From contig NZ_JACIEM010000003.1 in assembly GCF_014196845.1 (NCBI RefSeq), positions 434,001 through 498,000 on the forward strand: a stretch of DNA of 64,000 nt. The letters are read 5' to 3'. The stretch is from Aurantimonas endophytica (GTDB taxonomy: Bacteria > Pseudomonadota > Alphaproteobacteria > Rhizobiales > Rhizobiaceae). Made by a program: the position numbers and the translations under genes. This document shows positions 1 through 64,000 of the stretch, in pieces. Positions within the stretch are counted from its first letter, which is position 1; every line of letters starts with the position of its first letter. A model generated the notes under the pieces. That model was given only the letters and a program-made list of their open reading frames with translations. It was not told the origin of the DNA and did not search any database.

Positions 1-317
1 ACAAGCCGCAGCCGCAGAGCTTCTACAACGCCTCCAAGGCGGCCGTGCACCATTTGACCAAGTCGCTCGCGGCCGAATGGGGCCAGCGCGGCGTGCGCGT
101 CAACGCCGTGGCGCCGACCTATATCGAGACGCCGCTGACCAAGTTCGGGATCGAGGAAGACCCCGACATGTACAAGGTCTGGCTGGAGATGACGCCGATG
201 GGCCGCGTCGGCCAGCCCGACGAGATCGCCTCGGTCGTGCATTTCCTGGCCAGCGACGCTTCCAGCCTGATGACCGGCTCGATCGTCTTGGCCGACGGCG
301 GCTACACCTGCTGGTGA
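1..317 (+). CDS. SDR family oxidoreductase, C-terminal part (5' end outside window)
   Basis: This is the last ~104 residues of a short-chain dehydrogenase/reductase; in-frame codons begin at base 3. The active-site YxxxK appears as YNASK near the start, followed by the usual RVNAVAP segment and a C-terminal ADGGYTCW. That ending is common in polyol or sugar-alcohol dehydrogenases (gluconate-5-dehydrogenase/threitol dehydrogenase-like), but the coenzyme-binding half lies outside the window, so the substrate cannot be read. It lies 95 bases upstream of a pentulose kinase on the same strand. A polyol-to-ketopentose oxidation followed by phosphorylation is therefore a reasonable inference. Confidence 0.9.
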   Translation, partial: KPQPQSFYNASKAAVHHLTKSLAAEWGQRGVRVNAVAPTYIETPLTKFGIEEDPDMYKVWLEMTPMGRVGQPDEIASVVHFLASDASSLMTGSIVLADGGYTCW

Positions 318-412
318 TTTGATCCGCCGGCCCTTCGCCGCTCCTCCCGAGCTGTGCTACCCCGTCCCTCGCGCCCGCAAAGCGCGGGGGATTTTTCGTC
401 GGGAGACTGGGC

Positions 413-2092
413 ATGGGCGAGGCATTCATCGGCGTGGACGTCGGCACCGGCAGCGCGCGCGCCGGAATCTTCGACCGCGAAGGCCGGCTGCTCGGCACGG
501 CGAAACGCGATATCCGCCTCTGGCGCGACGATCACGGCCTCGTCGAACAGTCCTCGGCCGACATCTGGGCCGCGGTGGTCGCCTCGGTGCGCGAAGCAAT
601 GGAGAAGGCCGGGACAGATCCGGCTTCGGTCATGGGTCTCGGCTTCGACGCCACCTGCTCGCTGGTGGTCGTCGGTGTCGACGGCGAGGGCCTGCCGGTC
701 GGCCCGTCCGAAGACCCCGAGCGCGACATCATCGTCTGGATGGATCATCGCGCGCTCGACCAGACGCGCCGGATCAACGAAACCAGGCATCCGGTGCTGC
801 GCTATGTCGGCGGCGTCATCTCGCCCGAGATGGAAACGCCCAAGCTGCTCTGGCTGAAAGAGAAGCGACCGGAGGTCTTCGCCAAGGCGGCGCATTTCTT
901 CGATCTTGCCGACTATCTCTCCTGGCGCGCCACGGGGAGCCTTGCCCGTTCGGTCTGCACCCTCACCTGCAAGTGGACCTATCTGGCCCATGAGGCACGC
1001 TGGGACCCCGACTATTTCCGCACCGTCGGGCTCGGGGAGCTGGCCGAGGAGGACTTCGCCCGCATCGGCGCCGAGGTGGTCGACATCGCGACGCCGCTCG
1101 GCAGCGGGATCACCCCTGCGGCAGCCGCCGAACTCGGGCTGCCGGCGGGAACGCCGGTCGGCGCACCGGTCATCGACGCGCATTCCGGCGGTATCGGCAC
1201 GTTGGGCGGGCGTCGGCCGGACGGCAGCGCCGCCGAGCCCTCGGCCGAGCTGGCGCTGATCATGGGCACCTCGTCCTGCGCCATGGCGGTGACGCGCGAT
1301 GTCGCCTTCGTCGACGGCGTCTGGGGTCCGTACAAGGACTCCCTGCTGCCCGGCTACTGGCTGCTCGAAGGCGGCCAGTCTGCCTATGGCGCGGCGCTGG
1401 ATTATCTCGTGGCATTGCATCCGGCCTTCGCCGCTGCCAAGGCGGCCGCGGCCGGCGAAGGCCGTTCGGTGCTCGACCATCTGGAGCGGCGGGCGATCGA
1501 GACCGCCGGGTCGATCGAGGCGGCGGCCCGGCTGGCCGGCACGCTGAACATCGTTCCGGAATTCCTCGGCAACCGCTCGCCGGAGGCCGACCCCAACGCC
1601 ACCGCCGTCATCGCCGGCCTCGGCCTCGAGACCAGCGAGGCGAGCCTCGTTCGCCTTTTCGTCGCCGGGCTTTGCGGCCTGTCCTACGGCACCGGCCAGA
1701 TCGTCGAGGCAATGCGCGACAAGGGCGTCGGCCTCGGCACCATCGTCGTTTCCGGCGGGGCGGCTCGGTCGCCGCTGCTGCGCCGCATCCTCGCCGACGC
1801 GACGGGGCTCAAGGTGGCCCTGCCGCAGACTCCCGAGCCGGTCCTGCTCGGCGGCGCCATCATCGGGGCGGTGGCCGCCGGCGCGTTTCCCGACATCACC
1901 CATGCCGCCGCGCAGATGTGCCGGGTGGGCGACGAGATCGCGCCCAATCCCGATCTTGCCGCCTTCCACGCCCGCAAGCGCCGCGCCTACGAGATCCTGC
2001 AGCGCGCCGAGCGCAAGATCCGCGCGATCAACGTCGCGGCGGCTGGCGAGGACGGGGTTCGGTCATCGGCGGCGACGGCGGCGAGAGGCTGA
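413..2092 (+). CDS. FGGY-family pentulose (ribulose-type) kinase
   Basis: A 559-residue carbohydrate kinase of the FGGY family, which uses ATP to phosphorylate a ketopentose or related sugar in the cytoplasm. The N-terminus has the phosphate-1 motif GVDVGTGSARAG (residues ~6-17). The C-terminal half has the adenosine-site region IVVSGGAARSPLLRRIL and the following LLGGAIIGAV. The overall length and the C-terminal half fit the D-ribulokinase-like (YDR109C/FGGY) branch better than xylulokinase. The ATG at 413 follows GGGAG with a 7-base spacing. The preceding SDR gene on the same strand suggests a sugar-alcohol catabolic operon; sorbitol, ribitol and erythritol-type substrates cannot be separated from sequence alone. 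Confidence 0.9.
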   Translation: MGEAFIGVDVGTGSARAGIFDREGRLLGTAKRDIRLWRDDHGLVEQSSADIWAAVVASVREAMEKAGTDPASVMGLGFDATCSLVVVGVDGEGLPVGPSEDPERDIIVWMDHRALDQTRRINETRHPVLRYVGGVISPEMETPKLLWLKEKRPEVFAKAAHFFDLADYLSWRATGSLARSVCTLTCKWTYLAHEARWDPDYFRTVGLGELAEEDFARIGAEVVDIATPLGSGITPAAAAELGLPAGTPVGAPVIDAHSGGIGTLGGRRPDGSAAEPSAELALIMGTSSCAMAVTRDVAFVDGVWGPYKDSLLPGYWLLEGGQSAYGAALDYLVALHPAFAAAKAAAAGEGRSVLDHLERRAIETAGSIEAAARLAGTLNIVPEFLGNRSPEADPNATAVIAGLGLETSEASLVRLFVAGLCGLSYGTGQIVEAMRDKGVGLGTIVVSGGAARSPLLRRILADATGLKVALPQTPEPVLLGGAIIGAVAAGAFPDITHAAAQMCRVGDEIAPNPDLAAFHARKRRAYEILQRAERKIRAINVAAAGEDGVRSSAATAARG

Positions 2093-2568
2093 TCGGCCCG
2101 GCGGAACAGTCAGCGGCAGACAGGAAAGGCTGCTCCGCCTGAGGCCGGCGGGGTTCGGCAGCTCGGTGCGGCCGGTGCTTTCCTCGACCGCGCTCGCACC
2201 CGCCTCCCCATCCGTCTCCAGTCGGCCGCCGCCGTCTGGTGGGCATCGGGATCGGGCGCCCGGATCGATCTTGATCAGGGTGCCTGGCGGCGAATGAAAG
2301 GATCCTGGTCCGCGCCTTCGCCATCGTCGAAATCGGCACGGCAGGCGCAGATACTCGGGAGCGAAGTTGGCGTCTGCGCATTTGTGGCTGACGATGCACG
2401 GTGAGCCCCTGCTGTTGAGGAACCTTAAAGCCCTCTATCGCAGATCCCGGAGCGGAAGCCGGACATGAGCCCTGTTGGCTCATGCGGCAGGAACGCCTGG
2501 AGCAGCAGGACTCACCGCACCCGCACAGCCTGAGCATGACGCGCGGCTGGCACAGCAGAGGCAGACGA
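2093..2568. other. Intergenic region without a recognised gene
   Basis: These 476 bases separate the FGGY kinase from the next membrane-protein gene. No reading frame here looks like a known protein. One compact perfect hairpin is present at 2464-2484 (arms CATGAGCC/GGCTCATG, 5-base loop). It has no T-tract, so its role as terminator or leader element is open. Confidence 0.5.
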
Positions 2569-2988
2569 ATGACGGCCAAGCGACTGTTGCTGAAGAATCT
2601 GCGCCTCAGCGTCATGGACAACTCGTCAGCCTATGCTTTCTCCATAACCATCACCGGCACCTACGCGCTCCTCGCCACGATCGCAGCGCCGGGTCCGCTC
2701 GAGATCTTTGCCGGAGCCGGAGGCGCGGTATGCGCGTTCATGGTCGCAGAACTGCTGACGCTGCTGCTGCTCCGCGAAGACCCGCAGCGGTCCGACACGG
2801 TCAAGCTGCTCGGGCGGATGCTCAACCTGCTGTCGGTGGGCTGCGCGATGGGTGCGGCGTATCTGTGCGGCCTTCTGATGGACGGGCCGCTCGGCTGGCT
2901 GGTGGCCGGCTTCGTCGCAAGCCTGATCTTCATCTTGCTGGAAGGGCTGGAACTCGCTCTGGCCGAGGCGAAGGAGAAGGGCGCCTGA
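2569..2988 (+). CDS. Small four-helix integral membrane protein, unknown function
   Basis: A 139-residue protein with about four hydrophobic segments (roughly residues 20-40, 44-65, 85-107 and 110-130) separated by short charged loops. It ends in an acidic/basic tail (ALAEAKEKGA). No catalytic motif is visible and I do not recognise the family with confidence. The ATG at 2569 was chosen because the hydrophobic domain begins shortly after it. An upstream in-frame start would add a low-complexity stretch without membrane character. The gene stands alone between two long non-coding stretches. Confidence 0.65.
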   Translation: MTAKRLLLKNLRLSVMDNSSAYAFSITITGTYALLATIAAPGPLEIFAGAGGAVCAFMVAELLTLLLLREDPQRSDTVKLLGRMLNLLSVGCAMGAAYLCGLLMDGPLGWLVAGFVASLIFILLEGLELALAEAKEKGA

Positions 2989-3208
2989 CGCAGGCTTGAG
3001 CGCAGACGGGCACGGGCGGATCTGCGGCCAGCGCATCGTGAGCGAGTGGTTGCAAGTCAGCCACGCAGATGATCGAAGCACCGCTGCCGGTGGCACGGCT
3101 GACCGGAACGGCCCCTTGCCGATGGAGCATCGACGTCCGGCATCGGCTTCGACGACCACATCCGGCCGCACGGATCGGAGCGCCGCGGGAAGCCGGTCGC
3201 ACGAGTGG

Positions 3209-3457
3209 CTAACGCTCGGGTCCGTCCAGCCAAGCTGCGTCGACCGTGAGAGAGGCTCGGTAGATCTTCCTCCCGGTCTCGTCCCGGACCAACACGACGA
3301 TCGTGTGGTGCTCGTCTCCCAGGATCAGATCCCTGGCGAGATCCGGAAGTGCATCCACCGCGGCGTTCCGGATGGCGTCGCGCGATGTGCATTCGATACC
3401 GGTGTCGTCCCGGCTCAGATCGTCCTGATCCTCAATGTCGAAATAATACCGCGGCAT
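3209..3457 (-). CDS. DUF6894 family small protein
   Basis: An 82-residue cytosolic protein beginning MPRYYFDIED and containing DxTGIECTSRDAIRNAA, the pattern of the DUF6894 family that is abundant in Rhizobiales. Typical members are 75-90 residues, start with MPRYYF, then carry a D-(x)n-G segment and a short conserved alpha/beta domain. The start was placed at MPRYYF because family members begin there; the longer frame upstream has no similarity to the family. Function is unknown. It sits on the minus strand next to a DUF427 gene in the same orientation, 203 bases away. Confidence 0.8.
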   Translation of the reverse strand: MPRYYFDIEDQDDLSRDDTGIECTSRDAIRNAAVDALPDLARDLILGDEHHTIVVLVRDETGRKIYRASLTVDAAWLDGPER

Positions 3458-3660
3458 CAGGCCTCTCCGGATGCTCCAGGCATCTCGGGATGCAATTCCG
3501 GGGCACCGATCTTGCTCCCAGGAAACTCCAGTAAATCGTTCGCCGCCTATCGGCGCTGGTCGGGAATAAGGCGCGGCAAAGCGGCCGAACCCGGCAGTCC
3601 ATCTCACTGGGAGATGTTCGCGAACGGTCCGGCCTCTGCTTCCTTCGCCTTCGGCGGCAG

Positions 3661-4035
3661 TCAGTCGACGGTGATGTTGAACGGGTTGGGGTCGAAGCCG
3701 AAATGATCGAGGAGCGGCTCAGTCTCCCCTTCCGGCATAAGGAACATCCAGACAGCATTCTCTAGTCCGCCGCCTGACGCGGTGACGGACCAGAATTTCA
3801 TCTCCCGCCCGCCGAGACCCGGACCGGTACCGGTCTCGACCAGATGCTCCGTGTAGACGTCCCGGCGGGGCACGAAATAGACCGGCGTTTCGCCGAGTCC
3901 GTGAACGAGAAGCGCATCCCTGGTAGCGGCCAAGACGGCGTCGTGCCGTCGAACCACGACGGGACGTGGCTCGCGTTCGATGCGAAGCGACGTGGCTGTT
4001 GACCCGCCTCGGGTCTGTCCGGGTAGCTCGTCCAT
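3661..4035 (-). CDS. DUF427 domain protein
   Basis: A 124-residue protein of the DUF427 (small beta-barrel) type. Visible features are PVVVRRHDAVLAATRDALLV, then PVYFVPRRDV, matching the family's V-Y-F-P-R-x-D-V core, and later EMKFWSV and ENAVWMF. The C-terminal part is less typical than the N-terminal half. The start at 4035 is supported by TTGGAGGTTCTCATG, a strong Shine-Dalgarno with a 5-base spacing. A longer frame starting at 4110 has no such site. Function of the family is unknown. It diverges from the ferritin-like gene at 4310. Confidence 0.75.
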   Translation of the reverse strand: MDELPGQTRGGSTATSLRIEREPRPVVVRRHDAVLAATRDALLVHGLGETPVYFVPRRDVYTEHLVETGTGPGLGGREMKFWSVTASGGGLENAVWMFLMPEGETEPLLDHFGFDPNPFNITVD

Positions 4036-4309
4036 GAGAACCTCCAATGCTTCGACCGTAAGTCGATATTCAGCGGTTGGTTCCGGGGCCGGTGTCCGAG
4101 GGAAGGCCAAGGCGCGCCGCCGGATGACGGGGGCAACGGCAGGAGCACCGCGCAGCGGTCAAGCAGCGATCCGGCACCGTCTCCCGGATCGTTGCTCCGG
4201 TTCCGTCCGCCGGCAGATCGCGCTGCCCAGGGCGTAACGCCTCAGCCGCCTTCCGGAACAGATGGGTCCCTCCGGGCCTTTCCTGTCCACCAGACCCAAG
4301 GAGAACCTC

Positions 4310-4756
4310 ATGGTCACGACAGTCGGTACCGAAAACACCTTCGAGAAACTCGTTCAGAACCTTCTCATCCTCGAGCACGACGCGATCGCGGCGTACGAAT
4401 CCACGATCGAAAAGCTGGATGATCCCGCCTCGAAGGCGAAGATCGCCGAGTTCAAGGCGGATCACGAAAGCCACGTGGCCGAATTGACCCGCATGGCAGG
4501 CGCCATCGGCACGGCGGCGCCGCAGGAAGGCGACGCCAAGCAGTACCTCACCACGGGCAAGATCGCGCTTGCTTCCATCATCGGCGACAAGACCATTCTC
4601 AAGGCGATGTCGACGAACGAGATCGAGACCAAGATGGCTTACGATCACGCGGCCAAGAACGATGTCGCGACGCCGGAGGCGCGCACCTTCTTCCAGAAGG
4701 CCTACGCCGACGAATCCCGCCACAAGGAATGGATGGACGCGGCCGCGGCCGCCTGA
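4310..4756 (+). CDS. Ferritin-like domain protein (DUF2383-type)
   Basis: A 148-residue all-alpha protein with the Glu/His pattern of a ferritin-like four-helix bundle: EHDAIAAYE (residues ~20-28), EFKADHESH, NEIETKMAYDHA and DESRHKEW near the C-terminus. These are candidate di-metal ligands. Related DUF2383/YciF-like proteins are induced by stress and stationary phase, and a role in metal or oxidant handling is inferred from that family. The start follows AAGGAGAACCTC. It is monocistronic: a strong intrinsic terminator begins 8 bases after the stop codon. Confidence 0.8.
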   Translation: MVTTVGTENTFEKLVQNLLILEHDAIAAYESTIEKLDDPASKAKIAEFKADHESHVAELTRMAGAIGTAAPQEGDAKQYLTTGKIALASIIGDKTILKAMSTNEIETKMAYDHAAKNDVATPEARTFFQKAYADESRHKEWMDAAAAA

Positions 4757-4764
4757 GGCGCGGA

Positions 4765-4800
4765 GGAACCCGTCGGCCGACGCCGGCGGGTTCCTTCTTT
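4765..4800 (+). terminator. Intrinsic terminator after the ferritin-like gene
   Basis: A 13-base-pair stem (arms GGAACCCGTCGGC and GCCGGCGGGTTCC, one T-G wobble) with the tetraloop CGAC, directly followed by TTCTTT. Stem length, GC content and the T-rich tail all fit a rho-independent terminator for the 4310-4756 gene. Confidence 0.85.
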
Positions 4801-4818
4801 ATGGCGTCGCCCAGCGGG

Positions 4819-4998
4819 CTACGGGCCCCCTGCCACCGAATCCATAACGACCATCACGAGGTCATCGAGATTGACCGAGCCGTTGATCGTCACCTTGTCC
4901 TCACTCGCCTCGACCCTGAGCTTCGAGCCGCCGTTTTCCGCCTGACGCCGCAGCTCTTCGACGATCGCCTTGCGCACATGACGCGGGCCTTTACGCAT
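4819..4998 (-). CDS. Small conserved-looking hypothetical protein (59 aa)
   Basis: A 59-residue charged protein, starting MRKGPRHVRKAIVEELRRQAE and ending in DLVMVVMDSVAGGP. A predicted amphipathic helix is followed by a beta-rich segment (SKLRVEASEDKVTINGSV). I do not recognise the family. The start at 4998 has only a weak AGAG-type ribosome site. A perfect 9-base inverted repeat (5027-5047) and AT-rich promoter-like sequence lie just upstream, which supports a real, regulated transcript in this direction. Confidence 0.5.
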   Translation of the reverse strand: MRKGPRHVRKAIVEELRRQAENGGSKLRVEASEDKVTINGSVNLDDLVMVVMDSVAGGP

Positions 4999-5376
4999 CC
5001 TGAAACTCTTGTATAAGACATAATATGTGGTTGTCTGCGACAACCACGGCAAGAACGTTGCGCTGCTCCGCGGGCGGGGCGCATTCCGCGGTGAAACCAT
5101 ATGCCAGATCGTAGGAGATGCCGCGGAACGAGGCGAGAGGCGCGTCGATGGCCGGGACGCTGCGCTTGGGTCTTCGACCTGCTGCCGGACGGCCGGCTCA
5201 CCAACGGACCAGGGAGCCCCGGATGAGGTTTCCGGTCGAGCTCCGGCCGGCGGAGGGCGTAAGCCTCGGTCACGCGAGAGTCAGATCCACCGCGAGGCCC
5301 TGAGCGCCCCGCATCTCCTCCGCCGCGGCCGAATCCCGGCCCCGCCTCCGCTCCCTCCAAGCCCACAGGCAAGCCG
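4999..5376. other. Divergent intergenic region between the 59-residue gene and yeiH
   Basis: These 378 bases hold no recognisable protein. The left end is AT-rich (TATAAG and TATTAT-like blocks around 5012-5027) and contains the 9-base inverted repeat described separately. The right two thirds are GC-rich and featureless apart from the yeiH ribosome site, so a long 5' leader for yeiH is possible. Confidence 0.45.
5027..5047. promoter_or_regulatory. Perfect 9-bp inverted repeat, candidate operator
   Basis: The arms GTGGTTGTC and GACAACCAC are perfectly complementary across a 3-base spacer TGC. The site lies about 30 bases upstream of the 59-residue gene start and next to AT-rich promoter-like sequence, as expected of a repressor or activator site. 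No dedicated regulator gene is adjacent, so the partner is unknown. Confidence 0.45.
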
Positions 5377-6387
5377 ATGTCCGAACCCTCAATGTCTGCC
5401 GCTCAGGGCCGCTATCGACCGCTCTTTGCGGGCATCCTGCTGGCGCTGACGGTCGCGACCGCCGCACGCTTCGTCGCCGATCACTACGGCGCGCCGGTCA
5501 TGCTGTTTGCCCTTCTGATCGGCATGGCGTTCAACTTCCTCGCCGTCGACCCGCGCTTCAAGCCGGGCCTGGAATTCTCCTCCAAGAACCTCCTGCGCAT
5601 CGGCATCGTGCTGCTCGGGGCGCGCATCACCACCAGCGACATAGCCTCGCTCGGGCTTTCGACCTTCGCGACGGTCGTCGGCCTCATCGCCCTGACCATC
5701 GGCACCGGCTTCGTGTGCGGGCGCATCTTCAACAAGCAATGGCGCTTCTCGCTGCTCACCGGCGGCTCGGTGGCGATCTGCGGCGCGTCCGCCGCGCTGG
5801 CGATCGCTTCGGTCATTCCCCACAACGAGAAGACCGAACGCAATCTCCTCTTCACCGTGGTCTCGGTGACGACGCTGTCGACGATCGCGATGATCCTTTA
5901 TCCGATCCTCTTCACGGTGCTGGGCCTGACGACCAGCCAGAGCGGCTTTCTCGTCGGCGCGACGATTCACGACGTCGCCCAGGTCGTCGGTGCCGGCTAC
6001 TCGATTTCGACGGATGTCGGCGACGTCGCGACGATCATCAAGCTCCTGCGCGTCGCCATGCTGCCTGTCGTTCTCGTCATCATCGTGCTGGCCCTCGCCG
6101 GCCAGAGGCGCGGCGGGACGGGATCCGTGCGCCTGCCGCTCTTCGTCGTGGGTTTTGCCGCCCTGACCGCCATCAACAGCCTGGGGCTCCTGCCGGCCGT
6201 CGCCGCCAAAGCCGCCGTCGACCTGTCGGGCTGGCTGCTGGTCGTGGCGATATCGGCGCTCGGGGTGCGCACCAACATGAAGGACATGTTGCAGCTCGGC
6301 TGGCGGCATGTCGCCATGGTCGTCACGGAGACGCTGGTTCTGCTGATCCTGGCGATCGCCGCGGTGGAGATCGGCCTCGCCGGCTGA
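5377..6387 (+). CDS. YeiH/UPF0324 family membrane protein (putative sulfate/anion exporter)
   Basis: A 336-residue polytopic inner-membrane protein of the UPF0324 (YeiH) family, annotated by homology as a putative sulfate exporter. Family landmarks include the N-terminal GILLALTVATAAR helix, LRIGIVLLGARIT, GGSVAICGASAALAIASVIP, and GATIHDVAQVVGAGYSIS in the middle. About ten hydrophobic segments are visible and the length matches the family. The start is ATG with AGGCAAGCCG upstream; an internal ATG at 5392 is an alternative. It converges on the BenE-type gene across a hairpin at 6480-6507. The real substrate is uncertain. Confidence 0.88.
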   Translation: MSEPSMSAAQGRYRPLFAGILLALTVATAARFVADHYGAPVMLFALLIGMAFNFLAVDPRFKPGLEFSSKNLLRIGIVLLGARITTSDIASLGLSTFATVVGLIALTIGTGFVCGRIFNKQWRFSLLTGGSVAICGASAALAIASVIPHNEKTERNLLFTVVSVTTLSTIAMILYPILFTVLGLTTSQSGFLVGATIHDVAQVVGAGYSISTDVGDVATIIKLLRVAMLPVVLVIIVLALAGQRRGGTGSVRLPLFVVGFAALTAINSLGLLPAVAAKAAVDLSGWLLVVAISALGVRTNMKDMLQLGWRHVAMVVTETLVLLILAIAAVEIGLAG

Positions 6388-6479
6388 TCTGGCCGGGTGC
6401 GCACCGGTACGGTGGCGGTCACGGCGCCCGCCGCGCGATTGGTTGCGCACGGCAAAGCGGAACCGAGTTGCCGCGCGTC

Positions 6480-6507
6480 GAGCCCGCCTCCGTCCGGAAG
6501 CGGGCTC
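6480..6507. terminator. Hairpin between convergent yeiH and benE-type genes
   Basis: An 8-base-pair perfect stem (GAGCCCGC/GCGGGCTC) with a 12-base loop lies midway in the 146-base gap between two convergent genes. It lacks a clear T-tract, so it may serve as a bidirectional, possibly Rho-assisted, transcription end. Confidence 0.45.
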
Positions 6508-6533
6508 TGCGTGTGGCGAGAGGGCAGCGTCGG

Positions 6534-7793
6534 TCAGGCCGGCCGGGGCGCGGCGCGCTCCTGGACGACGGAGGGACGCTCGACCAGCATCGAGACGGCA
6601 GCACCAGCCACCAACGCCCAGAACGGCGCGCTGATGCCGAGGATGGAGATGTTCGACATCGCGACCACCAGGGCAACGAAGGCCCCGATCTGATAGCCGG
6701 CGCCCTTCGTAAAGGCCGACTGGAAGGCCATCAGCAGGACGTTGATCATCGCAAGGCCCGCGACGGCGCCGATAAGCGGTGCGGGCAGCGCCAGGATCAG
6801 CGGAACCAGCAGGCCGGCGAAGATGCCGAAACCGGCGAACAGGATACCGTTGATCACGGTCGCCGCATAGCGGCCCTGCCTGTCCTCGCCCGCTTGGTCG
6901 GAGGAGCAGATAGCCGTCATCGGCCCGGCGATGTTGGCGTTATGGCCGCCGAGAAAGCCGGCCAAAATGCCGCCGACGCCGGAGATGATCGTCATCGCGT
7001 TGATCGGCGGACGATAGTCCTCGGCCAGGAGCACGCCGGTCGCCTGGGCATTCTCTGCGCCGACGACCAGGATCGCCAGAGGCAAGGCAATGGCGAGGAA
7101 GGCGTCGAGCGTGAACCGCGGTGCGGTGAATTCCGGCATGACGAAGCTGATGCCGGCCTCGGCCGTGCCGAAGGAGCCTGTCGCCCACACGGCGATCAGG
7201 CCGACGACCAGCGCCGAGAGCACCGGCGGAACGACCTTGGTGAGGCGCATCGACAGGAAGAACGCCAGCACCGCGGCGCCGACCACGATCGGCAAGGTCC
7301 CCACAGCCGTCACCGCGCCGGTGCCGAAGCGGATCAGCGCCCCGGCGATCATCGCCATGACGATCGGCATCGGCAGCCATCGCATGACTCGGCCAATCAG
7401 CCCGGTCACGCCCAGGAAGAGAACGATCACGCCGGCCATGATGAAGGCGCCGACGGCCTGATCGAAGCTGAACACCGCCAGCGACCCGGCGACGAGGGCG
7501 GCGCCGGGAATCGAATAGGCGCCGGTGATGGGCATCTTGTAGTGGAGGGCCATCAGCAGGCTGATCAGCCCGCCCAGCCCGTAGATGGCGAGAAGCCACG
7601 CCACGGTCTGGCCGTTGGTGAGGTTGCCCGCCCCTGCCGCCCCGATGACGATCAGGGCCGGTCCGGAGCAGCCGAAGATCGCCGCGACCAGGCCGGCGCT
7701 CGCCGTCTTGACGTTGATGCGGCTCGGCAGGTCGCGGAGCCCGGCGGCGATGCCGGGCCCGGGCTCGATCCAGTGTCGTTCTGTCTTTTCCAT
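6534..7793 (-). CDS. Benzoate/H+ symporter BenE family transporter
   Basis: A 419-residue inner-membrane secondary transporter of the BenE family with about 11-12 hydrophobic segments. Recognisable parts are AAIFGCSGPALIVIGAA near the N-terminus, LLMALHYKMPITGAYSIPGAAL, and the central NAQATGVLLAEDYRPPINAM followed by GGHNANIAGPMTAIC, which is very typical of BenE. The start at MEKTERHW follows GGGAGGAATCGGG. The longer frame upstream adds a non-membrane tail. It is the last gene of a run that includes an enoyl-CoA hydratase and an acyl-CoA ligase. Uptake of an aromatic or similar carboxylate for CoA activation is therefore likely; benzoate itself is not proven. Confidence 0.85.
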   Translation of the reverse strand: MEKTERHWIEPGPGIAAGLRDLPSRINVKTASAGLVAAIFGCSGPALIVIGAAGAGNLTNGQTVAWLLAIYGLGGLISLLMALHYKMPITGAYSIPGAALVAGSLAVFSFDQAVGAFIMAGVIVLFLGVTGLIGRVMRWLPMPIVMAMIAGALIRFGTGAVTAVGTLPIVVGAAVLAFFLSMRLTKVVPPVLSALVVGLIAVWATGSFGTAEAGISFVMPEFTAPRFTLDAFLAIALPLAILVVGAENAQATGVLLAEDYRPPINAMTIISGVGGILAGFLGGHNANIAGPMTAICSSDQAGEDRQGRYAATVINGILFAGFGIFAGLLVPLILALPAPLIGAVAGLAMINVLLMAFQSAFTKGAGYQIGAFVALVVAMSNISILGISAPFWALVAGAAVSMLVERPSVVQERAAPRPA

Positions 7794-7818
7794 CCCGATT
7801 CCTCCCAGGGAACGATGC

Positions 7819-8625
7819 TCAGCGTCCGGCGAACGCCGGTTTGCGCTTTTCATGGAAGGCCTCCACGCCTTCCTTGAAGTCTTCCGATTGCCGCAGGCGG
7901 CTGTAGTTCAGCCCCTCCAGCTCGATGGCGGTGGTCAGCAGCGCGTCATCGGTGTCGTTGAGGAGCTTCTTGGCCGTGCGCTGGGCGAGCGGCGAGAAGC
8001 CGCGCAGTTCCTCGACGAGGGCGCTCACGACGGCCTCGAGCTCCGCGTCGGCGACGCATTCGGTGGCGATGCCCCAGTCGGCGGCCGTCTGCCCCGAGAT
8101 CCGCTTGGAGCGCATGACGATCTGCTTGGTGCGGGTGATGCCGACGATCTTCTGCAGCCGTGCCGATCCGCCGGAGCCGGGGATCTGGCCAAGCTTCTGC
8201 TCAGGCAGGGCGTACTGGCAGGTCTCGGAGGCGATCCGGAAGTCGCAGGCGAGCGAGATCTCGAAGCCGACGCCGAACGTGTAGCCGCGGTTGGCGGCGA
8301 TCACCGGCTTCGAGCAACGCGCCGGCGCCGCGATGTTCCACGCGAGCTTGGAGACGTGCTCCGGGCTCGCTTCCAGGAAACCCTTGATGTTGCCGCCCGA
8401 GGAGAAATGCTCGCCGGCGCCGGACAGGACGATGACGCGGACGCGCTCGTCCTCGTCGAGCGCCTCGAAGACCAGCCGCAACTGGTCGCGGGCGCCCATT
8501 GAGATGACGTTGTAGGGCGGGCGGTCGAGCACGATGTCGGCGCGCTCGGCCGCGGCGTCGATCGTGACGCTGAAGCCGTCGAGATCGGCGAGACGGGGAT
8601 CGGAGAAGTGGGCGGTCTGGCTCAT
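7819..8625 (-). CDS. Enoyl-CoA hydratase/isomerase (crotonase) family protein
   Basis: A 268-residue cytosolic crotonase-fold enzyme acting on an acyl-CoA thioester. The first oxyanion-hole segment is HFSSGGNIKGF (residues ~73-83) and the second is the NRGYTFGVGFEISLACD region. The QKLGQIPGSGGSARL stretch follows as in hydratases. In this last segment the position usually holding a catalytic Glu in enoyl-CoA hydratase is not clearly conserved, so another crotonase reaction (hydrolysis, isomerisation or ring cleavage) is possible. GAGGACATC precedes the ATG. It lies 49 bases after the acyl-CoA ligase in the same operon, which suggests it processes that ligase's product. Confidence 0.85.
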   Translation of the reverse strand: MSQTAHFSDPRLADLDGFSVTIDAAAERADIVLDRPPYNVISMGARDQLRLVFEALDEDERVRVIVLSGAGEHFSSGGNIKGFLEASPEHVSKLAWNIAAPARCSKPVIAANRGYTFGVGFEISLACDFRIASETCQYALPEQKLGQIPGSGGSARLQKIVGITRTKQIVMRSKRISGQTAADWGIATECVADAELEAVVSALVEELRGFSPLAQRTAKKLLNDTDDALLTTAIELEGLNYSRLRQSEDFKEGVEAFHEKRKPAFAGR

Positions 8626-8674
8626 GATGTCCTCGAATTCGGGATGCGTTGATGGCGGCGCCGGTTAGCCGGCT

Positions 8675-10198
8675 TCAGGTCTCGCTGTCGTATTCGCCCG
8701 CCACGAGCTTGCGGCGCAGCAGCTTGCCGACAGGGGATTTCGGGATCGCGTCGACGAAGACGTAGGACCGGGGCCGGCGGAAATTCGCCAGGCCAGAGGT
8801 GCGGCAATGGTCGTCGAGCTCTTCGGCGGTGATCGTTCCGGCACGCTTGACGAAGGCGGTGACCACCTTGCCCCAGCGCTCGTCCGGCAGGCCCACCACC
8901 GCGACTTCCAGCACCTTTTCGTGCAGCGACAGGCAGCTTTCGACTTCCACCGGGGAGACGTTCTCGCCGCCCGTGATGATCATGTCGTCCACGCGCCCGG
9001 TGACGAAGAGGTCCCCGTCGGCATCGAAGAAGCCGGTGTCGCCGGTGAAGTACCAGCCGTCGCGGAGGGCCTTTTCGTTCGCCTCCGGCCGCTTCCAGTA
9101 GCCCTCGAAGCTCTCGTCGCCGTTCAGGAGCGCGATGATCTCGCCCTCCTCCCCCGGCTTCGCGGCCGTCTCGGTGCTTCTGGCGCCGAGCGGGACGACG
9201 CGGATCATCTGGTTGATGCCGGCGCGGCCGGCGGAACCCGGCTTCAGCGGCGCCTTCTGGTCGATGGTGAAGGTGTAGACCTCCGACGAGCCGTAATGAT
9301 TGACGAACAGTGCCGGCTGAAATGCCTCGTCGAGCTTCTTCATCAGCCCGTCGGTCATAGAGGCGCCGGCAAAGCCGAGCTTCGTCACGCTCCTCACCCG
9401 ATCCTTGGAGAAGGATTCGTGGTGGACGATGTCGTGATAGAGCGTCGGGACGAGGTAGAGGTTCGTGACGCGCTCAGCCTCGATTGCGCTGAGCGCCCCG
9501 GCGACGTCGAAGCGCGGCAGGCAGACGAAGGTCCCGCCGATCAGCGAGGTCGCCAGCAGCGAGCGCACCCCCATCGTGTGGTAGAGCGGCATGACCCCGA
9601 GCGTGCGCTCGCTGTGGTGGTAGAGGTTCTGCGCGACATGGGCGACGGCGGCGGCCCGCTCGGCCCGGTGACGGCGCGGCACGCCCTTCGGCCGGGACGT
9701 GGTGCCGGAGGTGTAGAGCATCAGCGACCAGTCTTCGGCCGCCGCGCGCGGGCGAGCGTCCGCCGCACCCGCCTCCAGCATCGACGACAGCGATGCCGCG
9801 CCGTCGGTCGGCTCGCCCGCCATGATCCGAGGCAGCGCGGCCGCCTCCGGTGCGGCCATGACTTCCGGCGCCGCCACTGCTTCGTAGAAGATCGCGCGTG
9901 CCTCGCTGTCGGTCACCGCATAGGCGACTTCGTCCGCCTTGGCGCGCCAGTTGAGCGGCGTGATGACCAGGCCCGCCAGCTGGCAGGCCCAGTGGAGCGT
10001 GGCATTCTCCCAGCGGTTCTGCATCAGGGTCAGGATGCGGTCGCCGCGCTGCAGCCCCATCGCGTCGAGTCCGGCGACGAGGCTGGAGATCCGCGTGTAC
10101 CATTCGCGATAGGTCAGGCGCGTCTCGCCGTCGACGATCGCCAGTGCGCGCGGGTCGCGCTCGACGCTGGCGAGCAGGCTGGTTCCCAGATCAAGCAT
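8675..10198 (-). CDS. AMP-forming acyl-CoA synthetase (class I adenylate-forming enzyme)
   Basis: A 507-residue enzyme that activates a carboxylic acid to its CoA thioester through an acyl-adenylate. Seen motifs are the P-loop-like YTSGTTSRPKGVPR (residues ~161-174), the A5 region NHYGSSEVYTF, the A7/A8 hinge GWYFTGDTGFFDADGDLFVTGR, and the C-terminal PKSPVGKLLRR with the catalytic lysine. It resembles 4-chlorobenzoate/benzoate- and fatty-acid-type ligases; the substrate is not readable. Its ATG overlaps the end of the iron-sulfur subunit gene by 8 bases, so it is translationally coupled to the molybdenum hydroxylase. Confidence 0.88.
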   Translation of the reverse strand: MLDLGTSLLASVERDPRALAIVDGETRLTYREWYTRISSLVAGLDAMGLQRGDRILTLMQNRWENATLHWACQLAGLVITPLNWRAKADEVAYAVTDSEARAIFYEAVAAPEVMAAPEAAALPRIMAGEPTDGAASLSSMLEAGAADARPRAAAEDWSLMLYTSGTTSRPKGVPRRHRAERAAAVAHVAQNLYHHSERTLGVMPLYHTMGVRSLLATSLIGGTFVCLPRFDVAGALSAIEAERVTNLYLVPTLYHDIVHHESFSKDRVRSVTKLGFAGASMTDGLMKKLDEAFQPALFVNHYGSSEVYTFTIDQKAPLKPGSAGRAGINQMIRVVPLGARSTETAAKPGEEGEIIALLNGDESFEGYWKRPEANEKALRDGWYFTGDTGFFDADGDLFVTGRVDDMIITGGENVSPVEVESCLSLHEKVLEVAVVGLPDERWGKVVTAFVKRAGTITAEELDDHCRTSGLANFRRPRSYVFVDAIPKSPVGKLLRRKLVAGEYDSET

Positions 10199-10700
10199 GA
10201 CTGCGGTTCTCCTTCAGGATCTTTCGTGCCGCGAGCGCCGCCTTCACGATGGGGGCGTAGCCGGTACACCGGCACAGATGCCCCGAGAGCTGGTCGCGGA
10301 TGGCTTCCTCCCCGGCATCCGGTTCGCGCGCGAACAGGGCGTCCAGCGACATCAGGATGCCGGCCGTGCAGAAGCCGCATTGCAGCGCGAAATGCTCGCG
10401 GAAGGCCTCCTGAAGCACCGACAGCCGGCCGGGCGACGGGGCAAGCGCCTCCACGGTCCGGATGTCCGCGCCCTCGATCTGGCCGGCGAGCGTCAGACAG
10501 GCGCGAACCGGCTCGCCGTCGATCTGCACCGTGCAGGCGCCGCAGACGCCGTGCTCGCAGCCGACATGCGTCCCGGTGGCGCCGACGACGTGTCGCAGGA
10601 CATCGGAGAGCAGCATGCGGCTCTCCGCCCGCGCGGTGACGTCGCGGCCGTTCAGCCGAAAGCTGACCGGATGATGGCTCGTGGCGGTCAGCCTCGGCAT
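10191..10700 (-). CDS. Molybdenum hydroxylase [2Fe-2S] subunit (CoxS/XdhA-type)
   Basis: A 169-residue small subunit of a xanthine dehydrogenase/CO dehydrogenase-type enzyme that carries electrons from the Mo site to FAD. It has both cluster motifs: the plant-ferredoxin-like CEHGVCGACTV with a following C at ACLTL (residues ~48-70), and the C-terminal CGFCTAGILMS plus HLCRCTGY (residues ~108-148). Its start overlaps the stop of the FAD subunit by 13 bases. With the FAD and Mo subunit genes just upstream, it completes the usual three-subunit set. Confidence 0.93.
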   Translation of the reverse strand: MPRLTATSHHPVSFRLNGRDVTARAESRMLLSDVLRHVVGATGTHVGCEHGVCGACTVQIDGEPVRACLTLAGQIEGADIRTVEALAPSPGRLSVLQEAFREHFALQCGFCTAGILMSLDALFAREPDAGEEAIRDQLSGHLCRCTGYAPIVKAALAARKILKENRSHA

Positions 10701-11518
10701 CGTATGGCCTCCTCGATCGTGGCGCGGCCGATCCGGCGTACCAGCTCGCGCCGGTAGCGGGCGGTGGCATGGAGGTCCTCCCGGGCGTTGAGGCTCCAGG
10801 CGAACTCGTTGATGGCGTCGTCGAACTCCGGAGATTCCGGATCAGGCAGGTCGACCAGTTGCGGAACGTCCGCGACGCCGCCGACCGCCAGGCGGCACGT
10901 GCCGTCCGGTCCCGCGACGGCGGCGCAGGCAACGATGGCGAAGTCGCCATGCCGCCGCGCCACCTCCTGAAAGGCGACGCCGGTGCCGGGCGCATGGACC
11001 GGCAGCGAGACGGCCTGGATCATCTCGCCCGGCTCGACGGCGGTCGCCATCATGCCGAGGAAGAAATCCCGCGCCGCGACGGCGCGTTTCTTCTTGCGGC
11101 TGCGGAGGCGAACCTCGCCGCCGAGCACCAGCAGCGACAGGGGCAGTTCCGCGCTGGGGTCGGCATGGGCCAGTGACCCGCAGACCGTGCCGCGACTGCG
11201 GGTCTGCGCATGGCCGATCCAGGGCAGCGCCGCCGCGACGAGCGGCAGCTTCTCGGAGAGTCCCGCCCAGCGCGCGAGCGTCGCCTGGCGGACACCGGCG
11301 CCGATCTCGATGCGGCCCTTGGTTTCCACGATACGGTCGAGGTCGGCGAGACCCATGATGTCGACCAGCACCTTCGGCCGGGCGAGCCGCATGTTGAGCA
11401 TCGGCACGAGCGACTGGCCGCCGGCGATGACACGTGCCTCGTCGCCCGCTTCCGCCAGCGCCGACAGCGCCTCTTCCAGCGTCTCGGCTCTCACGAAGTC
11501 GAATGGGGCGGGCTTCAC
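10688..11518 (-). CDS. Molybdenum hydroxylase FAD-binding subunit (CoxM-type)
   Basis: A 276-residue medium subunit that binds FAD and passes electrons from the iron-sulfur subunit to an acceptor. FAD-contact motifs are ARVIAGGQSLVPMLNMRL (residues ~27-44), matching AGGQSLxPxMxxR, and TRSRGTVCGSLAHADPSAE, matching TxGGSxAHADPAAE. The start is GTG at 11518, which overlaps the stop of the large subunit as GTGA and begins the family-typical KPAPFDFVRAETLEEAL. A longer frame upstream is antisense-like and was rejected. Expression is coupled with the large and small subunits. Confidence 0.9.
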   Translation of the reverse strand: MKPAPFDFVRAETLEEALSALAEAGDEARVIAGGQSLVPMLNMRLARPKVLVDIMGLADLDRIVETKGRIEIGAGVRQATLARWAGLSEKLPLVAAALPWIGHAQTRSRGTVCGSLAHADPSAELPLSLLVLGGEVRLRSRKKKRAVAARDFFLGMMATAVEPGEMIQAVSLPVHAPGTGVAFQEVARRHGDFAIVACAAVAGPDGTCRLAVGGVADVPQLVDLPDPESPEFDDAINEFAWSLNAREDLHATARYRRELVRRIGRATIEEAIRCRG

Positions 11519-14481
11519 TTGCGCCTCCCGAGCAGTGAACGGAGGCGAGCAAAGAGACCGGCCTTGGCGCTGCCGCCGCCGGCATGCGCGGCGAGCGACC
11601 GGAAGAACTGGCCGATGACCACCCGCGCGGCGCCGTCGAGCAGACGCCCGCCGACGGAGGCGACCTTGCCGCCGATACCGGCCTCGTAGCTGTAGGCGAC
11701 GACGGTGCGGCCTGGGCCCGCCTCGCTCAGCGTGATCCGGCCGCTGCCCTCGCCGAAGCCGAGCGCGCCCTCGGTGCGACCGGAGAGCGTCACCGCGTTG
11801 GGCGCGTCGAGGTCGGACAGCCGGATCTCGGCGCGGTACCGGCCCTTGACCGGCCCGACGCCGAGCGTGACGTCGGCACGAAAATGCGTGTCGGAGACCT
11901 TCTCGACCCCGTGCGCACCGGGAATGACCGCTTCGAGCGTCTTGGGGTCGAGCAGCATCGACCAGATCGTCTCGCGGCTCGCCGCCACTTCCGCACGGCC
12001 TTCGCCGGTGAGCCGGCGCTGCCCGCCGGCCGGAGCGGCGGCCGCTGGTTTTGCGGGCGCCTTCGACGGCGTCTCCTCGCCCTGCAGGCGATCGGCCAGG
12101 CGGGACGGGGTGAGCGGCAGGACGAGGTCCGCAAGGCCAGTCGCGTCGGCGACGGCGTTGGCGATGCACACCGGGGTGGACATGCAGTTGCCCTCGCCGA
12201 CGCCCTTGGCGCCCAGCGGGGTGAAGGGTGACGGGCTCTCGTAGTGGAGGATCACCGGCTCCGGCACCTCCATGACGGTCGGGATCAGGTAATCGGCGAG
12301 CGTGCCGGACAGGAAACTGCCGTCCGGCGCGTAGGCATATTCCTCGTAGAGGGCTGCGCCGACGGCCTGGGCGAAGCCGCCCCTCACCTGCCCCTCGACC
12401 ATCGCCGGATGCAGGATCCGGCCGCAATCATGCATGGTGACGTAGCGGTCGATCCGCGCCGCGCCGGTGTCGCGATCGATCTCGACGCCGCAGAAATCGA
12501 AGATGAAGCCGTGGCAGAGCGAGGAATTGACCGCGTCGGCATCGTCCGGGGCGGTCAGCTGCTCCGGCGTCCAGAAGACGGTCTCCCGGATCGTCTGGTC
12601 GACGCCGTCCGGCAGGGTCCCGGGGGCCCAATGGGCTGCTGCCGCAACACGGGCAAAGGAGACGAAATTGTCGGGGTTCGAGCGCGCCGACACCCGCCCC
12701 CAGGCGAACATCACCTCGTCCTGGGTGACATTCAGCTGGGCGGCGGCGACCGCCGTCAGCTTGTCGCGGATCCTGCGCGCGGCAATCTGCGTGGCGCCCG
12801 CAACGGCCGGGGCGAAGCGGCTGGCATAGTTGCCGGAAGCGATCGACCAGGCATCGCGCGCCGTATCGACATCGGCGAGCACCTGCACGGCCGTCACGTC
12901 GAGCCCGAGTTCGTCGGCGACGACCTGCGCCAGCACCGTGCGGTGTCCCTGCCCCTGCGGCACCGAGGCGACCTTGACCGTCACCGCACCCAGCGGGTCG
13001 ATGGCGATGGTCGCGGTCGCCTGGGCGCCGTTCTTCGGCCCGGCCTTGCGCCGCTCCCCGGGGGTCAGCACGGCGGTGATGTAGCCCATGTTCGAGACGC
13101 TCGGCTCGACCACGCAGGCGAGCCCGATGCCGTAAAGGCGCCCCTCGGCGCGCATTTCCTCGCGCCGGCGCAACAGGTCGGCGAAACCGCCATCCTCGAC
13201 GGCGCGGGCCAGCGCCGCCGGATAATCGCCCGAATCCAGCAGGGCCCCCGTCGCGGTCCGGTAGGGAAAGGCGCCCCTCGGCACCAGGTTGCGCCGGATG
13301 ACGTCGAGCGGATCGAGGCCGAGTTCCAGCGCGATCCGCTGCATCAGCCGCTCGAGCGCGAAGTAGACCTGGGGTCCGCCGAAGCCGCGATTGAGACCGG
13401 TCGGCGTCTTGTTGGTCAGGACGATCCGATTGCGGATGGCGACGTTTTCGATCGCATAGGCGCCGGTCATGTTGCCATGCATGCGGTAGAGCGTGGCCGG
13501 CTCGGGGGCCCGCAGATGCGCGCCGCAATCCTCGAGCTGGTCCCAGCGCAGCGCGGTGATCTTGCCGTCGGCCTCGACCGCCGCCTCGATCCGGGTGGCG
13601 CGGTTGGTGGCCGAAACCGAGGCCGCCAGATGCTCCAGGCGGTCCTCGATCCATTTGACCGGACGGCCGGCGACCTTGGCGGCGACCGCCATCAGGATGA
13701 TGTAGGGGAAGACGCCCTGCTTGATGCCGAAGCTGCCGCCGGAATCCGGCGGCGTGCGCAGCCGCATGCGGTTGCCGGGCACGCCGAGGGCACGCGCGAT
13801 CACCGCATGGATCGAGAAAGGCCCCTGGAAATTCGCCGTGACGTCGTAGGCATCTTCGCCCGGATCGTATTCGGCGACGACGCCATAGGTCTCGATCGGC
13901 GTGCAGGAATTGCGGGGATAGGCGACGTCGATGCCGATGGTGCGGGCCGCCCCGGCGAAGGCCGCGTCGGGGTCGCCGTAGGAAAAGCGACGCTCGTTGA
14001 TGAGATTGCCGCCGAGCGAGGGATGCAGGATCGGCGCATCCTCGGCGAGCGCGGCCATCGGATCGACGACAGCGGGGAGGATCTCGTAGGACACCGCGAC
14101 GAGGTCGGCCGCATCCTCGGCGAGATAGCGATCCTCGGCGATGACGAGGGCGACCGGCTCGCCGACATAGCGGACGCGGTCCCTTGCGATCGGCCAGCAT
14201 TCGACATCGGCTTTCACGCCGACCGTCATGCTGCGGGAATGGGCGGCAATCTCCGCACCCGTCAGGACGGCGACGACACCGCGCGCGGCGCGTGCCTTGT
14301 CGACCTCGATGGCGCTGATCGTCGCATGGGCATGCGGCGAGCGCACGATAGCCGCGTGCAGCGTACCGACACGCGTCGCCAGATCGTCGATATATCGACC
14401 GCGCCCGGTCAAAAGGGCCGCGTCCTCGACGCGCGGCACCGATCGTCCGACCCAGCGGTCAGCCGGCGGATTCACTGTCAT
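11515..14481 (-). CDS. Molybdenum hydroxylase large subunit with fused C-terminal CoxG (SRPBCC) domain
   Basis: A 988-residue fusion. Residues 1 to ~790 are a molybdopterin-cytosine-dinucleotide large subunit of the xanthine dehydrogenase/CoxL family: RYIDDL near the start, FGIKQG, GLNRGFGGPQ, and GAKGVGEGN with the likely catalytic Glu. After an Ala/Pro-rich linker (~790-820), residues ~823-965 form a CoxG/SRPBCC domain, followed by the basic amphipathic tail LFARLRSLLGRRK. CoxG is usually a separate gene encoding a membrane-associated protein. The CODH form I active-site loop AYxCSFR is absent, so CO oxidation is not indicated. GGGAGGAACC precedes the ATG. The operon suggests hydroxylation of an organic acid or its CoA ester. 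Confidence 0.9.
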   Translation of the reverse strand: MTVNPPADRWVGRSVPRVEDAALLTGRGRYIDDLATRVGTLHAAIVRSPHAHATISAIEVDKARAARGVVAVLTGAEIAAHSRSMTVGVKADVECWPIARDRVRYVGEPVALVIAEDRYLAEDAADLVAVSYEILPAVVDPMAALAEDAPILHPSLGGNLINERRFSYGDPDAAFAGAARTIGIDVAYPRNSCTPIETYGVVAEYDPGEDAYDVTANFQGPFSIHAVIARALGVPGNRMRLRTPPDSGGSFGIKQGVFPYIILMAVAAKVAGRPVKWIEDRLEHLAASVSATNRATRIEAAVEADGKITALRWDQLEDCGAHLRAPEPATLYRMHGNMTGAYAIENVAIRNRIVLTNKTPTGLNRGFGGPQVYFALERLMQRIALELGLDPLDVIRRNLVPRGAFPYRTATGALLDSGDYPAALARAVEDGGFADLLRRREEMRAEGRLYGIGLACVVEPSVSNMGYITAVLTPGERRKAGPKNGAQATATIAIDPLGAVTVKVASVPQGQGHRTVLAQVVADELGLDVTAVQVLADVDTARDAWSIASGNYASRFAPAVAGATQIAARRIRDKLTAVAAAQLNVTQDEVMFAWGRVSARSNPDNFVSFARVAAAAHWAPGTLPDGVDQTIRETVFWTPEQLTAPDDADAVNSSLCHGFIFDFCGVEIDRDTGAARIDRYVTMHDCGRILHPAMVEGQVRGGFAQAVGAALYEEYAYAPDGSFLSGTLADYLIPTVMEVPEPVILHYESPSPFTPLGAKGVGEGNCMSTPVCIANAVADATGLADLVLPLTPSRLADRLQGEETPSKAPAKPAAAAPAGGQRRLTGEGRAEVAASRETIWSMLLDPKTLEAVIPGAHGVEKVSDTHFRADVTLGVGPVKGRYRAEIRLSDLDAPNAVTLSGRTEGALGFGEGSGRITLSEAGPGRTVVAYSYEAGIGGKVASVGGRLLDGAARVVIGQFFRSLAAHAGGGSAKAGLFARLRSLLGRRK

Positions 14482-14566
14482 GGTTCCTCCCCGGTACCGT
14501 TGCAGGCACCTGAAGGAAGCCTAGCGGGGCATGGAACCGCAGCGCGATACCGCGCAGTCCGGCTAC

Positions 14567-15433
14567 TTACCGAGGAGTCTCAAAATTACGGCTGGTGAGC
14601 CCGGAGGCCGCGCGGAAGGCGGTGGGGGTCGATCCGGCGTGATCATGGAAGAACCGCGAGAAATGGGCGGGCGCCGAGAACCCGAGCCGCTCGGAAATGC
14701 AGTGGAAGGATTCCTTGCCGTCCACGATGGACAGGACCGCCTGTTCGAGGCGCACGACGTTGAGATAGACCCGCGGGCTGACGTTCAACGTCGTTTCGAA
14801 CAGGCGGAAGAAGTGTGCGCGTGACAGCCCCGCGTCACGAGCCAGGCTGTCCATGTCGGTCACTTCACCGGGCGACAGCCGGATCAGGTCGACGGCCCGC
14901 CGGATACGCGGATCGACCCCGGACCCCAGGGCGCGAAGGCGCAGCGACGGCAGCATCTCCTGCCAGGGCGTGAAGCGCTCGATGACCGCGATCATCAGAT
15001 CGGCCAGCAAGAGTTCGTGGGTGGCGGCATTGCCCGGCTCCTGCACCATCGCTTCCGCGAGTTCGCGTGTCAGCCGCGTGATCTTGGGCGTCGTGCCGCC
15101 GACGCTGTCGGCGAAGAAGTCGGGACCACCGCTGGCCCGCCAGTTGGGACGAAACGACTGGAGCCATGTCGGCTCGATGTAGAGGGCAAGGATGATCGTC
15201 GCCGGCTGTCCCGGATAGTGCGCGTAAGCGTGGGGCTCCCAGGCATTGATCAGGACGGCGCTGTCGTCACGCAGCGGTACGATCCGGTCCCGCACCGAGA
15301 ACTGCGTATCCGCACCCTCGACCTTCAGGAGGACGTGACAGTGGGGATGGGCATGGCGCACGAGCGGCCGATCCATGTCGAGAAGGGCGACACGGCCGAA
15401 CGGTCCCTTTGCGACCCTCAGGGCGTTGGACAT
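14567..15433 (-). CDS. AraC family transcriptional regulator
   Basis: A 288-residue regulator with an N-terminal cupin-like sensor (HAHPHCHVLLKVEGA at residues ~28-42, then INAWEPHAY) and a C-terminal double helix-turn-helix. The DNA-binding half shows LARDAGLSRAHFFRLFETTLNVSPRVYLN and FSAPAHFSRFFHDHAGSTPTAFR, the two canonical AraC helices. It lies immediately upstream of, and in the same direction as, the molybdenum hydroxylase operon, 85 bases away. It probably senses the operon substrate and activates it; the 85-base gap would hold the promoter if the operon is not simply cotranscribed. Confidence 0.9.
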   Translation of the reverse strand: MSNALRVAKGPFGRVALLDMDRPLVRHAHPHCHVLLKVEGADTQFSVRDRIVPLRDDSAVLINAWEPHAYAHYPGQPATIILALYIEPTWLQSFRPNWRASGGPDFFADSVGGTTPKITRLTRELAEAMVQEPGNAATHELLLADLMIAVIERFTPWQEMLPSLRLRALGSGVDPRIRRAVDLIRLSPGEVTDMDSLARDAGLSRAHFFRLFETTLNVSPRVYLNVVRLEQAVLSIVDGKESFHCISERLGFSAPAHFSRFFHDHAGSTPTAFRAASGLTSRNFETPR

Positions 15434-15574
15434 CGCGATATCATACGGAGCGAAGGGCAGGATTCCAATCGCTGTCCTGCGAGCAGTGCTGCAGCGGGGC
15501 GGATGTGCCGGATGCCGTGGACCGGCCGTCCGGCGAGGCTCAAGGAAACAGACCGTGACCCGCTGGCTGCAGCC

Positions 15575-16336
15575 TCACTCCGGCGCAGTGACGGGGCGTG
15601 CGGCTTCGCTCGCAGCGCCACCTGCCTCGCCCGAGGCCAGCTTGAAGAAGCGCCTGATCGCCAGGTGGGCGGAACGGATGTCCAGATTGACCGCCCAGCG
15701 CGCCGCCGCCTGGTCGCGCCGCGCCACGGCGTCGATGGCGTCGTCGTGGATGCGGATCCCGGTGTTGAACAACCGGTCGAACAACACCTCGTCCTTTCGC
15801 GCCGAGGCGACGATCGGGCCGGTGCGCAGCCAGAGCGTGGAGATGATGTCCAGCAGCTGCGGATAGCCCGCCGCCCGGTAGAGTTCGAAATGGAACGCCT
15901 GGTTCCCGGCAAGGGCTGCTTCGAAGTCGCCCGCCTGCAGCGCCTCGCCGATGCTGTCATTGTGGCGCTTGAGGGCGTCGATCAGCGCCGGGTTCTTCGG
16001 CGCGCTGGCCGCGCGCTCGGCCGCGTAGCCTTCGAGCTGCATGCGGATTCGGATGTAGTTCTCGTGGTCCGACGCCAGATACGGAAACACCCGCAGGCTG
16101 CGCGGCCCCGACTGCTCGAAGGCGCGCTCGGCGATCAGCCGCGCCACCGCGTCGCGCACCGGCATCGGGCTCGTCCCGAGCACCTCGGCAAGGCCGCGGA
16201 TCGAGACCTGTTCGCCGGGGAGGAACTCGCCCTTGAGCAATCCCAGCCGAAGGCTCTGGTAGACGCGCTCCTGTATTGTCGTGACGTCGACCGGTTCGAG
16301 CGTGCGCTTTTTCCGCGGCGTATCGAAGATATTCAC
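15575..16336 (-). CDS. GntR family regulator with FCD ligand-binding domain
   Basis: A 253-residue FadR-subfamily repressor. The winged-helix part spans about residues 15-80 (IQERVYQSLRLGLLKGEF, then LAEVLGTSPMPVRDAVARLIAE). The all-helical FCD domain follows, with the metal-ligand-type pattern of D/H residues in FHFELYRAAG and IHDDAIDAV. The GTG at 16336 gives the usual length; a longer version from GTG 16435 is possible. It is divergent from the branched-chain-type ABC operon at 16652, and the 12-base palindrome at 16506-16517 is a plausible binding site, so it probably controls that operon. Confidence 0.88.
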   Translation of the reverse strand: MNIFDTPRKKRTLEPVDVTTIQERVYQSLRLGLLKGEFLPGEQVSIRGLAEVLGTSPMPVRDAVARLIAERAFEQSGPRSLRVFPYLASDHENYIRIRMQLEGYAAERAASAPKNPALIDALKRHNDSIGEALQAGDFEAALAGNQAFHFELYRAAGYPQLLDIISTLWLRTGPIVASARKDEVLFDRLFNTGIRIHDDAIDAVARRDQAAARWAVNLDIRSAHLAIRRFFKLASGEAGGAASEAARPVTAPE

Positions 16337-16651
16337 GTGCTCGGGGCCTCGCTGGGCTGCGTCGAAGGAAGATCGGGCACTCTGGGCGGTACGGCGCCGC
16401 CGGACCGCCAATCCCGCTGAACGGGAATGACCCACATCGCGGCAGTGTACGTTCTAGACATTGGGCAGGCAAAGGCCAGAGCCGGCCGGGATCATACCGC
16501 AGCAGGTGTGATCACACATCTAATATCTTTACGAGCTGAGGCGGATATGTTTAGCTCCCCTGCAGTGCCCGAGGAGGGCGTCGTTCGACCTGGATGGGCA
16601 GGATTCGAGCGGTGCCGGCACCCGACAGTCAACTCTGGGAGGAGTACCACC
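16337..16651. other. Divergent promoter region, gntR / liv-type operon
   Basis: This 315-base region lies between divergent genes. It holds the perfect palindrome at 16506-16517, a TAATAT element at 16521-16526 that could be a -10 box, and the GGGAGGAG ribosome site of the substrate-binding gene near its right end. Nothing in it resembles a protein. Confidence 0.6.
16506..16517. promoter_or_regulatory. Palindrome GTGTGATCACAC, candidate GntR operator
   Basis: A perfect 12-base palindrome sits 4 bases upstream of TAATAT, in the gap between a GntR regulator and the operon it probably controls. FadR-subfamily sites often centre on GT(N)nAC dyads, as here, so this is the best operator candidate in the gap. 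Confidence 0.55.
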
Positions 16652-17884
16652 TTGAAGAACCTTGCTCTATTCGCGGCCACGTCCGCAGCGACCCTCTTCG
16701 CGACGGCGCTGCATGCCGAGCCCCTGAAGATCGGCATCATCGAGAGCCTGTCCGGCGCCCAGACCTCCACGGGGCGGCTTTACGCCAATGCCGTGAAGTA
16801 CCAGGTCGACCGGATCAACGAGGCCGGCGGCTTCAACGGCGAGCCGATCACCGTCACCGAATACGACAACGCCGGCGGCGCCCCCGACGCCGCCAACAAG
16901 TTCCGCCAGGCGGTAGCCGACGGCGTCGACATCATCTTCCAGGGCGCTTCGTCGGCGATCGCCGGCCAGCTCACCGAGGACGTGCGCAAGCACAATCTGC
17001 GCAATCCCGGCGAGGAGGTGATGTTCATCAATCTCGGCGGCGAGGCGATGGAACTGACCGGCGACAAGTGCCAGTTCTACCATTTCCGCTTCACCACCAC
17101 CGCGCCGATGCGGGTCAACGCGCTGGTCAGTGCGATGAAGGAGGCGGGCGACCTCGGCACCAAGGTCTACTCGATCAACCAGAACTATTCCTGGGGCCAG
17201 GACATGCAGGCGGCGACCGCCGCGGCGGCCGAGACCGGCGGCTACGAGGTCGTCGACGAGGTCCTGCACGACGTCAACAAGATCCAGGATTTCGCGCCCT
17301 TCGTCGCGCGCATCAAGGCAGCCGACCCCGACACGCTGTTCACCGGCAATTGGTCGAACGACCTGCTGCTCCTGATGAAGGCCGCCGGCGACGCCGGCCT
17401 CGACGTGACCTTCGCGACGGCGTTCATGGACCAGCCCGGTAACATCGCCAATGCCGGCAACACGGCGCTCGGTCACTACATCGCCAACAATTACGACAAT
17501 GCCGCCGGCAGCGAGGAATTCGCCGAGGCCTACAAGGCCGCGACCGGCCACTACCCGGTCTTCGTCGAGGCCCATACGGTCTTCGCCGTGGCCGCGCTGC
17601 AGCAGGCGCTCGGCACGCTCGACTTCGGCGGCGGCGACATCGACGTCACGGACATCGCGCTCGCCCTGGAAGACACGACCTACGAAACCCCTGTCGGGCC
17701 GGTCTCGGTCCGCAAGGAGGATCACCAGACGATCCGTCCGGTGGTTGTGTCGAAGGTCGTCGAGAATGCGAAATATCCGGCCGACGGCACGAGCATGGGC
17801 TTTGAGACGGTGAAGATCGTCCCGGCCGAGGAAGCGATCTATCCGGTGCAGGACAGCTGCGAGATGGAACGTCCGGAAGGCTGA
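16652..17884 (+). CDS. Branched-chain amino-acid-type ABC transporter substrate-binding protein
   Basis: A 410-residue periplasmic binding protein (type I, LivJ-like). The N-terminus is a signal peptide (KNLALFAATSAATLFATALHA, cut before EPLKIGIIE). The mature part has LSGAQTSTGR for ligand binding and AVADGVDIIFQGASSA, typical of this class. The start is TTG at 16652, supported by GGGAGGAG nine bases upstream; no better ATG exists in frame. It is the first gene of an ABC operon continuing with two permeases and two ATPases. Family members bind amino acids, amides or aromatic acids; the enzymes downstream suggest a non-amino-acid ligand, but this is inference. Confidence 0.9.
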   Translation: MKNLALFAATSAATLFATALHAEPLKIGIIESLSGAQTSTGRLYANAVKYQVDRINEAGGFNGEPITVTEYDNAGGAPDAANKFRQAVADGVDIIFQGASSAIAGQLTEDVRKHNLRNPGEEVMFINLGGEAMELTGDKCQFYHFRFTTTAPMRVNALVSAMKEAGDLGTKVYSINQNYSWGQDMQAATAAAAETGGYEVVDEVLHDVNKIQDFAPFVARIKAADPDTLFTGNWSNDLLLLMKAAGDAGLDVTFATAFMDQPGNIANAGNTALGHYIANNYDNAAGSEEFAEAYKAATGHYPVFVEAHTVFAVAALQQALGTLDFGGGDIDVTDIALALEDTTYETPVGPVSVRKEDHQTIRPVVVSKVVENAKYPADGTSMGFETVKIVPAEEAIYPVQDSCEMERPEG

Positions 17885-17959
17885 CCGCCACCGTCCCCGG
17901 GTCCGGCCGGCGCCTGTCGCCAGCCGGGCCATCCCTGCCGTTCCTGTGCCGGAAGCCCC

Positions 17960-18901
17960 ATGGAATTCGCGATCATCTCCGCGCTCAACGGCGTGACCTA
18001 CGGACTCCTGCTGTTCATGGTGTCCGCCGGCCTCACGCTGATCTTCGGCATGATGGGCGTGCTCAACTTCGCCCACGCCTCCTTCTACATGCTGGGCGCC
18101 TACGTGGCCTATGCCGTCTCGTCGGTCTTCGGCTTCTGGGTCGGCCTCCTCGTCGCGCCGATCTTCGTCGGTATCGTCGGCATGGGCGTCGAGCGGTTCC
18201 TGCTGCCGCGGGTCCATGCCCACGGCCACGCGCACGAGCTGCTGCTGACCTTCGGCCTGGCGCTGATCATCGAGGAGCTGATCAAGCTGTTCTTCGGCGA
18301 CTTCCCCGTGAATTACCAGATGCCGGATGAGCTGCGCTTTTCCGCCTTCAGCATCTTCGGCTCCGACTACCCGTTCTACCGGCTGTTCATCGGCGGCATC
18401 GCGGTGGTGATGTTCACCGTGCTGTGGCTGCTGCTGACGCGGACCCGCACCGGCATCGTCGTGCGCGCCGCCGAGCGGCTGCCTGCCATGGCCGAGGCGC
18501 TCGGGCACAACATCCCGATGGTCTTCATGTTCGTCTTCGGCACCGGCGCAGCGTTGGCCGGGCTCGCCGGCGCGGTGGCGGGCGCCTTCTATCCGACCAA
18601 TCCCAACATGGGCCTCGAACTCGGCGTGATCGTCTTCGTGGTGGTGGTCGTCGGCGGGCTCGGCTCGCTCAAGGGCTCGCTCGCGGCCTCGCTGCTGATC
18701 GGCCTGTTCTCCTCCTTTGCGGTGGGCCTCGACTGGTCGCTGGCCAGCCTCTTCGGCCTCGTCGGGCTCGGCGACTGGGCCCGGTCGCTCGGCGGGCTGA
18801 TGACGCTGGAGCTGTCCTCGGTCAGCGCCACCATCCCCTTCGCGCTGATGCTGATCGTCCTGCTGGTCCGCCCGGCAGGCCTCATGGGCGAGCGCAACTG
18901 A
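17960..18901 (+). CDS. LivH-type ABC transporter permease
   Basis: A 313-residue inner-membrane permease with about eight hydrophobic segments. The family signature near the N-terminus is GLTLIFGMMGVLNFAHASFYMLGAYVAY (cited here in part: GLTLIFGMMGVLNFAH). The C-terminal half has the cytoplasmic coupling region RAAERLPAMAEALGHN and VVVGGLGSLKGSLAASLLIG. It pairs with the LivM-type permease one base downstream, and together they form the translocation pore of the importer. Confidence 0.92.
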   Translation: MEFAIISALNGVTYGLLLFMVSAGLTLIFGMMGVLNFAHASFYMLGAYVAYAVSSVFGFWVGLLVAPIFVGIVGMGVERFLLPRVHAHGHAHELLLTFGLALIIEELIKLFFGDFPVNYQMPDELRFSAFSIFGSDYPFYRLFIGGIAVVMFTVLWLLLTRTRTGIVVRAAERLPAMAEALGHNIPMVFMFVFGTGAALAGLAGAVAGAFYPTNPNMGLELGVIVFVVVVVGGLGSLKGSLAASLLIGLFSSFAVGLDWSLASLFGLVGLGDWARSLGGLMTLELSSVSATIPFALMLIVLLVRPAGLMGERN

Positions 18902-18902
18902 C

Positions 18903-20189
18903 ATGATCCCGATGCGAAACCTCCTCGTCCTTGCCGCCATTTTGGCGCTGCTGGTCGCCGTCCCGCCCTTCCTCGACATCAGCTGGCAGAACGCGCTGGT
19001 GAACGTCCTGATCGCCAGCCTCTTCGCGCTCGCCTTCAACCTTTTGATCGGCCAGGCGGGGCTCTTGTCCTTCGGCCATGCCGCCTATTTCGGCGTCGGC
19101 GCCTTCGCGGCCCTGCACCTGATGATCGCCGTCGAGGACGGGCTGCCCTTCCCGACGCCGCTCCTGCCGCTCGCCGGCGCCGCCGCCGGGCTCCTCGTCG
19201 GGCTGGTCGCCGGCTATTTCGCGACGATGCGCTCGGGGGTCTATTTCGCCCTCGTCACACTGGCGATCGCCGAGCTCTTCCATTCGCTGGCGCCGCGCCT
19301 GCAGGATCTGTTCGGCGGCGAATCCGGTATCGCCTCGATGCGCATGCCCTGGCAGGGCCTGACCTTCGGCTCGATGCTCGAGGTCTACTACCTGACCTTG
19401 TTCTGGGTGGTGGCCTGCGGGCTGGGGCTGTGGGCCTACACCCGGACGCCGTTCGGCCGGCTGACGCTGGCGCTGCGCGACAACGAGCAGCGCGTCCGCT
19501 TCCTCGGCTACAACGCCCATGCCTCGAAGGTGGTCATCTTCGCCGTCTCGGCGATGGTCACCGGCGTCGCCGGGTCGCTCCAGGCGATCTCGAACGAGAC
19601 CGCGAACTACTCGCTGTTCGCCACCGACGTCTCGGCGCAGGTGGTGCTGCAGACCTTCGTCGGCGGCTCCACCGTGTTCTTCGGCCCGGTCATCGGCGCG
19701 ACGGCCTTCACGCTGTTCTCCTTCCTGGTCTCTGACCTCACCCGCTCCTGGGTCTTCTACCAGGGCCTGATCTTCGTCCTGGTGATGCTCTACATGCCGA
19801 CAGGCATCGGCGGCGTGGCGTACCACCACATCCGCAACCGCAGGCGGCTCGACTGGTCGCTTCTGGCCGGCCCCTATCTCCTGGCGCTCGTGGGCGGGCT
19901 GCTGATCACCGCCGGCATCGTCTTCCTGACCGAGACCGTGGCCGTACTCTTCGGCGAGGATTACGCCCGCAGCCGCGAGGCCGCCGAGGGTGGGCTGCCG
20001 GCCTTCGAACTCTTCGGCAGCAGCTGGGACCCGGCCGGCATCGTGACGTGGCTCATCCCGCTCCTCCTACTCCTGGTGGGCGGCGCGATCCTGGTGCGTG
20101 CCCGCCGCCGGATCGATGCGATCTGGAGCCGACCGGACCGGCGCAAAGCCGGGGCGGGCGAGCCCGCCCTGCTGGGAGGTGTGGAATGA
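18903..20189 (+). CDS. LivM-type ABC transporter permease with C-terminal extension
   Basis: A 428-residue inner-membrane permease. The LivM core covers about residues 1-300, with LLIGQAGLLSFGHAAYFGVGA near the start, the coupling segment ALRDNEQRVRFLGYN, and a conserved GGSTVFFGPVIGA. Beyond the usual end there are ~110 extra residues with two further hydrophobic segments (LLAGPYLLALVGGLLITAG and VTWLIPLLLLLVGGAIL) and a basic tail. Such extensions occur in some LivM-like proteins of alphaproteobacteria but are not standard. Its stop overlaps the next gene's start as ATGA. Confidence 0.9.
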   Translation: MIPMRNLLVLAAILALLVAVPPFLDISWQNALVNVLIASLFALAFNLLIGQAGLLSFGHAAYFGVGAFAALHLMIAVEDGLPFPTPLLPLAGAAAGLLVGLVAGYFATMRSGVYFALVTLAIAELFHSLAPRLQDLFGGESGIASMRMPWQGLTFGSMLEVYYLTLFWVVACGLGLWAYTRTPFGRLTLALRDNEQRVRFLGYNAHASKVVIFAVSAMVTGVAGSLQAISNETANYSLFATDVSAQVVLQTFVGGSTVFFGPVIGATAFTLFSFLVSDLTRSWVFYQGLIFVLVMLYMPTGIGGVAYHHIRNRRRLDWSLLAGPYLLALVGGLLITAGIVFLTETVAVLFGEDYARSREAAEGGLPAFELFGSSWDPAGIVTWLIPLLLLLVGGAILVRARRRIDAIWSRPDRRKAGAGEPALLGGVE

Positions 20190-20950
20190 GCGCGACGACA
20201 GACCGGCCGGCGCTGCGCCTGGCGGGCGTGAGCAAGTCGTTCGGCCCGATCGAGGTCCTCAAGAGCCTCGACCTCGACATCAGGCCAGGCGAGCGCCACG
20301 CGGTGATCGGCCCGAACGGCGCCGGCAAGTCCACCCTGTTCAACCTGATCTCGGGCCTGTTCCCGCCGTCCTCCGGCGAGATATACCTCAACGGGCGGAG
20401 CATCGCGGGCCTGTCGCCGCACCGGATCAACCGGGCCGGCCTCGCCCGGTCCTTCCAGATCACCAACATCTTCCACCGGCTCAGCGTCTTCGAGAATCTG
20501 CGCATCGGCGTGCTCGCGCGTCACGGCGTCCGTTTCGGCCTGTTCCGCTCCGTCGCGGCGATGCGGCGGGTGAACGAGGAGACGGCGGAGGTGCTGGGCC
20601 GGGTCGGCCTTGCGGCACGGGGCGACGACCTCGCCGGGGATCTCAGCTACTCCGAACAGCGCGCACTGGAGATCGGCATGACGCTGACCACCGGCGCCGA
20701 GGTGATCCTGCTCGACGAGCCCACCGCCGGCATGTCGCGGGAGGAAACCGCGCAGGCGGTCGAGCTCATCCGCTCGGTCACCGTAGGCAAGACGCTGCTG
20801 ATGGTCGAGCACGACATGAGCGTCGTCTTCAGCCTCTGCGACCGGGTCTCGGTCTTGGTCTACGGCAACATTCTGGCGACCGACATTCCCACGCGCATCA
20901 GCGCCAACCGCGCGGTCCAGGAAGCCTATCTCGGCGTGGAGGCGGCATGA
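20186..20950 (+). CDS. LivG-type ABC transporter ATPase
   Basis: A 254-residue cytoplasmic ATPase. Walker A is intact (GPNGAGKST, residues 42-50), Walker B is VILLDEPTAGMS, and the H-loop His is present in LLMVEHDMS. The ABC signature, however, reads LSYSEQ (residues 153-158), with Ser156 where LivG proteins have the near-invariant Gly (LSYGxQ). GGGAGGTGTGGA precedes the ATG, which overlaps the LivM stop. It should dimerise with the LivF-type protein encoded next, whose Walker A is also altered (see findings). Confidence 0.92.
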   Translation: MSATTDRPALRLAGVSKSFGPIEVLKSLDLDIRPGERHAVIGPNGAGKSTLFNLISGLFPPSSGEIYLNGRSIAGLSPHRINRAGLARSFQITNIFHRLSVFENLRIGVLARHGVRFGLFRSVAAMRRVNEETAEVLGRVGLAARGDDLAGDLSYSEQRALEIGMTLTTGAEVILLDEPTAGMSREETAQAVELIRSVTVGKTLLMVEHDMSVVFSLCDRVSVLVYGNILATDIPTRISANRAVQEAYLGVEAA

Positions 20951-21657
20951 GCCTGCTCGAGGTGAAGGGCCTGCACGCCCACTACGGCAAGAGCCACATC
21001 CTGCACGGCATCGACATGGAGGTGCCGGAAGCCGCCATCGTCTCGCTGCTCGGCCGCAACGGCTCGGGCCGGTCGACCCTGCTGAAGGCGATGATGGGGC
21101 TGGTGCCGCCCACCGCCGGCACGGTGACACTGGACGGGCGGCCGCTCGCCGGCAAGCGCCCCTACGACATCTGCCGGCAGGGCATTGGCTACGTACCGGA
21201 GGAACGGCTGGTCTTCCCCAACCTGACGGTCGAGGAAAACCTCGCGATGGGCGGCCAGAAGGGTGCGCCGGGCGCGCATCGCTGGTCGGTCGCGGAGATG
21301 TACGACTACTTCCCCCGGCTGAAGGAGCGGCGGGCGATCCGCGCCGGCTATCTCTCCGGCGGCGAGCAGCAGATGCTGACGATCTGCCGCTCGCTGCTCG
21401 GCAATCCCCGCGTGCTGCTGATCGACGAGCCGACCGAAGGCCTGGCGCCGAAGATCGTCGAGGTGGTGATGGCGGTGATCCTCGACATCGGCCGTCGCGG
21501 CGTCGCGGTGGTGCTGGTCGAGCAGAAGCTGACCATCGCCCTCAAGGTCGCCCAGAAGGTCATGGTCATGGGTCATGGCGAGCTGGTCTTCCACGGCACC
21601 CCCGCCGAACTCGAGGCGGCGCCGGACGTGCGCCGCAACTGGCTCGAAGTGGCCTGA
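20947..21657 (+). CDS. LivF-type ABC transporter ATPase with Arg in Walker A
   Basis: A 236-residue cytoplasmic ATPase. The signature is intact (LSGGEQQML) and so is Walker B (VLLIDEPTEGLA); the H-loop position is Gln in LVEQK, as is normal for LivF. The Walker A motif is GRNGSGRST (residues 36-44), where Arg42 replaces the catalytic lysine expected in GxxGxGKST. The codon is CGG, so at least two base changes separate it from any Lys codon, which argues against a single sequencing error. The start overlaps the LivG stop as ATGA. Confidence 0.92.
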   Translation: MSLLEVKGLHAHYGKSHILHGIDMEVPEAAIVSLLGRNGSGRSTLLKAMMGLVPPTAGTVTLDGRPLAGKRPYDICRQGIGYVPEERLVFPNLTVEENLAMGGQKGAPGAHRWSVAEMYDYFPRLKERRAIRAGYLSGGEQQMLTICRSLLGNPRVLLIDEPTEGLAPKIVEVVMAVILDIGRRGVAVVLVEQKLTIALKVAQKVMVMGHGELVFHGTPAELEAAPDVRRNWLEVA

Positions 21658-21696
21658 CATGGCCGCCCCTTTCCGACCCCTGCGACGAGACGAAGC

Positions 21697-22485
21697 ATGA
21701 GCATGATCGAACGGATGCGGCCGCGGCCCGGCCTGCGGGTGCTGGTCACCGCCGGTGCCTCGGGAATCGGCGCCGCCATCACCCGGGCGTTTCTCGAGGC
21801 CGGCGCCAGCGTGCTGATCTGCGACATCGACGCGGATGCGCTCGCAGCCTTCGCAGGCGAGCACCCCGCGGTGACGACGCTGCGCGCCGACGTCTCCAGC
21901 GAGGCCGAGGTGGACGCGCTGCTGGATGCCGCCGCCGAACGGCTCGGCGGTCTCGACGTGCTGGTGAACAATGCCGGCATCGCCGGGCCCACCGGCGCCA
22001 TCGACGAGATCCCGCTGGAGGAGATCCGCCGCACGCTCGACGTCGACCTGATGGGCCAGTTCCTGGTGCTGCGCCGGGCCGCCCCGCTGCTGCGCCAAAG
22101 CGAGGCCGGCGCGATCATCAACATCTCCTCGGTCGCCGGGCGGCTCGGCTATGGGCTCCGCACGCCCTATTCGGCGGCGAAATGGGGGATCGTCGGCCTG
22201 ACGGCGAGCCTTGCCAAGGAAATGGGCCCGGACGGCATCCGCGTGAACGCGATCCTGCCGGGCGTCGTCCGCGGCGCCCGCATCGAGGGCGTCATCCGCG
22301 ACCGCGCCGAGGCCTCGGGCGTCAGCTACGCGGCGATGGAGGCGCAGTATCTCGCCAACATCTCTCTGCGCCGCATGGTCGAACCCGAGGACGTCGCCGG
22401 CATGGCGCTGTTCCTCTGCTCGCCCGCCGGGGCCAACATCTCCGGCCAGGCGATCAGCGTCTGCGGCAACCTCGAAACCATCTGA
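21697..22485 (+). CDS. SDR family oxidoreductase
   Basis: A 262-residue classical short-chain dehydrogenase. The cofactor motif is TAGASGIG (residues ~18-25), with an acidic residue after strand 2 (ICDIDAD) that suggests NAD(H). Further motifs are NNAG at ~91-94, the catalytic Ser in ISSVAGR, and YSAAK. The C-terminus ends VCGNLETI instead of the usual VDGG. It lies 39 bases after the LivF-type gene and just before a BKACE gene, so it probably oxidises a hydroxy-acid imported by this system to the keto acid. Confidence 0.88.
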   Translation: MSMIERMRPRPGLRVLVTAGASGIGAAITRAFLEAGASVLICDIDADALAAFAGEHPAVTTLRADVSSEAEVDALLDAAAERLGGLDVLVNNAGIAGPTGAIDEIPLEEIRRTLDVDLMGQFLVLRRAAPLLRQSEAGAIINISSVAGRLGYGLRTPYSAAKWGIVGLTASLAKEMGPDGIRVNAILPGVVRGARIEGVIRDRAEASGVSYAAMEAQYLANISLRRMVEPEDVAGMALFLCSPAGANISGQAISVCGNLETI

Positions 22486-22508
22486 TCCTCCGAAGAGCGA
22501 CAAGACCC

Positions 22509-23444
22509 ATGGCAAAGCCGTCCCGCAAGGTCATCATCACCTGCGCCATCACCGGCGGCATCCACACGCCCAGCATGTCGCCGCATCTGCCGGTGACCCC
22601 CGACCAGATCGCCGAGCACGCGATCGGCGCGGCCGAGGCGGGCGCCGCGATCCTGCATCTGCACGCCCGCAACCCGGAGGACGGTCGGCCGACGCAGGAC
22701 CCCGAGGCCTTCGCCCGCTTCCTGCCGCGCATCAAGCAGAGCACCGACGCGGTGCTCAACCTCACCACCGGCGGCAGCCCCGTCATGCAGGTCGAGGAGC
22801 GCCTGCAACCGGCGCTGAAATTCGCGCCCGAAGTCGCGTCGCTGAACATGGGGTCGATGAATTTCGGCCTGTTCCCGATGCTCGGCCGCTACGAGAAGTT
22901 CCAGCACGCCTGGGAGCCGGAATATCTGGAGAAGACCCGCGACGTGGTCTTCCGCAACACCTTCAAGGACATCGAGTACATCCTCCAATCCTGCTCGGAC
23001 AACGGCACCCGCTTCGAGTTCGAGTGCTACGACACCAGCCATCTCTACAATCTCGCGCATTTCCTCGACCGCGGACTGGTCACCGGGCCGCTCTTCGTGC
23101 AGTCGGTGTTCGGCATCCTCGGCGGCATCGGCACGCATGCCGAGGACGTCGCGCATATGCGCCGCACCGCCGATCGCCTGTTCGGCACGGACTATGTCTG
23201 GTCGGTGCTGGGGGCCGGCCGCCACCAGATGCCGGTCACCACGCTCGCCGCGGCGATGGGCGGCAATGTCCGGGTCGGGCTCGAGGACTCGCTCTGGGAC
23301 GGTCCCGGGCGGCTCGCCGAGACGAACGCCGCGCAGGTCCGCCGCGTCAGGCAGGTGCTCGAAGGGCTGGGTCTCGAGGTCGCGACGCCGACGGAGGCCC
23401 GCGCCATGCTGGCGCTGAAGGGCGGCGACCAGGTGAACTTCTGA
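22509..23444 (+). CDS. BKACE family beta-keto acid cleavage enzyme (DUF849)
   Basis: A 311-residue metal-dependent enzyme of the BKACE family (prototype 3-keto-5-aminohexanoate cleavage enzyme). It condenses a beta-keto acid with acetyl-CoA to give acetoacetate and a new CoA ester. The zinc-binding HLHAR is present at about residues 46-50, preceded by an IITCAITGG strand, and the C-terminal GLEDSLW is characteristic. The family includes dehydrocarnitine and several unassigned activities. It is flanked by two SDR genes in the same operon, which fits alcohol-to-keto oxidation followed by cleavage. The substrate is unknown. Confidence 0.9.
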   Translation: MAKPSRKVIITCAITGGIHTPSMSPHLPVTPDQIAEHAIGAAEAGAAILHLHARNPEDGRPTQDPEAFARFLPRIKQSTDAVLNLTTGGSPVMQVEERLQPALKFAPEVASLNMGSMNFGLFPMLGRYEKFQHAWEPEYLEKTRDVVFRNTFKDIEYILQSCSDNGTRFEFECYDTSHLYNLAHFLDRGLVTGPLFVQSVFGILGGIGTHAEDVAHMRRTADRLFGTDYVWSVLGAGRHQMPVTTLAAAMGGNVRVGLEDSLWDGPGRLAETNAAQVRRVRQVLEGLGLEVATPTEARAMLALKGGDQVNF

Positions 23445-23467
23445 GCCGCACGACACGGGAAACGAAC

Positions 23468-24376
23468 ATGACGAGCGAATTCGACGGACGCGTGGCCCTC
23501 GTGACGGGGGCCGGGACCGGCCTCGGCCGGTGCCATGCGCTGGCGCTGGCCCGCGCCGGCGCCCGCGTGGTGGTCAACGACATCGCCGGCCCGGACGGTA
23601 CGGCCGGCGTCGCGGCACTGGCGGTGGTGGCGGAGATTGAGGCGCTGGGCGGCGAAGCGGTGGCGGAACCGGCTGACGTTTCTTACTTCGCCGATGTCGA
23701 GGCGATGGTGGCGCGCGTCGCGGAGCGCTGGGGCCGCATCGACATCCTCGTCAACAACGCCGGCATCCTGCGCGACCGCACCTTCGCCAAGATGGACATG
23801 GCGGATTTCGAGACGGTCGTGGCGGTGCATCTCACCGGCTCGGCCCATTGCTGCCGCGCGGTGTGGGCGCTGATGCGCGAGCAGGGCTACGGGCGCATCG
23901 TGCTGACCACCTCCAGCTCCGGCCTCTACGGCAATTTCGGCCAGGCCAACTACGCCGCCGCCAAAGCGGGGATGATCGGCCTGATGACGACGCTGCAGCA
24001 GGAGGGGGCGAAATACGACATCCGCGTCAACTGCCTCTCCCCCATCGCCGCCACCGGCATGACCGAGGGCCTGCTCGCCCCGGCCGACGCCGCCCAGCTG
24101 ACGCCGGAATCCGTGTCACCGGCCGTCGTCTTCATGGCTTCCGAAGCCGCACCCCGGAAGACGATCATCGGCGCCGGAGCGGGGGTCTTCTCGGTGGTGC
24201 ACGTCGTCGAGTCCGAGGGCATCTATTTGCCGCCCGAGGCCCGAAGCCCGGCGGACTTCGCCAAGGCCTTCGCCCGGATGTCGGACCTCTCGACCGCGCG
24301 CCCGATCGATACCGGCTTCGACCAGGCCAAGCGGTTCACCGCGACGGCGAACCGCACCCGCTCGGTCCCCGCCTGA
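23468..24376 (+). CDS. SDR family oxidoreductase (multifunctional-enzyme-type)
   Basis: A 302-residue short-chain dehydrogenase of the group resembling the (3R)-hydroxyacyl-CoA dehydrogenase domain of peroxisomal MFE-2. The cofactor motif is TGAGTGLGR, with acidic VVVNDIAG after strand 2. NNAGILRDRTF, the catalytic Ser in TTSSSGLYGN, and YAAAK are all present. NNAGILRDR is highly typical of MFE-2-like enzymes. It ends the liv/BKACE operon, 23 bases after BKACE, and converges on the dehydrogenase at 24461. Confidence 0.88.
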   Translation: MTSEFDGRVALVTGAGTGLGRCHALALARAGARVVVNDIAGPDGTAGVAALAVVAEIEALGGEAVAEPADVSYFADVEAMVARVAERWGRIDILVNNAGILRDRTFAKMDMADFETVVAVHLTGSAHCCRAVWALMREQGYGRIVLTTSSSGLYGNFGQANYAAAKAGMIGLMTTLQQEGAKYDIRVNCLSPIAATGMTEGLLAPADAAQLTPESVSPAVVFMASEAAPRKTIIGAGAGVFSVVHVVESEGIYLPPEARSPADFAKAFARMSDLSTARPIDTGFDQAKRFTATANRTRSVPA

Positions 24377-24460
24377 GCGCCAAGCATCTCTGGGCCGCGG
24401 ATCTTCACCGACGAGTTGAACCTTGCCGGTGCTTAAAAGCCACTACCCGCGTGAGAGCAG

Positions 24461-25411
24461 TCAGCCTTTCGCTCCGGTGTCCCGGGCAGCCAGTACCCGT
24501 CTCAGGCGCCTGTCGCGATCTTCCGCTACCGCGCGAACCGAACGGCCGGCATAGGACCGCTCGACCGCCTCGGTGACCCGCGCCTGCAGGGCAGCATCCG
24601 GCACGGGATTGCCCAACTCGCTCCAGAGCTTTTCCTGCATCGGCGCGAACATGTCCCAGAAGCCTTCCATGCCCCTGTCGCCCCCGGCGAGGCGATAGGT
24701 CAGGAGCGGACCCATCAACGCCCATCGCGGCCCGGGTCCCTCGCTGACCGCCCGGTCGATGTCCTCCGCCGTCGCGACGCCGCTCTCCAGCAGGTGGACC
24801 GCCTCGCGGAAGATCGCGGCCTGAAGCCGGTTGGCTATGTGCCCGTAGATTTCCTTCTGCAGCCGGACCGGGACCTTGCCCAGGCTCGTGTAGAAGCGCT
24901 CCGCCGTTGCCAGGGCAGCGTCGGCGGTCTGCGCGCCGCCTGCCAGCTCGACCAGCGGCACCAGATGCGGCGGGTTGAAGGGATGGCCGAGCACGACGCG
25001 TTCGGGGTGGGCGCAGGCGCTCTGCATATCGGTGACCGAAATCGCCGAGGAACTCGATGCGATGACCACTTGGTCCGGCGCTGCGGCGTCGATGCGGCGC
25101 ATCAGTTCGATCTTGGCGTCCTGCCGCTCGACGGCGTTCTCCTGAACGAAGTCGGCGCCTTTGCACGCCGCCTCCAGTTCGGGCGAGAAGCGCAAGGTCC
25201 CGCGCCGGGCGTTCTGCAGCACGGGATCCGGAAGCGAAGGCCAGAAACGTTCGACGGCTTCATGCAATTCGGCTTCGGCGCCCTCGCGAATGTCGGTCGC
25301 GACCACGTCCAGCCCGTGCGCCAGGAACAGGCATGTCCAGCTGGCCCCGATGGTCCCGGTGCCGACCACCGTGACCGTTTCGATCGCTTTCTGTTCCAAG
25401 GACTTCCCCAC
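24461..25411 (-). CDS. 3-hydroxyacyl-CoA dehydrogenase-like NAD-dependent enzyme (gulonate/lambda-crystallin/carnitine DH type)
   Basis: A ~316-residue two-domain dehydrogenase. The Rossmann motif is VVGTGTIGASW near residue 14, then an acidic VVATDIREG that favours NAD. GHPFNPPHLVPLVEL is the family substrate-site motif, with the catalytic His. The C-terminal helical domain contains KEIYGHIANRLQAAIFREA. These features fit free hydroxy-acid dehydrogenases (L-gulonate 3-dehydrogenase, lambda-crystallin, L-carnitine dehydrogenase) at least as well as CoA-dependent ones. The start is uncertain: GTG at 25411 or TTG at 25399, where GGGGA gives a ribosome site. It faces the liv/BKACE operon convergently. 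Confidence 0.82.
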   Translation of the reverse strand: MGKSLEQKAIETVTVVGTGTIGASWTCLFLAHGLDVVATDIREGAEAELHEAVERFWPSLPDPVLQNARRGTLRFSPELEAACKGADFVQENAVERQDAKIELMRRIDAAAPDQVVIASSSSAISVTDMQSACAHPERVVLGHPFNPPHLVPLVELAGGAQTADAALATAERFYTSLGKVPVRLQKEIYGHIANRLQAAIFREAVHLLESGVATAEDIDRAVSEGPGPRWALMGPLLTYRLAGGDRGMEGFWDMFAPMQEKLWSELGNPVPDAALQARVTEAVERSYAGRSVRAVAEDRDRRLRRVLAARDTGAKG

Positions 25412-25689
25412 GGATGCGCCGGCGATCGCGCAGCGACCTCTGCCTGCGTCGCGGCCCGCCGGCCGATGCATGGGTTGGTACCACGCGGAACGACGACATC
25501 GAAGCCTTCGAGGAGAGCGCCGACCGGTTGTCGCGCCATTCAGTCGGCGTTGGCGGCGCCGCGAGGCGGTGACCGGTTGTCTGGTTGAAAAGATGGATCT
25601 TGTCGCGTTGCAGCCGGAAGCCATTTTCTCGCCCGGAGACCGGATCGGCTAATCTACCGTGTCGAGGTGACCGGCCGGACGATGCGATC

Positions 25690-25950
25690 ATGAGCGGGAT
25701 CGAGAGCTTCGACTACCGTTGCGAGCAGTATTTCATGCATGTCGACCCTGCGATCGAGGTTCTGGCGAAGAAGCACTTTCCCGGCGATCACGCCGAGTGG
25801 ATCGACGGCGTCGTCATGCCGGTCGTCTGGAAGACCCGCTTCGGCGAGGGTCGGGTCTTCTATTCCTCGCTCGGCCATGTCGTCTCGGAATTTGCCGTGC
25901 CGCAGATGAAGGAGATCCTGCGCCGCGGCCTTGTCTGGGCAGCGGCCTGA
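25690..25950 (+). pseudogene. ThuA-like protein, C-terminal remnant
   Basis: The frame encodes about 86 residues matching only the last third of ThuA/trehalose-utilisation-like domain proteins: SFDYRCEQYFMHVDPA, then EWIDGVVMPVVWKTRFGEGRVFYSS and LGHVVSEF ending in GLVWAA. Similarity appears to extend a few residues before the ATG (DAIMSGIESF), but the upstream DNA has no trace of the N-terminal two thirds (full-length members are ~210-260 residues). It is therefore most likely a truncated relic, although a short protein could still be made. Confidence 0.7.
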
Positions 25951-25983
25951 CTGCAGCGGCGTGTCCTGGTGCCCGGGCGCGCA

Positions 25984-26769
25984 TCAGACCGTCGGCACCG
26001 TTCCTCCATCGATCACGTATTCCGTTCCGCTGATGGCGGCAGCTCTCGGCGAAACGAGAAAGGCCACGAGATCCGCGACCTCCTGCGGCTTGGCGGGACG
26101 ACCGAGCGGAATGCCGCCGAGACCGTCCATGATGATGCGCTTGCCACCCTCGTAATCGGTACCCGCCTGCTCCGCGAGGCGCTTGGCGAGGCGAACGGCC
26201 GCCTCGGTCTCCACCCAACCCGGGGAGACGCGAACGACGCGAACGCCCTTCGGCGTGATCTCCTTCGAAAGGGCCTTGCTGTAAGTGGCGAGAGCACCTT
26301 TGGCGGCAGCATAGGCGATCGTGGACTCCGGCAGGGGCAGCTCGTGCTGGATCGAGGTGACGTGGATCACGACGCCGGATCCGCGCTGAACCATTCCCGG
26401 CACCAGCGCCCTGTCGATGCGCACGGCCGCCATCAGGTTCTGGTTGATCTCGTTCATCCAGATCTCGTCGTCCAGGGCCGCGAAGCCGCCGCCCGGGGCG
26501 CTCGATCCGCCCAGCACGTTGACGAGAATGTCGACACCCCCCAGCTCCGATTCGGCGAAGCGCGCGAGCTCGGCGCAGCCCTTGGCCGACATCAGGTCGG
26601 CCGGGACGAACCGCACCGCGTCAGGCAGGCTGTCCGGCCTCGCGCGGGCCCCGGTCACGACGCGGGCTCCGGCATCGACGAGCGCGGCAACAACGGCTCC
26701 GCCCACGCCCTTCGTGCCGCCCGTGACGACGGCACGCCGGCCTGCCAGGTCGATCCAGCCGGCGCCCAT
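25984..26769 (-). CDS. SDR family oxidoreductase
   Basis: A 261-residue short-chain dehydrogenase: TGGTKGVG cofactor motif (residues ~16-23), VNVLGG in place of NNAG, catalytic Ser in [11 protein letters not shown], and YAAAK. The C-terminus ends [10 protein letters not shown]. Arg after strand 2 (TGARARP) would favour NADP. The start overlaps the stop of the upstream NTF2-like gene (TAATG), so the two are coupled. It is divergent from an HxlR regulator, the probable controller. Confidence 0.9.
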
Positions 26770-27092
26770 TACCCGATCTCCAGTGCCGCGATGCGGCCGT
26801 CGCGAACGGTGAAGCGATGGGTGAGCGTCAGCGGGCTTCCGGGAAAGGATCCCGTGACCTCTGCCGGGACGACGAGAACACCGTCCTCGTCCTTGAGGGA
26901 CAAGGGCCGAGCCGTGAACGGCGTGCGCGCCATCGTGTCAACGCGCCAGTCGCGGATCGCCGGAATACCCTGATGTTGCTTGGCCTCGTCCCGGACGACC
27001 GCATCGTCCGTGAACACCGTGCTCAGTTCTGCGATAGAAGCATTCGCGTCCAGATCGAAGTAAAGGGCGAGTGGGTCAGGCATGGTCAGCAT
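26769..27092 (-). CDS. NTF2-like / SnoaL-like small protein
   Basis: A 107-residue alpha+beta protein of the nuclear-transport-factor-2-like fold: [19 protein letters not shown], then [12 protein letters not shown], a pattern typical of nuclear transport factor 2 family proteins, with a beta-rich C-terminal half. Members range from isomerases to ligand-binding accessories. No catalytic residue assignment is possible. CGGAGACGAC precedes the ATG. It is the first gene of a two-gene unit with the SDR and lies 55 bases from the divergent HxlR gene. Confidence 0.8.
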
Positions 27093-27147
27093 GTCGTCTC
27101 CGTGCGCTGCTGTTGCGTTCCCAACGATATCTATCTAGCCTCTGGGA

Positions 27148-27531
27148 ATGGCAAGTACGCACGAAAAAGTAGGGTACGCACCCGAAGGTAAGCCCCCTGA
27201 ACATACGCCGTTCACCGCCGCATCAGGCGTCGAGAGCGTCGTGCGGATGCTGGAGGGGCGCTGGAAGCTCGTCATCCTCTTCCATCTCTTCGGCGGCAAG
27301 CTCCTGCGCTTCTCTGATCTGGAACGGGCGATCCCCGCCATCTCGCAAAAGATGCTGATCCAGCAACTCCGCCAGATGGAATCTGACGGCATCGTCACCC
27401 GCCTCGTGCACCATCAGGTGCCACCGAAGGTCGAGTACGGGCTCACGGCGTGGGGCCAGTCGCTCTGTCCGGCGCTCGACGCGCTCTTGCAGTGGGCGGA
27501 AGCCAGGCCCGCGGATCCGGACGCGCCATGA
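27148..27531 (+). CDS. HxlR family winged-helix regulator
   Basis: A 127-residue DNA-binding protein. The HxlR core is evident: MLEGRWKLVILFHLFGGKLRF-type segment (here interrupted as KLLRFSDLERAIP), then ISQKMLIQQLRQMESDGIV and the wing VPPKVEYGLTAWGQSL. Members sense aldehydes, quinones or disulfide stress, often through a Cys; the only Cys here is near the C-terminus (SLCPAL). It is divergent from the NTF2-SDR pair with a 55-base gap, which almost certainly holds its operator. Confidence 0.9.
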   Translation: MASTHEKVGYAPEGKPPEHTPFTAASGVESVVRMLEGRWKLVILFHLFGGKLLRFSDLERAIPAISQKMLIQQLRQMESDGIVTRLVHHQVPPKVEYGLTAWGQSLCPALDALLQWAEARPADPDAP

Positions 27532-27537
27532 GACGCT

Positions 27538-28161
27538 TCAGCTGTGGCGGCCGTGGAGGCGGCGTTGCCGCCTGGCAAGGCCTAGCCGCGTCACGATAAC
27601 TGCCGTAGCGCCCAACGCCCAACCGGCCATGACGTCGCTCGGCCAATGATCTCCGGCCACGACGCGCGCCAGACAGGCCGCGGCTCCGGCAAGGACGAGC
27701 GGCACGCGCAGGCGCGGAAATGACATCGCCAGGCTGAGAGCGACTGCGGCGATGCAGGCTGCCTGCGCCGACGGCAGAGCGGCGAAGCGGTCGTCGAAGG
27801 CGAGCGGCTCGAAGCGCCACGGATCGGCGCCGATAGTAGAAGGTCGGATGCGGCCGATCAGGTGCTTGAGAAGCCCCGCGGCACCGAACGATGCTGCGGC
27901 GGAGACGAGGACCAGCGTCGCAACTCGGCCGGAAGACGGGCTCGGTGCCATCGGTTGGACAATGGCGGGCCTCGCTAGCGCCATCAGCCCCGCCACGACA
28001 GCGACGGCAACGCCGAGAGAGGCGAGCGTGATCGAGAATGCGGCAGCGCCGCTGGCGAGCCGGACCGACCAGGTCGCCACCCATTCAGCCAAAGGCTCGT
28101 CGACCCAGATCATGACCGGGATGATCATCAGGACGAGGGCGATCAGGCTGCGGCGCTGCAT
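27538..28161 (-). CDS. PAP2-superfamily membrane phosphatase
   Basis: A 207-residue inner-membrane lipid-phosphatase-like protein with five to six hydrophobic segments. Motif 1 is KHLIGRIRP (KxxxxxxRP) and motif 3 is ARVVAGDHWPSD (R-x5-H-x3-D). Motif 2 reads LPSAQA instead of PSGHA, so the usual general-acid histidine is replaced by Gln. It may have altered activity. The stop codon is 6 bases from the stop of the convergent HxlR gene, and the gene starts 4 bases after the monooxygenase ends, so the two are probably cotranscribed. Confidence 0.85.
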   Translation of the reverse strand: MQRRSLIALVLMIIPVMIWVDEPLAEWVATWSVRLASGAAAFSITLASLGVAVAVVAGLMALARPAIVQPMAPSPSSGRVATLVLVSAAASFGAAGLLKHLIGRIRPSTIGADPWRFEPLAFDDRFAALPSAQAACIAAVALSLAMSFPRLRVPLVLAGAAACLARVVAGDHWPSDVMAGWALGATAVIVTRLGLARRQRRLHGRHS

Positions 28162-28164
28162 GGA

Positions 28165-29277
28165 TCAGGCCTCCGCCAGCAGCGGCGTATAGCTGCGCCG
28201 GTAAAGCGAGCCACCGGCATACCGGAGCAGGCCGCCGCTGATCGCCAAAGGCAGCCGGCGAAGGCGGTCGCGGGCTTCGGACTGTTTCTGGACCCAGGAC
28301 ACGCGCGGATTTCGCCGTGCCGCATAGCCCTCCAGCGCGGCGCCGAGATCATCCGTCGCGGTGATCGCGTCGGCCAGCAGGACCGCGTCCTCGAAGGCCA
28401 TCCCGGCACCCTCGGCCATGCTGGGAGACGTCGCATGGGCCGCATCGCCGATCAACACGACACGGCCGCTGAAGTCCGCCTTCGGCCGCACCGTCTCGAT
28501 CCGGCTGAAATGCAGCGGCGTCGCGGGCAGCAGCTGCTCGAGCAGCGGCCCAAGCGGCGCGGCGAAGTCGGCGAAGATCGCCTGCAGCTCCGCGCCGGTC
28601 GCAAGCTCTCGCGGATCGTTCGCCGCCTGCGTGATGTCGATGTAGACATAGAGCGTCGACCGGTCGATCGGTTCCGCCAGCATTGTCCGCCCTTTGGCGA
28701 CCATCACCGTCCAGGCATCGATGCCCGGAACATTGGCGGCGAAGAACCGCCAGCATCCGTTGCCGGTATAGGTCGGCGGAGCGGGATCGATTGCCATCTG
28801 CCGGACCCGGGAATTGAGACCATCCGCACCTACGACGAGGTCGTAGGTTTCGGTGCTGTCATCGTCGAACGTCACGAGGCAGCCTTCCGCGACCTGCCGA
28901 AGCTTCGCGATGGTCCGGCCGGTGCGGATGGGCAATTCGGCGACGGATTCCCGCAGGATCGCGTGCATCACCGCACGGGGCATCCCGAGGCAGGGTCCGC
29001 AATCTGCCCAGAACGCCTCGGAATCGATCGTACTGAGGTACGTGCCCCGATAGTCATAGAAGTCCTGCCGCCGGATCGGCACGGCCGAGTGTGTGGCCTT
29101 GGACAACAGACCGAGGTCGGCCAGGGCACGGGACGCGTTGCCGGGCAGGAACAGCCCGAAGCCCGGCGTGTTCCAGTCGGGCCGCCGCTCGATGATGTCG
29201 GCATGTATGCCCCTGTTCAGGAGCGCGCGCGCCAGGGAAAGCCCGGCCAGCCCGGCGCCGACGATGAGTATTTTCAC
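28165..29277 (-). CDS. FAD-dependent aromatic-ring-type monooxygenase
   Basis: A 370-residue flavoprotein of the UbiH/PHBH group. The FAD-binding GxGxxG is KILIVGAGLAGLSLARAL at the N-terminus, followed by the acidic ribose contact in DIIERR. The second FAD motif is VVLIGDAAHATSPSMAEGAGMAFEDA, and the DG segment is DLVVGADGLNSRVR. This architecture fits hydroxylation of an aromatic or polyketide-like substrate with NAD(P)H. The start is GTG, with CGAGGACCATCATC upstream. Adjacent genes give no substrate clue. Confidence 0.88.
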   Translation of the reverse strand: MKILIVGAGLAGLSLARALLNRGIHADIIERRPDWNTPGFGLFLPGNASRALADLGLLSKATHSAVPIRRQDFYDYRGTYLSTIDSEAFWADCGPCLGMPRAVMHAILRESVAELPIRTGRTIAKLRQVAEGCLVTFDDDSTETYDLVVGADGLNSRVRQMAIDPAPPTYTGNGCWRFFAANVPGIDAWTVMVAKGRTMLAEPIDRSTLYVYIDITQAANDPRELATGAELQAIFADFAAPLGPLLEQLLPATPLHFSRIETVRPKADFSGRVVLIGDAAHATSPSMAEGAGMAFEDAVLLADAITATDDLGAALEGYAARRNPRVSWVQKQSEARDRLRRLPLAISGGLLRYAGGSLYRRSYTPLLAEA

Positions 29278-29506
29278 GATGATGGTCCTCGTTTGTGCCG
29301 GTTTCGGCTGCGAACGTCCACGCGCGCCGTCAGATCGCGCGCGTTCGGGAGGGTTTCTGCGGAGGCAGGCGGCACGGCTTCGGGACGCGGCGTCGCCACC
29401 GGTCGCGGAGCGCTCCGGTGACCGCCACGACGAAAGGCGATGCTGGCGATCTTCTATCGTGGGCCAGCGGTCTGCCGCGCCGGGAAGCTCAGCCGGGATA
29501 GTCTTT

Positions 29507-29825
29507 TCAGGACAGCGCGAGGCAGATCAATTGCGGCGGGGAGCCGACCTGCCCGACCCGGAAAAGCGCGATGATCGCGCCGCCGAAGAAGCCTGTGGCC
29601 AGGATCGCGCCGAGCGACGCCGATCGCGGGAAGCGTCCAATGATCAGCAACGCGGCGCAGGCCAATGTCGCGATCGCGATGCGCGGCCCGGCCTCGTCCG
29701 GGAAGCCCCCATGCGTCGACGCCTCGACGATTCATGGGCCGCGGAGCGATCTGTAGCGATCCATCCAGGAACAGCAGCAAAGCGATGATCGTCACGATCA
29801 GACGTCCAGACGTGGCGGTGCGCAT
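29507..29825 (-). pseudogene. DoxX-like membrane protein, frameshifted
   Basis: Two adjoining frames together read as a small DoxX-like membrane protein. The first starts at ATG 29825 (RLIVTIIALLLFLDGSLQIAPRPM, helix 1 of the family). The second continues with VEASTHGGFPDE, then IAIATLACAALLIIGRFPRSASLGAILATGFFGGAI and ends at 29507. Switching at about 29727-29735 requires removal of one base, for example an extra A in ATGAATC. The normal C-terminal helix also seems to be missing. It is a pseudogene unless the extra base is a sequencing error. Confidence 0.6.
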
Positions 29826-29999
29826 ACGAGCGGCTCTTCCAGTCGGTAGTGGGAATTCCCGCTGCTGGGCAACGCCTGCGCGGGGTGATCGGAAGTCGAC
29901 GTAGCTGGCGCCTGTTTGCTGGATGTTTCAGCGCCCGCGCACTCCGTTACATCGGCAATCCTTTGCCCACATCGCGAATGCGCGTCTTGCCGGCCTCGG

Positions 30000-30725
30000 C
30001 TACCGGACGGTCTCCACTTCGGCGGTCAGCATGTATCCGACTCCGCGTTCGGTCTTGATGAACCTTGGATTGCTGGGGTCGGCCTCCAGCTTGCGCCTCA
30101 GCCGCAGGATCAGCACGTCGATGCTGCGGTCGAACACTTCCTCGTCGTGCATGCGCGTCGCCGCGATCAGCTGCTCGCGGGTCAGGATCTGCTGCGGCGC
30201 GCGCAGGAAGGCGGTCAGCAGGTTGAACTCCCCCGCCGTCAGCTTCACCAGCGTCTGGTCCGGGGACGTCAGCCGGCGCATCCGGACGCTGAGCTCGAAC
30301 CCCGCAAAACGATAGCGGATCCGCTGCTGGAAATCCCGCGAACGCCCGTCGTTGCGTTCCGAGCGTCGCAGCACCGCTCTCGCCCGGGCCATCAGCTCCC
30401 GCAGGCTGAAAGGCTTGGTGACGTAGTCGTCCGCCCCCAGTTCGAGTGCGACCACCCGGTCCGGCTCGTCCCTTCGCTGCCCCGTGATGATGATCACCGG
30501 CACCTGGCTGTCGGCCGAAATGCTGCGCATCAGATCGAGCCCGTTCTCCTTCGACAGTTGCAGGTCGAGGATGATCAGGTCGGCCGGGCGCGCATTGAGC
30601 ACGCGTTTCAATGATGGCCCGTCAGGAGCCGTGCTGACCTCGTAGCCGTGATTGTTGAAGTAGGTGCCGATCAGGTCCCGCATGGCGGGATCGTCATCGA
30701 CGACCAGAATGTGTCTGCCGATCAT
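30000..30725 (-). CDS. OmpR/VirG-like response regulator
   Basis: A 241-residue two-domain regulator. The receiver domain (residues 1-115) has VVDDDP, the phospho-acceptor Asp in LIILDLQL, Thr in IIITGQ and Lys in VTKPFS. The winged-helix domain (~140-235) contains KLTAGEFNLLTAFL and SIDVLILRLRRKLEADP, strikingly close to Agrobacterium VirG. The ATG at 30725 was preferred over an upstream GTG because the receiver domain begins directly after it and AAAGG lies upstream. It is the last gene of the cytochrome-kinase-regulator set and presumably receives phosphate from the VirA-like kinase. Confidence 0.9.
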   Translation of the reverse strand: MIGRHILVVDDDPAMRDLIGTYFNNHGYEVSTAPDGPSLKRVLNARPADLIILDLQLSKENGLDLMRSISADSQVPVIIITGQRRDEPDRVVALELGADDYVTKPFSLRELMARARAVLRRSERNDGRSRDFQQRIRYRFAGFELSVRMRRLTSPDQTLVKLTAGEFNLLTAFLRAPQQILTREQLIAATRMHDEEVFDRSIDVLILRLRRKLEADPSNPRFIKTERGVGYMLTAEVETVR

Positions 30726-30796
30726 GGGTCTCGACCTTTCTTGGACACAGGGTTGGGCGGCCTGATGCACGTGCCGTCGGTTGATGAAGGGTGATG

Positions 30797-33295
30797 TCAG
30801 CTGGCAGCCGGCGCGGGAATCTGCCGGGCAAGCGCGAGCGCCAGTGTCTCCATTCGCAGCGGCTTCTCGAGGCGCTCTTCGAGGCGATCCGGCCCTCCCT
30901 CCCGGCCGGAGCCGCGTTCGGCAAGGATGAGAATCGGCAGGTCCTGGCGCATTTCACGCAGACGCCTTCGAAGGCTCTGCGGGCCGGATCCGACGAGTTT
31001 TTCGTCCAGCAACGCAAGATCGAAGCGATCGAGACTTTCGCCCACGGCGTTCAATGCCGCTTCCTTTTGCTCGAAACCGACCGCCTCGTAGCCCAGATTC
31101 GCCAGCATTTCCTCCAGCAGCATGCGTCGTTGCTCGGCCGGATCGACGACCAGGATGGTCTGGCCGGATCCCCGCGGCACCTCCTGGCTCAGGGCCGCGG
31201 CATCCTGGTCCTCGACCGGCAAGACGTCGCCGCGCGGGAAATAGGCCTCGATCGTCGTCCCCTTGCCCGTGGCGCTGTTCACGTTCAGCGCGCCCTTATG
31301 GGCCGTAACGATGCCATGAACGGCGGAGAGCCCGAGCCCCGTGCCCTCTCCGACCGTCTTGGTGGTAAAGAACGGCTCGAACATCCGCCTGAGGGTCTGG
31401 GAGTTCATTCCATGACCGCAGTCGCTGACGGCGAGCCGGACATAGCGACCGGCGGGCAATCGGCCGTGCGAAAGGTCGCGGCCGCGTTTCAAGGCGATCT
31501 CGTCGAGGACCACCTCGACGACACCGGCCCGGTCCATCGCATGCACCGCGTTGACGCAGAGATTGACGACAACCTGCTGCAGTTCCGCCGGGTCGCCCAT
31601 GATGACGCCTTCGTCCTCTTCGAACCGGGTGATTATCTCGAGCGTATCGGGGAAGGAGGCGCGGACGAGATCGAGCGCCTCGCTCACGGCGGGCGCCATC
31701 CGCATGGGACGATACTGCCTCTCCCGGCGCCGGCTGAATGCGAGGATCTGGTCGGTGATGTTCTGGGCCCGCATCCCGGCGCGCACGATCTGCTGGACCT
31801 GCCGATGGGTGGGGCTGCCGGCATCCAGATCGGTCAGGGCGAGCTCCCCGTATCCGAGGATCGCGCCCAGCATGTTGTTGTATTCATGCGCGATTCCGCC
31901 GGCCAGCGTGCCCAGGGACTCCAGCCTCTGGGCCTCTGACAGACGCGTCTGCAGGGTCTCGCGCTCGCGATCGCTGTGCGCACGCTGCAGCGCGTTGGTG
32001 AAGATCTCGGCGGCGGTGCGCAGCAGCGCGACTTCGTCGGCCGGCCATTTCCGCTCCTTCGAACGCGTCGCGAAGCTCAGATAACCGAACTGCTGCTCGC
32101 CGTTGCGGACCGGCAGGACCAGCCAGGAGCGGTAGCCCAGTCGCGACAGGCGATGTCGGACGGAGCCGATGGGAAGCGCGGAGATTCGGGGCACTTCGAC
32201 CCCGCCGTGAGGCTCGCGCTTGCCCTGCCAGTCTTCGGCTATGGCCAGCAGCGAGGACGAAACGACGTCGTCGGGTTCCCTCTCTCCACGGGCGGAACCC
32301 TCGGGCGCCGCTTCATCCTGCTTGCGCAGGAGCCGGGCTTCCTCGATCCCCGCGAACCCGACCAGCGTCGACAGGCCCGCCTTGATCTCCTGGCAGAGAT
32401 CATCGAGCTTGAGATCGATGAATCCCGTTGAGACGGTGGCGATCGCGGCCTCAAGGGCCAGGCGATCCCGCAGCACCGACGCGTTCTGCTGAAGCCGCAG
32501 GAAGAGGTACGTCACATAGGCCGCCAGCACCACGGCGGCCGAGTAGAGGATGAGCCGAAACAGCGCGGCGCGTTCCGAAGCCTCCGCGTAGAGATCAAGA
32601 TACCGAGCCTGATAGCGCTGGACGAGGTTGGCGATGGGGATGCGCTGAAGATCGGCCGTGATCTCGTCCACGACGGGAAGCGCGCTCGCCAGGACTCGAC
32701 CGTGAATGGTGAGCGTGCGGGTGATCGGCCCCTGCAACTCGGCGGCGAACGGAAACAGGAGCCGGTTCAGCGCCAGGTTCAACCTGGTCCGGTTATCGTC
32801 GCTCGGCTCGCGCGTGAAGCGCGAGACCGATCCTGCCACACCGGTCAATCTTATATGCGCCTCGCCGTTGTCCGCCGGGAGATCTCCCTTCAGGGTCTCC
32901 AGTGCATCGTTGAAGATGATCTGCGAATTCTGCATGATCGCGTTCCGGGACTTGAACCGCTCGACCAGTTCGCCGGCAAGGCCGGTCGCCGAGATGAGCT
33001 CGAGGGCAACCTGCTCGAGCTGCGTATCCGCCGCGAACGCATGTCGGGGAAGCCTGATGACCGACTGCTGCATCGTCGCCAGGTTGCGGACCAGCGGGTC
33101 GTAGTTCTGCAGGATCGCGCTTCTCGCCTGGATCACGTCGCGCTGGAGCGAGGCGTTGCTCATGTCGATCGACCGAAGGACCTCCAATGTCTGCTGATGC
33201 TCGGCGTCGTCGGGATTCATGCTGAGCCGGAGAAGGATGGTCAGTATGACCAGCATTCCCGTCGTAGCAGCAAGAAACAGCGGGAACTTGGTCAA
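30797..33295 (-). CDS. VirA-like hybrid sensor histidine kinase
   Basis: An 832-residue membrane sensor. TM1 lies at about residues 4-22, followed by a ~220-residue periplasmic, mostly helical sensor (DAHL-like) and TM2 at ~245-267. Next come a GAF-like domain (~290-440), the HisKA box GGIAHEYNNMLGAILGYGEL with the phospho-accepting His near residue 469, a HATPase domain with GHGMN and GEGTGLGLS, and a C-terminal receiver (~715-825: VVDPAEQ, LLDEKL, KPL). This order matches VirA-type kinases. The start is TTG, overlapping the cytochrome stop as TTGA. Signal and target genes are unknown. Confidence 0.9.
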   Translation of the reverse strand: MTKFPLFLAATTGMLVILTILLRLSMNPDDAEHQQTLEVLRSIDMSNASLQRDVIQARSAILQNYDPLVRNLATMQQSVIRLPRHAFAADTQLEQVALELISATGLAGELVERFKSRNAIMQNSQIIFNDALETLKGDLPADNGEAHIRLTGVAGSVSRFTREPSDDNRTRLNLALNRLLFPFAAELQGPITRTLTIHGRVLASALPVVDEITADLQRIPIANLVQRYQARYLDLYAEASERAALFRLILYSAAVVLAAYVTYLFLRLQQNASVLRDRLALEAAIATVSTGFIDLKLDDLCQEIKAGLSTLVGFAGIEEARLLRKQDEAAPEGSARGEREPDDVVSSSLLAIAEDWQGKREPHGGVEVPRISALPIGSVRHRLSRLGYRSWLVLPVRNGEQQFGYLSFATRSKERKWPADEVALLRTAAEIFTNALQRAHSDRERETLQTRLSEAQRLESLGTLAGGIAHEYNNMLGAILGYGELALTDLDAGSPTHRQVQQIVRAGMRAQNITDQILAFSRRRERQYRPMRMAPAVSEALDLVRASFPDTLEIITRFEEDEGVIMGDPAELQQVVVNLCVNAVHAMDRAGVVEVVLDEIALKRGRDLSHGRLPAGRYVRLAVSDCGHGMNSQTLRRMFEPFFTTKTVGEGTGLGLSAVHGIVTAHKGALNVNSATGKGTTIEAYFPRGDVLPVEDQDAAALSQEVPRGSGQTILVVDPAEQRRMLLEEMLANLGYEAVGFEQKEAALNAVGESLDRFDLALLDEKLVGSGPQSLRRRLREMRQDLPILILAERGSGREGGPDRLEERLEKPLRMETLALALARQIPAPAAS

Positions 33296-34422
33296 TAGCG
33301 TTTGTCCTGGGCCGCGGGCCGCACACCCATGTCGGTCCTGCCGCTCAGCGTCGCCAGAAATTTCACGATCAGATCCACGCTGGCTCTCGGCAGGCGCCGC
33401 CCGAGTTGGCTTGCTGCCATCTCGTCGACCGCGTCATGGAGGGAAGCTGACCTGCCGTCGTGAAAATACGGCGCCGTCAGGGCGACGTTGCGAAGGCTGG
33501 GGACCCGGAAGAGGTAGCGGTCTTCGGGCCTCTCCGTGATGGTATAGCGGCCGAGGTCCGCCCTCCGTGACGCCTGGCTCTCGTGCTGCCTCTCCTGCGC
33601 GAAGCGAGGGGAGAACACCGGGAAGCGTTGCATGAGATTGCCGCCGATATTCTCGCCCTGATGGCAGGACACGCAGCCGAACGCCTTGAACAGCACGTAT
33701 CCCTGCTCCTCTTCCGCCGTGATGGCCGCCGCGTCGCCCCGCAGATAGCGATCGAAGCGACTGTCCGGGGTCGTCAGCGAGCGCTGGAACGCCCCGAGCG
33801 CATCAAGGACGCCGCGTCGCGTCGGACGCTCGCCAAGAACCTGTTGGAAGCGTTCGACGTAATCCGGATTGTCGCCAAGCGTCCGAAGGATCCGGGGCCA
33901 GGTGGCTCCCATGACGTTGGGATCCAGGAGAATGGCCTCGTTCTGCTCTTCCAGTGTCGTAAAGTTGCCCCGCCAGTTGAAGCGATAGTTCTTAGCGGCA
34001 TTGAAAATGCTCGGGACGTTGAAAAGAAGTTCCTCTCCGTCGATCCCGATCGCTCTGCGCTTGCCGTCTTCCCCACCACCGTCGAGCTTGTGACAGGTCG
34101 CGCAGGAGCGACCCGCACCGCCGGACAGGTCCTGATCCGTGAACAGCAGGCCACCAAGTTCCACCAGTCCCGCATCGAGGCCAGTGACGGACAGCAAGGG
34201 GGTGATGGGCTCCGGGAGACCCGTCTGCGGCCCGGAAGCCGCTCCGCTCCAGCGATCATAGGGCGCCGGGAACTGCCGCTCGATGGCGTAGGCGAGGATT
34301 GGAAGCGGCGCGACCGCCGCGCAGACGACGGCGAGGATCGCCAGACGGGACCGCGGCGCGGACAGGCCGCGCTTCTGCTTCAGCCCCGGCGATGAAGCGC
34401 CCCGCCGTATCCGCGACGTCAT
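33292..34422 (-). CDS. Di-haem cytochrome c peroxidase-like protein
   Basis: A 376-residue exported protein with an N-terminal signal anchor (LAILAVVCAAVAPLPIL, residues ~26-42) and two haem c sites: CATCH at ~108-112 and CVSCH at ~247-251. YFHDGRSASLHDAV near the C-terminus is a MauG/CcpA-family motif. Family members reduce H2O2 or oxidise partner proteins in the periplasm. The ATG at 34422 gives the signal sequence; a longer frame adds no similarity. It is the first gene of an operon with a VirA-like kinase, which suggests a link between periplasmic redox chemistry and signalling. Confidence 0.88.
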   Translation of the reverse strand: MTSRIRRGASSPGLKQKRGLSAPRSRLAILAVVCAAVAPLPILAYAIERQFPAPYDRWSGAASGPQTGLPEPITPLLSVTGLDAGLVELGGLLFTDQDLSGGAGRSCATCHKLDGGGEDGKRRAIGIDGEELLFNVPSIFNAAKNYRFNWRGNFTTLEEQNEAILLDPNVMGATWPRILRTLGDNPDYVERFQQVLGERPTRRGVLDALGAFQRSLTTPDSRFDRYLRGDAAAITAEEEQGYVLFKAFGCVSCHQGENIGGNLMQRFPVFSPRFAQERQHESQASRRADLGRYTITERPEDRYLFRVPSLRNVALTAPYFHDGRSASLHDAVDEMAASQLGRRLPRASVDLIVKFLATLSGRTDMGVRPAAQDKRY

Positions 34423-34956
34423 GCGCCCGCCGAACCGGATGAAATAGCCGCTACTCTTGTACAACGTCGTTCGCTTCAAGCAGATTGTCCGGGACCTTGC
34501 GCTCGATGACGTAGGGAGCTCCCCAGAATGCACGAGGCCCTGATGCACCGCAACATTTCGTGAACGAGCCGAAGCAGCAGTAAACCGAACTGCAACCGGC
34601 ATGATTTCGGGCGTATTTCATGTCGAACGCTCTGCGTTTCAGATGTAGCTGCTATGGGCGTTTCCGATGGTGGCTTGTCGCGGGGGTGTTGCGCCATGCT
34701 CGCAAGTGCCTGTCGATTGCGCCGGCCCCCAATGGACGCCGTCCCCGGGGCCAATCGACTTTGCGACGATTGGCGAAAACTTGCGCCGGGCAGCGTCTAC
34801 AACGCGCCCCGCTGCAGGCCGAATTCGCCCATTACAATTGTAGGCGCCCATTCGCGATCTGAAACAGGCAAGCAACTCTTCCGGACCAGAACCTGCCTCG
34901 TATCAAAACCTGCTTTATTTTGGCACCAATTCCAGCAGGAAAATGAGGTAGTATAC
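34423..34956. other. Intergenic region upstream of the cytochrome operon and a small secreted-protein gene
   Basis: This 534-base divergent gap contains no convincing protein. It includes the 10-base palindrome TACAATTGTA at 34833-34842 and an inverted pair GTCGATTG/CAATCGAC (34712-34719 and 34752-34759) with a 32-base spacer. Promoters for both flanking units are expected here, but I cannot place -35/-10 boxes with confidence. A small RNA is possible but unsupported. Confidence 0.45.
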
Positions 34957-35271
34957 ATGAGATTTCTTCCCGTACTCGCCGTATTTCGCAGTCTTGCAGG
35001 ATCAATACAGCTTGCAGGCGCCGTCGAGATCCCTGGATCGGATGCTAGCCGCCGGGCCAAGGACGAAGCCGCACGCCGGTCGACCGCGCTCGGGATCCAG
35101 GGTGGTCCGCTGCTAGGCGGCAGCTCGGCTACGATGTCGGGCTACACATCCGTTTCGCCCTCGACCGGTGGCGCCAGCTCAAGCGGCGTCCCGAGCCGCA
35201 GGCCGGCGGCGCCACGCCTGCAGCACCAACCGTCGAGCACGGCGCCATCAAACAACGGCTTCCCGTTCTGA
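34957..35271 (+). CDS. Small exported Ser/Pro-rich hypothetical protein
   Basis: A 104-residue protein with a plausible signal peptide (MRFLPVLAVFRSLAGSIQLAGA). The mature part has low complexity, rich in Ser, Gly, Ala and Pro (for example SSATMSGYTSVSPSTGG), and ends NNGFPF. No domain is recognised. GAGG lies nine bases before the ATG. The signal sequence and ribosome site make a real gene likely, but no neighbour suggests a function. Confidence 0.5.
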   Translation: MRFLPVLAVFRSLAGSIQLAGAVEIPGSDASRRAKDEAARRSTALGIQGGPLLGGSSATMSGYTSVSPSTGGASSSGVPSRRPAAPRLQHQPSSTAPSNNGFPF

Positions 35272-35417
35272 CGACAGGCAGTGCAGTCGGCGCTTGAGAT
35301 CGAGCGCCGCCTGCGATCGCCGACACGACTCCTGCGGCTTTCGCTTCTCCGGCGCCCGTTCATCATCTGGTCCGGACGCGCTTGAAACCAGACAATCGCT
35401 CATCCGAGGACGAAACG

Positions 35418-35735
35418 ATGTTTCACAATGCCCAGCGCAGCAAGAATACGGCTCCCGCCGTGCACCGGCTGGCTCCATCCCCGAGGTGGCCGTCCGGTCA
35501 AAAGTCGGCCCGCCGTCCGTCGCGGCTGCTCCAGCAGTTCCTCGTCCAGGCAAGAGGGATGGTGGCAGCTCTGAACGAGATGCTCCGTCGTCATCGTGAC
35601 GAAGAGCGGCTGCGGGAAATGCCTGATCACCAACTCCGCGACATCGGCCTGCAACGCCTGTCGGGCGGCCATTTCGTCCGGATAAGCCCTATTCCGTGGC
35701 AGCAGGATCGGCGCAATTCGCGCGGGCCGAGATGA
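35418..35735 (+). CDS. DUF1127 domain protein
   Basis: A 105-residue basic protein with a C-terminal DUF1127 domain: RRHRDEERLREMPDHQLRDIGL is the near-consensus core (partial: LREMPDHQLRDIGL). Such small Arg-rich proteins in alphaproteobacteria are linked to RNA binding and to phosphate and carbon metabolism. The N-terminal ~45 residues are an unconserved basic extension; most members are 45-75 residues long. ATG 35418 follows GAGGACGAAACG. The gene appears monocistronic. Confidence 0.8.
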   Translation: MFHNAQRSKNTAPAVHRLAPSPRWPSGQKSARRPSRLLQQFLVQARGMVAALNEMLRRHRDEERLREMPDHQLRDIGLQRLSGGHFVRISPIPWQQDRRNSRGPR

Positions 35736-35843
35736 GGCCTCGCGCCGACCTTTAACGCCGGAAGATCTGCGCATGACGGGGCACCGTCATGCGCGTTACC
35801 ATCCCGACGCGGGTTCTGTCGGAGTCCGCGCCGCCGATCCGGC

Positions 35844-36383
35844 TCAGCCTTTCCGGATCGCCTGCTCCGGCGAGTGGGGAATGTCGCCAGTCTTCGCACT
35901 TCCGGCTTCCGCCTGTGCGCCGATGCTCCATCCGCCGACCTGGCTGTAGATGGCGTCGCGGAGTTGCTTGACCTCGCCGTTGAGCTTGCCCAGTTCCTCC
36001 GGCGACTGCCCCGACGCTGCCAGCAGCGACTCGCCGAGGCACCCGGCCTGCGATCGCAGCGCCCGCCCCTGCTCGCTCAACGCGACGAGCACCTGGCGCT
36101 CGTCCTCGCGACTGCGGGTGCGCTCCACCAGCCCCGCGGCCTCGAGCCGCTTCAGCAGGGGCGTGACCGTGCTCGATTCCAGCGCCAGCTGCGCCGCGAT
36201 CCCACCGACGGTCTGGCGGTCCTGGCGCCACAGCACGTTCAGCACGAGATATTGCGGATAGGTCAGTCCCAGCCCGTCCAGCAGCGGTTTGTAGATGCGC
36301 TGGATGGCCATGGCCGCCGAGTAGATCGAATAGCAGATCTGGTCCTCCAGCGGCACGGGCGGCGTCGTCTTGGTCTCGGTCAT
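35844..36383 (-). CDS. ohrR: OhrR organic-hydroperoxide-sensing MarR repressor
   Basis: A 179-residue MarR-family repressor. The peroxide-reactive cysteine sits in DQICYSIYSAAMAI (Cys17), equivalent to the LCFALYSAS motif of OhrR. The winged helix follows (QTVGGIAAQLALESSTVTPLLKRLEAAGL, with the wing REDERQVLVAL). The protein is 30 residues longer than usual at the C-terminus. AAGGAGCCTGCC precedes the ATG. It is divergent from ohr, and the shared promoter has two copies of TATCGCGATA, its likely operator. Oxidation of Cys17 by organic peroxides should release DNA. Confidence 0.92.
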   Translation of the reverse strand: MTETKTTPPVPLEDQICYSIYSAAMAIQRIYKPLLDGLGLTYPQYLVLNVLWRQDRQTVGGIAAQLALESSTVTPLLKRLEAAGLVERTRSREDERQVLVALSEQGRALRSQAGCLGESLLAASGQSPEELGKLNGEVKQLRDAIYSQVGGWSIGAQAEAGSAKTGDIPHSPEQAIRKG

Positions 36384-36430
36384 GGCAGGCTCCTTGGCCT
36401 GCATATAACGACTCTGCGACGGAAAATGAA

Positions 36431-36504
36431 TATCGCGATAAATATTTTGGTTGACAGGGTTCAGGGATGAGCCTAAATGTTCATTATCGCGATAACGATT
36501 ATCG
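36431..36504. promoter_or_regulatory. ohrR-ohr control region: two OhrR boxes around a consensus promoter
   Basis: TATCGCGATA occurs at 36431-36440 and again at 36485-36494, where it extends to the perfect 12-base palindrome TTATCGCGATAA (36484-36495). Between them lies a plus-strand promoter: TTGACA at 36451-36456 and TAAATG at 36474-36479, spaced 17 bases. The second box overlaps the expected transcription start, so OhrR bound there would block ohr. The first box lies toward ohrR and may give autoregulation. Confidence 0.8.
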
Positions 36505-36524
36505 TGCCACCCCGGAGAAACCCG

Positions 36525-36950
36525 ATGAACGTTCTCTACCAGACCCAAGCCACCGCCACGGGCGGACGCACAGGCAAGGCCTTCACGGCCGATGGCGCCT
36601 TCAGCGTCACCCTCGTTACGCCGAAGGAACTCGGCGGTCCCGGCGGCGACGGCAACAACCCCGAGCAGCTGTTCGCCTCGGGCTATGCCGCCTGCTTCCT
36701 CGGCGCGCTGAAATTCGTTGCCGGCCAGCGCAAGGTGAAGGTCAGCGACGACAGCACCGTCACCGCGACGGTCGGCATCGGCAAGCGCGACGACGGTCAG
36801 GGTTTCGGCCTCGACGTCGCCCTCGCGGTCGCCTTGCCCGGCGTCGATTCGGACATCGCACGGGAACTTGTCGACCAGGCGCATGTCGTCTGCCCCTACT
36901 CGCACCTTGCCCGCAACGGGCTTGATGTGCGGCTATCGCTTGCCGCCTGA
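36525..36950 (+). CDS. ohr: Organic hydroperoxide resistance protein Ohr
   Basis: A 141-residue thiol peroxidase of the Ohr/OsmC family that reduces organic hydroperoxides with lipoyl- or thiol-dependent recycling. Both catalytic cysteines are present: SGYAACFLGAL (about residue 60) and AHVVCPYSHLARNG near residue 125. GGDGNNPEQLFASGYAACF is the family signature (cited here in part). The ATG at 36525 follows CGGAGAAACCCG; a longer upstream frame would run through the operator. It is controlled by the divergent OhrR and followed by a secreted hydrolase gene 34 bases on. Confidence 0.95.
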   Translation: MNVLYQTQATATGGRTGKAFTADGAFSVTLVTPKELGGPGGDGNNPEQLFASGYAACFLGALKFVAGQRKVKVSDDSTVTATVGIGKRDDGQGFGLDVALAVALPGVDSDIARELVDQAHVVCPYSHLARNGLDVRLSLAA

Positions 36951-36984
36951 ACCTATTCCTCATTCCAACAAACGGAGAACCACG

Positions 36985-37773
36985 ATGAATACTCGGATCC
37001 GCAACATCATCGCCGCCGCGGCTGCCGCCGTCATCACCGCCGGCCCCGCCCATGCGCAACAGCCGGCGGACGCCTCCCAGCCTGCGAAGAATGTCGTGCT
37101 GGTGCACGGTGCCTTTGCCGATGGCTCGGGCTGGCGCGGCGTCTATGACGAGCTGACGGCCCGCGGCTACAATGTCAGCATCGTCCAGAACCCGCTGACC
37201 TCGCTGGCCGACGACGTCGCCGCGACGAACCGGATACTCGCCCGCCAGGACGGCCCGACGATCCTGGTCGGCCACTCCTGGGGCGGCACCGTGATCACGG
37301 AAGCCGGCGTGGACGAGAAGGTCGTCGGGCTGGTCTACGTGTCCGCCCTCTCGCCCGACGCCGGCGAGACGACGGCCGACCAGTATACCGGCTTCACGAC
37401 CCCCCCGGAGTTCGTCATCGATGCCGGAGCGGACGGGTTCGGCTTCCTAGATCTGGAGAAGTTCAAGGCCGCTTTCGCCGCAGATACGACGGACGCCGAT
37501 GCGGCGTTCATGCGGGACTCGCAGGTGCCGATCGCCATGTCGTCCTTCGGCACCACGCTGGAGAACGCGGCGTGGCGCAGCAAGCCGAGCTGGGCGGTGA
37601 TCGCCACCGACGACAAGGCCTTCGACCAGGCCATGCTGCAGCACATGGCCGAGCGGATCGGCGCCGAAGTCACCGAGGTCGCGGCCAGCCACGCGGTCTT
37701 CATGACCCAGCCCAAGGTGGTTGCCGACGTCATCGATCGCGCGGCGCAGGAAGCAGGCGGCGAGGCACGCTGA
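36985..37773 (+). CDS. Exported alpha/beta hydrolase
   Basis: A 262-residue hydrolase with an N-terminal signal peptide (IRNIIAAAAAAVITAGPAHA, cut before QQPAD). The nucleophile elbow is GHSWGG, the oxyanion region is VHGAFADGSGW, and the catalytic His is in ASHAVFMTQP. This resembles the EstC/pyrethroid-hydrolase-like subgroup found in many proteobacteria. It probably belongs to the ohr transcription unit (34-base gap, good ribosome site ACGGAGAACCACG), so peroxide stress may induce it. The substrate is unknown. A perfect hairpin follows at 37802. Confidence 0.85.
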   Translation: MNTRIRNIIAAAAAAVITAGPAHAQQPADASQPAKNVVLVHGAFADGSGWRGVYDELTARGYNVSIVQNPLTSLADDVAATNRILARQDGPTILVGHSWGGTVITEAGVDEKVVGLVYVSALSPDAGETTADQYTGFTTPPEFVIDAGADGFGFLDLEKFKAAFAADTTDADAAFMRDSQVPIAMSSFGTTLENAAWRSKPSWAVIATDDKAFDQAMLQHMAERIGAEVTEVAASHAVFMTQPKVVADVIDRAAQEAGGEAR

Positions 37774-37801
37774 CCGCCGTTACGACCCTCACCAAGACAT
37801 C

Positions 37802-37832
37802 GATAGGCGGAGCCCGAACGGCTCCGCCTATC
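37802..37832. terminator. Perfect 13-bp hairpin after the ohr-hydrolase unit
   Basis: Arms GATAGGCGGAGCC and GGCTCCGCCTATC pair perfectly over a 5-base loop CGAAC, 28 bases after the hydrolase stop and before a convergent gene. No T-tract follows on either strand, so it resembles the strong hairpin terminators of GC-rich genomes, possibly acting in both directions. Confidence 0.7.
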
Positions 37833-37942
37833 ACTGCGTCTCGCTTGCCATCCAGGCTTGAGCGCCGCCAGCTGCACGGCCGTCTCACGCAAGAGCGGCT
37901 GCCAGGTTTCAGCCTGTCATCAGCCTTCCTTCCGCCGACACC

Positions 37943-38821
37943 TCACTGCCGACCTTGCATCCGGTAGTCGCGTGATGCCGCTCCCGCCACAGCCCAGCCT
38001 GGATGAGCCACGTCCCTGACGAAGCGCTCTATCAGCAAGTTGTAGTCCGTCGGGGCCTGCCAGAAGGGGGCGTGCCCGACGCCGCGGATGCGATAGCATC
38101 GGCCGCTCCACAAATTGCCGTAGGGGACGGTCTCAACATATTCCAGGTTGATCAGCGGGTCGGTGGCACCGTTCACCACCAGAGTGGGAACCTTAGTGTC
38201 CTCCACGGCGGCGCGCTGGTCGATTCCGGCCCCTGACCGGCTGGCCTCGAACAGCCTGTGCCGGAACCGCCCATCGGCCCGGGCCATCGCGTCCAGCACA
38301 AAGCCCTCCATCGGCTCGCCGAAGACGGCACCGGCGAAGACATCGATGTCGGCAGCGGAGAGTACGGAACGGCCAGCGGACTGGAAGTGCGGCGAGTTAA
38401 GGAATCCTTCGGCGAAACCACCCGGCCTGATCGGCGGCGTCCCTGTCAGGATGAGCCCCAGCATCCCCGGAAATCGCGGGATCATCTCGATGCCGATATG
38501 ACCGCCGAGCGACCAGCCCATGATCACCGCTTCGGTGATACCGAGCTTGGCCAGCAGTTCCACGACGGCGTCGGCGAGGCCCGGCAGCGTGTAGCTGCGC
38601 ATCGGATCAGCCGCGTCCGCAGATTGTCCGTGGCCCGGCAGATCGAAGGTGATCAGCCGGAATCGGGACGAAAGCTGGCTCTGGACCTGTCTCTGGAAGA
38701 CGCGGCGGCACGTGGAATTGCCGTGGATCAGGATGAGGGGGGTTCCGTGTTCGCCGCTTTCCTCGACGACGAGGGGGCCGTGCGACGTTGCCACAACACG
38801 GACACGAGAAGTGTCTGTCAT
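37943..38821 (-). CDS. Alpha/beta hydrolase
   Basis: A 292-residue cytosolic alpha/beta-fold hydrolase. The oxyanion strand is LILIHGNSTCRRVF, the elbow is MGWSLGGHIG with Ser nucleophile, the acid is likely Asp in VNGATDPLINLEY, and the catalytic His is in GVGHAPFWQAP. No signal peptide is present. It resembles 3-oxoadipate enol-lactonase/haloperoxidase-type esterases, but the substrate cannot be inferred. It lies downstream of the FAD-binding-like gene, 58 bases away, in the same direction. Confidence 0.85.
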   Translation of the reverse strand: MTDTSRVRVVATSHGPLVVEESGEHGTPLILIHGNSTCRRVFQRQVQSQLSSRFRLITFDLPGHGQSADAADPMRSYTLPGLADAVVELLAKLGITEAVIMGWSLGGHIGIEMIPRFPGMLGLILTGTPPIRPGGFAEGFLNSPHFQSAGRSVLSAADIDVFAGAVFGEPMEGFVLDAMARADGRFRHRLFEASRSGAGIDQRAAVEDTKVPTLVVNGATDPLINLEYVETVPYGNLWSGRCYRIRGVGHAPFWQAPTDYNLLIERFVRDVAHPGWAVAGAASRDYRMQGRQ

Positions 38822-38879
38822 CTGCAGGATCTTTCCGGTTTTATGGGCGGTGGGGACGGGCGTCGATTCCGTCCGATGA

Positions 38880-39581
38880 TCATCCGATCGAATTCGGCAA
38901 CGCGCCTATCGGGGCACGTGACGGCGCGGCTGTCGGCGCGCGGCCACGATCCAGCGCAGCGATGTCGCTCGGGTTGGTGCAGTCGTTCAGCGGCTGCAGC
39001 CGAAGCTCCAGCCGGCTGATGATGCCGATTTCGGGCGTCCCGGCGCAAAGCAACTCCAGCATCTCGGGCTCTCCACGCAAATCCAGCCACTGCACATTGC
39101 CGCACAGACTGACTCTCTGCAGGCGCGATAGCGGGGTGGGATCGCACAGCAACACCGACAGCAGAGGGTCGGCATGGACGTGGTGAGGGAACTGGCCGGC
39201 GAAGCGCGGCATCATCTGCTGATCGCGACATGACCGCATCAGGTTCTCGTAGGTTGCCCCCGGCCCGACCCAGGCAATCCCCGCGTCTCTGCTGACATCG
39301 ACGGCACACGCCAGCGAGAGGTCCGCACAGACCATGGAGGCGAACTCCGCCTCGAGCATCGCCTGGTCGGCAGAGACAAGGCCCATGTCGATCACGACAT
39401 CGCCCTCGCCCACAGCACGCAGCGGACTGGCAGATCCGTAGAAGCAGGCCGCTTGTGCCGGTGAACGGCTTGCGACGCGAGCGAACTTGACGATGTCCGG
39501 CAGGTCGCGGCAGCAGCAGATGAGCCGGGGCAGCCATTCCGCTTCGCCCCATGTTCTGCTGGCATCTTGCTGATGAGTCAT
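38880..39581 (-). CDS. FAD-linked-oxidase-like (PCMH-type) domain protein, atypical
   Basis: A 233-residue protein that resembles only the FAD-binding half of PCMH oxidases: DVVIDMGLVS, then GIAWVGPGATYENLMRSCRDQ and PRFAGQFPHH, and GIISRLELRLQPL at the end, like the GIxTxxxLRLxPL segment that closes such domains. Conserved glycines and the histidine used for covalent FAD are not obvious. There is no substrate domain, so it is shorter than any complete oxidase. It could be a noncatalytic derivative. ATG 39581 follows GAGGAAGCGTG. Confidence 0.5.
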   Translation of the reverse strand: MTHQQDASRTWGEAEWLPRLICCCRDLPDIVKFARVASRSPAQAACFYGSASPLRAVGEGDVVIDMGLVSADQAMLEAEFASMVCADLSLACAVDVSRDAGIAWVGPGATYENLMRSCRDQQMMPRFAGQFPHHVHADPLLSVLLCDPTPLSRLQRVSLCGNVQWLDLRGEPEMLELLCAGTPEIGIISRLELRLQPLNDCTNPSDIAALDRGRAPTAAPSRAPIGALPNSIG

Positions 39582-40012
39582 CACGCTTCCTCGGCTTTCG
39601 GGGGGTGGCCGGTGGCGCCGGGTCAGGCGACACGGGCCGTATGGCCGGTGTTGCAGGTGGCACGGCCATCCGCGCCTGTCTGGCGCTGGCGAACATGCCG
39701 GTGTCGAAGATCCGCCTGGGAAAGCCGATCTTGCCGCACTTTCCGGTGTCTCCAGGGTCGGACGGCCGGATGAAGTCTGTGTTTCCGAACGGCGGAACCT
39801 GCTTACGGCTGTAGCCTGATGTTCGCCGCTGCGATCGGGCCTCCTCCGGGTGAAACGCCGGTGAGGTCGTTTGCGGGATGCGCCGGCCGCTCAGGATCGC
39901 AGGAGGCGCCACCAGCCGCGGCGCTGCGACCATCTTCCGCTGGTGCAGTGCGTCGGCAGCCGTGTCGATACGGCGGTGGCCCTCGGCATTACCACCGCCG
40001 CATCGTCATTGC
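39582..40012. other. Intergenic region between the GMC oxidoreductase and the FAD-binding-like gene
   Basis: These 431 bases separate two minus-strand genes. I see no protein-like frame and no clear terminator or promoter, beyond the ribosome site at its left edge. It may hold the promoter of the 38880-39581 gene. Confidence 0.4.
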
Positions 40013-41629
40013 TCAGGCGGCATGCGCCGTCCGGAGCAGTTCAGCCGCCCGCTCGCCGATGATCGCGCACGGTGCCTGGGTGTTGCCGGTGGTGACCCGG
40101 GGCATGATCGACCCGTCGGCCACCCGCAGCCCATCGATCCCGTAGACCTTCAGCGACGCGTCGACCACGGACATGGCATCGCGTCCCATCTTGGCCGTGC
40201 AGGACTGGTGCCAGTAGGTGACCGCCGCGTCGCGGATGTAGTCGTCGAGCGCAGCGCCCTTCACCTCGCCCGGCATGACTTCGGCGCGGACGAACGGCCG
40301 GAATGCCTTCGCATTGCCGAGTTCACGACAGAGCTCGACGCAGGCACGGGCGGTCGCCACATCGGCGGGATCGCTCATCATGTTCGCGTCGATCATCAGC
40401 GGGCTCAGCGGATCGGCGCTCTGGAGGCGCAAGCGGCCGCGGCTCGCCGGCTGGGCAAGCCCGGCGAACATCGTCCAGCCGTGCTGGGGCACGCCCCGAG
40501 CCGCCGTGCGGTCGCTCGGCACCGGAAACTCCACCTGGCAGAACAAGAGGTCGGGCGCGTCGAGTTCCGGCCGACTCTTCCAGTAGAGCGTCGCTTCGCT
40601 GCCGCTATTGCAGGGCGCGATTGGCTCCGAATACTCCCAGGTGCAGCCGAACGAGACATGGTCCTGAAGATTCTGCCCCACGCCCGGCAGGTGCTGCACG
40701 ACGGGAATGCCGTAGCGGCCCAGTTCGGCCTCGTCGCCGATACCCGAGTGCATCAGCACCTTGGGCGACTGGATCGCGCCGAGCGACAACACCACTTCGG
40801 CCCGCGCGCCGATCGTGACGACCTGCCCCGCGCGGAGCACCTCGACGCCCGTTGCCCGTTTCCCCTCGAGCACCACACGAAGCACCGTCGTCTCCGTGAG
40901 CACCGTCAGGTTCGGCCGATCGCTCCACGGCTGGACGTAGGCGCGATACAGGGAGTGCCGCCGCCCGTCCCGCACCAGCATGTCGGACAGGGCGGCGCCG
41001 CCCGCACCCTCCATCATCCGGCCGTTCGGGTGCTCGTATGTCGGGATGCCGATCTCCCGCGCCGCGTCGAGCATCGCATGTGCGACCGGGCTGGGTTCGG
41101 ACGCCGGCTGGACCCACACCGGCCCCGACGAACCCCGGTATTCGGGATCAGGTTTTCCCTGCCAGTTTTCGATCCGGCGATAGATGTCGAGCACGTTGTC
41201 GTATCCCCACGCGGGATCGCCGGCTTCCGCGGCGAAGAAGTCCCAGTCGCGGCGATGCCCACGGGCCCACACCATCACGTTGATGCTGGAGCCACCGCCG
41301 AGCCCCTTGCCCATCGACATCGACAGGGACCGGCCGTTCAGATGCGGGTTCGGCTGCGCCTGGAAGCCCCAGTCCCGCTCGCTGCCCAGGTTGAGGGGCC
41401 ACGAGGCAGGATCGAGCACGGTTTCGGAAGCGTCGCTGCTGCCGGCCTCGATCAGGAGAACCTGAATGTCGGGGTTTTCGGCAAGCCGCCTTGCAATGAC
41501 CGAGCCGGAGGCACCCGCGCCGCAGACAATGAAGTCGTAGGCCGGCTTCGGCTCGTCGGTCGGTCCCCTCCGGCTCTCGCGACCGCCTGGTTCAGGGGCG
41601 TGATCGTCCATATCGGCCTGGATCGTCAT
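40013..41629 (-). CDS. GMC family oxidoreductase (choline-dehydrogenase-like)
   Basis: A 538-residue FAD-dependent alcohol oxidase/dehydrogenase. The dinucleotide motif is FIVCGAGASGSVIARRL (residues ~33-49). GMC signature 1 is present as GLGGGSSINVMVWARG, and signature 2 as GAIQSPKVLMHSGIG. The C-terminal catalytic His-Asn region is TYWHQSCTAKMG with VADGSIMP and GNTQAPCAIIGERAAELL. About 25 extra residues precede the FAD domain. AAGGAAATCCCAG precedes the ATG. A BCCT transporter and an HTH-GAF regulator lie nearby, so oxidation of choline or another imported quaternary alcohol is possible but unproven. Confidence 0.9.
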   Translation of the reverse strand: MTIQADMDDHAPEPGGRESRRGPTDEPKPAYDFIVCGAGASGSVIARRLAENPDIQVLLIEAGSSDASETVLDPASWPLNLGSERDWGFQAQPNPHLNGRSLSMSMGKGLGGGSSINVMVWARGHRRDWDFFAAEAGDPAWGYDNVLDIYRRIENWQGKPDPEYRGSSGPVWVQPASEPSPVAHAMLDAAREIGIPTYEHPNGRMMEGAGGAALSDMLVRDGRRHSLYRAYVQPWSDRPNLTVLTETTVLRVVLEGKRATGVEVLRAGQVVTIGARAEVVLSLGAIQSPKVLMHSGIGDEAELGRYGIPVVQHLPGVGQNLQDHVSFGCTWEYSEPIAPCNSGSEATLYWKSRPELDAPDLLFCQVEFPVPSDRTAARGVPQHGWTMFAGLAQPASRGRLRLQSADPLSPLMIDANMMSDPADVATARACVELCRELGNAKAFRPFVRAEVMPGEVKGAALDDYIRDAAVTYWHQSCTAKMGRDAMSVVDASLKVYGIDGLRVADGSIMPRVTTGNTQAPCAIIGERAAELLRTAHAA

Positions 41630-41879
41630 CTGGGATTTCCTTCTTGAATCGAGCGCTCATCGCTCGGACCAGGGCGCCCCGATGCTTCGGCTCGTGCTGC
41701 CGCCGGCTGGCGTCGGCACCCAATCATCCGGGCTTCGACGGCTAAGTATCAATTCTATCATTTACATCAATTCACGACGAAGTTATCATTTCTGTTTCTT
41801 CTTGCAATTGAAACACGAGCCGTCTCCTCGTACTGCTCGCTGCACGGCGCAGGCTGGCTGCGCAAAGGTTCCGGATGCC

Positions 41880-43007
41880 ATGCTCAAAACGGACAAGGAC
41901 ATTCTGACGACGGCCGACGCGGCCAGGCTGGTGGGCGTTTCCGTGCGCACGGCCCAGCTTCTGATCGAGGGCGGTTCGATCCCCTCGTGGAAGACGCCGG
42001 GCGGGCACCGCCGCGTCTACCGGTCGGACGTCGAGGCGCTCATCGAGGGACGCGAGACCGCCGCGCCCGTGGCCTCGGCGATGGTGGTGGTCATCGCCGC
42101 GACCGAGCGGCTTTCGCTCTACGAAAACCTGTTCGCCGAAATTCCCGAATGTACGGTCCGGACGTTCGGCGATCCCCACGCCGCGCTTTTCGCGATCGGC
42201 GAAATGCATCCTTCCGCCGTGGTGGTCGACCTTCAGGACGCGGATCCGGTCCGCCTGGCGCTGCTGCCGAGCCTCCTGGACAATCCGGCACTGGGCCACA
42301 GTCGCATTCTGGCCGTTGCCGCCCCCACGCCTGCCCCCGGCGACCATCGGCTCGTCCATGTCGGCACCCCGGATGCGGCGGTGACCGGGCTGCGCATGTT
42401 CATGGCGGACGGGCGGGAGGCAGCCTCGCTACCGGCCGACGCGTGTTTTCCGATTGCCCTCAACGAGCGGCAGCGGCTGGCGGCGCTCGAGCGCTCCGGC
42501 CTGGTGGACACCGCGCCGGAGGAGGCCTTCGATCGGCTGACCTGGCTGGCCGCCCACACGCTCGAGGCGCCGATCGCGCTGCTGACCCTGCTGACGCCGA
42601 CGCGGCAATGGTTCAAGTCGCGCATCGGGTTCGACCTGCCCGAGACGCCGCGCAGCTGGGCCTTCTGCAACCATACGATCCTGCAGAAGCGCGTCTTCTC
42701 GGTCGAGGACCTGTCGATCGATTCCCGTTTCGCGGAGAACCCGGCCGTCGTCGACCCGCCGAGCTTCCGCTTCTACGCCGGAGCGCCCGTCCTCGACGGC
42801 GACGGCTATCCCGTGGGATCGCTGTGCGTCATCGATCACCAGCCGCGTTCGCTGAACCCGACGCAGGAACGCGCGCTTGCCTCCCTGGCTGGCCTGGCGT
42901 CCGGGGAATTCCGGCTGCGATCCGCAGAACGACAGTTGCGCGAGGCGCTTCGGCGGGCCCCCAACCAATCCCCCGTCGACACCCAAGATCGGCGTCGTCG
43001 GTCCTGA
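41880..43007 (+). CDS. Excisionase/MerR-type HTH protein with C-terminal GAF domain
   Basis: A 375-residue cytosolic protein with an unusual order. Residues ~8-55 are a helix-turn-helix of the MerR/excisionase type (LTTADAARLVGVSVRTAQLLIEGG, then WKTPGGHRRVYRSDVE). Residues ~62-175 look like a degenerate receiver domain (VVVIAATERLSLYENLF, VVVDLQDADP). Residues ~205-345 are a GAF domain of the LAALERSGLVDTAPEEAFDRL type, ending in GSLCVIDHQPR. There is no kinase or cyclase output, so it is probably a one-component regulator. It diverges from the GMC gene across an AT-rich 250-base promoter region. Confidence 0.8.
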   Translation: MLKTDKDILTTADAARLVGVSVRTAQLLIEGGSIPSWKTPGGHRRVYRSDVEALIEGRETAAPVASAMVVVIAATERLSLYENLFAEIPECTVRTFGDPHAALFAIGEMHPSAVVVDLQDADPVRLALLPSLLDNPALGHSRILAVAAPTPAPGDHRLVHVGTPDAAVTGLRMFMADGREAASLPADACFPIALNERQRLAALERSGLVDTAPEEAFDRLTWLAAHTLEAPIALLTLLTPTRQWFKSRIGFDLPETPRSWAFCNHTILQKRVFSVEDLSIDSRFAENPAVVDPPSFRFYAGAPVLDGDGYPVGSLCVIDHQPRSLNPTQERALASLAGLASGEFRLRSAERQLREALRRAPNQSPVDTQDRRRRS

Positions 43008-43286
43008 GGGCCGACCGGCGCAGGATCCGAGCGCTCGATCGCCAAGTGCGCCGTCACCTCCGAACGTTGGCACCGCTCGCGACAGCCGTCAGGCGGGCGC
43101 AAGGACCGGATCGATCGGTGCCGGCAGTCGTCGAACATCCGGACATTGGCTGTTCGAGAAAGCGATCTCGGCAGCCCCTGAAGTCCAGGCCGCTGGCGCA
43201 GACGCGACCTTCGTCGGTCGTGACGAAACGCGGAACGCCAGCCTTCGGCGATCAGACGAACGGGTCCGGACCGAGACGCTCGCCGG

Positions 43287-44963
43287 TCATTTTGCGAGCG
43301 CTGGACCGACTGCAGGCTGCTGGTCCGTCGCTTCCGGCTCGTCCGACACCTTGTCGAACTCGCTCAGCGACGGGCGCTTGCCGATCGTGACATGGTCGAT
43401 GTCCTCATTGGCAAATCCCCGGATCAACGCCGGGATCATCAGACAGACCAGCAGGAAGATCGGCAGGCCGACCACCGTGATCACCTGCTGCAGGGCGGTC
43501 AGGCCGGCCTCCCCGGCGAGGAGGATCAGGGTCGCCGCGATCATGCCCTCGGCGAGGCCCCAGAACACCCGCTGGCGGACCGGACCCGGTTCCGCAGTGC
43601 CGGAGCACAGCATGTCCACGACCAGAGACGCCGAATCCGAGGATGTCGCAAAGAAGATCGCCACGACCAGCACGGCAATCCCCTGCATCAGCGTGGCCCA
43701 GGGCAGTTCCGCGAAGAACGCGAACATCGCCAGCGGAACGGATTCGGTGACGGCCTCGCTGATGGCTCCGGCTGCCGGCCCCATGGCGGAACGCGCGTCG
43801 ACGCCCAGCCCGTCGAGAGCCATTGCCTGCCAGCCGAAGACGGCGAACCAGATCACCGTGAACAGCGAAGGCGCAAGCAGCACGCCGAAGACGAATTCGC
43901 GGATTGTCCGCCCGCGGGAAATGCGGGCGACGAACAGGCCGATGAAGGGCGACCAGGTGACGGTCCAGGCCCAGTAGAACGCGGTCCAGTCGCCCTGCCA
44001 GCCCCAGGGCCCGGTGCCCATGCCGCCGCCATGCAGCATGTCGTTCCAGAACGCCAGCCGGGGCAGGTTGGACAGATAGAGGCCGAACGTCTCGACGATG
44101 CCGCGCAGCAGGAAGAGCGTCGACCCGGTAAACAGCACGAACAGCAACAGGCCGACCGCCATGCCGATATTGATGTTCGAGAGGATCTTCACGCCCTTGT
44201 CGAGGCCGGCGACGATCGACACCGTCGCGACCACGGTCAGGCCGCCGAGGATGGCAAGCCGCAGGAGCGTATCGTCGGTCCACCCGAAAAGCGCCGACAA
44301 GCCCGCCGCCACCTGCGAGGAGCCGAGCCCGAGCGACACCGCAACCCCGAACAAGGTGCCGAGGATCGCGACGATGTCGATCGCCTTGCCGATCGGGCCG
44401 TGGATGCCCTCGCGCAGCAGCGGGTAGAACACCGAGCTGACCCGCACCGGCAGATCGTAGCGATTGATGAAATAGCCCAGCGCCAGGCCCGGCAGCGCGA
44501 AGATCGTCCAGGTGTGCAGCGCCAGATGATAGAGCGAGATCGAGATCGCATCCTGTGCGGCCTCGAACGAAAACGGCTCGACACCGGGCAGCGGTGGAGA
44601 CTTGTAGTGACTGATCGGTTCAGCCACGCCCCAGAACATCAGCACCGTGCCGATGCCGCCGGCGAACAGCATCGTGAACCAGGACAGGTTGGTGTATTCG
44701 GGGCGCGAATCCTTGGGGCCGAGGCGGATATGCCCGTGGCGCGACATCGCGGCGTAGATCAGGAATCCCAGCCAGACATTCACGCCGAGAATGAAGAACC
44801 AGCCGAGATTGGTCACGATCCAGGCACGTCCGTCGGCGAAGGCGTCGCCGATCGGTCCGGGCGCTATCACTAGCAGCAGGACGAAGACCAGACTGAGACC
44901 CGCGGACGTGAAGAAGATCGTCGGATCGACCCGCAGTCCCAACCTTTTCGCCCATGTTTTCAC
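43287..44963 (-). CDS. BCCT family transporter (betaine/carnitine/choline type)
   Basis: A 558-residue secondary transporter with 12 hydrophobic segments. The central aromatic-rich core typical of BCCT is present: WTVTWSPFIGLFVARISRGRTIREF (partial: WTVTWSPFIGLFVARISRG), and upstream FSWFTMLFAGGIG-type sequence (LSWFTMLFAGGIGTVLMFWG). It transports quaternary ammonium compounds or related osmolytes. The start is GTG with CGGAGCAGACGC upstream. It converges on the HTH-GAF gene over 279 bases. Together with the GMC oxidase, a choline- or betaine-related role is likely. Confidence 0.9.
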   Translation of the reverse strand: MKTWAKRLGLRVDPTIFFTSAGLSLVFVLLLVIAPGPIGDAFADGRAWIVTNLGWFFILGVNVWLGFLIYAAMSRHGHIRLGPKDSRPEYTNLSWFTMLFAGGIGTVLMFWGVAEPISHYKSPPLPGVEPFSFEAAQDAISISLYHLALHTWTIFALPGLALGYFINRYDLPVRVSSVFYPLLREGIHGPIGKAIDIVAILGTLFGVAVSLGLGSSQVAAGLSALFGWTDDTLLRLAILGGLTVVATVSIVAGLDKGVKILSNINIGMAVGLLLFVLFTGSTLFLLRGIVETFGLYLSNLPRLAFWNDMLHGGGMGTGPWGWQGDWTAFYWAWTVTWSPFIGLFVARISRGRTIREFVFGVLLAPSLFTVIWFAVFGWQAMALDGLGVDARSAMGPAAGAISEAVTESVPLAMFAFFAELPWATLMQGIAVLVVAIFFATSSDSASLVVDMLCSGTAEPGPVRQRVFWGLAEGMIAATLILLAGEAGLTALQQVITVVGLPIFLLVCLMIPALIRGFANEDIDHVTIGKRPSLSEFDKVSDEPEATDQQPAVGPALAK

Positions 44964-45409
44964 GCGTCTGCTCCGGTTACGCCTGCGTCAGACCTGCTTG
45001 CCGCCGATCTGCTCCCTGCCCGCATGCGGCAATGGTGCGACGCGCGAGCGATCGGACTGAACTATAGGGACAATGACCCGGCAGGCGATGCCGCAGCCGC
45101 ATTCAATGGCCGAATCTTTACGCTTGCGGCCAGGTAGCGTGGCTGCTGGCTCGTCAGAATGGACTGCCAGCACAGGTCAGCGGGAATCTTTCAGATCACG
45201 CTTTTCGGCGGGCTCCTGACGATTGCCGCAGCGCGGACGACGGTTGTGATCACCACGCGGAGCACCACGCCCGTCGTCAGCTTCTGCCCCTGTGACCGCT
45301 CGCCCTGTCGAGGTTCAGACAGCAGCCGGACCACCCTCCTGGTGGCGCTCACCTCGCCCGATTGCGCCTGACGACCCATATGACGTCGTCACCAACCGCG
45401 GAGCTAGCG
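44964..45409. other. Intergenic region upstream of the BCCT gene
   Basis: These 446 bases hold no convincing gene. An AT-richer stretch around 45056-45075 (GAACTATAGGGACAATG) could belong to the BCCT promoter on the minus strand. Short frames on both strands here lack ribosome sites and protein character. Confidence 0.4.
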
Positions 45410-45643
45410 ATGACCGATGAAGAGGCTGCAATCCAGGAGCGCAACGAGACGCTGATCGCAGAGCGTGGCGAACGTGCGATCTACCGGTTCGAACGCAAGA
45501 AGCCGGATGGCATATGGCTGACGCTGTATCGGGGCCAGGACCGGGTCCGCATGCCGGACGGCAGGGACATCGAGGCTCCTGCACATCCGACCTTCCCGGA
45601 CGAGGAGCAAGCGCGCGAATGGCTGGAGGCGCGGGACAGCTAG
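45410..45643 (+). CDS. Small charged hypothetical protein (77 aa)
   Basis: A 77-residue acidic protein: MTDEEAAIQERNETLIAE, then RAIYRFERKKPDGIWLTLYRG, and a C-terminal PTFPDEEQAREWLEARDS. The mix of a charged helix and a short beta-like segment, with a GGAG ribosome site before ATG 45410, supports a real gene. Family and function are unknown. Its stop overlaps the stop of the LysR gene on the other strand by four bases. Confidence 0.55.
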   Translation: MTDEEAAIQERNETLIAERGERAIYRFERKKPDGIWLTLYRGQDRVRMPDGRDIEAPAHPTFPDEEQAREWLEARDS

Positions 45644-46734
45644 CTGCACCGGAAAGCCACCGTTGCCAGCAATCCCGTCTTTGGGCTGCGTGTTCCGACG
45701 AGATCAGCGCATATCTGGCCAGGAGGGGACCGCCGAACGCGATCTGCGGATGACCCGCGGAGTTCAGCCTGTGCGAGGTACACTTCCGACCAGGGATCGG
45801 AGCGAACCGAAAGTGACTTAGGAGGATGGCGGAACGATCCCGCCGGGGCGTTTCGCAGCAGGGGCACCGCATAGTCGATGAAGGCACGCACGGCGCCGCC
45901 GACGTTCCGACGCGGCTGGAAAACCAGATGCACCGGAATCGACGCCGGCTCGTAATCCTGGAGAAGGGTAACCAGTGACCCGTCGGCAATCTGCCGCTCA
46001 ACCTGATACGACAGGGGGCGCACGACGCCCATGCCGCGTTCGGCCGCCTGGATCGCCGCACCGGCGCTGTTCAGCGACAGCCGGCAGTTGACCCGAACGG
46101 AGCGGACGCGGCGCGCGGCACCGCTCTCACGAAAACGCCAAAGCTCCCGGCTTCCGGCATCATTCAGACCGATACACCAATGGTCGGCGAGGTCCGCGGG
46201 GTGATCCGGCGGCGGGTGGCGGGCGAGATAGCCGGGCGCTGCGCAGGTCAGCCTGCGCACCTCACCGATGCGCACCGCCGTCATCGACGAGTCCGGCAAC
46301 TCGGCGAGGCGAACGGCCACGTCCACCCCCTCCCCCACGAGGTCGACGACGCGGTTCAGGAGCAGCACGCGAACCTGGGCGAGGGGGTGGCGCGCCAGGA
46401 AACCCTCGACCACCGGCATCACCTTCAGCCGGCCGAACAGCTCCGGTGCCGTCACCACGACGCTGCCGCTTATCTCCAGGTCCGCCGATGGCTTCTCCAG
46501 GCGAGCGAGTTCCGCGAGCATCTGCCGATAGGTCGCGAGATGGCGGGAGCCAGCTTCCGTGACCGCGAAGCGGCGCGTCGTGCGCTCGAGGAGCCGCGTA
46601 CCGGCACTCGCCTCAAGGCCCGCGACAGCCCGGGTCACCGAAGCCGGTGAACAGCCGAGCCTGCGGGCCGCGGCCGCGAGCGAGCCCGCTTCCACCACCG
46701 TGATGAATATCGACATCGCCTCCAGGCGATCCAT
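45640..46734 (-). CDS. LysR family transcriptional regulator with long C-terminal tail
   Basis: A 364-residue regulator. The winged helix is at the N-terminus (MSIFITVVEAGSLAAAARRLGCSPASVTRAVAGLE), and the effector domain runs to about residue 305 (LVFQPRRNVGGAVRAFIDYAVPLL). About 55 further residues, with no LysR-like character, follow before the stop; typical members are ~300 residues. Loss of the normal stop codon by mutation would explain this. It is divergent from the hydrolase gene at 46833, 98 bases away, and probably controls it. Confidence 0.87.
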   Translation of the reverse strand: MDRLEAMSIFITVVEAGSLAAAARRLGCSPASVTRAVAGLEASAGTRLLERTTRRFAVTEAGSRHLATYRQMLAELARLEKPSADLEISGSVVVTAPELFGRLKVMPVVEGFLARHPLAQVRVLLLNRVVDLVGEGVDVAVRLAELPDSSMTAVRIGEVRRLTCAAPGYLARHPPPDHPADLADHWCIGLNDAGSRELWRFRESGAARRVRSVRVNCRLSLNSAGAAIQAAERGMGVVRPLSYQVERQIADGSLVTLLQDYEPASIPVHLVFQPRRNVGGAVRAFIDYAVPLLRNAPAGSFRHPPKSLSVRSDPWSEVYLAQAELRGSSADRVRRSPPGQICADLVGTRSPKTGLLATVAFRCS

Positions 46735-46832
46735 CCGCGTTCCCGATCCTGAAATCGAACCTTGCAATATCAGCCTATTATGTCGTGTCCCGAAACGCAC
46801 TAGCTGTGTCGAACAGACGAAAGGAGTTCGCC

Positions 46833-47681
46833 ATGACGACACGCTACGGGTTCCGACAGGTCGGCGACGTCGACGTATTCTACCGCGAGGCCGGGCCGAG
46901 CGACGGGCCGGTGATCCTGCTGCTGCACGGCTTTCCGACGGCCAGCCACATGTTCCGGGACCTGATCCCGCTGCTTGCGGACCGCTTCCGGCTCATTGCG
47001 CCGGACCTGCCCGGTTTCGGCCAGACCAAGGCGCCGCCGCGGGGGACGTTCGACTACACGTTCGACCGCATCGCCGACGTCATCGAGGGTTTCACCGAAG
47101 CCATGTCGCTTGATCGATACGCGCTCTACATCTTCGACTACGGGGCGCCGGTGGGCCTGCGCCTCGCAATGCGCCATCCCGAACGGGTGTCCGGGATCAT
47201 CTCGCAGAACGGCAACGCCTATGTCGAAGGGTTCAGCGACGAATGGGGGCCGTGGGAGGCCTATTGGCGTGAGCCGAGCCCGGCGAACCGGGAAGCCTGT
47301 CGACCCTCGCTCGCGCCGGACACGATCCGGAACTGGCAGTACGGCACAGGCGCCGACCCCGAACTCTTGTCGCCCGATGGTTACGAACTCGACATAGCGT
47401 ACATGGCCAGACCGGGAGCGGAGGATATCCAGCTCGACCTGATCCTCGACTACCGCAGCAATGTCGCGCTCTACCCGGCCTTCCAGTCGTATTTCCGCGA
47501 GCACCGTCCGCCGCTGCTTGCCGTCTGGGGACGCCATGATCCGGCATTCCTGCCAGCTGGCGCCGAGGCCTATCGGCGTGACCTGCCGGACGCGGAGATC
47601 CACCTGCTCGATGCCGGACATTTCGCGTTGGAAACGCATGCCGGCGAAATAGCGGCCCTGATACGTCGCTTCGCCTCGTAG
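46833..47681 (+). CDS. Alpha/beta hydrolase with Asp nucleophile (haloalkane dehalogenase/epoxide hydrolase type)
   Basis: A 282-residue hydrolase. The oxyanion motif is LLLHGFPTASHMFRDL. The nucleophile elbow reads YIFDYGAPVG, placing Asp where esterases have Ser, as in haloalkane dehalogenases and epoxide hydrolases. The catalytic His is in DAGHFALETH, and the acid is probably Asp in WGRHDPAFLP. ATG 46833 is preceded by GAAAGGAGTTCGCC. The divergent LysR gene is its likely regulator. Such enzymes also include ester hydrolases, so the exact reaction is uncertain. Confidence 0.87.
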   Translation: MTTRYGFRQVGDVDVFYREAGPSDGPVILLLHGFPTASHMFRDLIPLLADRFRLIAPDLPGFGQTKAPPRGTFDYTFDRIADVIEGFTEAMSLDRYALYIFDYGAPVGLRLAMRHPERVSGIISQNGNAYVEGFSDEWGPWEAYWREPSPANREACRPSLAPDTIRNWQYGTGADPELLSPDGYELDIAYMARPGAEDIQLDLILDYRSNVALYPAFQSYFREHRPPLLAVWGRHDPAFLPAGAEAYRRDLPDAEIHLLDAGHFALETHAGEIAALIRRFAS

Positions 47682-47700
47682 CGCGGATAGGAGAAAGAGC

Positions 47701-47817
47701 GTGCAGGTTCAAAACTTCGCGCTCGCCGACGCGTGGTTCGAGCGCTCACCGGGTCAGGACGGCGACTTCTTTGCTGGCAACCCGGTGTCATTCATCGAGA
47801 TTCCGTCGCCCCCGTAA
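47701..47817 (+). CDS. Possible small protein or gene remnant (38 aa)
   Basis: A GTG-initiated frame of 38 residues (QVQNFALADAWFERS, then DGDFFAGNPVSFIEIP) follows the hydrolase by 19 bases, with AGGAGAAAGAGC placed exactly as a ribosome site. It runs 26 bases into the 3' end of the convergent ABC ATPase gene. It might be a genuine small protein or the surviving start of a longer gene. I do not recognise it. Confidence 0.3.
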   Translation: MQVQNFALADAWFERSPGQDGDFFAGNPVSFIEIPSPP

Positions 47818-48550
47818 GGGTCCTGACGAAACGCACCGTCCTCGCATCCGATGGATGGCGGAACATTTGATCGGGCGGTCCCTGCTCGACGATTTCGCCG
47901 TCTTCGAGATACGCGACCTGATGGGCGATCCGGTCGGCGAGACGAAGGTCATGGGTCGCCATCAGCATCGTCATGCCCTCCGCGGCAAGGGCGCTCAACA
48001 CCTCCACGACCTCCGCAGCGAGTTCGGGATCGAGCGCCGATGTCGGTTCGTCGCAGAGGAGCAGCGTCGGCGAGGCGGCGATGGCCCGCGCGATCGCGAC
48101 CCGCTGCTGCTGTCCGCCGGAGAGGGTCGCAGGCCACGCCTCTGCCTTGTTCGCCATGCCGACCTTCTCCAGGAGCTCCATCGCGTGCCGCCTCGCTTTT
48201 TCCGCGGGCCATTTCCAGACGGTGACCAAGCCCTCCATGACGTTCGCGACGACGCTCCTGTGGGGAAAGAGCTGGAAGTTTTGGAACACCATGCCGGTCT
48301 GTCGCCGTATGGCGAGAATGTCGGCCTGCGGAGGTCTCACCCCCTTCTCGAAGACGAGTCGATGGTTTCCGATCTCGATCGCGCCGGCGTCGGGAATCTC
48401 CAGAAGGTTGGCGATGCGCAGGAGCGTGCTCTTGCCGCTACCGGACGGGCCGATCAGCGCGGTGACGTGCCCTTCGGAAATGCCGAGGTCGACGCCGCGC
48501 AAGACCAGATTGTCGCCGAAGCGCTTGTGAATGCCGCTGAGACCGATCAC
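47792..48550 (-). CDS. Polar amino-acid ABC transporter ATPase (cystine/glutamine type)
   Basis: A 252-residue ATPase: Walker A GPSGSGKST, signature LSGGQQQRVAIARA, Walker B LLLCDEPTSALDP, H-loop MATHDLRLAD. The Q-loop segment MVFQNFQLFPHRSV is typical of the GlnQ/HisP/TcyN group. GTG 48550 overlaps the permease stop as GTGA. It energises import with the permease and binding protein encoded upstream on the same strand. Confidence 0.93.
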   Translation of the reverse strand: MIGLSGIHKRFGDNLVLRGVDLGISEGHVTALIGPSGSGKSTLLRIANLLEIPDAGAIEIGNHRLVFEKGVRPPQADILAIRRQTGMVFQNFQLFPHRSVVANVMEGLVTVWKWPAEKARRHAMELLEKVGMANKAEAWPATLSGGQQQRVAIARAIAASPTLLLCDEPTSALDPELAAEVVEVLSALAAEGMTMLMATHDLRLADRIAHQVAYLEDGEIVEQGPPDQMFRHPSDARTVRFVRTLTGATESR

Positions 48551-49227
48551 GAGCCCCCCTCCAGATAGCCGCCGTAGCGACCGAAGCGCTTTTCCAGCTT
48601 CGCCTGGAGCGCCGACAGGACGGACGACAGGACGAGATAGAGCAGCGCCGCCTCGACGTAGAGGATCAACGGTTCGTAGGTGGTCGCGACGATGCGTTGG
48701 GCCTGCTGGAAGAGCTCCGGCACGGTGATCGCGGCCGCCAGCGAGGTGTCCTTTACCAGCGAAATGAACGAGTTCGACAGCGGTGGAATGGAGACGCGCA
48801 CGGCCTGGGGCACGACGGTTCGGACCATGGCCTGGCGTTGGGTCATGCCGATCGCGTAGGCCGCCTCCCATTGCCCCTTGGGGATCGAGGAAAGCGCCGC
48901 CCGGATGATCTCCGACGTGTAGGCGCCAACGCTCAAGGTGAAGCCGATGAGCGCCGCCGGAAAGGCGTCGATCAGGATGCCGACGCTCGGCAGTCCGTAG
49001 AAGATCACGAAGAGCTGGACGAGAAGCGGCGTGCCGCGGATGAACCAGACGTAGAAGCGCGCAACGAGCGCGAGAGGGCGCGGTCCGAACAGGCGGATGA
49101 CGGCGACGGCGAAGCCGAGCGAAAGCCCGAAAGCGAATGACAGGATCGCAAGCGGGACGGTGAAGAGGATGCCCGCCCTGACCAGTGGCCAGAGCGAGTC
49201 GAGCATCAATTGCAGGGTGGGATGCAA
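48547..49227 (-). CDS. Polar amino-acid ABC transporter permease
   Basis: A 226-residue inner-membrane permease of the HisM/GlnP family with about five hydrophobic segments. The coupling helix is in EAAYAIGMTQRQAMVRTVVPQAVRVSIPPLSN, a canonical EAA motif (partial: EAAYAIGMTQRQAM). The TTG at 49227 was chosen because its N-terminus (HPTLQLMLDSLWPLVRAGI) aligns with YecS/TcyL-type starts; ATG 49206 is the alternative. A single permease gene implies a homodimeric channel, as for cystine importers. Confidence 0.92.
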   Translation of the reverse strand: MHPTLQLMLDSLWPLVRAGILFTVPLAILSFAFGLSLGFAVAVIRLFGPRPLALVARFYVWFIRGTPLLVQLFVIFYGLPSVGILIDAFPAALIGFTLSVGAYTSEIIRAALSSIPKGQWEAAYAIGMTQRQAMVRTVVPQAVRVSIPPLSNSFISLVKDTSLAAAITVPELFQQAQRIVATTYEPLILYVEAALLYLVLSSVLSALQAKLEKRFGRYGGYLEGGS

Positions 49228-49348
49228 GGGCAGGTCCGTTTCAGTGGCGGCGCGGCGACGTCGGGTGCGGGATCGCTGATGGTCGAGGCCGGTGGGGCAT
49301 CAACTAGTGCGACGACGTCGCTGTGCATCCTGCCGAAGCTCGTAACGG

Positions 49349-50110
49349 CTACGAGGACACGTCTGCGCCGAAATACCTGTGCGAGATGGACGCGTAGGTG
49401 CCGTCTGCCTTCATTGCCTCGAGCGCCCGGTCGATCTCGGCGACGAGTTCGGGATTGCCCTTCTGGACGATGATGCCGGACGCTGCCGCCTCTTCCTGCG
49501 TGGCGACGATCTTCACCGGCGCGTCGGGCTTCTGCTTCTTGAAGTCGAGATAGGACAGATTGTCGTTGATCGTGGCATCCGCCCGTCCGGTCAGGACGAG
49601 CTGGATCGACTGGTCGAAGCCGTCCGTGCCGACGAGCGAGGCACCGGCCTCTTCCGCGAGCCTGCCGTAGTTCGACGTCAGCGACTGTGCCGCGCGCTTG
49701 CCTGCCAGGTCCGCGAACCCGGCGATCTCGTCGTTGTCGGCCTGCACGATGAGAACCGCCTTGGAGACGATGTAGGGCTGGGAGAAGTCAAATCGCGCCT
49801 GGCGCTCCTCGGTGATCCCGACCTGGTTGATGACCGCATCGTAACGGTCGGCGGCAAGGCCCGCGATCAACCCGTCCCATTTGCCTTCGACGAACTCCGC
49901 CTCCACGCCGAGCCGTTTAGCAACTTCCCGCCCGATCTCGACGTCGAAGCCGACGAGCGCGCCCGAGGCGTCATGGAACGTGAAGGGCGCGTAAGTGCCT
50001 TCCGTCCCGATACGCAAGGTGCCCGATGACCTCACGTCTTCGAGGCTTCCCGCAGACACGGCGCCGGAAAGCGCGAGGATGGCGGTGATGGTTGCTAGGA
50101 TGCGCTTCAT
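49349..50110 (-). CDS. Polar amino-acid ABC transporter substrate-binding protein (cystine-type)
   Basis: A 253-residue periplasmic binding protein with a signal peptide (KRILATITAILALSGAVSA). The mature domain has the type II signature SGTLRIGTEGTYAPFTFHD and GFDVEIGREVAKRLG, with the AVINQVGITEER hinge. The pattern is closest to FliY/TcyJ cystine-binding proteins; other polar amino acids are possible. It is the first gene of the three-gene ABC set, 121 bases before the permease. A LysR gene lies upstream. Confidence 0.9.
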   Translation of the reverse strand: MKRILATITAILALSGAVSAGSLEDVRSSGTLRIGTEGTYAPFTFHDASGALVGFDVEIGREVAKRLGVEAEFVEGKWDGLIAGLAADRYDAVINQVGITEERQARFDFSQPYIVSKAVLIVQADNDEIAGFADLAGKRAAQSLTSNYGRLAEEAGASLVGTDGFDQSIQLVLTGRADATINDNLSYLDFKKQKPDAPVKIVATQEEAAASGIIVQKGNPELVAEIDRALEAMKADGTYASISHRYFGADVSS

Positions 50111-50485
50111 TGCGTGGTTTCCTTCGAAGACGGGCGCTTTCGCGCGGTACCTCGAAGGTCGGAGTTCGTCAGACCATCCTCAAGGAATGGTTTGGCGTGT
50201 ATGGGCGCATCCGGGGTTTTCCGATCCAAAGCAGAGGCCAAGGTCGCGCGCGAAGCAGGCCGCAGCTTCCTGCCGTCGGCGCGCGGTCCATTCGCTTCTC
50301 GGAACTGCCGACCCTTGCACTCACCGGGAGAAGCGCGAAGGCCCGCCGTGGAGCCGTCGGGCACGGATGGATCCAGGTGCCGGTCGGCGATGCCGCGAGC
50401 TATCAGAGGAGCCTGCCCCCGCACGACAAACGCGCAACCGCATCGCATCGCGGGGAACACGAGAAGGAACGCGCGCGACGCCGGG
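50111..50485. other. Promoter region upstream of the cystine-type ABC operon
   Basis: These 375 bases lie between the LysR gene and the substrate-binding gene, both on the minus strand. No protein-like frame is present. The ABC operon promoter should be here, but I see no clear -35/-10 pair. Confidence 0.4.
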
Positions 50486-51391
50486 TTATTGCCGGGCGGC
50501 TAGGTCGATCGCCCCGAAATGCGGATCGTTCGCAAAGAGGTCCGTCATCAGATCCGCAAGCACCTGGACCTTCCGCTCGGAATGTCGGCCCGGCGGACGC
50601 ACGACATAGGCCCCGGCGGGGGGCGGCGGATGATCCGTCATGATCGGGACCAGCGCGCCGTCGGCCACGTAGTCGTAGACGATGCAGTTGGGAAGCCAGG
50701 CGATGCCAAGGCCCGCCGCGGCGGCGGCCGCAAGCGCCGCCGCGCTGTCGGCCTTGAAGCGGCCTTGCGGTTTGATCGTGACGATCTCGTTGCCATCCGT
50801 GAATTGCCACGCCTCGGTGCCCTGCATGAGGGCCTGATGGGCGGCAATCTCTCCGGGCTTGCGGGGGGCTCCATGCGCCTTGATGTAGTCCGGGCTGGCG
50901 ACGAGCGTCCCGTAGATCGGCCCCACCCGGCGGGCGAGCAGCTCGGAGTCCGGCAGGTACCCGACACGGACGGCGCAGTCGAAACCCTCCGCGACGAGAT
51001 CGACGAAGCGGTCGCTGTAGGCGGCATGGACGTGGAGATGGGGATGGCGCCGTGCCATGTCCGCGAGCACGGGGGCGAAGTGGGTCGGGCCGAAGGTCAG
51101 CGGCATCGCGACCCGTAGGCGTCCGCGCAGGTCGCCGGCCGGCCGGAGTGTCTCCTTTGCAGCCTCGATCTCGGCTCCGATCCTGCCTGCGTGTTCCCTG
51201 AAGATCGCGCCGGCCTCGGTCAGCGCAGCCCCGCGCGTGGTTCGCGCCAGGAGCTGGGCGCCGAGTTCCTCCTCCAGCCGGAGCAGCCTGCGGCTCACGA
51301 TCGACTTAGACACTCCGAGCCGACGTGCGGCGGCCGAGACTCCTTCCGCCTCCGCCACCTCGACGAAGGTCAGGATGTCCTCGATGTCCAT
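50486..51391 (-). CDS. LysR family transcriptional regulator
   Basis: A 301-residue LysR regulator with the N-terminal winged helix (FVEVAEAEGVSAAARRLGVSKSIVSRRLLRLEEELG) and a ~200-residue effector domain (LRVAMPLTFGPTHFAPVLADM onward). Length is normal. It is divergent from the YcaC-type hydrolase (154-base gap) and upstream of the cystine-type ABC genes, so either could be its target. Confidence 0.9.
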   Translation of the reverse strand: MDIEDILTFVEVAEAEGVSAAARRLGVSKSIVSRRLLRLEEELGAQLLARTTRGAALTEAGAIFREHAGRIGAEIEAAKETLRPAGDLRGRLRVAMPLTFGPTHFAPVLADMARRHPHLHVHAAYSDRFVDLVAEGFDCAVRVGYLPDSELLARRVGPIYGTLVASPDYIKAHGAPRKPGEIAAHQALMQGTEAWQFTDGNEIVTIKPQGRFKADSAAALAAAAAAGLGIAWLPNCIVYDYVADGALVPIMTDHPPPPAGAYVVRPPGRHSERKVQVLADLMTDLFANDPHFGAIDLAARQ

Positions 51392-51545
51392 TCACGTTCC
51401 CCTTTTTGCGACACAGCTACGCGCCAAGCCGCGCTACCCGCCCGACAGGTCCGCTGGCAAGGTTGCCGCGTTCCGGACGACGCACCGAGATCGACGTCGG
51501 TCCGCTTCGAAGTCAACTAAAGTCTTGATGGCACAGGAATTATCG

Positions 51546-52199
51546 ATGACGTTTCGTAACGGCCTTTCCTCACTTCTTCGTCCTGAGGACTCTGTCCTCG
51601 TCCTGATCGATCATCAGGCCTTTCAGCTTGCGAATGTGAACAGCCATGATCCTCAGGCTGTGGTCAACAACGTGACCGCGCTGGCGAAGCTGGCAAAAGC
51701 TTTCAAGGTTCCGACCATTCTCACCACCGTGCTTGCGGCTCGTGGCGGCCTTCTCTTCAAGCAGATCACCGACGTCTTCCCGGAGCAGGAGGTGATCGAC
51801 CGCACCTGGGTGAACACCTGGGAGGACGAGAAGGTGGTCGACCTGGTCAAGGCGACCGGGCGCAAGCAACTGATCATCGCGGGCCTGTGGACGGAGGTCT
51901 GCGTGGCGATGCCTGTCATCCAGGCCCTCGGCGAAGGCTGGGACGTGACCGTGATCACCGACGCGTCTGGCGGGGTGTCCACCGAGGCCCACGAGGTTGC
52001 CATCCAGCGGATGATTGCTGCTGGGGCGAACATGATGACCTGGATGGCATTGGCCGGCGAATGGCAGCGGGACTGGGCGCGCACCGAGCACGTCGAAGAG
52101 TTGACCGAGGTGCTTGTCTCCCATCTCGGCGGCACGGGGATCGCCTATCTGTGGGAGCAGCAGCTCTTGAACACGCCGGTGCCCGAGATCGCAGGCTGA
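51546..52199 (+). CDS. Isochorismatase-family hydrolase (YcaC-like)
   Basis: A 217-residue cysteine hydrolase. The catalytic triad positions are visible: Asp in LVLIDHQAFQ, Lys in LAKAFKVPTI (region), and Cys in GLWTEVCVAMPV. The order and length match YcaC-type hydrolases rather than nicotinamidase. ATG 51546 follows AGGAATTATCG with a good spacing; an upstream ATG at 51528 lacks a site. It is divergent from the LysR gene at 50486, the probable regulator. Substrate unknown. Confidence 0.87.
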   Translation: MTFRNGLSSLLRPEDSVLVLIDHQAFQLANVNSHDPQAVVNNVTALAKLAKAFKVPTILTTVLAARGGLLFKQITDVFPEQEVIDRTWVNTWEDEKVVDLVKATGRKQLIIAGLWTEVCVAMPVIQALGEGWDVTVITDASGGVSTEAHEVAIQRMIAAGANMMTWMALAGEWQRDWARTEHVEELTEVLVSHLGGTGIAYLWEQQLLNTPVPEIAG

Positions 52200-52220
52200 T
52201 CCGAGAGGGTCGGCCATCCG

Positions 52221-52249
52221 CAGCCCGGTCGCAGAGGGCGGCCGGGCTG
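52221..52249. terminator. Hairpin between convergent YcaC-type and HxlR genes
   Basis: Arms CAGCCCGG and CCGGGCTG pair perfectly (8 bp) over a 13-base loop, 22 bases after the YcaC-type stop. No T-run follows; it may act as a bidirectional terminator between the convergent genes. Confidence 0.4.
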
Positions 52250-52372
52250 GTGCTGCCTGATCGGCGGAGCAAGGCTGGGCTGGTGCGGCACTAGCCAGCA
52301 CTAGTCACTAACGACTGCAGTTTTCGACCCCCTTCTGCGGTCCGCGACGAGAAGCAGCGTGCCGAATAGCGG

Positions 52373-52771
52373 TCATCCTGAACCCGCTGCCTTCGCGCGA
52401 TCATGCGCTGCCTTGGCTTCTTCGATCTCGTCGCCATGGGCGAGCGCCCAGGCACAGAGGGCCTCGAAGGGCTGGCGCAGCGAATGGCCAAGCGGCGTGA
52501 TCGCGTATTCGACGCCGATCGGCGCCGTCGGCAACACGGTCCGCGTCACGAGACCATTGCGCTCCAGCCGCTTCAGCGCATCGGCCAACGCCTTATGGGT
52601 AATGCCATCGAGGCGTCGCTTGATCTCGTTGAAGCGCGACGGCTTCGGGCACAGCACCGTCAGGATCAGGATCGTCCACTTGTCGGCGATCTTGTCGAGA
52701 ACCGGACGCACGCGTGCCATGTCGTCGAGCGCGCACTGCGATAGAGCCTCGAGGTCGATATCATCGGGCAT
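52373..52771 (-). CDS. HxlR family winged-helix regulator
   Basis: A 132-residue regulator with the HxlR core: LDKIADKWTILILTVLCPKPSRFNEIKRRLDGI (partial: DKWTILILTVL), then THKALADALKRLERNGLVTRTVLPTAPIGVEYAITPLGHSL. Cysteines at CAL near residue 13 and VLCPKP near 41 could sense oxidants or electrophiles. It is divergent from the SDR at 52853, with an 81-base gap, and so probably represses that gene. Confidence 0.9.
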   Translation of the reverse strand: MPDDIDLEALSQCALDDMARVRPVLDKIADKWTILILTVLCPKPSRFNEIKRRLDGITHKALADALKRLERNGLVTRTVLPTAPIGVEYAITPLGHSLRQPFEALCAWALAHGDEIEEAKAAHDRAKAAGSG

Positions 52772-52852
52772 ATCTAGGCTATTCCAGGTGCGTTATTGCT
52801 ATCAGATACACAGCGTATACCTCTGCGCCATCACCGACGAAAGGACATCGTG

Positions 52853-53584
52853 ATGGTTGGAATGAGGGATAGGGTCGCACTCGTGGTGGGCGGCGCGAAG
52901 GGGATCGGTCTCGCCGTTTCGGAACGGCTGGCGGCCGAAGGCGCAATCGTGTTTCTCACCGGCCGACGCGCCGATGAGGTGGAACGGGCCGCCGCTTCGA
53001 TCGGCCGGGGAGCGACAGGTATCGTCGCGGACGCGAGTCGCCCGGAAGAGATGGTGCGGGTCGTGGACGAGGTTCGGGCGGCGCAGGGCCGCATCGACGC
53101 GCTGGTACTGAATGCCGGCATCTCGGAACCCGCGTCCATCGCCGAGATGACGCCCGACCATGTAGATCGTCACTTCACTGTCAACGTCCGGGGCGCCGCC
53201 TTCGGCTTGCAGGCTGCGCTCGGCGCGATGAGCGAGGGCGGATCCGTGGTGCTGATGGGATCGATCGCAGGTGTGGCGGGAATCGCCTCCTACGGCACTT
53301 ACGCGGCGACGAAGGCGGCGCTGCGCTCCTATGCGCGCACATGGACGGCGGAACTCGCACCGCGGGGTATTCGCGTCAACGTCGTGGCGCCGGGCCCGAC
53401 CGATACGGACATGATGGCAGCCGTGCCGGAAGACGTCCGTGCCACGTTGATCGCGCCGATCCCGATGGGCCGCATGGCGCGCCCCGAGGAGGTGGCCTCG
53501 GCGACGCTCTTCCTGCTTAGCGACGAGGCGAGCTTCATCGCCGGAGCCGAACTCTGTGTCGACGGCGGCATGCGGCAGGTCTGA
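52853..53584 (+). CDS. SDR family oxidoreductase
   Basis: A 243-residue short-chain dehydrogenase. The cofactor motif is VGGAKGIG (residues ~11-18), Arg-Arg in TGRRADE favours NADP, NAG occurs in VLNAGIS, and the catalytic pair is Ser in MGSIAG with YAATK. The end is CVDGGMRQV. HxlR regulators next to SDRs often respond to quinones or aldehydes, which suggests a detoxifying reductase; this is inference. Its stop lies 54 bases from the convergent DUF1989 operon end. Confidence 0.9.
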   Translation: MVGMRDRVALVVGGAKGIGLAVSERLAAEGAIVFLTGRRADEVERAAASIGRGATGIVADASRPEEMVRVVDEVRAAQGRIDALVLNAGISEPASIAEMTPDHVDRHFTVNVRGAAFGLQAALGAMSEGGSVVLMGSIAGVAGIASYGTYAATKAALRSYARTWTAELAPRGIRVNVVAPGPTDTDMMAAVPEDVRATLIAPIPMGRMARPEEVASATLFLLSDEASFIAGAELCVDGGMRQV

Positions 53585-53638
53585 CGCCCTCGTCATGAAC
53601 CGACGGCAGCCTTCGGGGGGTGCGAGACCCGAAAGCTG

Positions 53639-54355
53639 TCAGTCCGGTTTCCCGCCCAGATCGGAAACAGTTCCAGATAGGCGGGAGGGTACCCAACTGG
53701 ACGAAGCCGGAATGAAAGCAAAATCGTCTTCCAGCAGCACGAAATGCGCATCGCAAGGCGTGTTGGTGCCGCCGCCCTGAATAGGCACGATGTCCTGCGG
53801 GCAGGCCGAGAAGGCGACAACGCAGTCCATTTCCGCTCGCAGGCTGACATAGTCACCCGCCCGGCAGGGCGTTGGTCCGGTCAACAGGCTGCGGCCGTCC
53901 GCTCCGACTGCGATGTTCATGAAGATGTTGAACGAGGCGAGGATCGACGCGGGCGCCTCCAGGCCAAGATCGCGCACCGCCTCGTGCATGTTGTCGAGGC
54001 AATTGCGATGGTAGCCTTCGACACCGAGCAGCCGATAGCGGTGGCAATCGCAAGCCGCCATGAACGTATCGTGGATCCCGGGCGACGTGTCCTCGACCAG
54101 CGTCAGGATCGGGCGTCGCCGCGTGGTGACGAAGCTGTCCCCGACCAGCGGATTGAGCCGCTGGTTCCAGACGCGGCTCGCCTCCATCGACATGTGTTCG
54201 GACAGGTCTGCCGCGTTCCAGGCCCAGCAATCGACCACCTGCGTGCCATGGGTGTTGATCAGGCGCACGGTCTGACCGGCGGCAAGCACCACCGCCTTGC
54301 CATGGCCGGCGGGGATCGTCACCCGCCGCGCCGCCGTCATCGTATCCGGGGCCAT
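53639..54355 (-). CDS. DUF1989 protein, MSMExSR type (fourth DUF1989 gene of operon)
   Basis: A 238-residue DUF1989 (urea carboxylase-associated) protein. Seen residues: MSMEASR (55-61), GIHD with nearby CDCH (93-105), GYHRNCLDN (114-122), and SACPQDIVP (183-191). The Cys/His/Glu set looks like a complete metal or catalytic site. It has a ~40-residue C-terminal tail absent from its paralogue at 55636. The start may be ATG 54355 or the adjacent GTG 54358; both overlap the previous stop. DUF1989 pairs (CgdA/CgdB) are reported as carboxyguanidine deiminase in guanidine metabolism. Here it ends the ten-gene operon. Confidence 0.88.
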   Translation of the reverse strand: MAPDTMTAARRVTIPAGHGKAVVLAAGQTVRLINTHGTQVVDCWAWNAADLSEHMSMEASRVWNQRLNPLVGDSFVTTRRRPILTLVEDTSPGIHDTFMAACDCHRYRLLGVEGYHRNCLDNMHEAVRDLGLEAPASILASFNIFMNIAVGADGRSLLTGPTPCRAGDYVSLRAEMDCVVAFSACPQDIVPIQGGGTNTPCDAHFVLLEDDFAFIPASSSWVPSRLSGTVSDLGGKPD

Positions 54356-54984
54356 CACAAGGCATTCCCGACCAGGGCCCGAAGCGGACCCCTGCCATCG
54401 GCGATGCCCAGGTCGTTTGGGCCGGCGATCACGACGAAGCGGCAGTCGATGAGGACCCGGCAGGTGATCGAGCGGCCGGGCTTCGCGATGGCCGCAGTCG
54501 GGACCAGCCTGCCGTCGCGCTCTACCACGACGTCGAGGAAGAGGTTCACCGGGTCGGGGATCTTGGGCATGTCGAGCCGCGCCGCGCCAAGGGTTTCCAT
54601 CAGGATCTCGCGGGTGCCCTGCCCGTCGGGCCGTCCCGCCTGCGCCAGCGAGGCCCGGGTGGAGGCCGGCATCAGGAGGTCGTGCGCGCCGGCGCTGTCA
54701 CGGCCGAGCACCATCAGCGGGCGCCGGCGGTTGGTCACCAGACGCATTCCCAGCCCGAGCCGGTAGGAATTGCTGAACACCCGCGTATGGTGTGGCGACA
54801 GGAACTCGGCCGGATCCGCACGGGTGAAGGCGTAGAGCTGCGCGGCGCGGTCGCCGTCCATGTCCTCGATCGTCAGGAGCTGGCCCTGCCAGGCCTCGAT
54901 CACGGCCGCCGTCCCATGGGCGATCTCGACCGTGGTTTCGGCCGGCAGTTCCGCCGGGATCGGCGTTTTCATCAGCAGCGGCAT
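54355..54984 (-). CDS. DUF1989 protein, LSPxxTR type with lost Cys motifs
   Basis: A 209-residue DUF1989 paralogue. The fold-level pattern is retained (GQLLTIEDMDGDRAAQLYAF, ADPAEFLSPHHTR, LVTNRRRPLMVLG, DPVNLFLDV). However, the sites that are conserved in the other three copies are replaced: GAHDLLMPAST lacks Cys, no GxHxNCxDN segment exists (RPDGQGTREIL instead), and CPQD is GPND. It probably serves as a structural or regulatory partner of the intact neighbour at 53639. Its stop is coupled to that gene's start (TGATG). Confidence 0.85.
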   Translation of the reverse strand: MPLLMKTPIPAELPAETTVEIAHGTAAVIEAWQGQLLTIEDMDGDRAAQLYAFTRADPAEFLSPHHTRVFSNSYRLGLGMRLVTNRRRPLMVLGRDSAGAHDLLMPASTRASLAQAGRPDGQGTREILMETLGAARLDMPKIPDPVNLFLDVVVERDGRLVPTAAIAKPGRSITCRVLIDCRFVVIAGPNDLGIADGRGPLRALVGNAL

Positions 54985-54988
54985 CGTC

Positions 54989-55639
54989 TCAGCCTTCCAA
55001 CGACGTCGGGGGATCGTCCGAGACGGCGATCCGCATGTCGGTCACCACCAATCCGTTGCCGGGAATGATGTCCTGTGGGCAGGGGGACAGCGCGCAGGCA
55101 ACGTCCATCAAGGCCCGCAGCACCAGATGATCGCCCGGTCGGCTGATCGGATCGGTCACCGCCATGCGGCCGTCCGCGGTGACCGGGCCGTTCTGGAAGA
55201 AGTTGAACGGCTCTGGCACGTGCAGGGCATCGATCCCGTAGGGCGTCAGCGCCTCTGCCATGTTGTCGAGGCAGTTGCGATGCCCCGGTACGCCGAAATC
55301 GACGGCGTAGCGGGTCGGGTCGCAGGCCGGGACGTTGGAATCGTGGATGCCGACACTGTCGGCCACCACCTCGAACATCTCCCGCCCTTCGGACGACATC
55401 AGATGGTCCCCCAGAGCGAAGAACAGCGACAGGTTGCGCCGCCGGGTCTCGACGGGAGACAGAACCTCCCCGGGATCGGCGCGGCTGATCGCCACGAAAT
55501 CGCCGGCCTGGCGTCCGTGCAGGTCGATGAGGGTGATGTACTGGCCGGCCCTGGCCTCGAAGCCGTGGCCGAAGCCGCCCGGCACGACGGCGTCGTGGGC
55601 GAGCGCGGGCAAGCGCAGCGTCGCGGGCCCGGCGTTCAT
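54989..55639 (-). CDS. DUF1989 protein, LSPxxTR type with intact Cys motifs
   Basis: A 216-residue DUF1989 protein. It groups with the 54355 gene by ADPGEVLSPVETR (residues 54-66), yet keeps GIHDSNVPACD (97-107), GHRNCLDN (119-126) and SPCPQDIIP (185-193). The ATG at 55639 overlaps the preceding stop as ATGA, and the frame upstream of it belongs to antisense-like sequence. It is therefore translated with the MSMExSR-type protein at 55636, as expected for a heteromeric pair. Confidence 0.86.
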   Translation of the reverse strand: MNAGPATLRLPALAHDAVVPGGFGHGFEARAGQYITLIDLHGRQAGDFVAISRADPGEVLSPVETRRRNLSLFFALGDHLMSSEGREMFEVVADSVGIHDSNVPACDPTRYAVDFGVPGHRNCLDNMAEALTPYGIDALHVPEPFNFFQNGPVTADGRMAVTDPISRPGDHLVLRALMDVACALSPCPQDIIPGNGLVVTDMRIAVSDDPPTSLEG

Positions 55640-56241
55640 TTGCCCACCGTGAAATGCGCTTCCGTCGGCGGATGCCCGACGCCGTTGATCGGCAGGATGT
55701 CCTGCGGGCAGGCCGAGAAGGCAATGACGAGGTCCATCTCGGCGCGCAGCGCGACGTAGCTGCCCGGTGTCGAGACCGGCGCCTCGAAGGAAATCGTCCG
55801 GTCCGGCTTCACCGGGATGTTCATGAAGAGATTGAGCGGGCTCGGCGTCTCCGGCGCCTCCAGGCCCAGTTCGTGCATCGCCGCATGCAGATTGTCGGTG
55901 CAGTTGTCGTGATAGCCCTCGACGCCGAGAAAGGCGTAGCGGTATCTGTCGCAGGCTGCCACGATCGTGTCGTGGATGCCGCCGGACGTGTCCTCTACGA
56001 AGGTCAGGATCGGGCGCCGCTGGTTGGTCAGCATCGTGTCCCCGACCACCGGGATGATCTTCAGTATGTGCGCCCGGCTGTGCTCCATCGACATGAACTC
56101 GCCGAGGTCGTCCGCATTGAACGCCCAGGTGTCGACCACCTGGTCGCCATGGGTGTTGATCACCTTGACGATCTGCCCCTTCTTGACGGCATGCGCCTTG
56201 CCCCTGCGGGCGGGGATGGTCAGCATCGTGTTGTCCGACAT
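55636..56241 (-). CDS. DUF1989 protein, MSMExSR type (first DUF1989 gene of operon)
   Basis: A 201-residue DUF1989 protein closely similar to the 53639 product but without its C-terminal tail: FMSMEHSR (49-56), GIHDTIVAACD (88-98), GYHDNCTDN (109-117), SACPQDILP (176-184). The ATG at 56241 has AAGGAGCAACGACC upstream, and an earlier ATG at 56268 has no ribosome site. The complete Cys/His/Glu set suggests an active deiminase- or hydrolase-like enzyme. It follows the ureohydrolase gene by 23 bases. Confidence 0.88.
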   Translation of the reverse strand: MSDNTMLTIPARRGKAHAVKKGQIVKVINTHGDQVVDTWAFNADDLGEFMSMEHSRAHILKIIPVVGDTMLTNQRRPILTFVEDTSGGIHDTIVAACDRYRYAFLGVEGYHDNCTDNLHAAMHELGLEAPETPSPLNLFMNIPVKPDRTISFEAPVSTPGSYVALRAEMDLVIAFSACPQDILPINGVGHPPTEAHFTVGK

Positions 56242-56264
56242 GGTCGTTGCTCCTTGCTGAATGG

Positions 56265-57218
56265 TCATGATCGGGCTGGATGGGCTTCGCGCCAGCGGGG
56301 CTGGGCGCAGATCTCGCCCAGGAAGCCGATGACGATCGTCGCCGCCAGATAGGCTGTCGCCCCGGTGCCGACGTCGAGCGGCGGATTGACCTCGACAAGG
56401 TCGAAACCGGCGATCTCGTTACGCTCGGCGACCGCCTGCAGCGTATCGCGCAGCTCCGGATAGGTCATCCCGTCCGGCTCGCCCGACACGCAGCCCGGCA
56501 CCAGCGACATGTCGAGCGCATCGATGTCGATCGAGACATAGACCGGCTCGCCCGCCGGCAGGAGGGCCGCGATCCCGGCCGCGCCGAGGCGGCGAAACTC
56601 GGGCATCGGCACGACGCGGTTGCCGGCGGCCTCGATCGCCTCGTGCTGGCTGCGCTCGCTGCGCAGGCTCCGGATGCCGACCTGGGTGAGGCTCAGCGCC
56701 GTGTCGAGGCCGGCCATGTGCCGGAAGGCGTGGCCGTTGGTGAAGCGCAGCCCGTCCGCCTCGTCGGCATAGTCCATATGCGCGTCGAAATGCAGGATGT
56801 GCAGCGGCTGGTCGAAGGCGCGGAAGATCGGATAGGTGATGGAATGGTCGCCGCCGAGCCCGACGGGCAGCGCGCCGCGATCGAGGATGGCGCGCACCGT
56901 GCGCGTGATGTTCTCGAAGCTCTTCTCGACATTGGTCGGCGCGATGTCGACGTCGCCGATATCGGCGATCATCCCGCCGGCCATCTCGGTGGCGAGGAGG
57001 TCGCGCCGCGTCGCCGGGTCGTAGAGGCCGCCGGTGAAGCGCAGCGAATGCTCGCGCAGCGCCCTCGGCCCCATGCGGCTGCCCGGCAGGAAGGGCGATC
57101 CCTCGTCGAACGGGACGCCATAGACGGCGATGGCCGCATCGAGCCTGGCGAGATCCTCGCAGATCGGGGCGCGCAGGAAGGAAGGGATGCCGACATAGGG
57201 GCGGTCGATGCGGGTCAT
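56265..57218 (-). CDS. Ureohydrolase-superfamily enzyme 1 (agmatinase/guanidino hydrolase-like)
   Basis: A 317-residue binuclear-metal hydrolase of the arginase/agmatinase fold. Metal ligands are in GGDHS (122-126), DAHMDYAD (145-152) and SIDIDALD (229-236); the Pro that usually follows the last Asp is Met. Family members cleave guanidino groups to urea plus amine, and some nickel-dependent members hydrolyse free guanidine. ATG 57218 was chosen over a TTG five codons upstream. It lies between the ABC ATPase and the DUF1989 genes of the operon. It shares only moderate similarity with the second ureohydrolase at 60355, so distinct substrates or a hetero-oligomer are possible. Confidence 0.9.
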   Translation of the reverse strand: MTRIDRPYVGIPSFLRAPICEDLARLDAAIAVYGVPFDEGSPFLPGSRMGPRALREHSLRFTGGLYDPATRRDLLATEMAGGMIADIGDVDIAPTNVEKSFENITRTVRAILDRGALPVGLGGDHSITYPIFRAFDQPLHILHFDAHMDYADEADGLRFTNGHAFRHMAGLDTALSLTQVGIRSLRSERSQHEAIEAAGNRVVPMPEFRRLGAAGIAALLPAGEPVYVSIDIDALDMSLVPGCVSGEPDGMTYPELRDTLQAVAERNEIAGFDLVEVNPPLDVGTGATAYLAATIVIGFLGEICAQPRWREAHPARS

Positions 57219-57253
57219 GGCAATCTCTGGCAAGGGTCGGGTGCGGCGGCCGT

Positions 57254-58039
57254 TCAGCCGGCCGGCGGGGAGCGCTGGATGAGGCTGAGGAAGCTGGCGA
57301 GGCGCGGGTCCGACGGGCTGTCCAGCACCTTTCGCGCCGGGCCGTCCTCGACGATGCGGCCGGCATCCATGAAGACGATGCGGTCGGCCACCTGCCGGGC
57401 GAATCCGATCTCGTGGGTCACGACGATCATCGTCATGCCGGTGGCGGCGAGATCGCGCAGCAGCGCCAGCACCTCGCCGATCAGTTCCGGGTCGAGCGCG
57501 GAGGTCGGCTCGTCGAACAGCATCAGCGCAGGATCCATTGCCAGCGCACGGGCGATGGCGACGCGCTGCTTCTGCCCGCCGGACAGGGCATAGGGGTAGC
57601 GCTCGGCCAAGTCCGCCAGGCCAAGCCCGGCAAGCTGGGCGGCGGCGCGGGCTTCCGCCGCCTCGCGGGTCCGCCGCAGCACCACCATCTGCGGTCGCAC
57701 GATGTTCTCGCGCACGCTCATATGCGGCCAGAGATTGAGCTGCTGGAACACCATGCCGATGCGCGGGCGCATCGCGTCGATGGCCCGCCGGCTCTGGTGC
57801 CGGACCGTATCGCCGGTCAACGCTCGGCCGAACGGCTTGCCGTCCACCTCGATGAAGCCTTGGTCCGGCTGCTCCAACCAGGTCAGACAGCGTAGCAATG
57901 TGCTCTTGCCGCAGCCGCTGGGGCCGATGACGGCGACCACCTCGCCTTTAGAGACGTCAAGATAGATGTCGTCGAGGACGCGGTCGCGTCGGAACGACTT
58001 GGCAAGACCGCTCACCGAGAGGGCGAGATCCTGCTTCAT
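57254..58039 (-). CDS. Polar amino-acid-type ABC transporter ATPase
   Basis: A 261-residue ATPase: Walker A GPSGCGKST, signature LSGGQKQRVAIARA, Walker B LMLFDEPTSALDP, H-loop VVTHEIGFA. The Q-loop MVFQQLNLWPHMSV is typical of the HisP/GlnQ group. Its ATG overlaps the permease stop as ATGA, and the next gene, ureohydrolase 1, begins 35 bases on. It powers the import step of the operon. Confidence 0.93.
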   Translation of the reverse strand: MKQDLALSVSGLAKSFRRDRVLDDIYLDVSKGEVVAVIGPSGCGKSTLLRCLTWLEQPDQGFIEVDGKPFGRALTGDTVRHQSRRAIDAMRPRIGMVFQQLNLWPHMSVRENIVRPQMVVLRRTREAAEARAAAQLAGLGLADLAERYPYALSGGQKQRVAIARALAMDPALMLFDEPTSALDPELIGEVLALLRDLAATGMTMIVVTHEIGFARQVADRIVFMDAGRIVEDGPARKVLDSPSDPRLASFLSLIQRSPPAG

Positions 58040-58758
58040 GCCGCGCTCCGCTTGTCGAAGGAGAGGAAGCTTGCCGCCAGCGCGCTGCGTCCGACGTTCT
58101 CGCGCTCGGCCTGTCCGACGCGTGCTTCGAACAGGGCGGCAGCGCGGGCAAAGACGATGGAGATGGCCCAGTAGATCACCGTCACTGCCGCGAAGGCCTC
58201 GAAGGGCGCGAAGGTGTTCCCCTGCACGACGAGGCTCTGATAGGTCAGCTCGGCCACGGTGATCGAGCTCAGCACCGCCGATTCCTTGATCATCGTCAGC
58301 GTCATGTTGGTCGACGGCGGCACCAGGCCGCGCAGGATCTGCGGGAAGATCACGTGGCGCATCGCCTGGAGCGGCGACATGCCGATGACGCGGGCGGATT
58401 CGAACTGGCCGCGCGGCAGCGCCAGGATCGCGGCGCGGACGATCTCGGCGTAGTAGGCGCTTGCGAAGACCGCGAGGGCGAGCGTGCCGGTCACGACGGC
58501 CGGCATCCGCACGCCGGCGAAGGGCAGGCCGTAATAGACCAGGAACAGTATGATGATGAACGGGATCGCCCTGATCACCGCGACATAGGCGGCGACGAGG
58601 AAGCGCACGACGGGGTTCGGCACGAGCGCCAGCAGGGCGAGGACGATGCCAGCCGCATAGCCGAGCACGAAGGCGGCGGCGGTGATGCGGATGGTCAGCC
58701 AGGCCCCTTCGAGGAACAACGGCCAGTATTGCGCCAGGATGCCGAGGTCGAAGGTCAT
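58036..58758 (-). CDS. Polar amino-acid-type ABC transporter permease (second)
   Basis: A 240-residue inner-membrane permease of the HisM/HisQ family with about five to six hydrophobic segments and the EAA-type loop ESARVIGMSPLQAMRHVIFPQ. The C-terminal ~25 residues are polar and extend beyond the last helix. It is preceded four bases away by another permease gene, so the channel is probably a heterodimer. Confidence 0.92.
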   Translation of the reverse strand: MTFDLGILAQYWPLFLEGAWLTIRITAAAFVLGYAAGIVLALLALVPNPVVRFLVAAYVAVIRAIPFIIILFLVYYGLPFAGVRMPAVVTGTLALAVFASAYYAEIVRAAILALPRGQFESARVIGMSPLQAMRHVIFPQILRGLVPPSTNMTLTMIKESAVLSSITVAELTYQSLVVQGNTFAPFEAFAAVTVIYWAISIVFARAAALFEARVGQAERENVGRSALAASFLSFDKRSAA

Positions 58759-58762
58759 GGAG

Positions 58763-59422
58763 TCAGGCCCTCGCCATGCGCGTGCGGCGCTCGATGATCG
58801 TTCCGACGGCCATCACCGCGAGGTTGATGACGAGAAAGCAGAGCGCGGCGCCGACCAACGTCTCGAAGGGACGGTAGGTGGAGCTGGCGATCTGCTGCGC
58901 CGTGCGCAGCACTTCGACGACGGTGATGACCGACAGCAGCGCCGTTCCCTTCACGACGATGGTGATCTCGCTGACCAGCACCGGCGCGATGCGGCGGAAG
59001 AGCTGGGGCAGCACGATCCGCTGCCAGATCGCCCGTCGGGACAGGGCCAGCGCGCTCGCGGCCTCGATCTGGCCCGGATCGATGGTCTGGAGCCCGCCGC
59101 GCATGATCTCGGTGACGAAGATCGCGCTGTTGATGGAGATCGCGGCGATCCCCGCGGCCTCGGGCCGAAGATCGAGGCCGAAAGCGGGGGCGACATAATA
59201 GAAGGCGAAGATCTGGATCAGCAGGGGGGTGCCACGGATGAAGGAGATCAGGACGTTCAGCACCAGGTTGACCGGGCCGATCTTCATGACCCGGATGATG
59301 GTCAGCGCGGTCCCGCCAATGATCGACAGGGCCACGATGATCGCGGCGAGCCGCAGATTGACAAGCGCCGCCTCGGCGAGCGCCGGCATGACGGAGAAAA
59401 GGGTCGGGAACTGAAACGTCAT
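58763..59422 (-). CDS. Polar amino-acid-type ABC transporter permease (first)
   Basis: A 219-residue inner-membrane permease with the GTPLLIQIFAFYYV segment characteristic of this family and the EAA loop EAASALALSRRAIWQRIVLPQ. Its partner follows after a 4-base gap. It lies 27 bases downstream of the binding-protein gene. Substrate specificity resides mainly in the binding protein. Confidence 0.92.
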   Translation of the reverse strand: MTFQFPTLFSVMPALAEAALVNLRLAAIIVALSIIGGTALTIIRVMKIGPVNLVLNVLISFIRGTPLLIQIFAFYYVAPAFGLDLRPEAAGIAAISINSAIFVTEIMRGGLQTIDPGQIEAASALALSRRAIWQRIVLPQLFRRIAPVLVSEITIVVKGTALLSVITVVEVLRTAQQIASSTYRPFETLVGAALCFLVINLAVMAVGTIIERRTRMARA

Positions 59423-59449
59423 GGCACCCTTGCTCCGTCCTGGGCCAGA

Positions 59450-60307
59450 TCAGAGCGCGTCCGGCGGCAGGTAGCCGGTATCCGGGATGTCCATGCGGAA
59501 GCCGAACCACTTGTCCTGGAGCTCGCCGAGGCGGCCGTCGTCGCGCATCTCGCGGATCACGCCGCTGATGAAGTCGCGGAGGTCGGTGTCCTCGGGCCGG
59601 GTGACCCAGGCGAGATAGGTATAGGCCGAACCCGCCTGGACCGGACCGACGAGCTCGAATGTCTCCGGCCGCTGCTTGACGAGGACGGCGAGGTTCGGCA
59701 GCGACTGGATGACCGCGTCGATCTCGCCATTGGCGAGCGCAACGTAGGACTCGGTGAAGGCGGTATAGAGCTTCAGCTCGGAAAAGCCCTCGCCGCCGGC
59801 TTCCTTCAGCTTGGCGTCGAAATCGCGCGCCACCGGTTCGGTGGACGACGCGAGCTGCGTGCCGACCACTTTGCCCTCGAGATCCTCGGCGCTGGCGAGA
59901 TCGTCGCCGACGCGCTTCATCGCGTAGGGTTCGCCGTTGGCGATGGGCAGCGTGTAGGCGTAGCGGGCCGCCCGCTCCTCGTTGATGCCGACGGTGGTGG
60001 CGACGAAGTCGAACTTGCCGGCAAGGACGCCCGGCAGGATGCCCTGCCACGGCACGTCGAGCTGCTCGACCTCGACGTCCAGCGCCTTGACGACTTCGGC
60101 AAGGATGTCGCTGCCGTAACCGACGATCTTGCCGTCCTCGACGAACTCGAAGGGCGGGAAGGCGGCTTCCGTGCCCACCGTTACCTTGCCGGTGCGCTTG
60201 ATCTTCTCGAGCGTCGTCTCAGCCGAAGCGAGGTTGGGCGACAGGGCGCTGGCGAGAACCGCCGCGCCGGCAATGACGGCGAAGAATTTGCGGCTGATGA
60301 AGGACAT
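59450..60307 (-). CDS. Polar amino-acid-type ABC transporter substrate-binding protein
   Basis: A 285-residue periplasmic binding protein with a signal peptide (AVIAGAAVLASALSPNLASA). The mature part has TGKVTVGTEAAFPPFEFV and GYGSDILAEVVKALD, the type II polar-amino-acid pattern, with a central FDFVATTVGINEER. It is ~20-30 residues longer than GlnH, mostly at the C-terminus. AGGAGCCTTGC precedes the ATG. Its position between two ureohydrolases suggests a guanidino or basic ligand; residues contacting the ligand cannot be assigned from sequence alone. Confidence 0.9.
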   Translation of the reverse strand: MSFISRKFFAVIAGAAVLASALSPNLASAETTLEKIKRTGKVTVGTEAAFPPFEFVEDGKIVGYGSDILAEVVKALDVEVEQLDVPWQGILPGVLAGKFDFVATTVGINEERAARYAYTLPIANGEPYAMKRVGDDLASAEDLEGKVVGTQLASSTEPVARDFDAKLKEAGGEGFSELKLYTAFTESYVALANGEIDAVIQSLPNLAVLVKQRPETFELVGPVQAGSAYTYLAWVTRPEDTDLRDFISGVIREMRDDGRLGELQDKWFGFRMDIPDTGYLPPDAL

Positions 60308-60354
60308 GCAAGGCTCCTGTCTCGGTTGAGGGGGCTGGCGGAACCGCGTTTCGT

Positions 60355-61320
60355 CTACGCGGCGGGGGCTTCGAAATAGCCGGCGCGGACGGCGGCACCG
60401 ACAAGGTTCACGACGAGGCGGCCGGCAGTAATGCTGGTGATGTCGTTGACGTCGGCGGACGGCGTGATCTCGACGATATCCATGCCGAGGACGCGGCCCT
60501 TGCGGACCAGGCCGTGGATCAGCTTGCGAACCTGGTGGAAGGTGAGGCCGCCCGGCGCGGGGCCCTCGACGCCGGGCATGACCGAGGGGTCGAGGCCGTC
60601 CGCATCGATGGTGATGTAGTAGCGGCCGCCGTCGGGGATGCGGTCGATGATCGCGTCGATCCCCAGATCGTGGACCTCGAAAGCCGGGATGATATGCGCG
60701 CCGTAGGCGGCAGCGGCCTCGACCTCCTCCGGCCGGGCACTGCCCTGAGCACGGATGCCGATCTGGAAGATCTCGCCGACATGGGCAAGCTCGGATGCCC
60801 GGCGCATCGGGCTCGACAGCCCGTCGCGCACGCCGTTGACGTGGTCGCGCCAGTCTATGTGCGCGTCGACCTGGATCACCGTGACCGGCCCTTCGCCATC
60901 GAGGGCACGCAGGATCGGGATCGGGATGCCATGGTCGCCGCCGATGGTGATCGGCATGGCGCCAGCAGCGAGGATCTTGCGGATCGCCGCCTCGGCCCTG
61001 GCGAAATGGCTGTGGTGATCGGCGATATCGAAGGGCACGTTGCCGACATCGACGGCCTTGACGGGCCGGTTGTCGTAGATCGGCCCGCCTACGTCGTAAT
61101 CGTAACGCTCGAGCCCGCGGGTCACGCGATCGGTGACGCGTCGAACGGCGTCCGGCGCCTTGATCTGATCGTTGGATACGGCGTGCGGCTCATAGGCGTT
61201 GCCGTAGGGCATGCCGATGAAGACGATATCAGCATCGAGACCGTCAAGATCGTCGGAGAACGGCGCGAACAGGAGCGTCTCATGCGTCTTCGACGGCGGG
61301 ACGGTAAGAGGGAGCGTCAT
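60355..61320 (-). CDS. Ureohydrolase-superfamily enzyme 2 (agmatinase/guanidinobutyrase-like)
   Basis: A 321-residue binuclear-metal hydrolase: GGDHG (127-131), DAHIDWRD (152-159) and TIDADGLDP (237-245), all ligands present. It is the first gene of the ten-gene operon. The sequence around SSPMRRASEL and FQIGIRAQGS resembles guanidinobutyrase/agmatinase-like proteins more than arginase. GGAAGGCAGGCC precedes ATG 61320. It is divergent from a LysR gene across a 127-base region holding an 18-base dyad. The likely reaction is removal of urea from a guanidino compound, but the substrate is open. Confidence 0.9.
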   Translation of the reverse strand: MTLPLTVPPSKTHETLLFAPFSDDLDGLDADIVFIGMPYGNAYEPHAVSNDQIKAPDAVRRVTDRVTRGLERYDYDVGGPIYDNRPVKAVDVGNVPFDIADHHSHFARAEAAIRKILAAGAMPITIGGDHGIPIPILRALDGEGPVTVIQVDAHIDWRDHVNGVRDGLSSPMRRASELAHVGEIFQIGIRAQGSARPEEVEAAAAYGAHIIPAFEVHDLGIDAIIDRIPDGGRYYITIDADGLDPSVMPGVEGPAPGGLTFHQVRKLIHGLVRKGRVLGMDIVEITPSADVNDITSITAGRLVVNLVGAAVRAGYFEAPAA

Positions 61321-61340
61321 GGCCTGCCTTCCGATGGGGC

Positions 61341-61369
61341 CCACCTTTGAACCGAGGTGGCTTTTTTTT
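61341..61369 (+). terminator. Terminator-like hairpin with T8 in the LysR/operon divergent region
   Basis: A short stem (CCACCT/AGGTGG, 8-base loop) is followed by C and eight T residues on the plus strand. It is terminator-shaped but stands before the LysR gene with no plus-strand gene upstream. It could end antisense transcripts entering the operon leader, or form part of a leader structure. The stem is only six pairs. Confidence 0.35.
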
Positions 61370-61401
61370 GATCACTTCGCGATCGTGTTCTTTCGGAAGG
61401 C

Positions 61402-61419
61402 ACTTCGCAATTGCAAAGT
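61402..61419. promoter_or_regulatory. 18-bp dyad, candidate LysR binding site
   Basis: The sequence ACTTCGCAATTGCAAAGT is an inverted repeat with a single mismatched pair, centred between the divergent ureohydrolase operon and its LysR gene. Another copy of its left part (CACTTCGC) lies at 61373-61380, giving two half-site-like elements as often seen for LysR recognition and activation sites. It ends 28 bases before the lysR ATG. Confidence 0.65.
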
Positions 61420-61447
61420 CGGAAACCATGCTTGTAAGCTCCGCAAC

Positions 61448-62383
61448 ATGAGCCTTGCGCAGATCAAGCCGATCGACACGCTGACGGAGAACGATCTTCG
61501 GCTGATGCGGATATTCCGGGTCGTCGCCGAAAGCGGCGGGCTGAGCGCTGCGGAATTGCGGCTCAACATGGAGCGCTCGACGATCAGCCGGCACATCAAG
61601 GCGCTGGAGCTGCGGCTCGGCGGCTGCATATGCCTTCGCGGCCCATCAGGATTTGAACTGACCGAGCTTGGCCAGACTGTCCTCCAGGCTGCCATTTCAG
61701 CCTGTGATACGCTCGACACGGTGCGCGACCGTCTCAATCAGGCTCGCAACATCCTCACAGGCGACCTGGTTGTCGGTATCGCCGACAATTGCCTCAGCAA
61801 CCCGCGCTGCCGCGTTGCGATGGCGCTGGCCGAACTCAGCCGGGAAGCGCCGGCGCTGCGCCTCCACGTGGTCGTCCAGACCCCCGCCAATCTGGTGCGC
61901 GAGCTGCACGATCGCCGCGTGCACCTTTGCATCAACGGCGCCGTGTCGCACGACGAGGATTTCGTCCGGCACGAACTTTTCGATGAAGAATTCCGTCTCT
62001 ACGTGAACCGGAGCGCACACCGCGATCCGGTCGGCCTCAGCGATCTTCGCAACCTTGGGATCGGCGTCGTCACGCGCGTCGGAGATCCCTACAGCGAACG
62101 GCTGGCGGCCCGGCTCGGACTGCCCAATGATGCCGTCGCGGTCGGGCTGGAAGCGGTGGCGACCCTCATCGCAAGCGGCAGCTATGTCGGATTTCTACCA
62201 AAGCACTACGTCGATGTCCTTGCCTCGCGGTTCGTCTTCGAAGAAGTGCAGCAAGGCGAGACGCAACGCTACCGATCGCGCTTCTATCTCAATTACGAAC
62301 GCAGCCGGCCGCTCACCGCATCCGGGCGCCGCTTCCGTGATCTCCTGCAAGCCTGCCATCCAGAGCAGGCTCTCCCGGCCTGA
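61448..62383 (+). CDS. LysR family regulator, divergent from DUF1989/ureohydrolase operon
   Basis: A 311-residue LysR regulator. The winged helix covers about residues 13-75 (LRLMRIFRVVAESGGLSAAELRLNMERSTISRHIKALE), with an effector domain from ~95 (LTGDLVVGIADNCLSN onward). ATG 61448 was selected because the HTH starts soon after it; longer frames begin inside the promoter. It is the only regulator next to the ten-gene operon, 127 bases away, so it very probably controls it in response to the imported compound. Confidence 0.9.
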   Translation: MSLAQIKPIDTLTENDLRLMRIFRVVAESGGLSAAELRLNMERSTISRHIKALELRLGGCICLRGPSGFELTELGQTVLQAAISACDTLDTVRDRLNQARNILTGDLVVGIADNCLSNPRCRVAMALAELSREAPALRLHVVVQTPANLVRELHDRRVHLCINGAVSHDEDFVRHELFDEEFRLYVNRSAHRDPVGLSDLRNLGIGVVTRVGDPYSERLAARLGLPNDAVAVGLEAVATLIASGSYVGFLPKHYVDVLASRFVFEEVQQGETQRYRSRFYLNYERSRPLTASGRRFRDLLQACHPEQALPA

Positions 62384-62411
62384 TCGAGTTCTGGAATAGA
62401 GCACTGCGCTG

Positions 62412-62675
62412 CCTGCATGCGTCATCGCCATGGAGGCTTGTTGCGGCGCGCACTTCCTGGGACGCACCTTCGCCGGTCACGGCCACGAGGTGCGGCTGAT
62501 GTTGCCCGAGTACGTGCAGCCCGACGTCAAGGTGCAGAAGACCGATGACCGGGATGCGAAGGCGATCGCCGAGGCGGCCACGCGGCCGACCATGCGGTTC
62601 ATGTCGCTGAATTCCGAGGCGCAGCTCGACGTGCAGGTACTGCACCGTGCGCGCGAGCGGCTGGTGCGGTCTGTA
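62412..62675 (+). mobile_element. IS110-family transposase fragment
   Basis: Translation in the frame containing ATG 62430 gives VIAMEACCGAHFLGRTF, HEVRLMLPEYVQP and DAKAIAEAATRPTMRF, ending HRARERLVRS. These are the typical N-terminal (DEDD-domain) segments of IS110/IS1111 transposases. Similarity starts abruptly about 30 bases after the LysR stop and stops near 62675; the rest of a ~340-residue transposase is missing and no complete ends are visible. It is a dead remnant at the edge of the LysR/DUF1989 block. Confidence 0.85.
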
Positions 62676-62739
62676 CTCCTCGAACGCGGGCTCTCTGCCC
62701 CGAGCGTCGGCGATGCAGCGGATCGAGCGAATGGTCGCG

Positions 62740-63213
62740 TCAGACGAAGGCGATCCAACGGCCTGCGAAGACGGCCGCCAGCCAGAGAACGAGGGAGGTC
62801 GCCGCGGCGACCGACCCCCGCCCTCTCCGAACCATGCCGGCCAGATCGCTGCCATGGGCGAACAGACGCAGTGCCCCCGCGTTGCCGCCTGCTACGGCAA
62901 GGATGGCAAGCTTGGAGAGAAACGCCGGGTTCTGTGCGTAGCTTCCGATGCGGACCGACGCGAGCAGAAGGCCGCTCGCGGCGGCTAGCCCAAACCCCGC
63001 CAGCGCCATTCGGATCAGTGTGGGCATCACCGCGTCGAATTTCGGTCCGAGAATGCCCAGAAGACGGAAGTCCACCGGAGCGATCGATCCGACCAGGATG
63101 CCGATACCGAGGACGTGAAGGGCCGAGATCGTGGGGTATGCTCCCGGCACCGTAGCGATCAGACGAACGATCTGCAGTCCCTCGACCCACTCGAAGACAA
63201 CCGTCAGCTGCAT
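62740..63213 (-). CDS. DUF6644-like integral membrane protein
   Basis: A 157-residue protein with four hydrophobic segments: ISALHVLGIGILVGSIAPVDFRLLG near residues 29-53, then LAGFGLAAASGLLLASV, LAILAVAGGNAGAL and LVLWLAAVFAGRW. The HxLG-x-G-D-x-R-L-L-G pattern is typical of the DUF6644/DUF2214-like family seen with molybdenum hydroxylase clusters. Function unknown. It overlaps the DUF6152 gene by 10 bases and probably belongs to its operon. Confidence 0.75.
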   Translation of the reverse strand: MQLTVVFEWVEGLQIVRLIATVPGAYPTISALHVLGIGILVGSIAPVDFRLLGILGPKFDAVMPTLIRMALAGFGLAAASGLLLASVRIGSYAQNPAFLSKLAILAVAGGNAGALRLFAHGSDLAGMVRRGRGSVAAATSLVLWLAAVFAGRWIAFV

Positions 63214-63686
63214 CCGTCGATGCCTGGAGCCCAGTCTCCCGTGTAGGAGACGACGGCGCCATCCTCGAGTCGGACCCAGCTGCTGCGCAGCTGGTGCGGC
63301 GGAAGGCAGTTCCGCAAGGCGACGACGACGACCCTGTCTCCGACGCTGAGACGATCGGCGAGGTCGTAGAACATGCGGACCGGCGAAAGCTCAATCTTGC
63401 GCACCTCCCCGACGTCTTCGGTTCTGACCACCGATGGGCCGAAATACTCCGCCGGTCGGCCGACCTCGAACGGGGGAAGCTCGGGCGCATCAACCTGAAC
63501 CGTAATTACAGGATGCGGCGGCGAGAACGTGGCATCGGTCACGATCCCGGAGAGAACGATCGGTGTGGCCGCGTCGTACTGTCCCGTTACGCCATGATGG
63601 GCGAGGACTCCCCCTGCCAAGCTCAACATCGTGACGGCCACCCCACAGACGTAGCCGAATGCTTTGAACGTGCGACGTTCCTTCAT
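63204..63686 (-). CDS. DUF6152 family exported protein
   Basis: A 160-residue protein with a signal peptide (FGYVCGVAVTMLSLAGGVLA, then HHGVTGQYD). AHHG after the cleavage site, followed by ATPIVLSGIVTDATFSPPHPVITVQV, is characteristic of DUF6152, a small beta-rich family often encoded beside aldehyde/xanthine dehydrogenase-type genes. ATG 63686 marks the start of the signal; the longer frame upstream overlaps the molybdenum subunit gene. Function is unknown. Confidence 0.75.
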   Translation of the reverse strand: MKERRTFKAFGYVCGVAVTMLSLAGGVLAHHGVTGQYDAATPIVLSGIVTDATFSPPHPVITVQVDAPELPPFEVGRPAEYFGPSVVRTEDVGEVRKIELSPVRMFYDLADRLSVGDRVVVVALRNCLPPHQLRSSWVRLEDGAVVSYTGDWAPGIDGCS

Positions 63687-63699
63687 TGGTTGCGATAGC

Positions 63700-64000
63700 T
63701 CACAGGAGATCCTCAGTTCGGATGGGCATTCGGCGCAGCCGCTTTCCCGTGGCGTGGAAGATCGCGTTTGCAATTGCCGGCGAGGCGCCTGCCATCGCGA
63801 TCTCGGCAACACCTTTGGCACCCACCGAATTAAGCAGCGGATCGGGCTGATCGATGAAGCCAACCTCGATCTCGCCGATATCCGCGTTGACCGGTACGAC
63901 GTAGTCCGCGAAGTCGTTGTTCAACCAACCGCCGTAGCGCCCGTCGACCTCAGTTGCTTCGCGCAGCGCCCCGCCGAAAGCCCACACGACAGCGCCCTGC
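63700..64000 (-). CDS. Molybdenum hydroxylase large subunit, C-terminal part (5' end outside window)
   Basis: The last ~99 residues of a xanthine dehydrogenase/isoquinoline-oxidoreductase-type large subunit, with WLNNDFADYVVPVNADI, then NSVGAKGVAEIAMAGASPAIANAI containing the catalytic-Glu segment GAKGVAE. It ends RRMPIRTEDLL, normal for the family. In-frame codons continue to the window edge, so the gene is truncated only by the window. Together with DUF6152 and DUF6644 it probably forms one minus-strand operon. Confidence 0.9.
   Translation of the reverse strand, partial: QGAVVWAFGGALREATEVDGRYGGWLNNDFADYVVPVNADIGEIEVGFIDQPDPLLNSVGAKGVAEIAMAGASPAIANAIFHATGKRLRRMPIRTEDLL

Follow-up and report, generated by a model that had tools for sequence, protein, structure and literature searches.

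Ten-gene operon of four DUF1989 genes, two ureohydrolase genes and an ABC importer in Aurantimonas endophytica, assembled from smaller gene modules

Organization of the ten-gene operon

Which compound would a bacterium import and dismantle with four DUF1989 proteins, two ureohydrolases and a complete ABC importer encoded side by side? The question is raised by a minus-strand gene set at 53639-61320 of a 64,000-nucleotide stretch of the Aurantimonas endophytica genome (hereafter the window), in which all ten genes are present in the order UH1-SBP-PM1-PM2-ATP-UH2-DUF1989-A-B-C-D. The first gene, UH1 (60355..61320), encodes an arginase-family ureohydrolase (PF00491) with the motifs GGDH, DAHID, DADGLD and VEITP. 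It is followed by genes for a periplasmic family-3 solute-binding protein (SBP, 59450..60307; PF00497, SBP_bac_3), two ABC permeases (PM1, 58763..59422, and PM2, 58036..58758; both PF00528, BPD_transp_1), an ABC ATPase of the polar-amino-acid type (ATP, 57254..58039; PF00005, ABC_tran) and a second arginase-family ureohydrolase (UH2, 56265..57218, alternative start TTG 57233; PF00491). The DUF1989 genes A (55636..56241, alternative start ATG 56268), B (54989..55639), C (54355..54984) and D (53639..54358) complete the set. A, C and D belong to PF09347 and B was matched in the genome-wide search with this family, which returned the four operon copies and a fifth on another contig. On the plus strand, a divergent LysR-family gene (61448..62383; PF00126 and PF03466) is, by its position, a candidate regulator of the operon.

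From UH1 to D, the intergenic gaps are 47, 27, 4, -4, 35, 23, -4, 4 and -4 bp, assuming the internal ATG starts for UH2 and A. The promoter-like (one) and terminator-like (three) sites detected in 53400-61600 were not above the shuffled means of 0.8 and 3.0. The same ten genes occur in identical order in genome G087 (64-90% identity), Antarcticirhabdus (L051) and Jiella (L052), a recurrence that places the order beyond chance. Spacing and synteny together indicate that the ten genes form one operon. A sequence-only reading of the window had described this tight packing, the complete importer and the two ureohydrolases and had called for a neighborhood comparison; Pfam assignments, the intact ureohydrolase metal ligands and the three additional genomes bear it out on each count. 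It had also not recognized the combination as a described pathway, and our literature search, judged by titles and abstract starts, agrees: no account of the ten-gene operon, or of the B-C-D operons described below, was found.

Importer and ureohydrolases

The importer genes make up a full polar amino-acid ABC set of one SBP_bac_3 protein, two permeases and one ATPase. For ATP, the best NCBIfam models were those of cystine, glutamine and ectoine importers, all under their cut-offs. For the binding protein, rows were collected as ORFs near C, and loci where none lies there (e.g., L098, L056 and L058) are left out. The carboxylate-binding Arg is present in 69 of 69 rows. The ammonium-binding Asp is found in 58 of the 60 rows from loci where B-C-D have their own importer (module I, see below). 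In the window, as in the four module-II rows closest to it, Ser takes its place. Against this division, L046 keeps the Asp, and one module-I row (L104) carries Ser. From these binding-site residues, the imported compound is probably a carboxylic acid with a blocked amino group, namely a guanidino or ureido acid.

The metal-binding residues of the ureohydrolase superfamily (H, D, H, D, D, D) are intact in both UH1 and UH2. Two ureohydrolase genes per cluster are also a feature of metformin hydrolase (MetCaCb/MefH), according to the portions of PMC11271267 and PMC11399263 available. As described there, one subunit of that enzyme lacks metal ligands, whereas UH1 and UH2 both keep them, and an active/inactive pair of this kind was therefore rejected. 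The window's ten genes also differ in having no nickel chaperones and in placing four transporter genes between UH1 and UH2. The guanidinase GdmH likewise combines a ureohydrolase-family enzyme with an ABC importer in one operon (PMC12186494, in excerpt). Its determinants are a Thr and a Trp (Thr97 and Trp305 of Synechocystis GdmH, as given in the available part of PMC11410670). In pairwise alignments these positions hold Ser/Pro and Ser in UH2, and Asn/Ala and Gly in UH1; the numbering allows two adjacent columns for the Thr, and neither contains Thr in UH1 or UH2. On this basis, neither protein was retained as a GdmH-type guanidinase.

These replacements weigh against a variant free-guanidine pathway, in which guanidine would be taken up as such or set free from a conjugate, with UH1 or UH2 serving as the guanidinase. 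Some neighborhoods point toward it: the module carrying A adjoins UAAP1-UAAP2 in G052 and lies about 6 kb from a guanidine operon with a guanidine-I riboswitch in G741. Guanidine carboxylase over the cut-off was also absent from the window genome (G000, where no urea/guanidine carboxylase exceeded the curated cut-off), G087, G671, G777 (Antarcticirhabdus) and G778 (Jiella). However, the operon encodes no nickel chaperone, and no guanidine riboswitch reached the gathering score in positions 50000-63000 of the window; none did in L041, L051 or L145 either. The link is not straightforward in G052 itself, since UAAP1/2 are present there with no carboxylase over the cut-off. Altogether, we regard the free-guanidine pathway as very unlikely.

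The guanidine carboxylase pathway with CgdAB, as encoded by the plasmid operon of Novosphingobium capsulatum (L178), resembles the window in having DUF1989 proteins, one of them cysteine-less, downstream of an ABC importer. In contrast, the ten genes include neither guanidine carboxylase nor allophanate hydrolase, an absence already pointed out from the sequence, and they encode three motif-bearing DUF1989 proteins. UAAP2 has cysteines without the His and Asp, the importer is of another type, and the window has no riboswitch at the gathering score.

DUF1989 proteins

We then asked whether the four DUF1989 proteins could be CgdAB (UAAP1/UAAP2) themselves. A, C and D were scanned against the cut-offs of TIGR03424/TIGR03425 and fell well below both, with 116.6, 49.5 and 86.9 bits against 284.7, and 70.8, 43.3 and 67.4 bits against 205.95. 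In a tree of 57 of the collected rows, all four proteins lay outside the six-row UAAP group, in which some branches are long, and CgdAB identity was rejected by phylogeny as well. DUF1989-A matched PDB 3ORU with 208.8 bits. In the accessible part of PMC8319176, a DUF1989 gene appears merely as a table entry.

The metal motif CHCCD is complete in A, B and D and lost in C. Among matches longer than 130 residues, labeled by best match for A, B and D, it was found in 8 of 8 A rows, 66 of 67 B rows, 57 of 66 D rows and 0 of 66 C rows; the UAAP pair of L047 and a second DUF1989 of L097 are counted among these rows. The lone B row without the motif fits UAAP2 of L047. Despite the lost motif, C is conserved (37 invariant columns across 22 rows) and was modeled in the DUF1989 fold (TM 0.80 to 3SIY); it is therefore probably a non-catalytic partner subunit. 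The earlier proposal of two DUF1989 pairs does not hold: A and D are sister types, B is a third motif-bearing type and C stands alone without the motif, while synteny sets B-C-D together and A beside the ureohydrolases.

The same motif of three zinc cysteines, His and Asp is described for the trimethylamine N-oxide (TMAO) demethylase Tdm (C263, H276, C279, C343 and D346; PMC12560246, in part), which also pairs a motif-bearing with a cysteine-less DUF1989-like domain. If the CHCCD proteins worked like Tdm, breaking N-methyl or hemiaminal C-N bonds by demethylase-like or hemiaminal-lyase chemistry, the substrate would be an N-alkylated guanidino acid, e.g., a creatine relative. RidA-type genes adjoin A in L047, L158 and L160 and lie within the module-I block of L110, which is compatible with such chemistry. 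Unlike the domains of Tdm, the window proteins are separate polypeptides. Against this chemistry, the ten genes include neither a GcvT domain nor a gene for a folate enzyme or for handling an aldehyde. In A, C and D, DUF1989 was the only Pfam domain, GcvT was absent, and scores against NF053776 were 32.8-118 for a cut-off of 1100. CHCCD is also common among the aligned DUF1989 rows and may not predict chemistry. A demethylase-like operon is thus a distinctly improbable explanation.

Modular build-up across genomes

To place the operon in a wider context, we compared operons across genomes. Nested smaller forms were observed, consisting of the importer with UH1, then with UH2, then with A, and finally with B-C-D. 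The first seven genes (UH1-SBP-PM1-PM2-ATP-UH2-A, module II) stand alone in G671 (L145, 72-86% identity) and G218 (L209, 71-82%), with no match to B, C or D within 19-19.5 kb around either locus. The six module-II genes without A occur in G298 (L217), and the importer plus UH1 alone in G335 (L220). Module I comprises B-C-D, elsewhere with its own importer. An alignment-based scan of genome contigs with C yielded 64 loci (L051-L114), to which the following counts apply; a scan of the genome contigs with the single C sequence gave no matches. The pairs L042/L111 and L043/L110 appear to be the same contigs from two collections and are therefore not independent. B and C share one block in 64 of 64 loci, B-C-D stands alone with its own importer in 59 (an RpiR regulator being nearby in 57 of these), and modules I and II are merged in two. 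The loci span Pantoea, Rahnella, Enterobacter, Pseudomonas, Paraburkholderia, Caballeronia, Herbaspirillum, several alphaproteobacteria and others, and the typical layout, SBP-B-C-PM1-PM2-ATP-D with RpiR, is seen in Paraburkholderia, Caballeronia, Pantoea, Pseudomonas and others. Module-I operons thus share with the window the relatives of B, C and D in one block, but lack UH1, UH2 and A and use an importer of their own, whose binding site is of the amino-acid type. The single annotated record consulted, from Palleronia, reads only "urea carboxylase-associated family protein". Neighbors of A recur in other alphaproteobacteria at about 60-70% identity.

Since both the smaller forms and B-C-D stand alone elsewhere, the window operon appears to join two catabolic modules behind one importer, and comparison of these loci indicates that the ten genes were put together from smaller modules present in many bacteria. 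Several observations count against this model: a similar importer was in line with UH1 in only five of 14 UH1 places examined (L209, L210, L214, L217 and L220), and D shows only 43-50% identity in seven module-I loci, two of whose divergent D proteins were placed in the tree and fell outside the A+D group. A ureohydrolase near A in only two of 20 A places examined (L145 and L147) also argues against a fixed tie between A and ureohydrolases. Module I without module II being far more common than the merged form, the ten genes could be fortuitous neighbors, that is, nitrogen-scavenging genes co-inherited without a common substrate. We consider this highly unlikely, given one gene order in four genomes and the tiny gaps in the window.

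Allantoicase genes suggested a further reading, in which B-C-D would handle allantoate or a relative (ureidoglycolate, ureidoglycine or a guanidino analog) and the window ureohydrolases would replace the urea-releasing step of allantoicase. An allantoicase gene (PF03561) follows D within the block in 12 of 64 loci. These linked allantoicases do not form a single clade (p-AU 1.4e-53), and at least two changes are required on the tree; allantoicase was thus recruited to B-C-D on two occasions, which links the module to ureides. At 90%, linked and unlinked allantoicases differ in a single alignment column, so their activity is probably kept. Nevertheless, the linked gene is missing in 52 of 64 loci, which excludes a constant association, and of 20 genomes searched, 12 lack allantoicase altogether. 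The window genome does have one, on the contig of the operon but at a distance of about 347 kb. The groups attacked by known ureohydrolases are guanidino or formimino and not ureido, which also counts against a ureide substrate, and we find this reading rather unlikely. An allantoicase of P. phymatum is treated in PMC5979394, and the available portion of that article names no DUF1989 gene.

Proposed pathway and significance

A catabolic operon that merges modules I and II for a guanidino or ureido acid is our best explanation, held at about an even chance. The guanidine-related neighborhoods of A in G052 and G741 count in its favor too, while the lack of a riboswitch at the gathering score and of a carboxylase over the cut-off in G052 count against it. 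On sequence grounds, the import is most likely a guanidino carboxylate, from which urea would be freed and the rest dismantled by DUF1989 metalloenzymes. The module-II importer would take up the carboxylic acid, its amino group probably blocked, and UH1 and UH2 would split off urea, which could pass to the urease present in the window genome. DUF1989-A, as a Zn/His/Asp metalloenzyme, may attack a C-N bond in that acid or in its product, and module I (D together with B and its motif-less partner C) may process the remaining nitrogen-rich product further. The genes and their order, the modularity, the state of the motifs and the SBP residues are observed; from them we infer the substrate, the order of steps, the B-C complex and the chemistry of the DUF1989 proteins (deiminase or lyase). 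The stepwise removal of nitrogen from a guanidino or ureido compound, as suggested from the sequence, is plausible. More tentatively, and with a good deal less confidence, a composite pathway could act on one compound containing both guanidino and ureido nitrogen. The CHCCD DUF1989 proteins would then be general C-N-breaking metalloenzymes and B would function only with C; assembly would have proceeded stepwise from importer and UH1 through UH2 and A to B-C-D, other lineages using B-C-D with allantoicase instead of ureohydrolases.

Few reactions have been assigned to DUF1989 proteins, carboxyguanidine deiminase and TMAO demethylase being those met here. Knowing what the operon acts on would give a role to as many as four types of DUF1989 protein and to both ureohydrolases in one step. 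The stand-alone modules open the substrate question to direct testing in laboratory soil strains. Since the B-C-D unit is widespread, the substrate would also reveal a nitrogen source for which the bacteria bearing it compete.

The ten-gene operon and its occurrence

On the minus strand of the window (53639-61320), genes for an arginase-family ureohydrolase (UH1), an ABC importer (the binding protein SBP, two permeases PM1 and PM2, and an ATPase), a second ureohydrolase (UH2) and four DUF1989 proteins (A, B, C and D, in that order) follow one another with intergenic spacing of -4 to 47 bp. A LysR gene is divergent to this operon. The genome carries a fifth DUF1989 copy on another contig and five arginase-family genes, two of them within the operon. 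No Rfam family was over threshold between 50000 and 63000, and promoter- or terminator-like sites inside the operon were as numerous as in shuffled sequences. A weak IS110-type transposase match (PF01548) was observed immediately past the LysR gene (62430-63155), and the window also holds a further SBP_bac_3 protein gene (49349-50110) and a LysR-family ORF (50486-51391).

The sequence-only reading had singled out the combination of four DUF1989 genes with two arginase-family genes, and this combination recurs outside the window. Genome G087 harbored all ten genes in identical order (64-90% identity), and the full set was also present in two of the 64 loci obtained by scanning named genome contigs with the alignment of C (Antarcticirhabdus L051 and Jiella L052); with the window's own genome, this makes four in the present analysis that carry the ten-gene form. 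This form is rare, since only four of the 75 genomes with C matches (E <= 1e-10), among 397 of the order, reached at least 45% identity, and B matches (E <= 1e-60) came from the window's own genome only, among 385 genomes of the class. A literature search, with most subscription journals outside its coverage, found no description of the ten-gene operon or of the B-C-D operon (module I).

Two modules and their neighbours

At 59 of the 64 loci module I was found on its own: a single block held B, C and D together with importer genes, and UH1 was absent. An RpiR-type gene was present in 57 of these 59 loci. B shared a block with C in all 64 and D did so in 61; L056 and L101 stop at a contig edge and L058 has D on the opposite strand. 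The ATPase gene was absent from 32 of the 59 stand-alone blocks, and one of these 32 (L104) stops at a contig edge. Such ATPase-less blocks were seen in Enterobacterales and Pseudomonas loci (e.g., L079:8404-12616). Module I, with generic annotation, was also present on a Palleronia plasmid (L049) that is not among the 64.

Allantoicase came after D in 12 of the 64 loci. The linked allantoicases did not form one clade (p-AU 1.4e-53), and the tree required at least two changes. Paraburkholderia xenovorans LB400 (G786) has four allantoicase genes, two of which adjoin B-C-D operons (L103 and L114). Among 20 genomes searched, allantoicase was present in 8 and urease alpha in 17; both occur in the window's genome, at a distance of about 10 kb from each other.

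The remaining genes, UH1-SBP-PM1-PM2-ATP-UH2-A (module II), occurred alone in G671 and G218. The same order without A was found in G298, SBP-PM1-PM2-ATP-UH1 in G335, and a form whose contig ends after PM2 in G262. These variants are a graded series of gene content; the direction in which assembly went is one that we infer. A similar importer was in line at only 5 of 14 fetched UH1 places, and two of these five clusters contained an MmgE/PrpD-family gene (L220:9876-11294, L214:12638-14116). DUF6282 genes adjoined UH1 relatives at three of the other nine (L211:7903-8889, L215:10965-11942, L216:3095-4114). A ureohydrolase was near A at only two of 20 places in one fetched set; A, an importer and ureohydrolases stood together in G285 and on contig 24 of G087, both fetched separately from those 20.

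Genes for UAAP1 and UAAP2, the CgdA/CgdB-type DUF1989 proteins of the guanidine carboxylase pathway, both over cut-off, followed RidA and DUF1989-A in G052 (L047:6331-8990), with an importer present; a search of this genome yielded no guanidine carboxylase over cut-off. In G741, a guanidine-I riboswitch (L185:6563-6688) stands before a complete guanidine carboxylase operon, made up of genes for UAAP1, UAAP2, the carboxylase, allophanate hydrolase and an importer, and this operon lies about 6 kb from a UH-importer-A block.

Predicted ligands and enzymes

The SBP position corresponding to the Arg that contacts the ligand carboxylate was Arg in 69/69 sequences. At the position corresponding to the ammonium-binding Asp, the 60 module-I sequences had Asp (58), Ser (1) or a gap (1), and the nine module-II sequences had Ser (window, L041, L051, L052, L145, L044), Ala (L147), Thr (L047) or Asp (L046); further sequences had Ser (L209, L210), Asn (L220) or Thr (L217). 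These residues suggest that the ligand of module II is a carboxylate lacking a free alpha-ammonium and that the one of module I is amino-acid-like.

Both UH1 and UH2 retain GGDH, DAHxD, the DxD motif and Glu, and on family knowledge and these intact metal ligands they would free urea. They scored below the agmatinase cut-off of 174.3 (146.7 and 154.3). Guanidinase was rejected as an assignment, the determinant Thr and Trp being kept in neither.

In the TMAO demethylase Tdm, C263, C279 and C343 are described as Zn ligands and H276 and D346 as candidate Fe ligands (PMC12560246). Window proteins A, B and D have the same residues at the equivalent positions (CHCCD, in positional order), as do related sequences of A (8/8), B (66/67) and D (57/66, with CHCCE in 7 more) and none of C (0/66). 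Two UAAP2 proteins have the cysteines without the His and Asp, and two UAAP1 proteins lack the cysteines. The C alignment (22 sequences) has 37 invariant columns, including the stretch around HTRVFSNS and GMR, and the predicted C structure (pLDDT 85.2) resembled DUF1989 structures (TM 0.80). In the tree, A, B, C and D each formed their own group, A with D and UAAP1/2 apart, with deep placements unsure because branches are long. D was just 43-50% identical to window D in seven of the 64 loci; the two of these included in the tree fell outside the A+D group. DUF1989 genes were also observed near amidase and polysaccharide-deacetylase genes on Aminobacter and Streptomyces plasmids (L180:6447-9472, L050:9986-14951).

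The reading with the best support is a modular pathway that degrades a guanidino or ureido carboxylate; its substrate, the chemistry of its DUF1989 proteins and the sequence of its steps are inferred.
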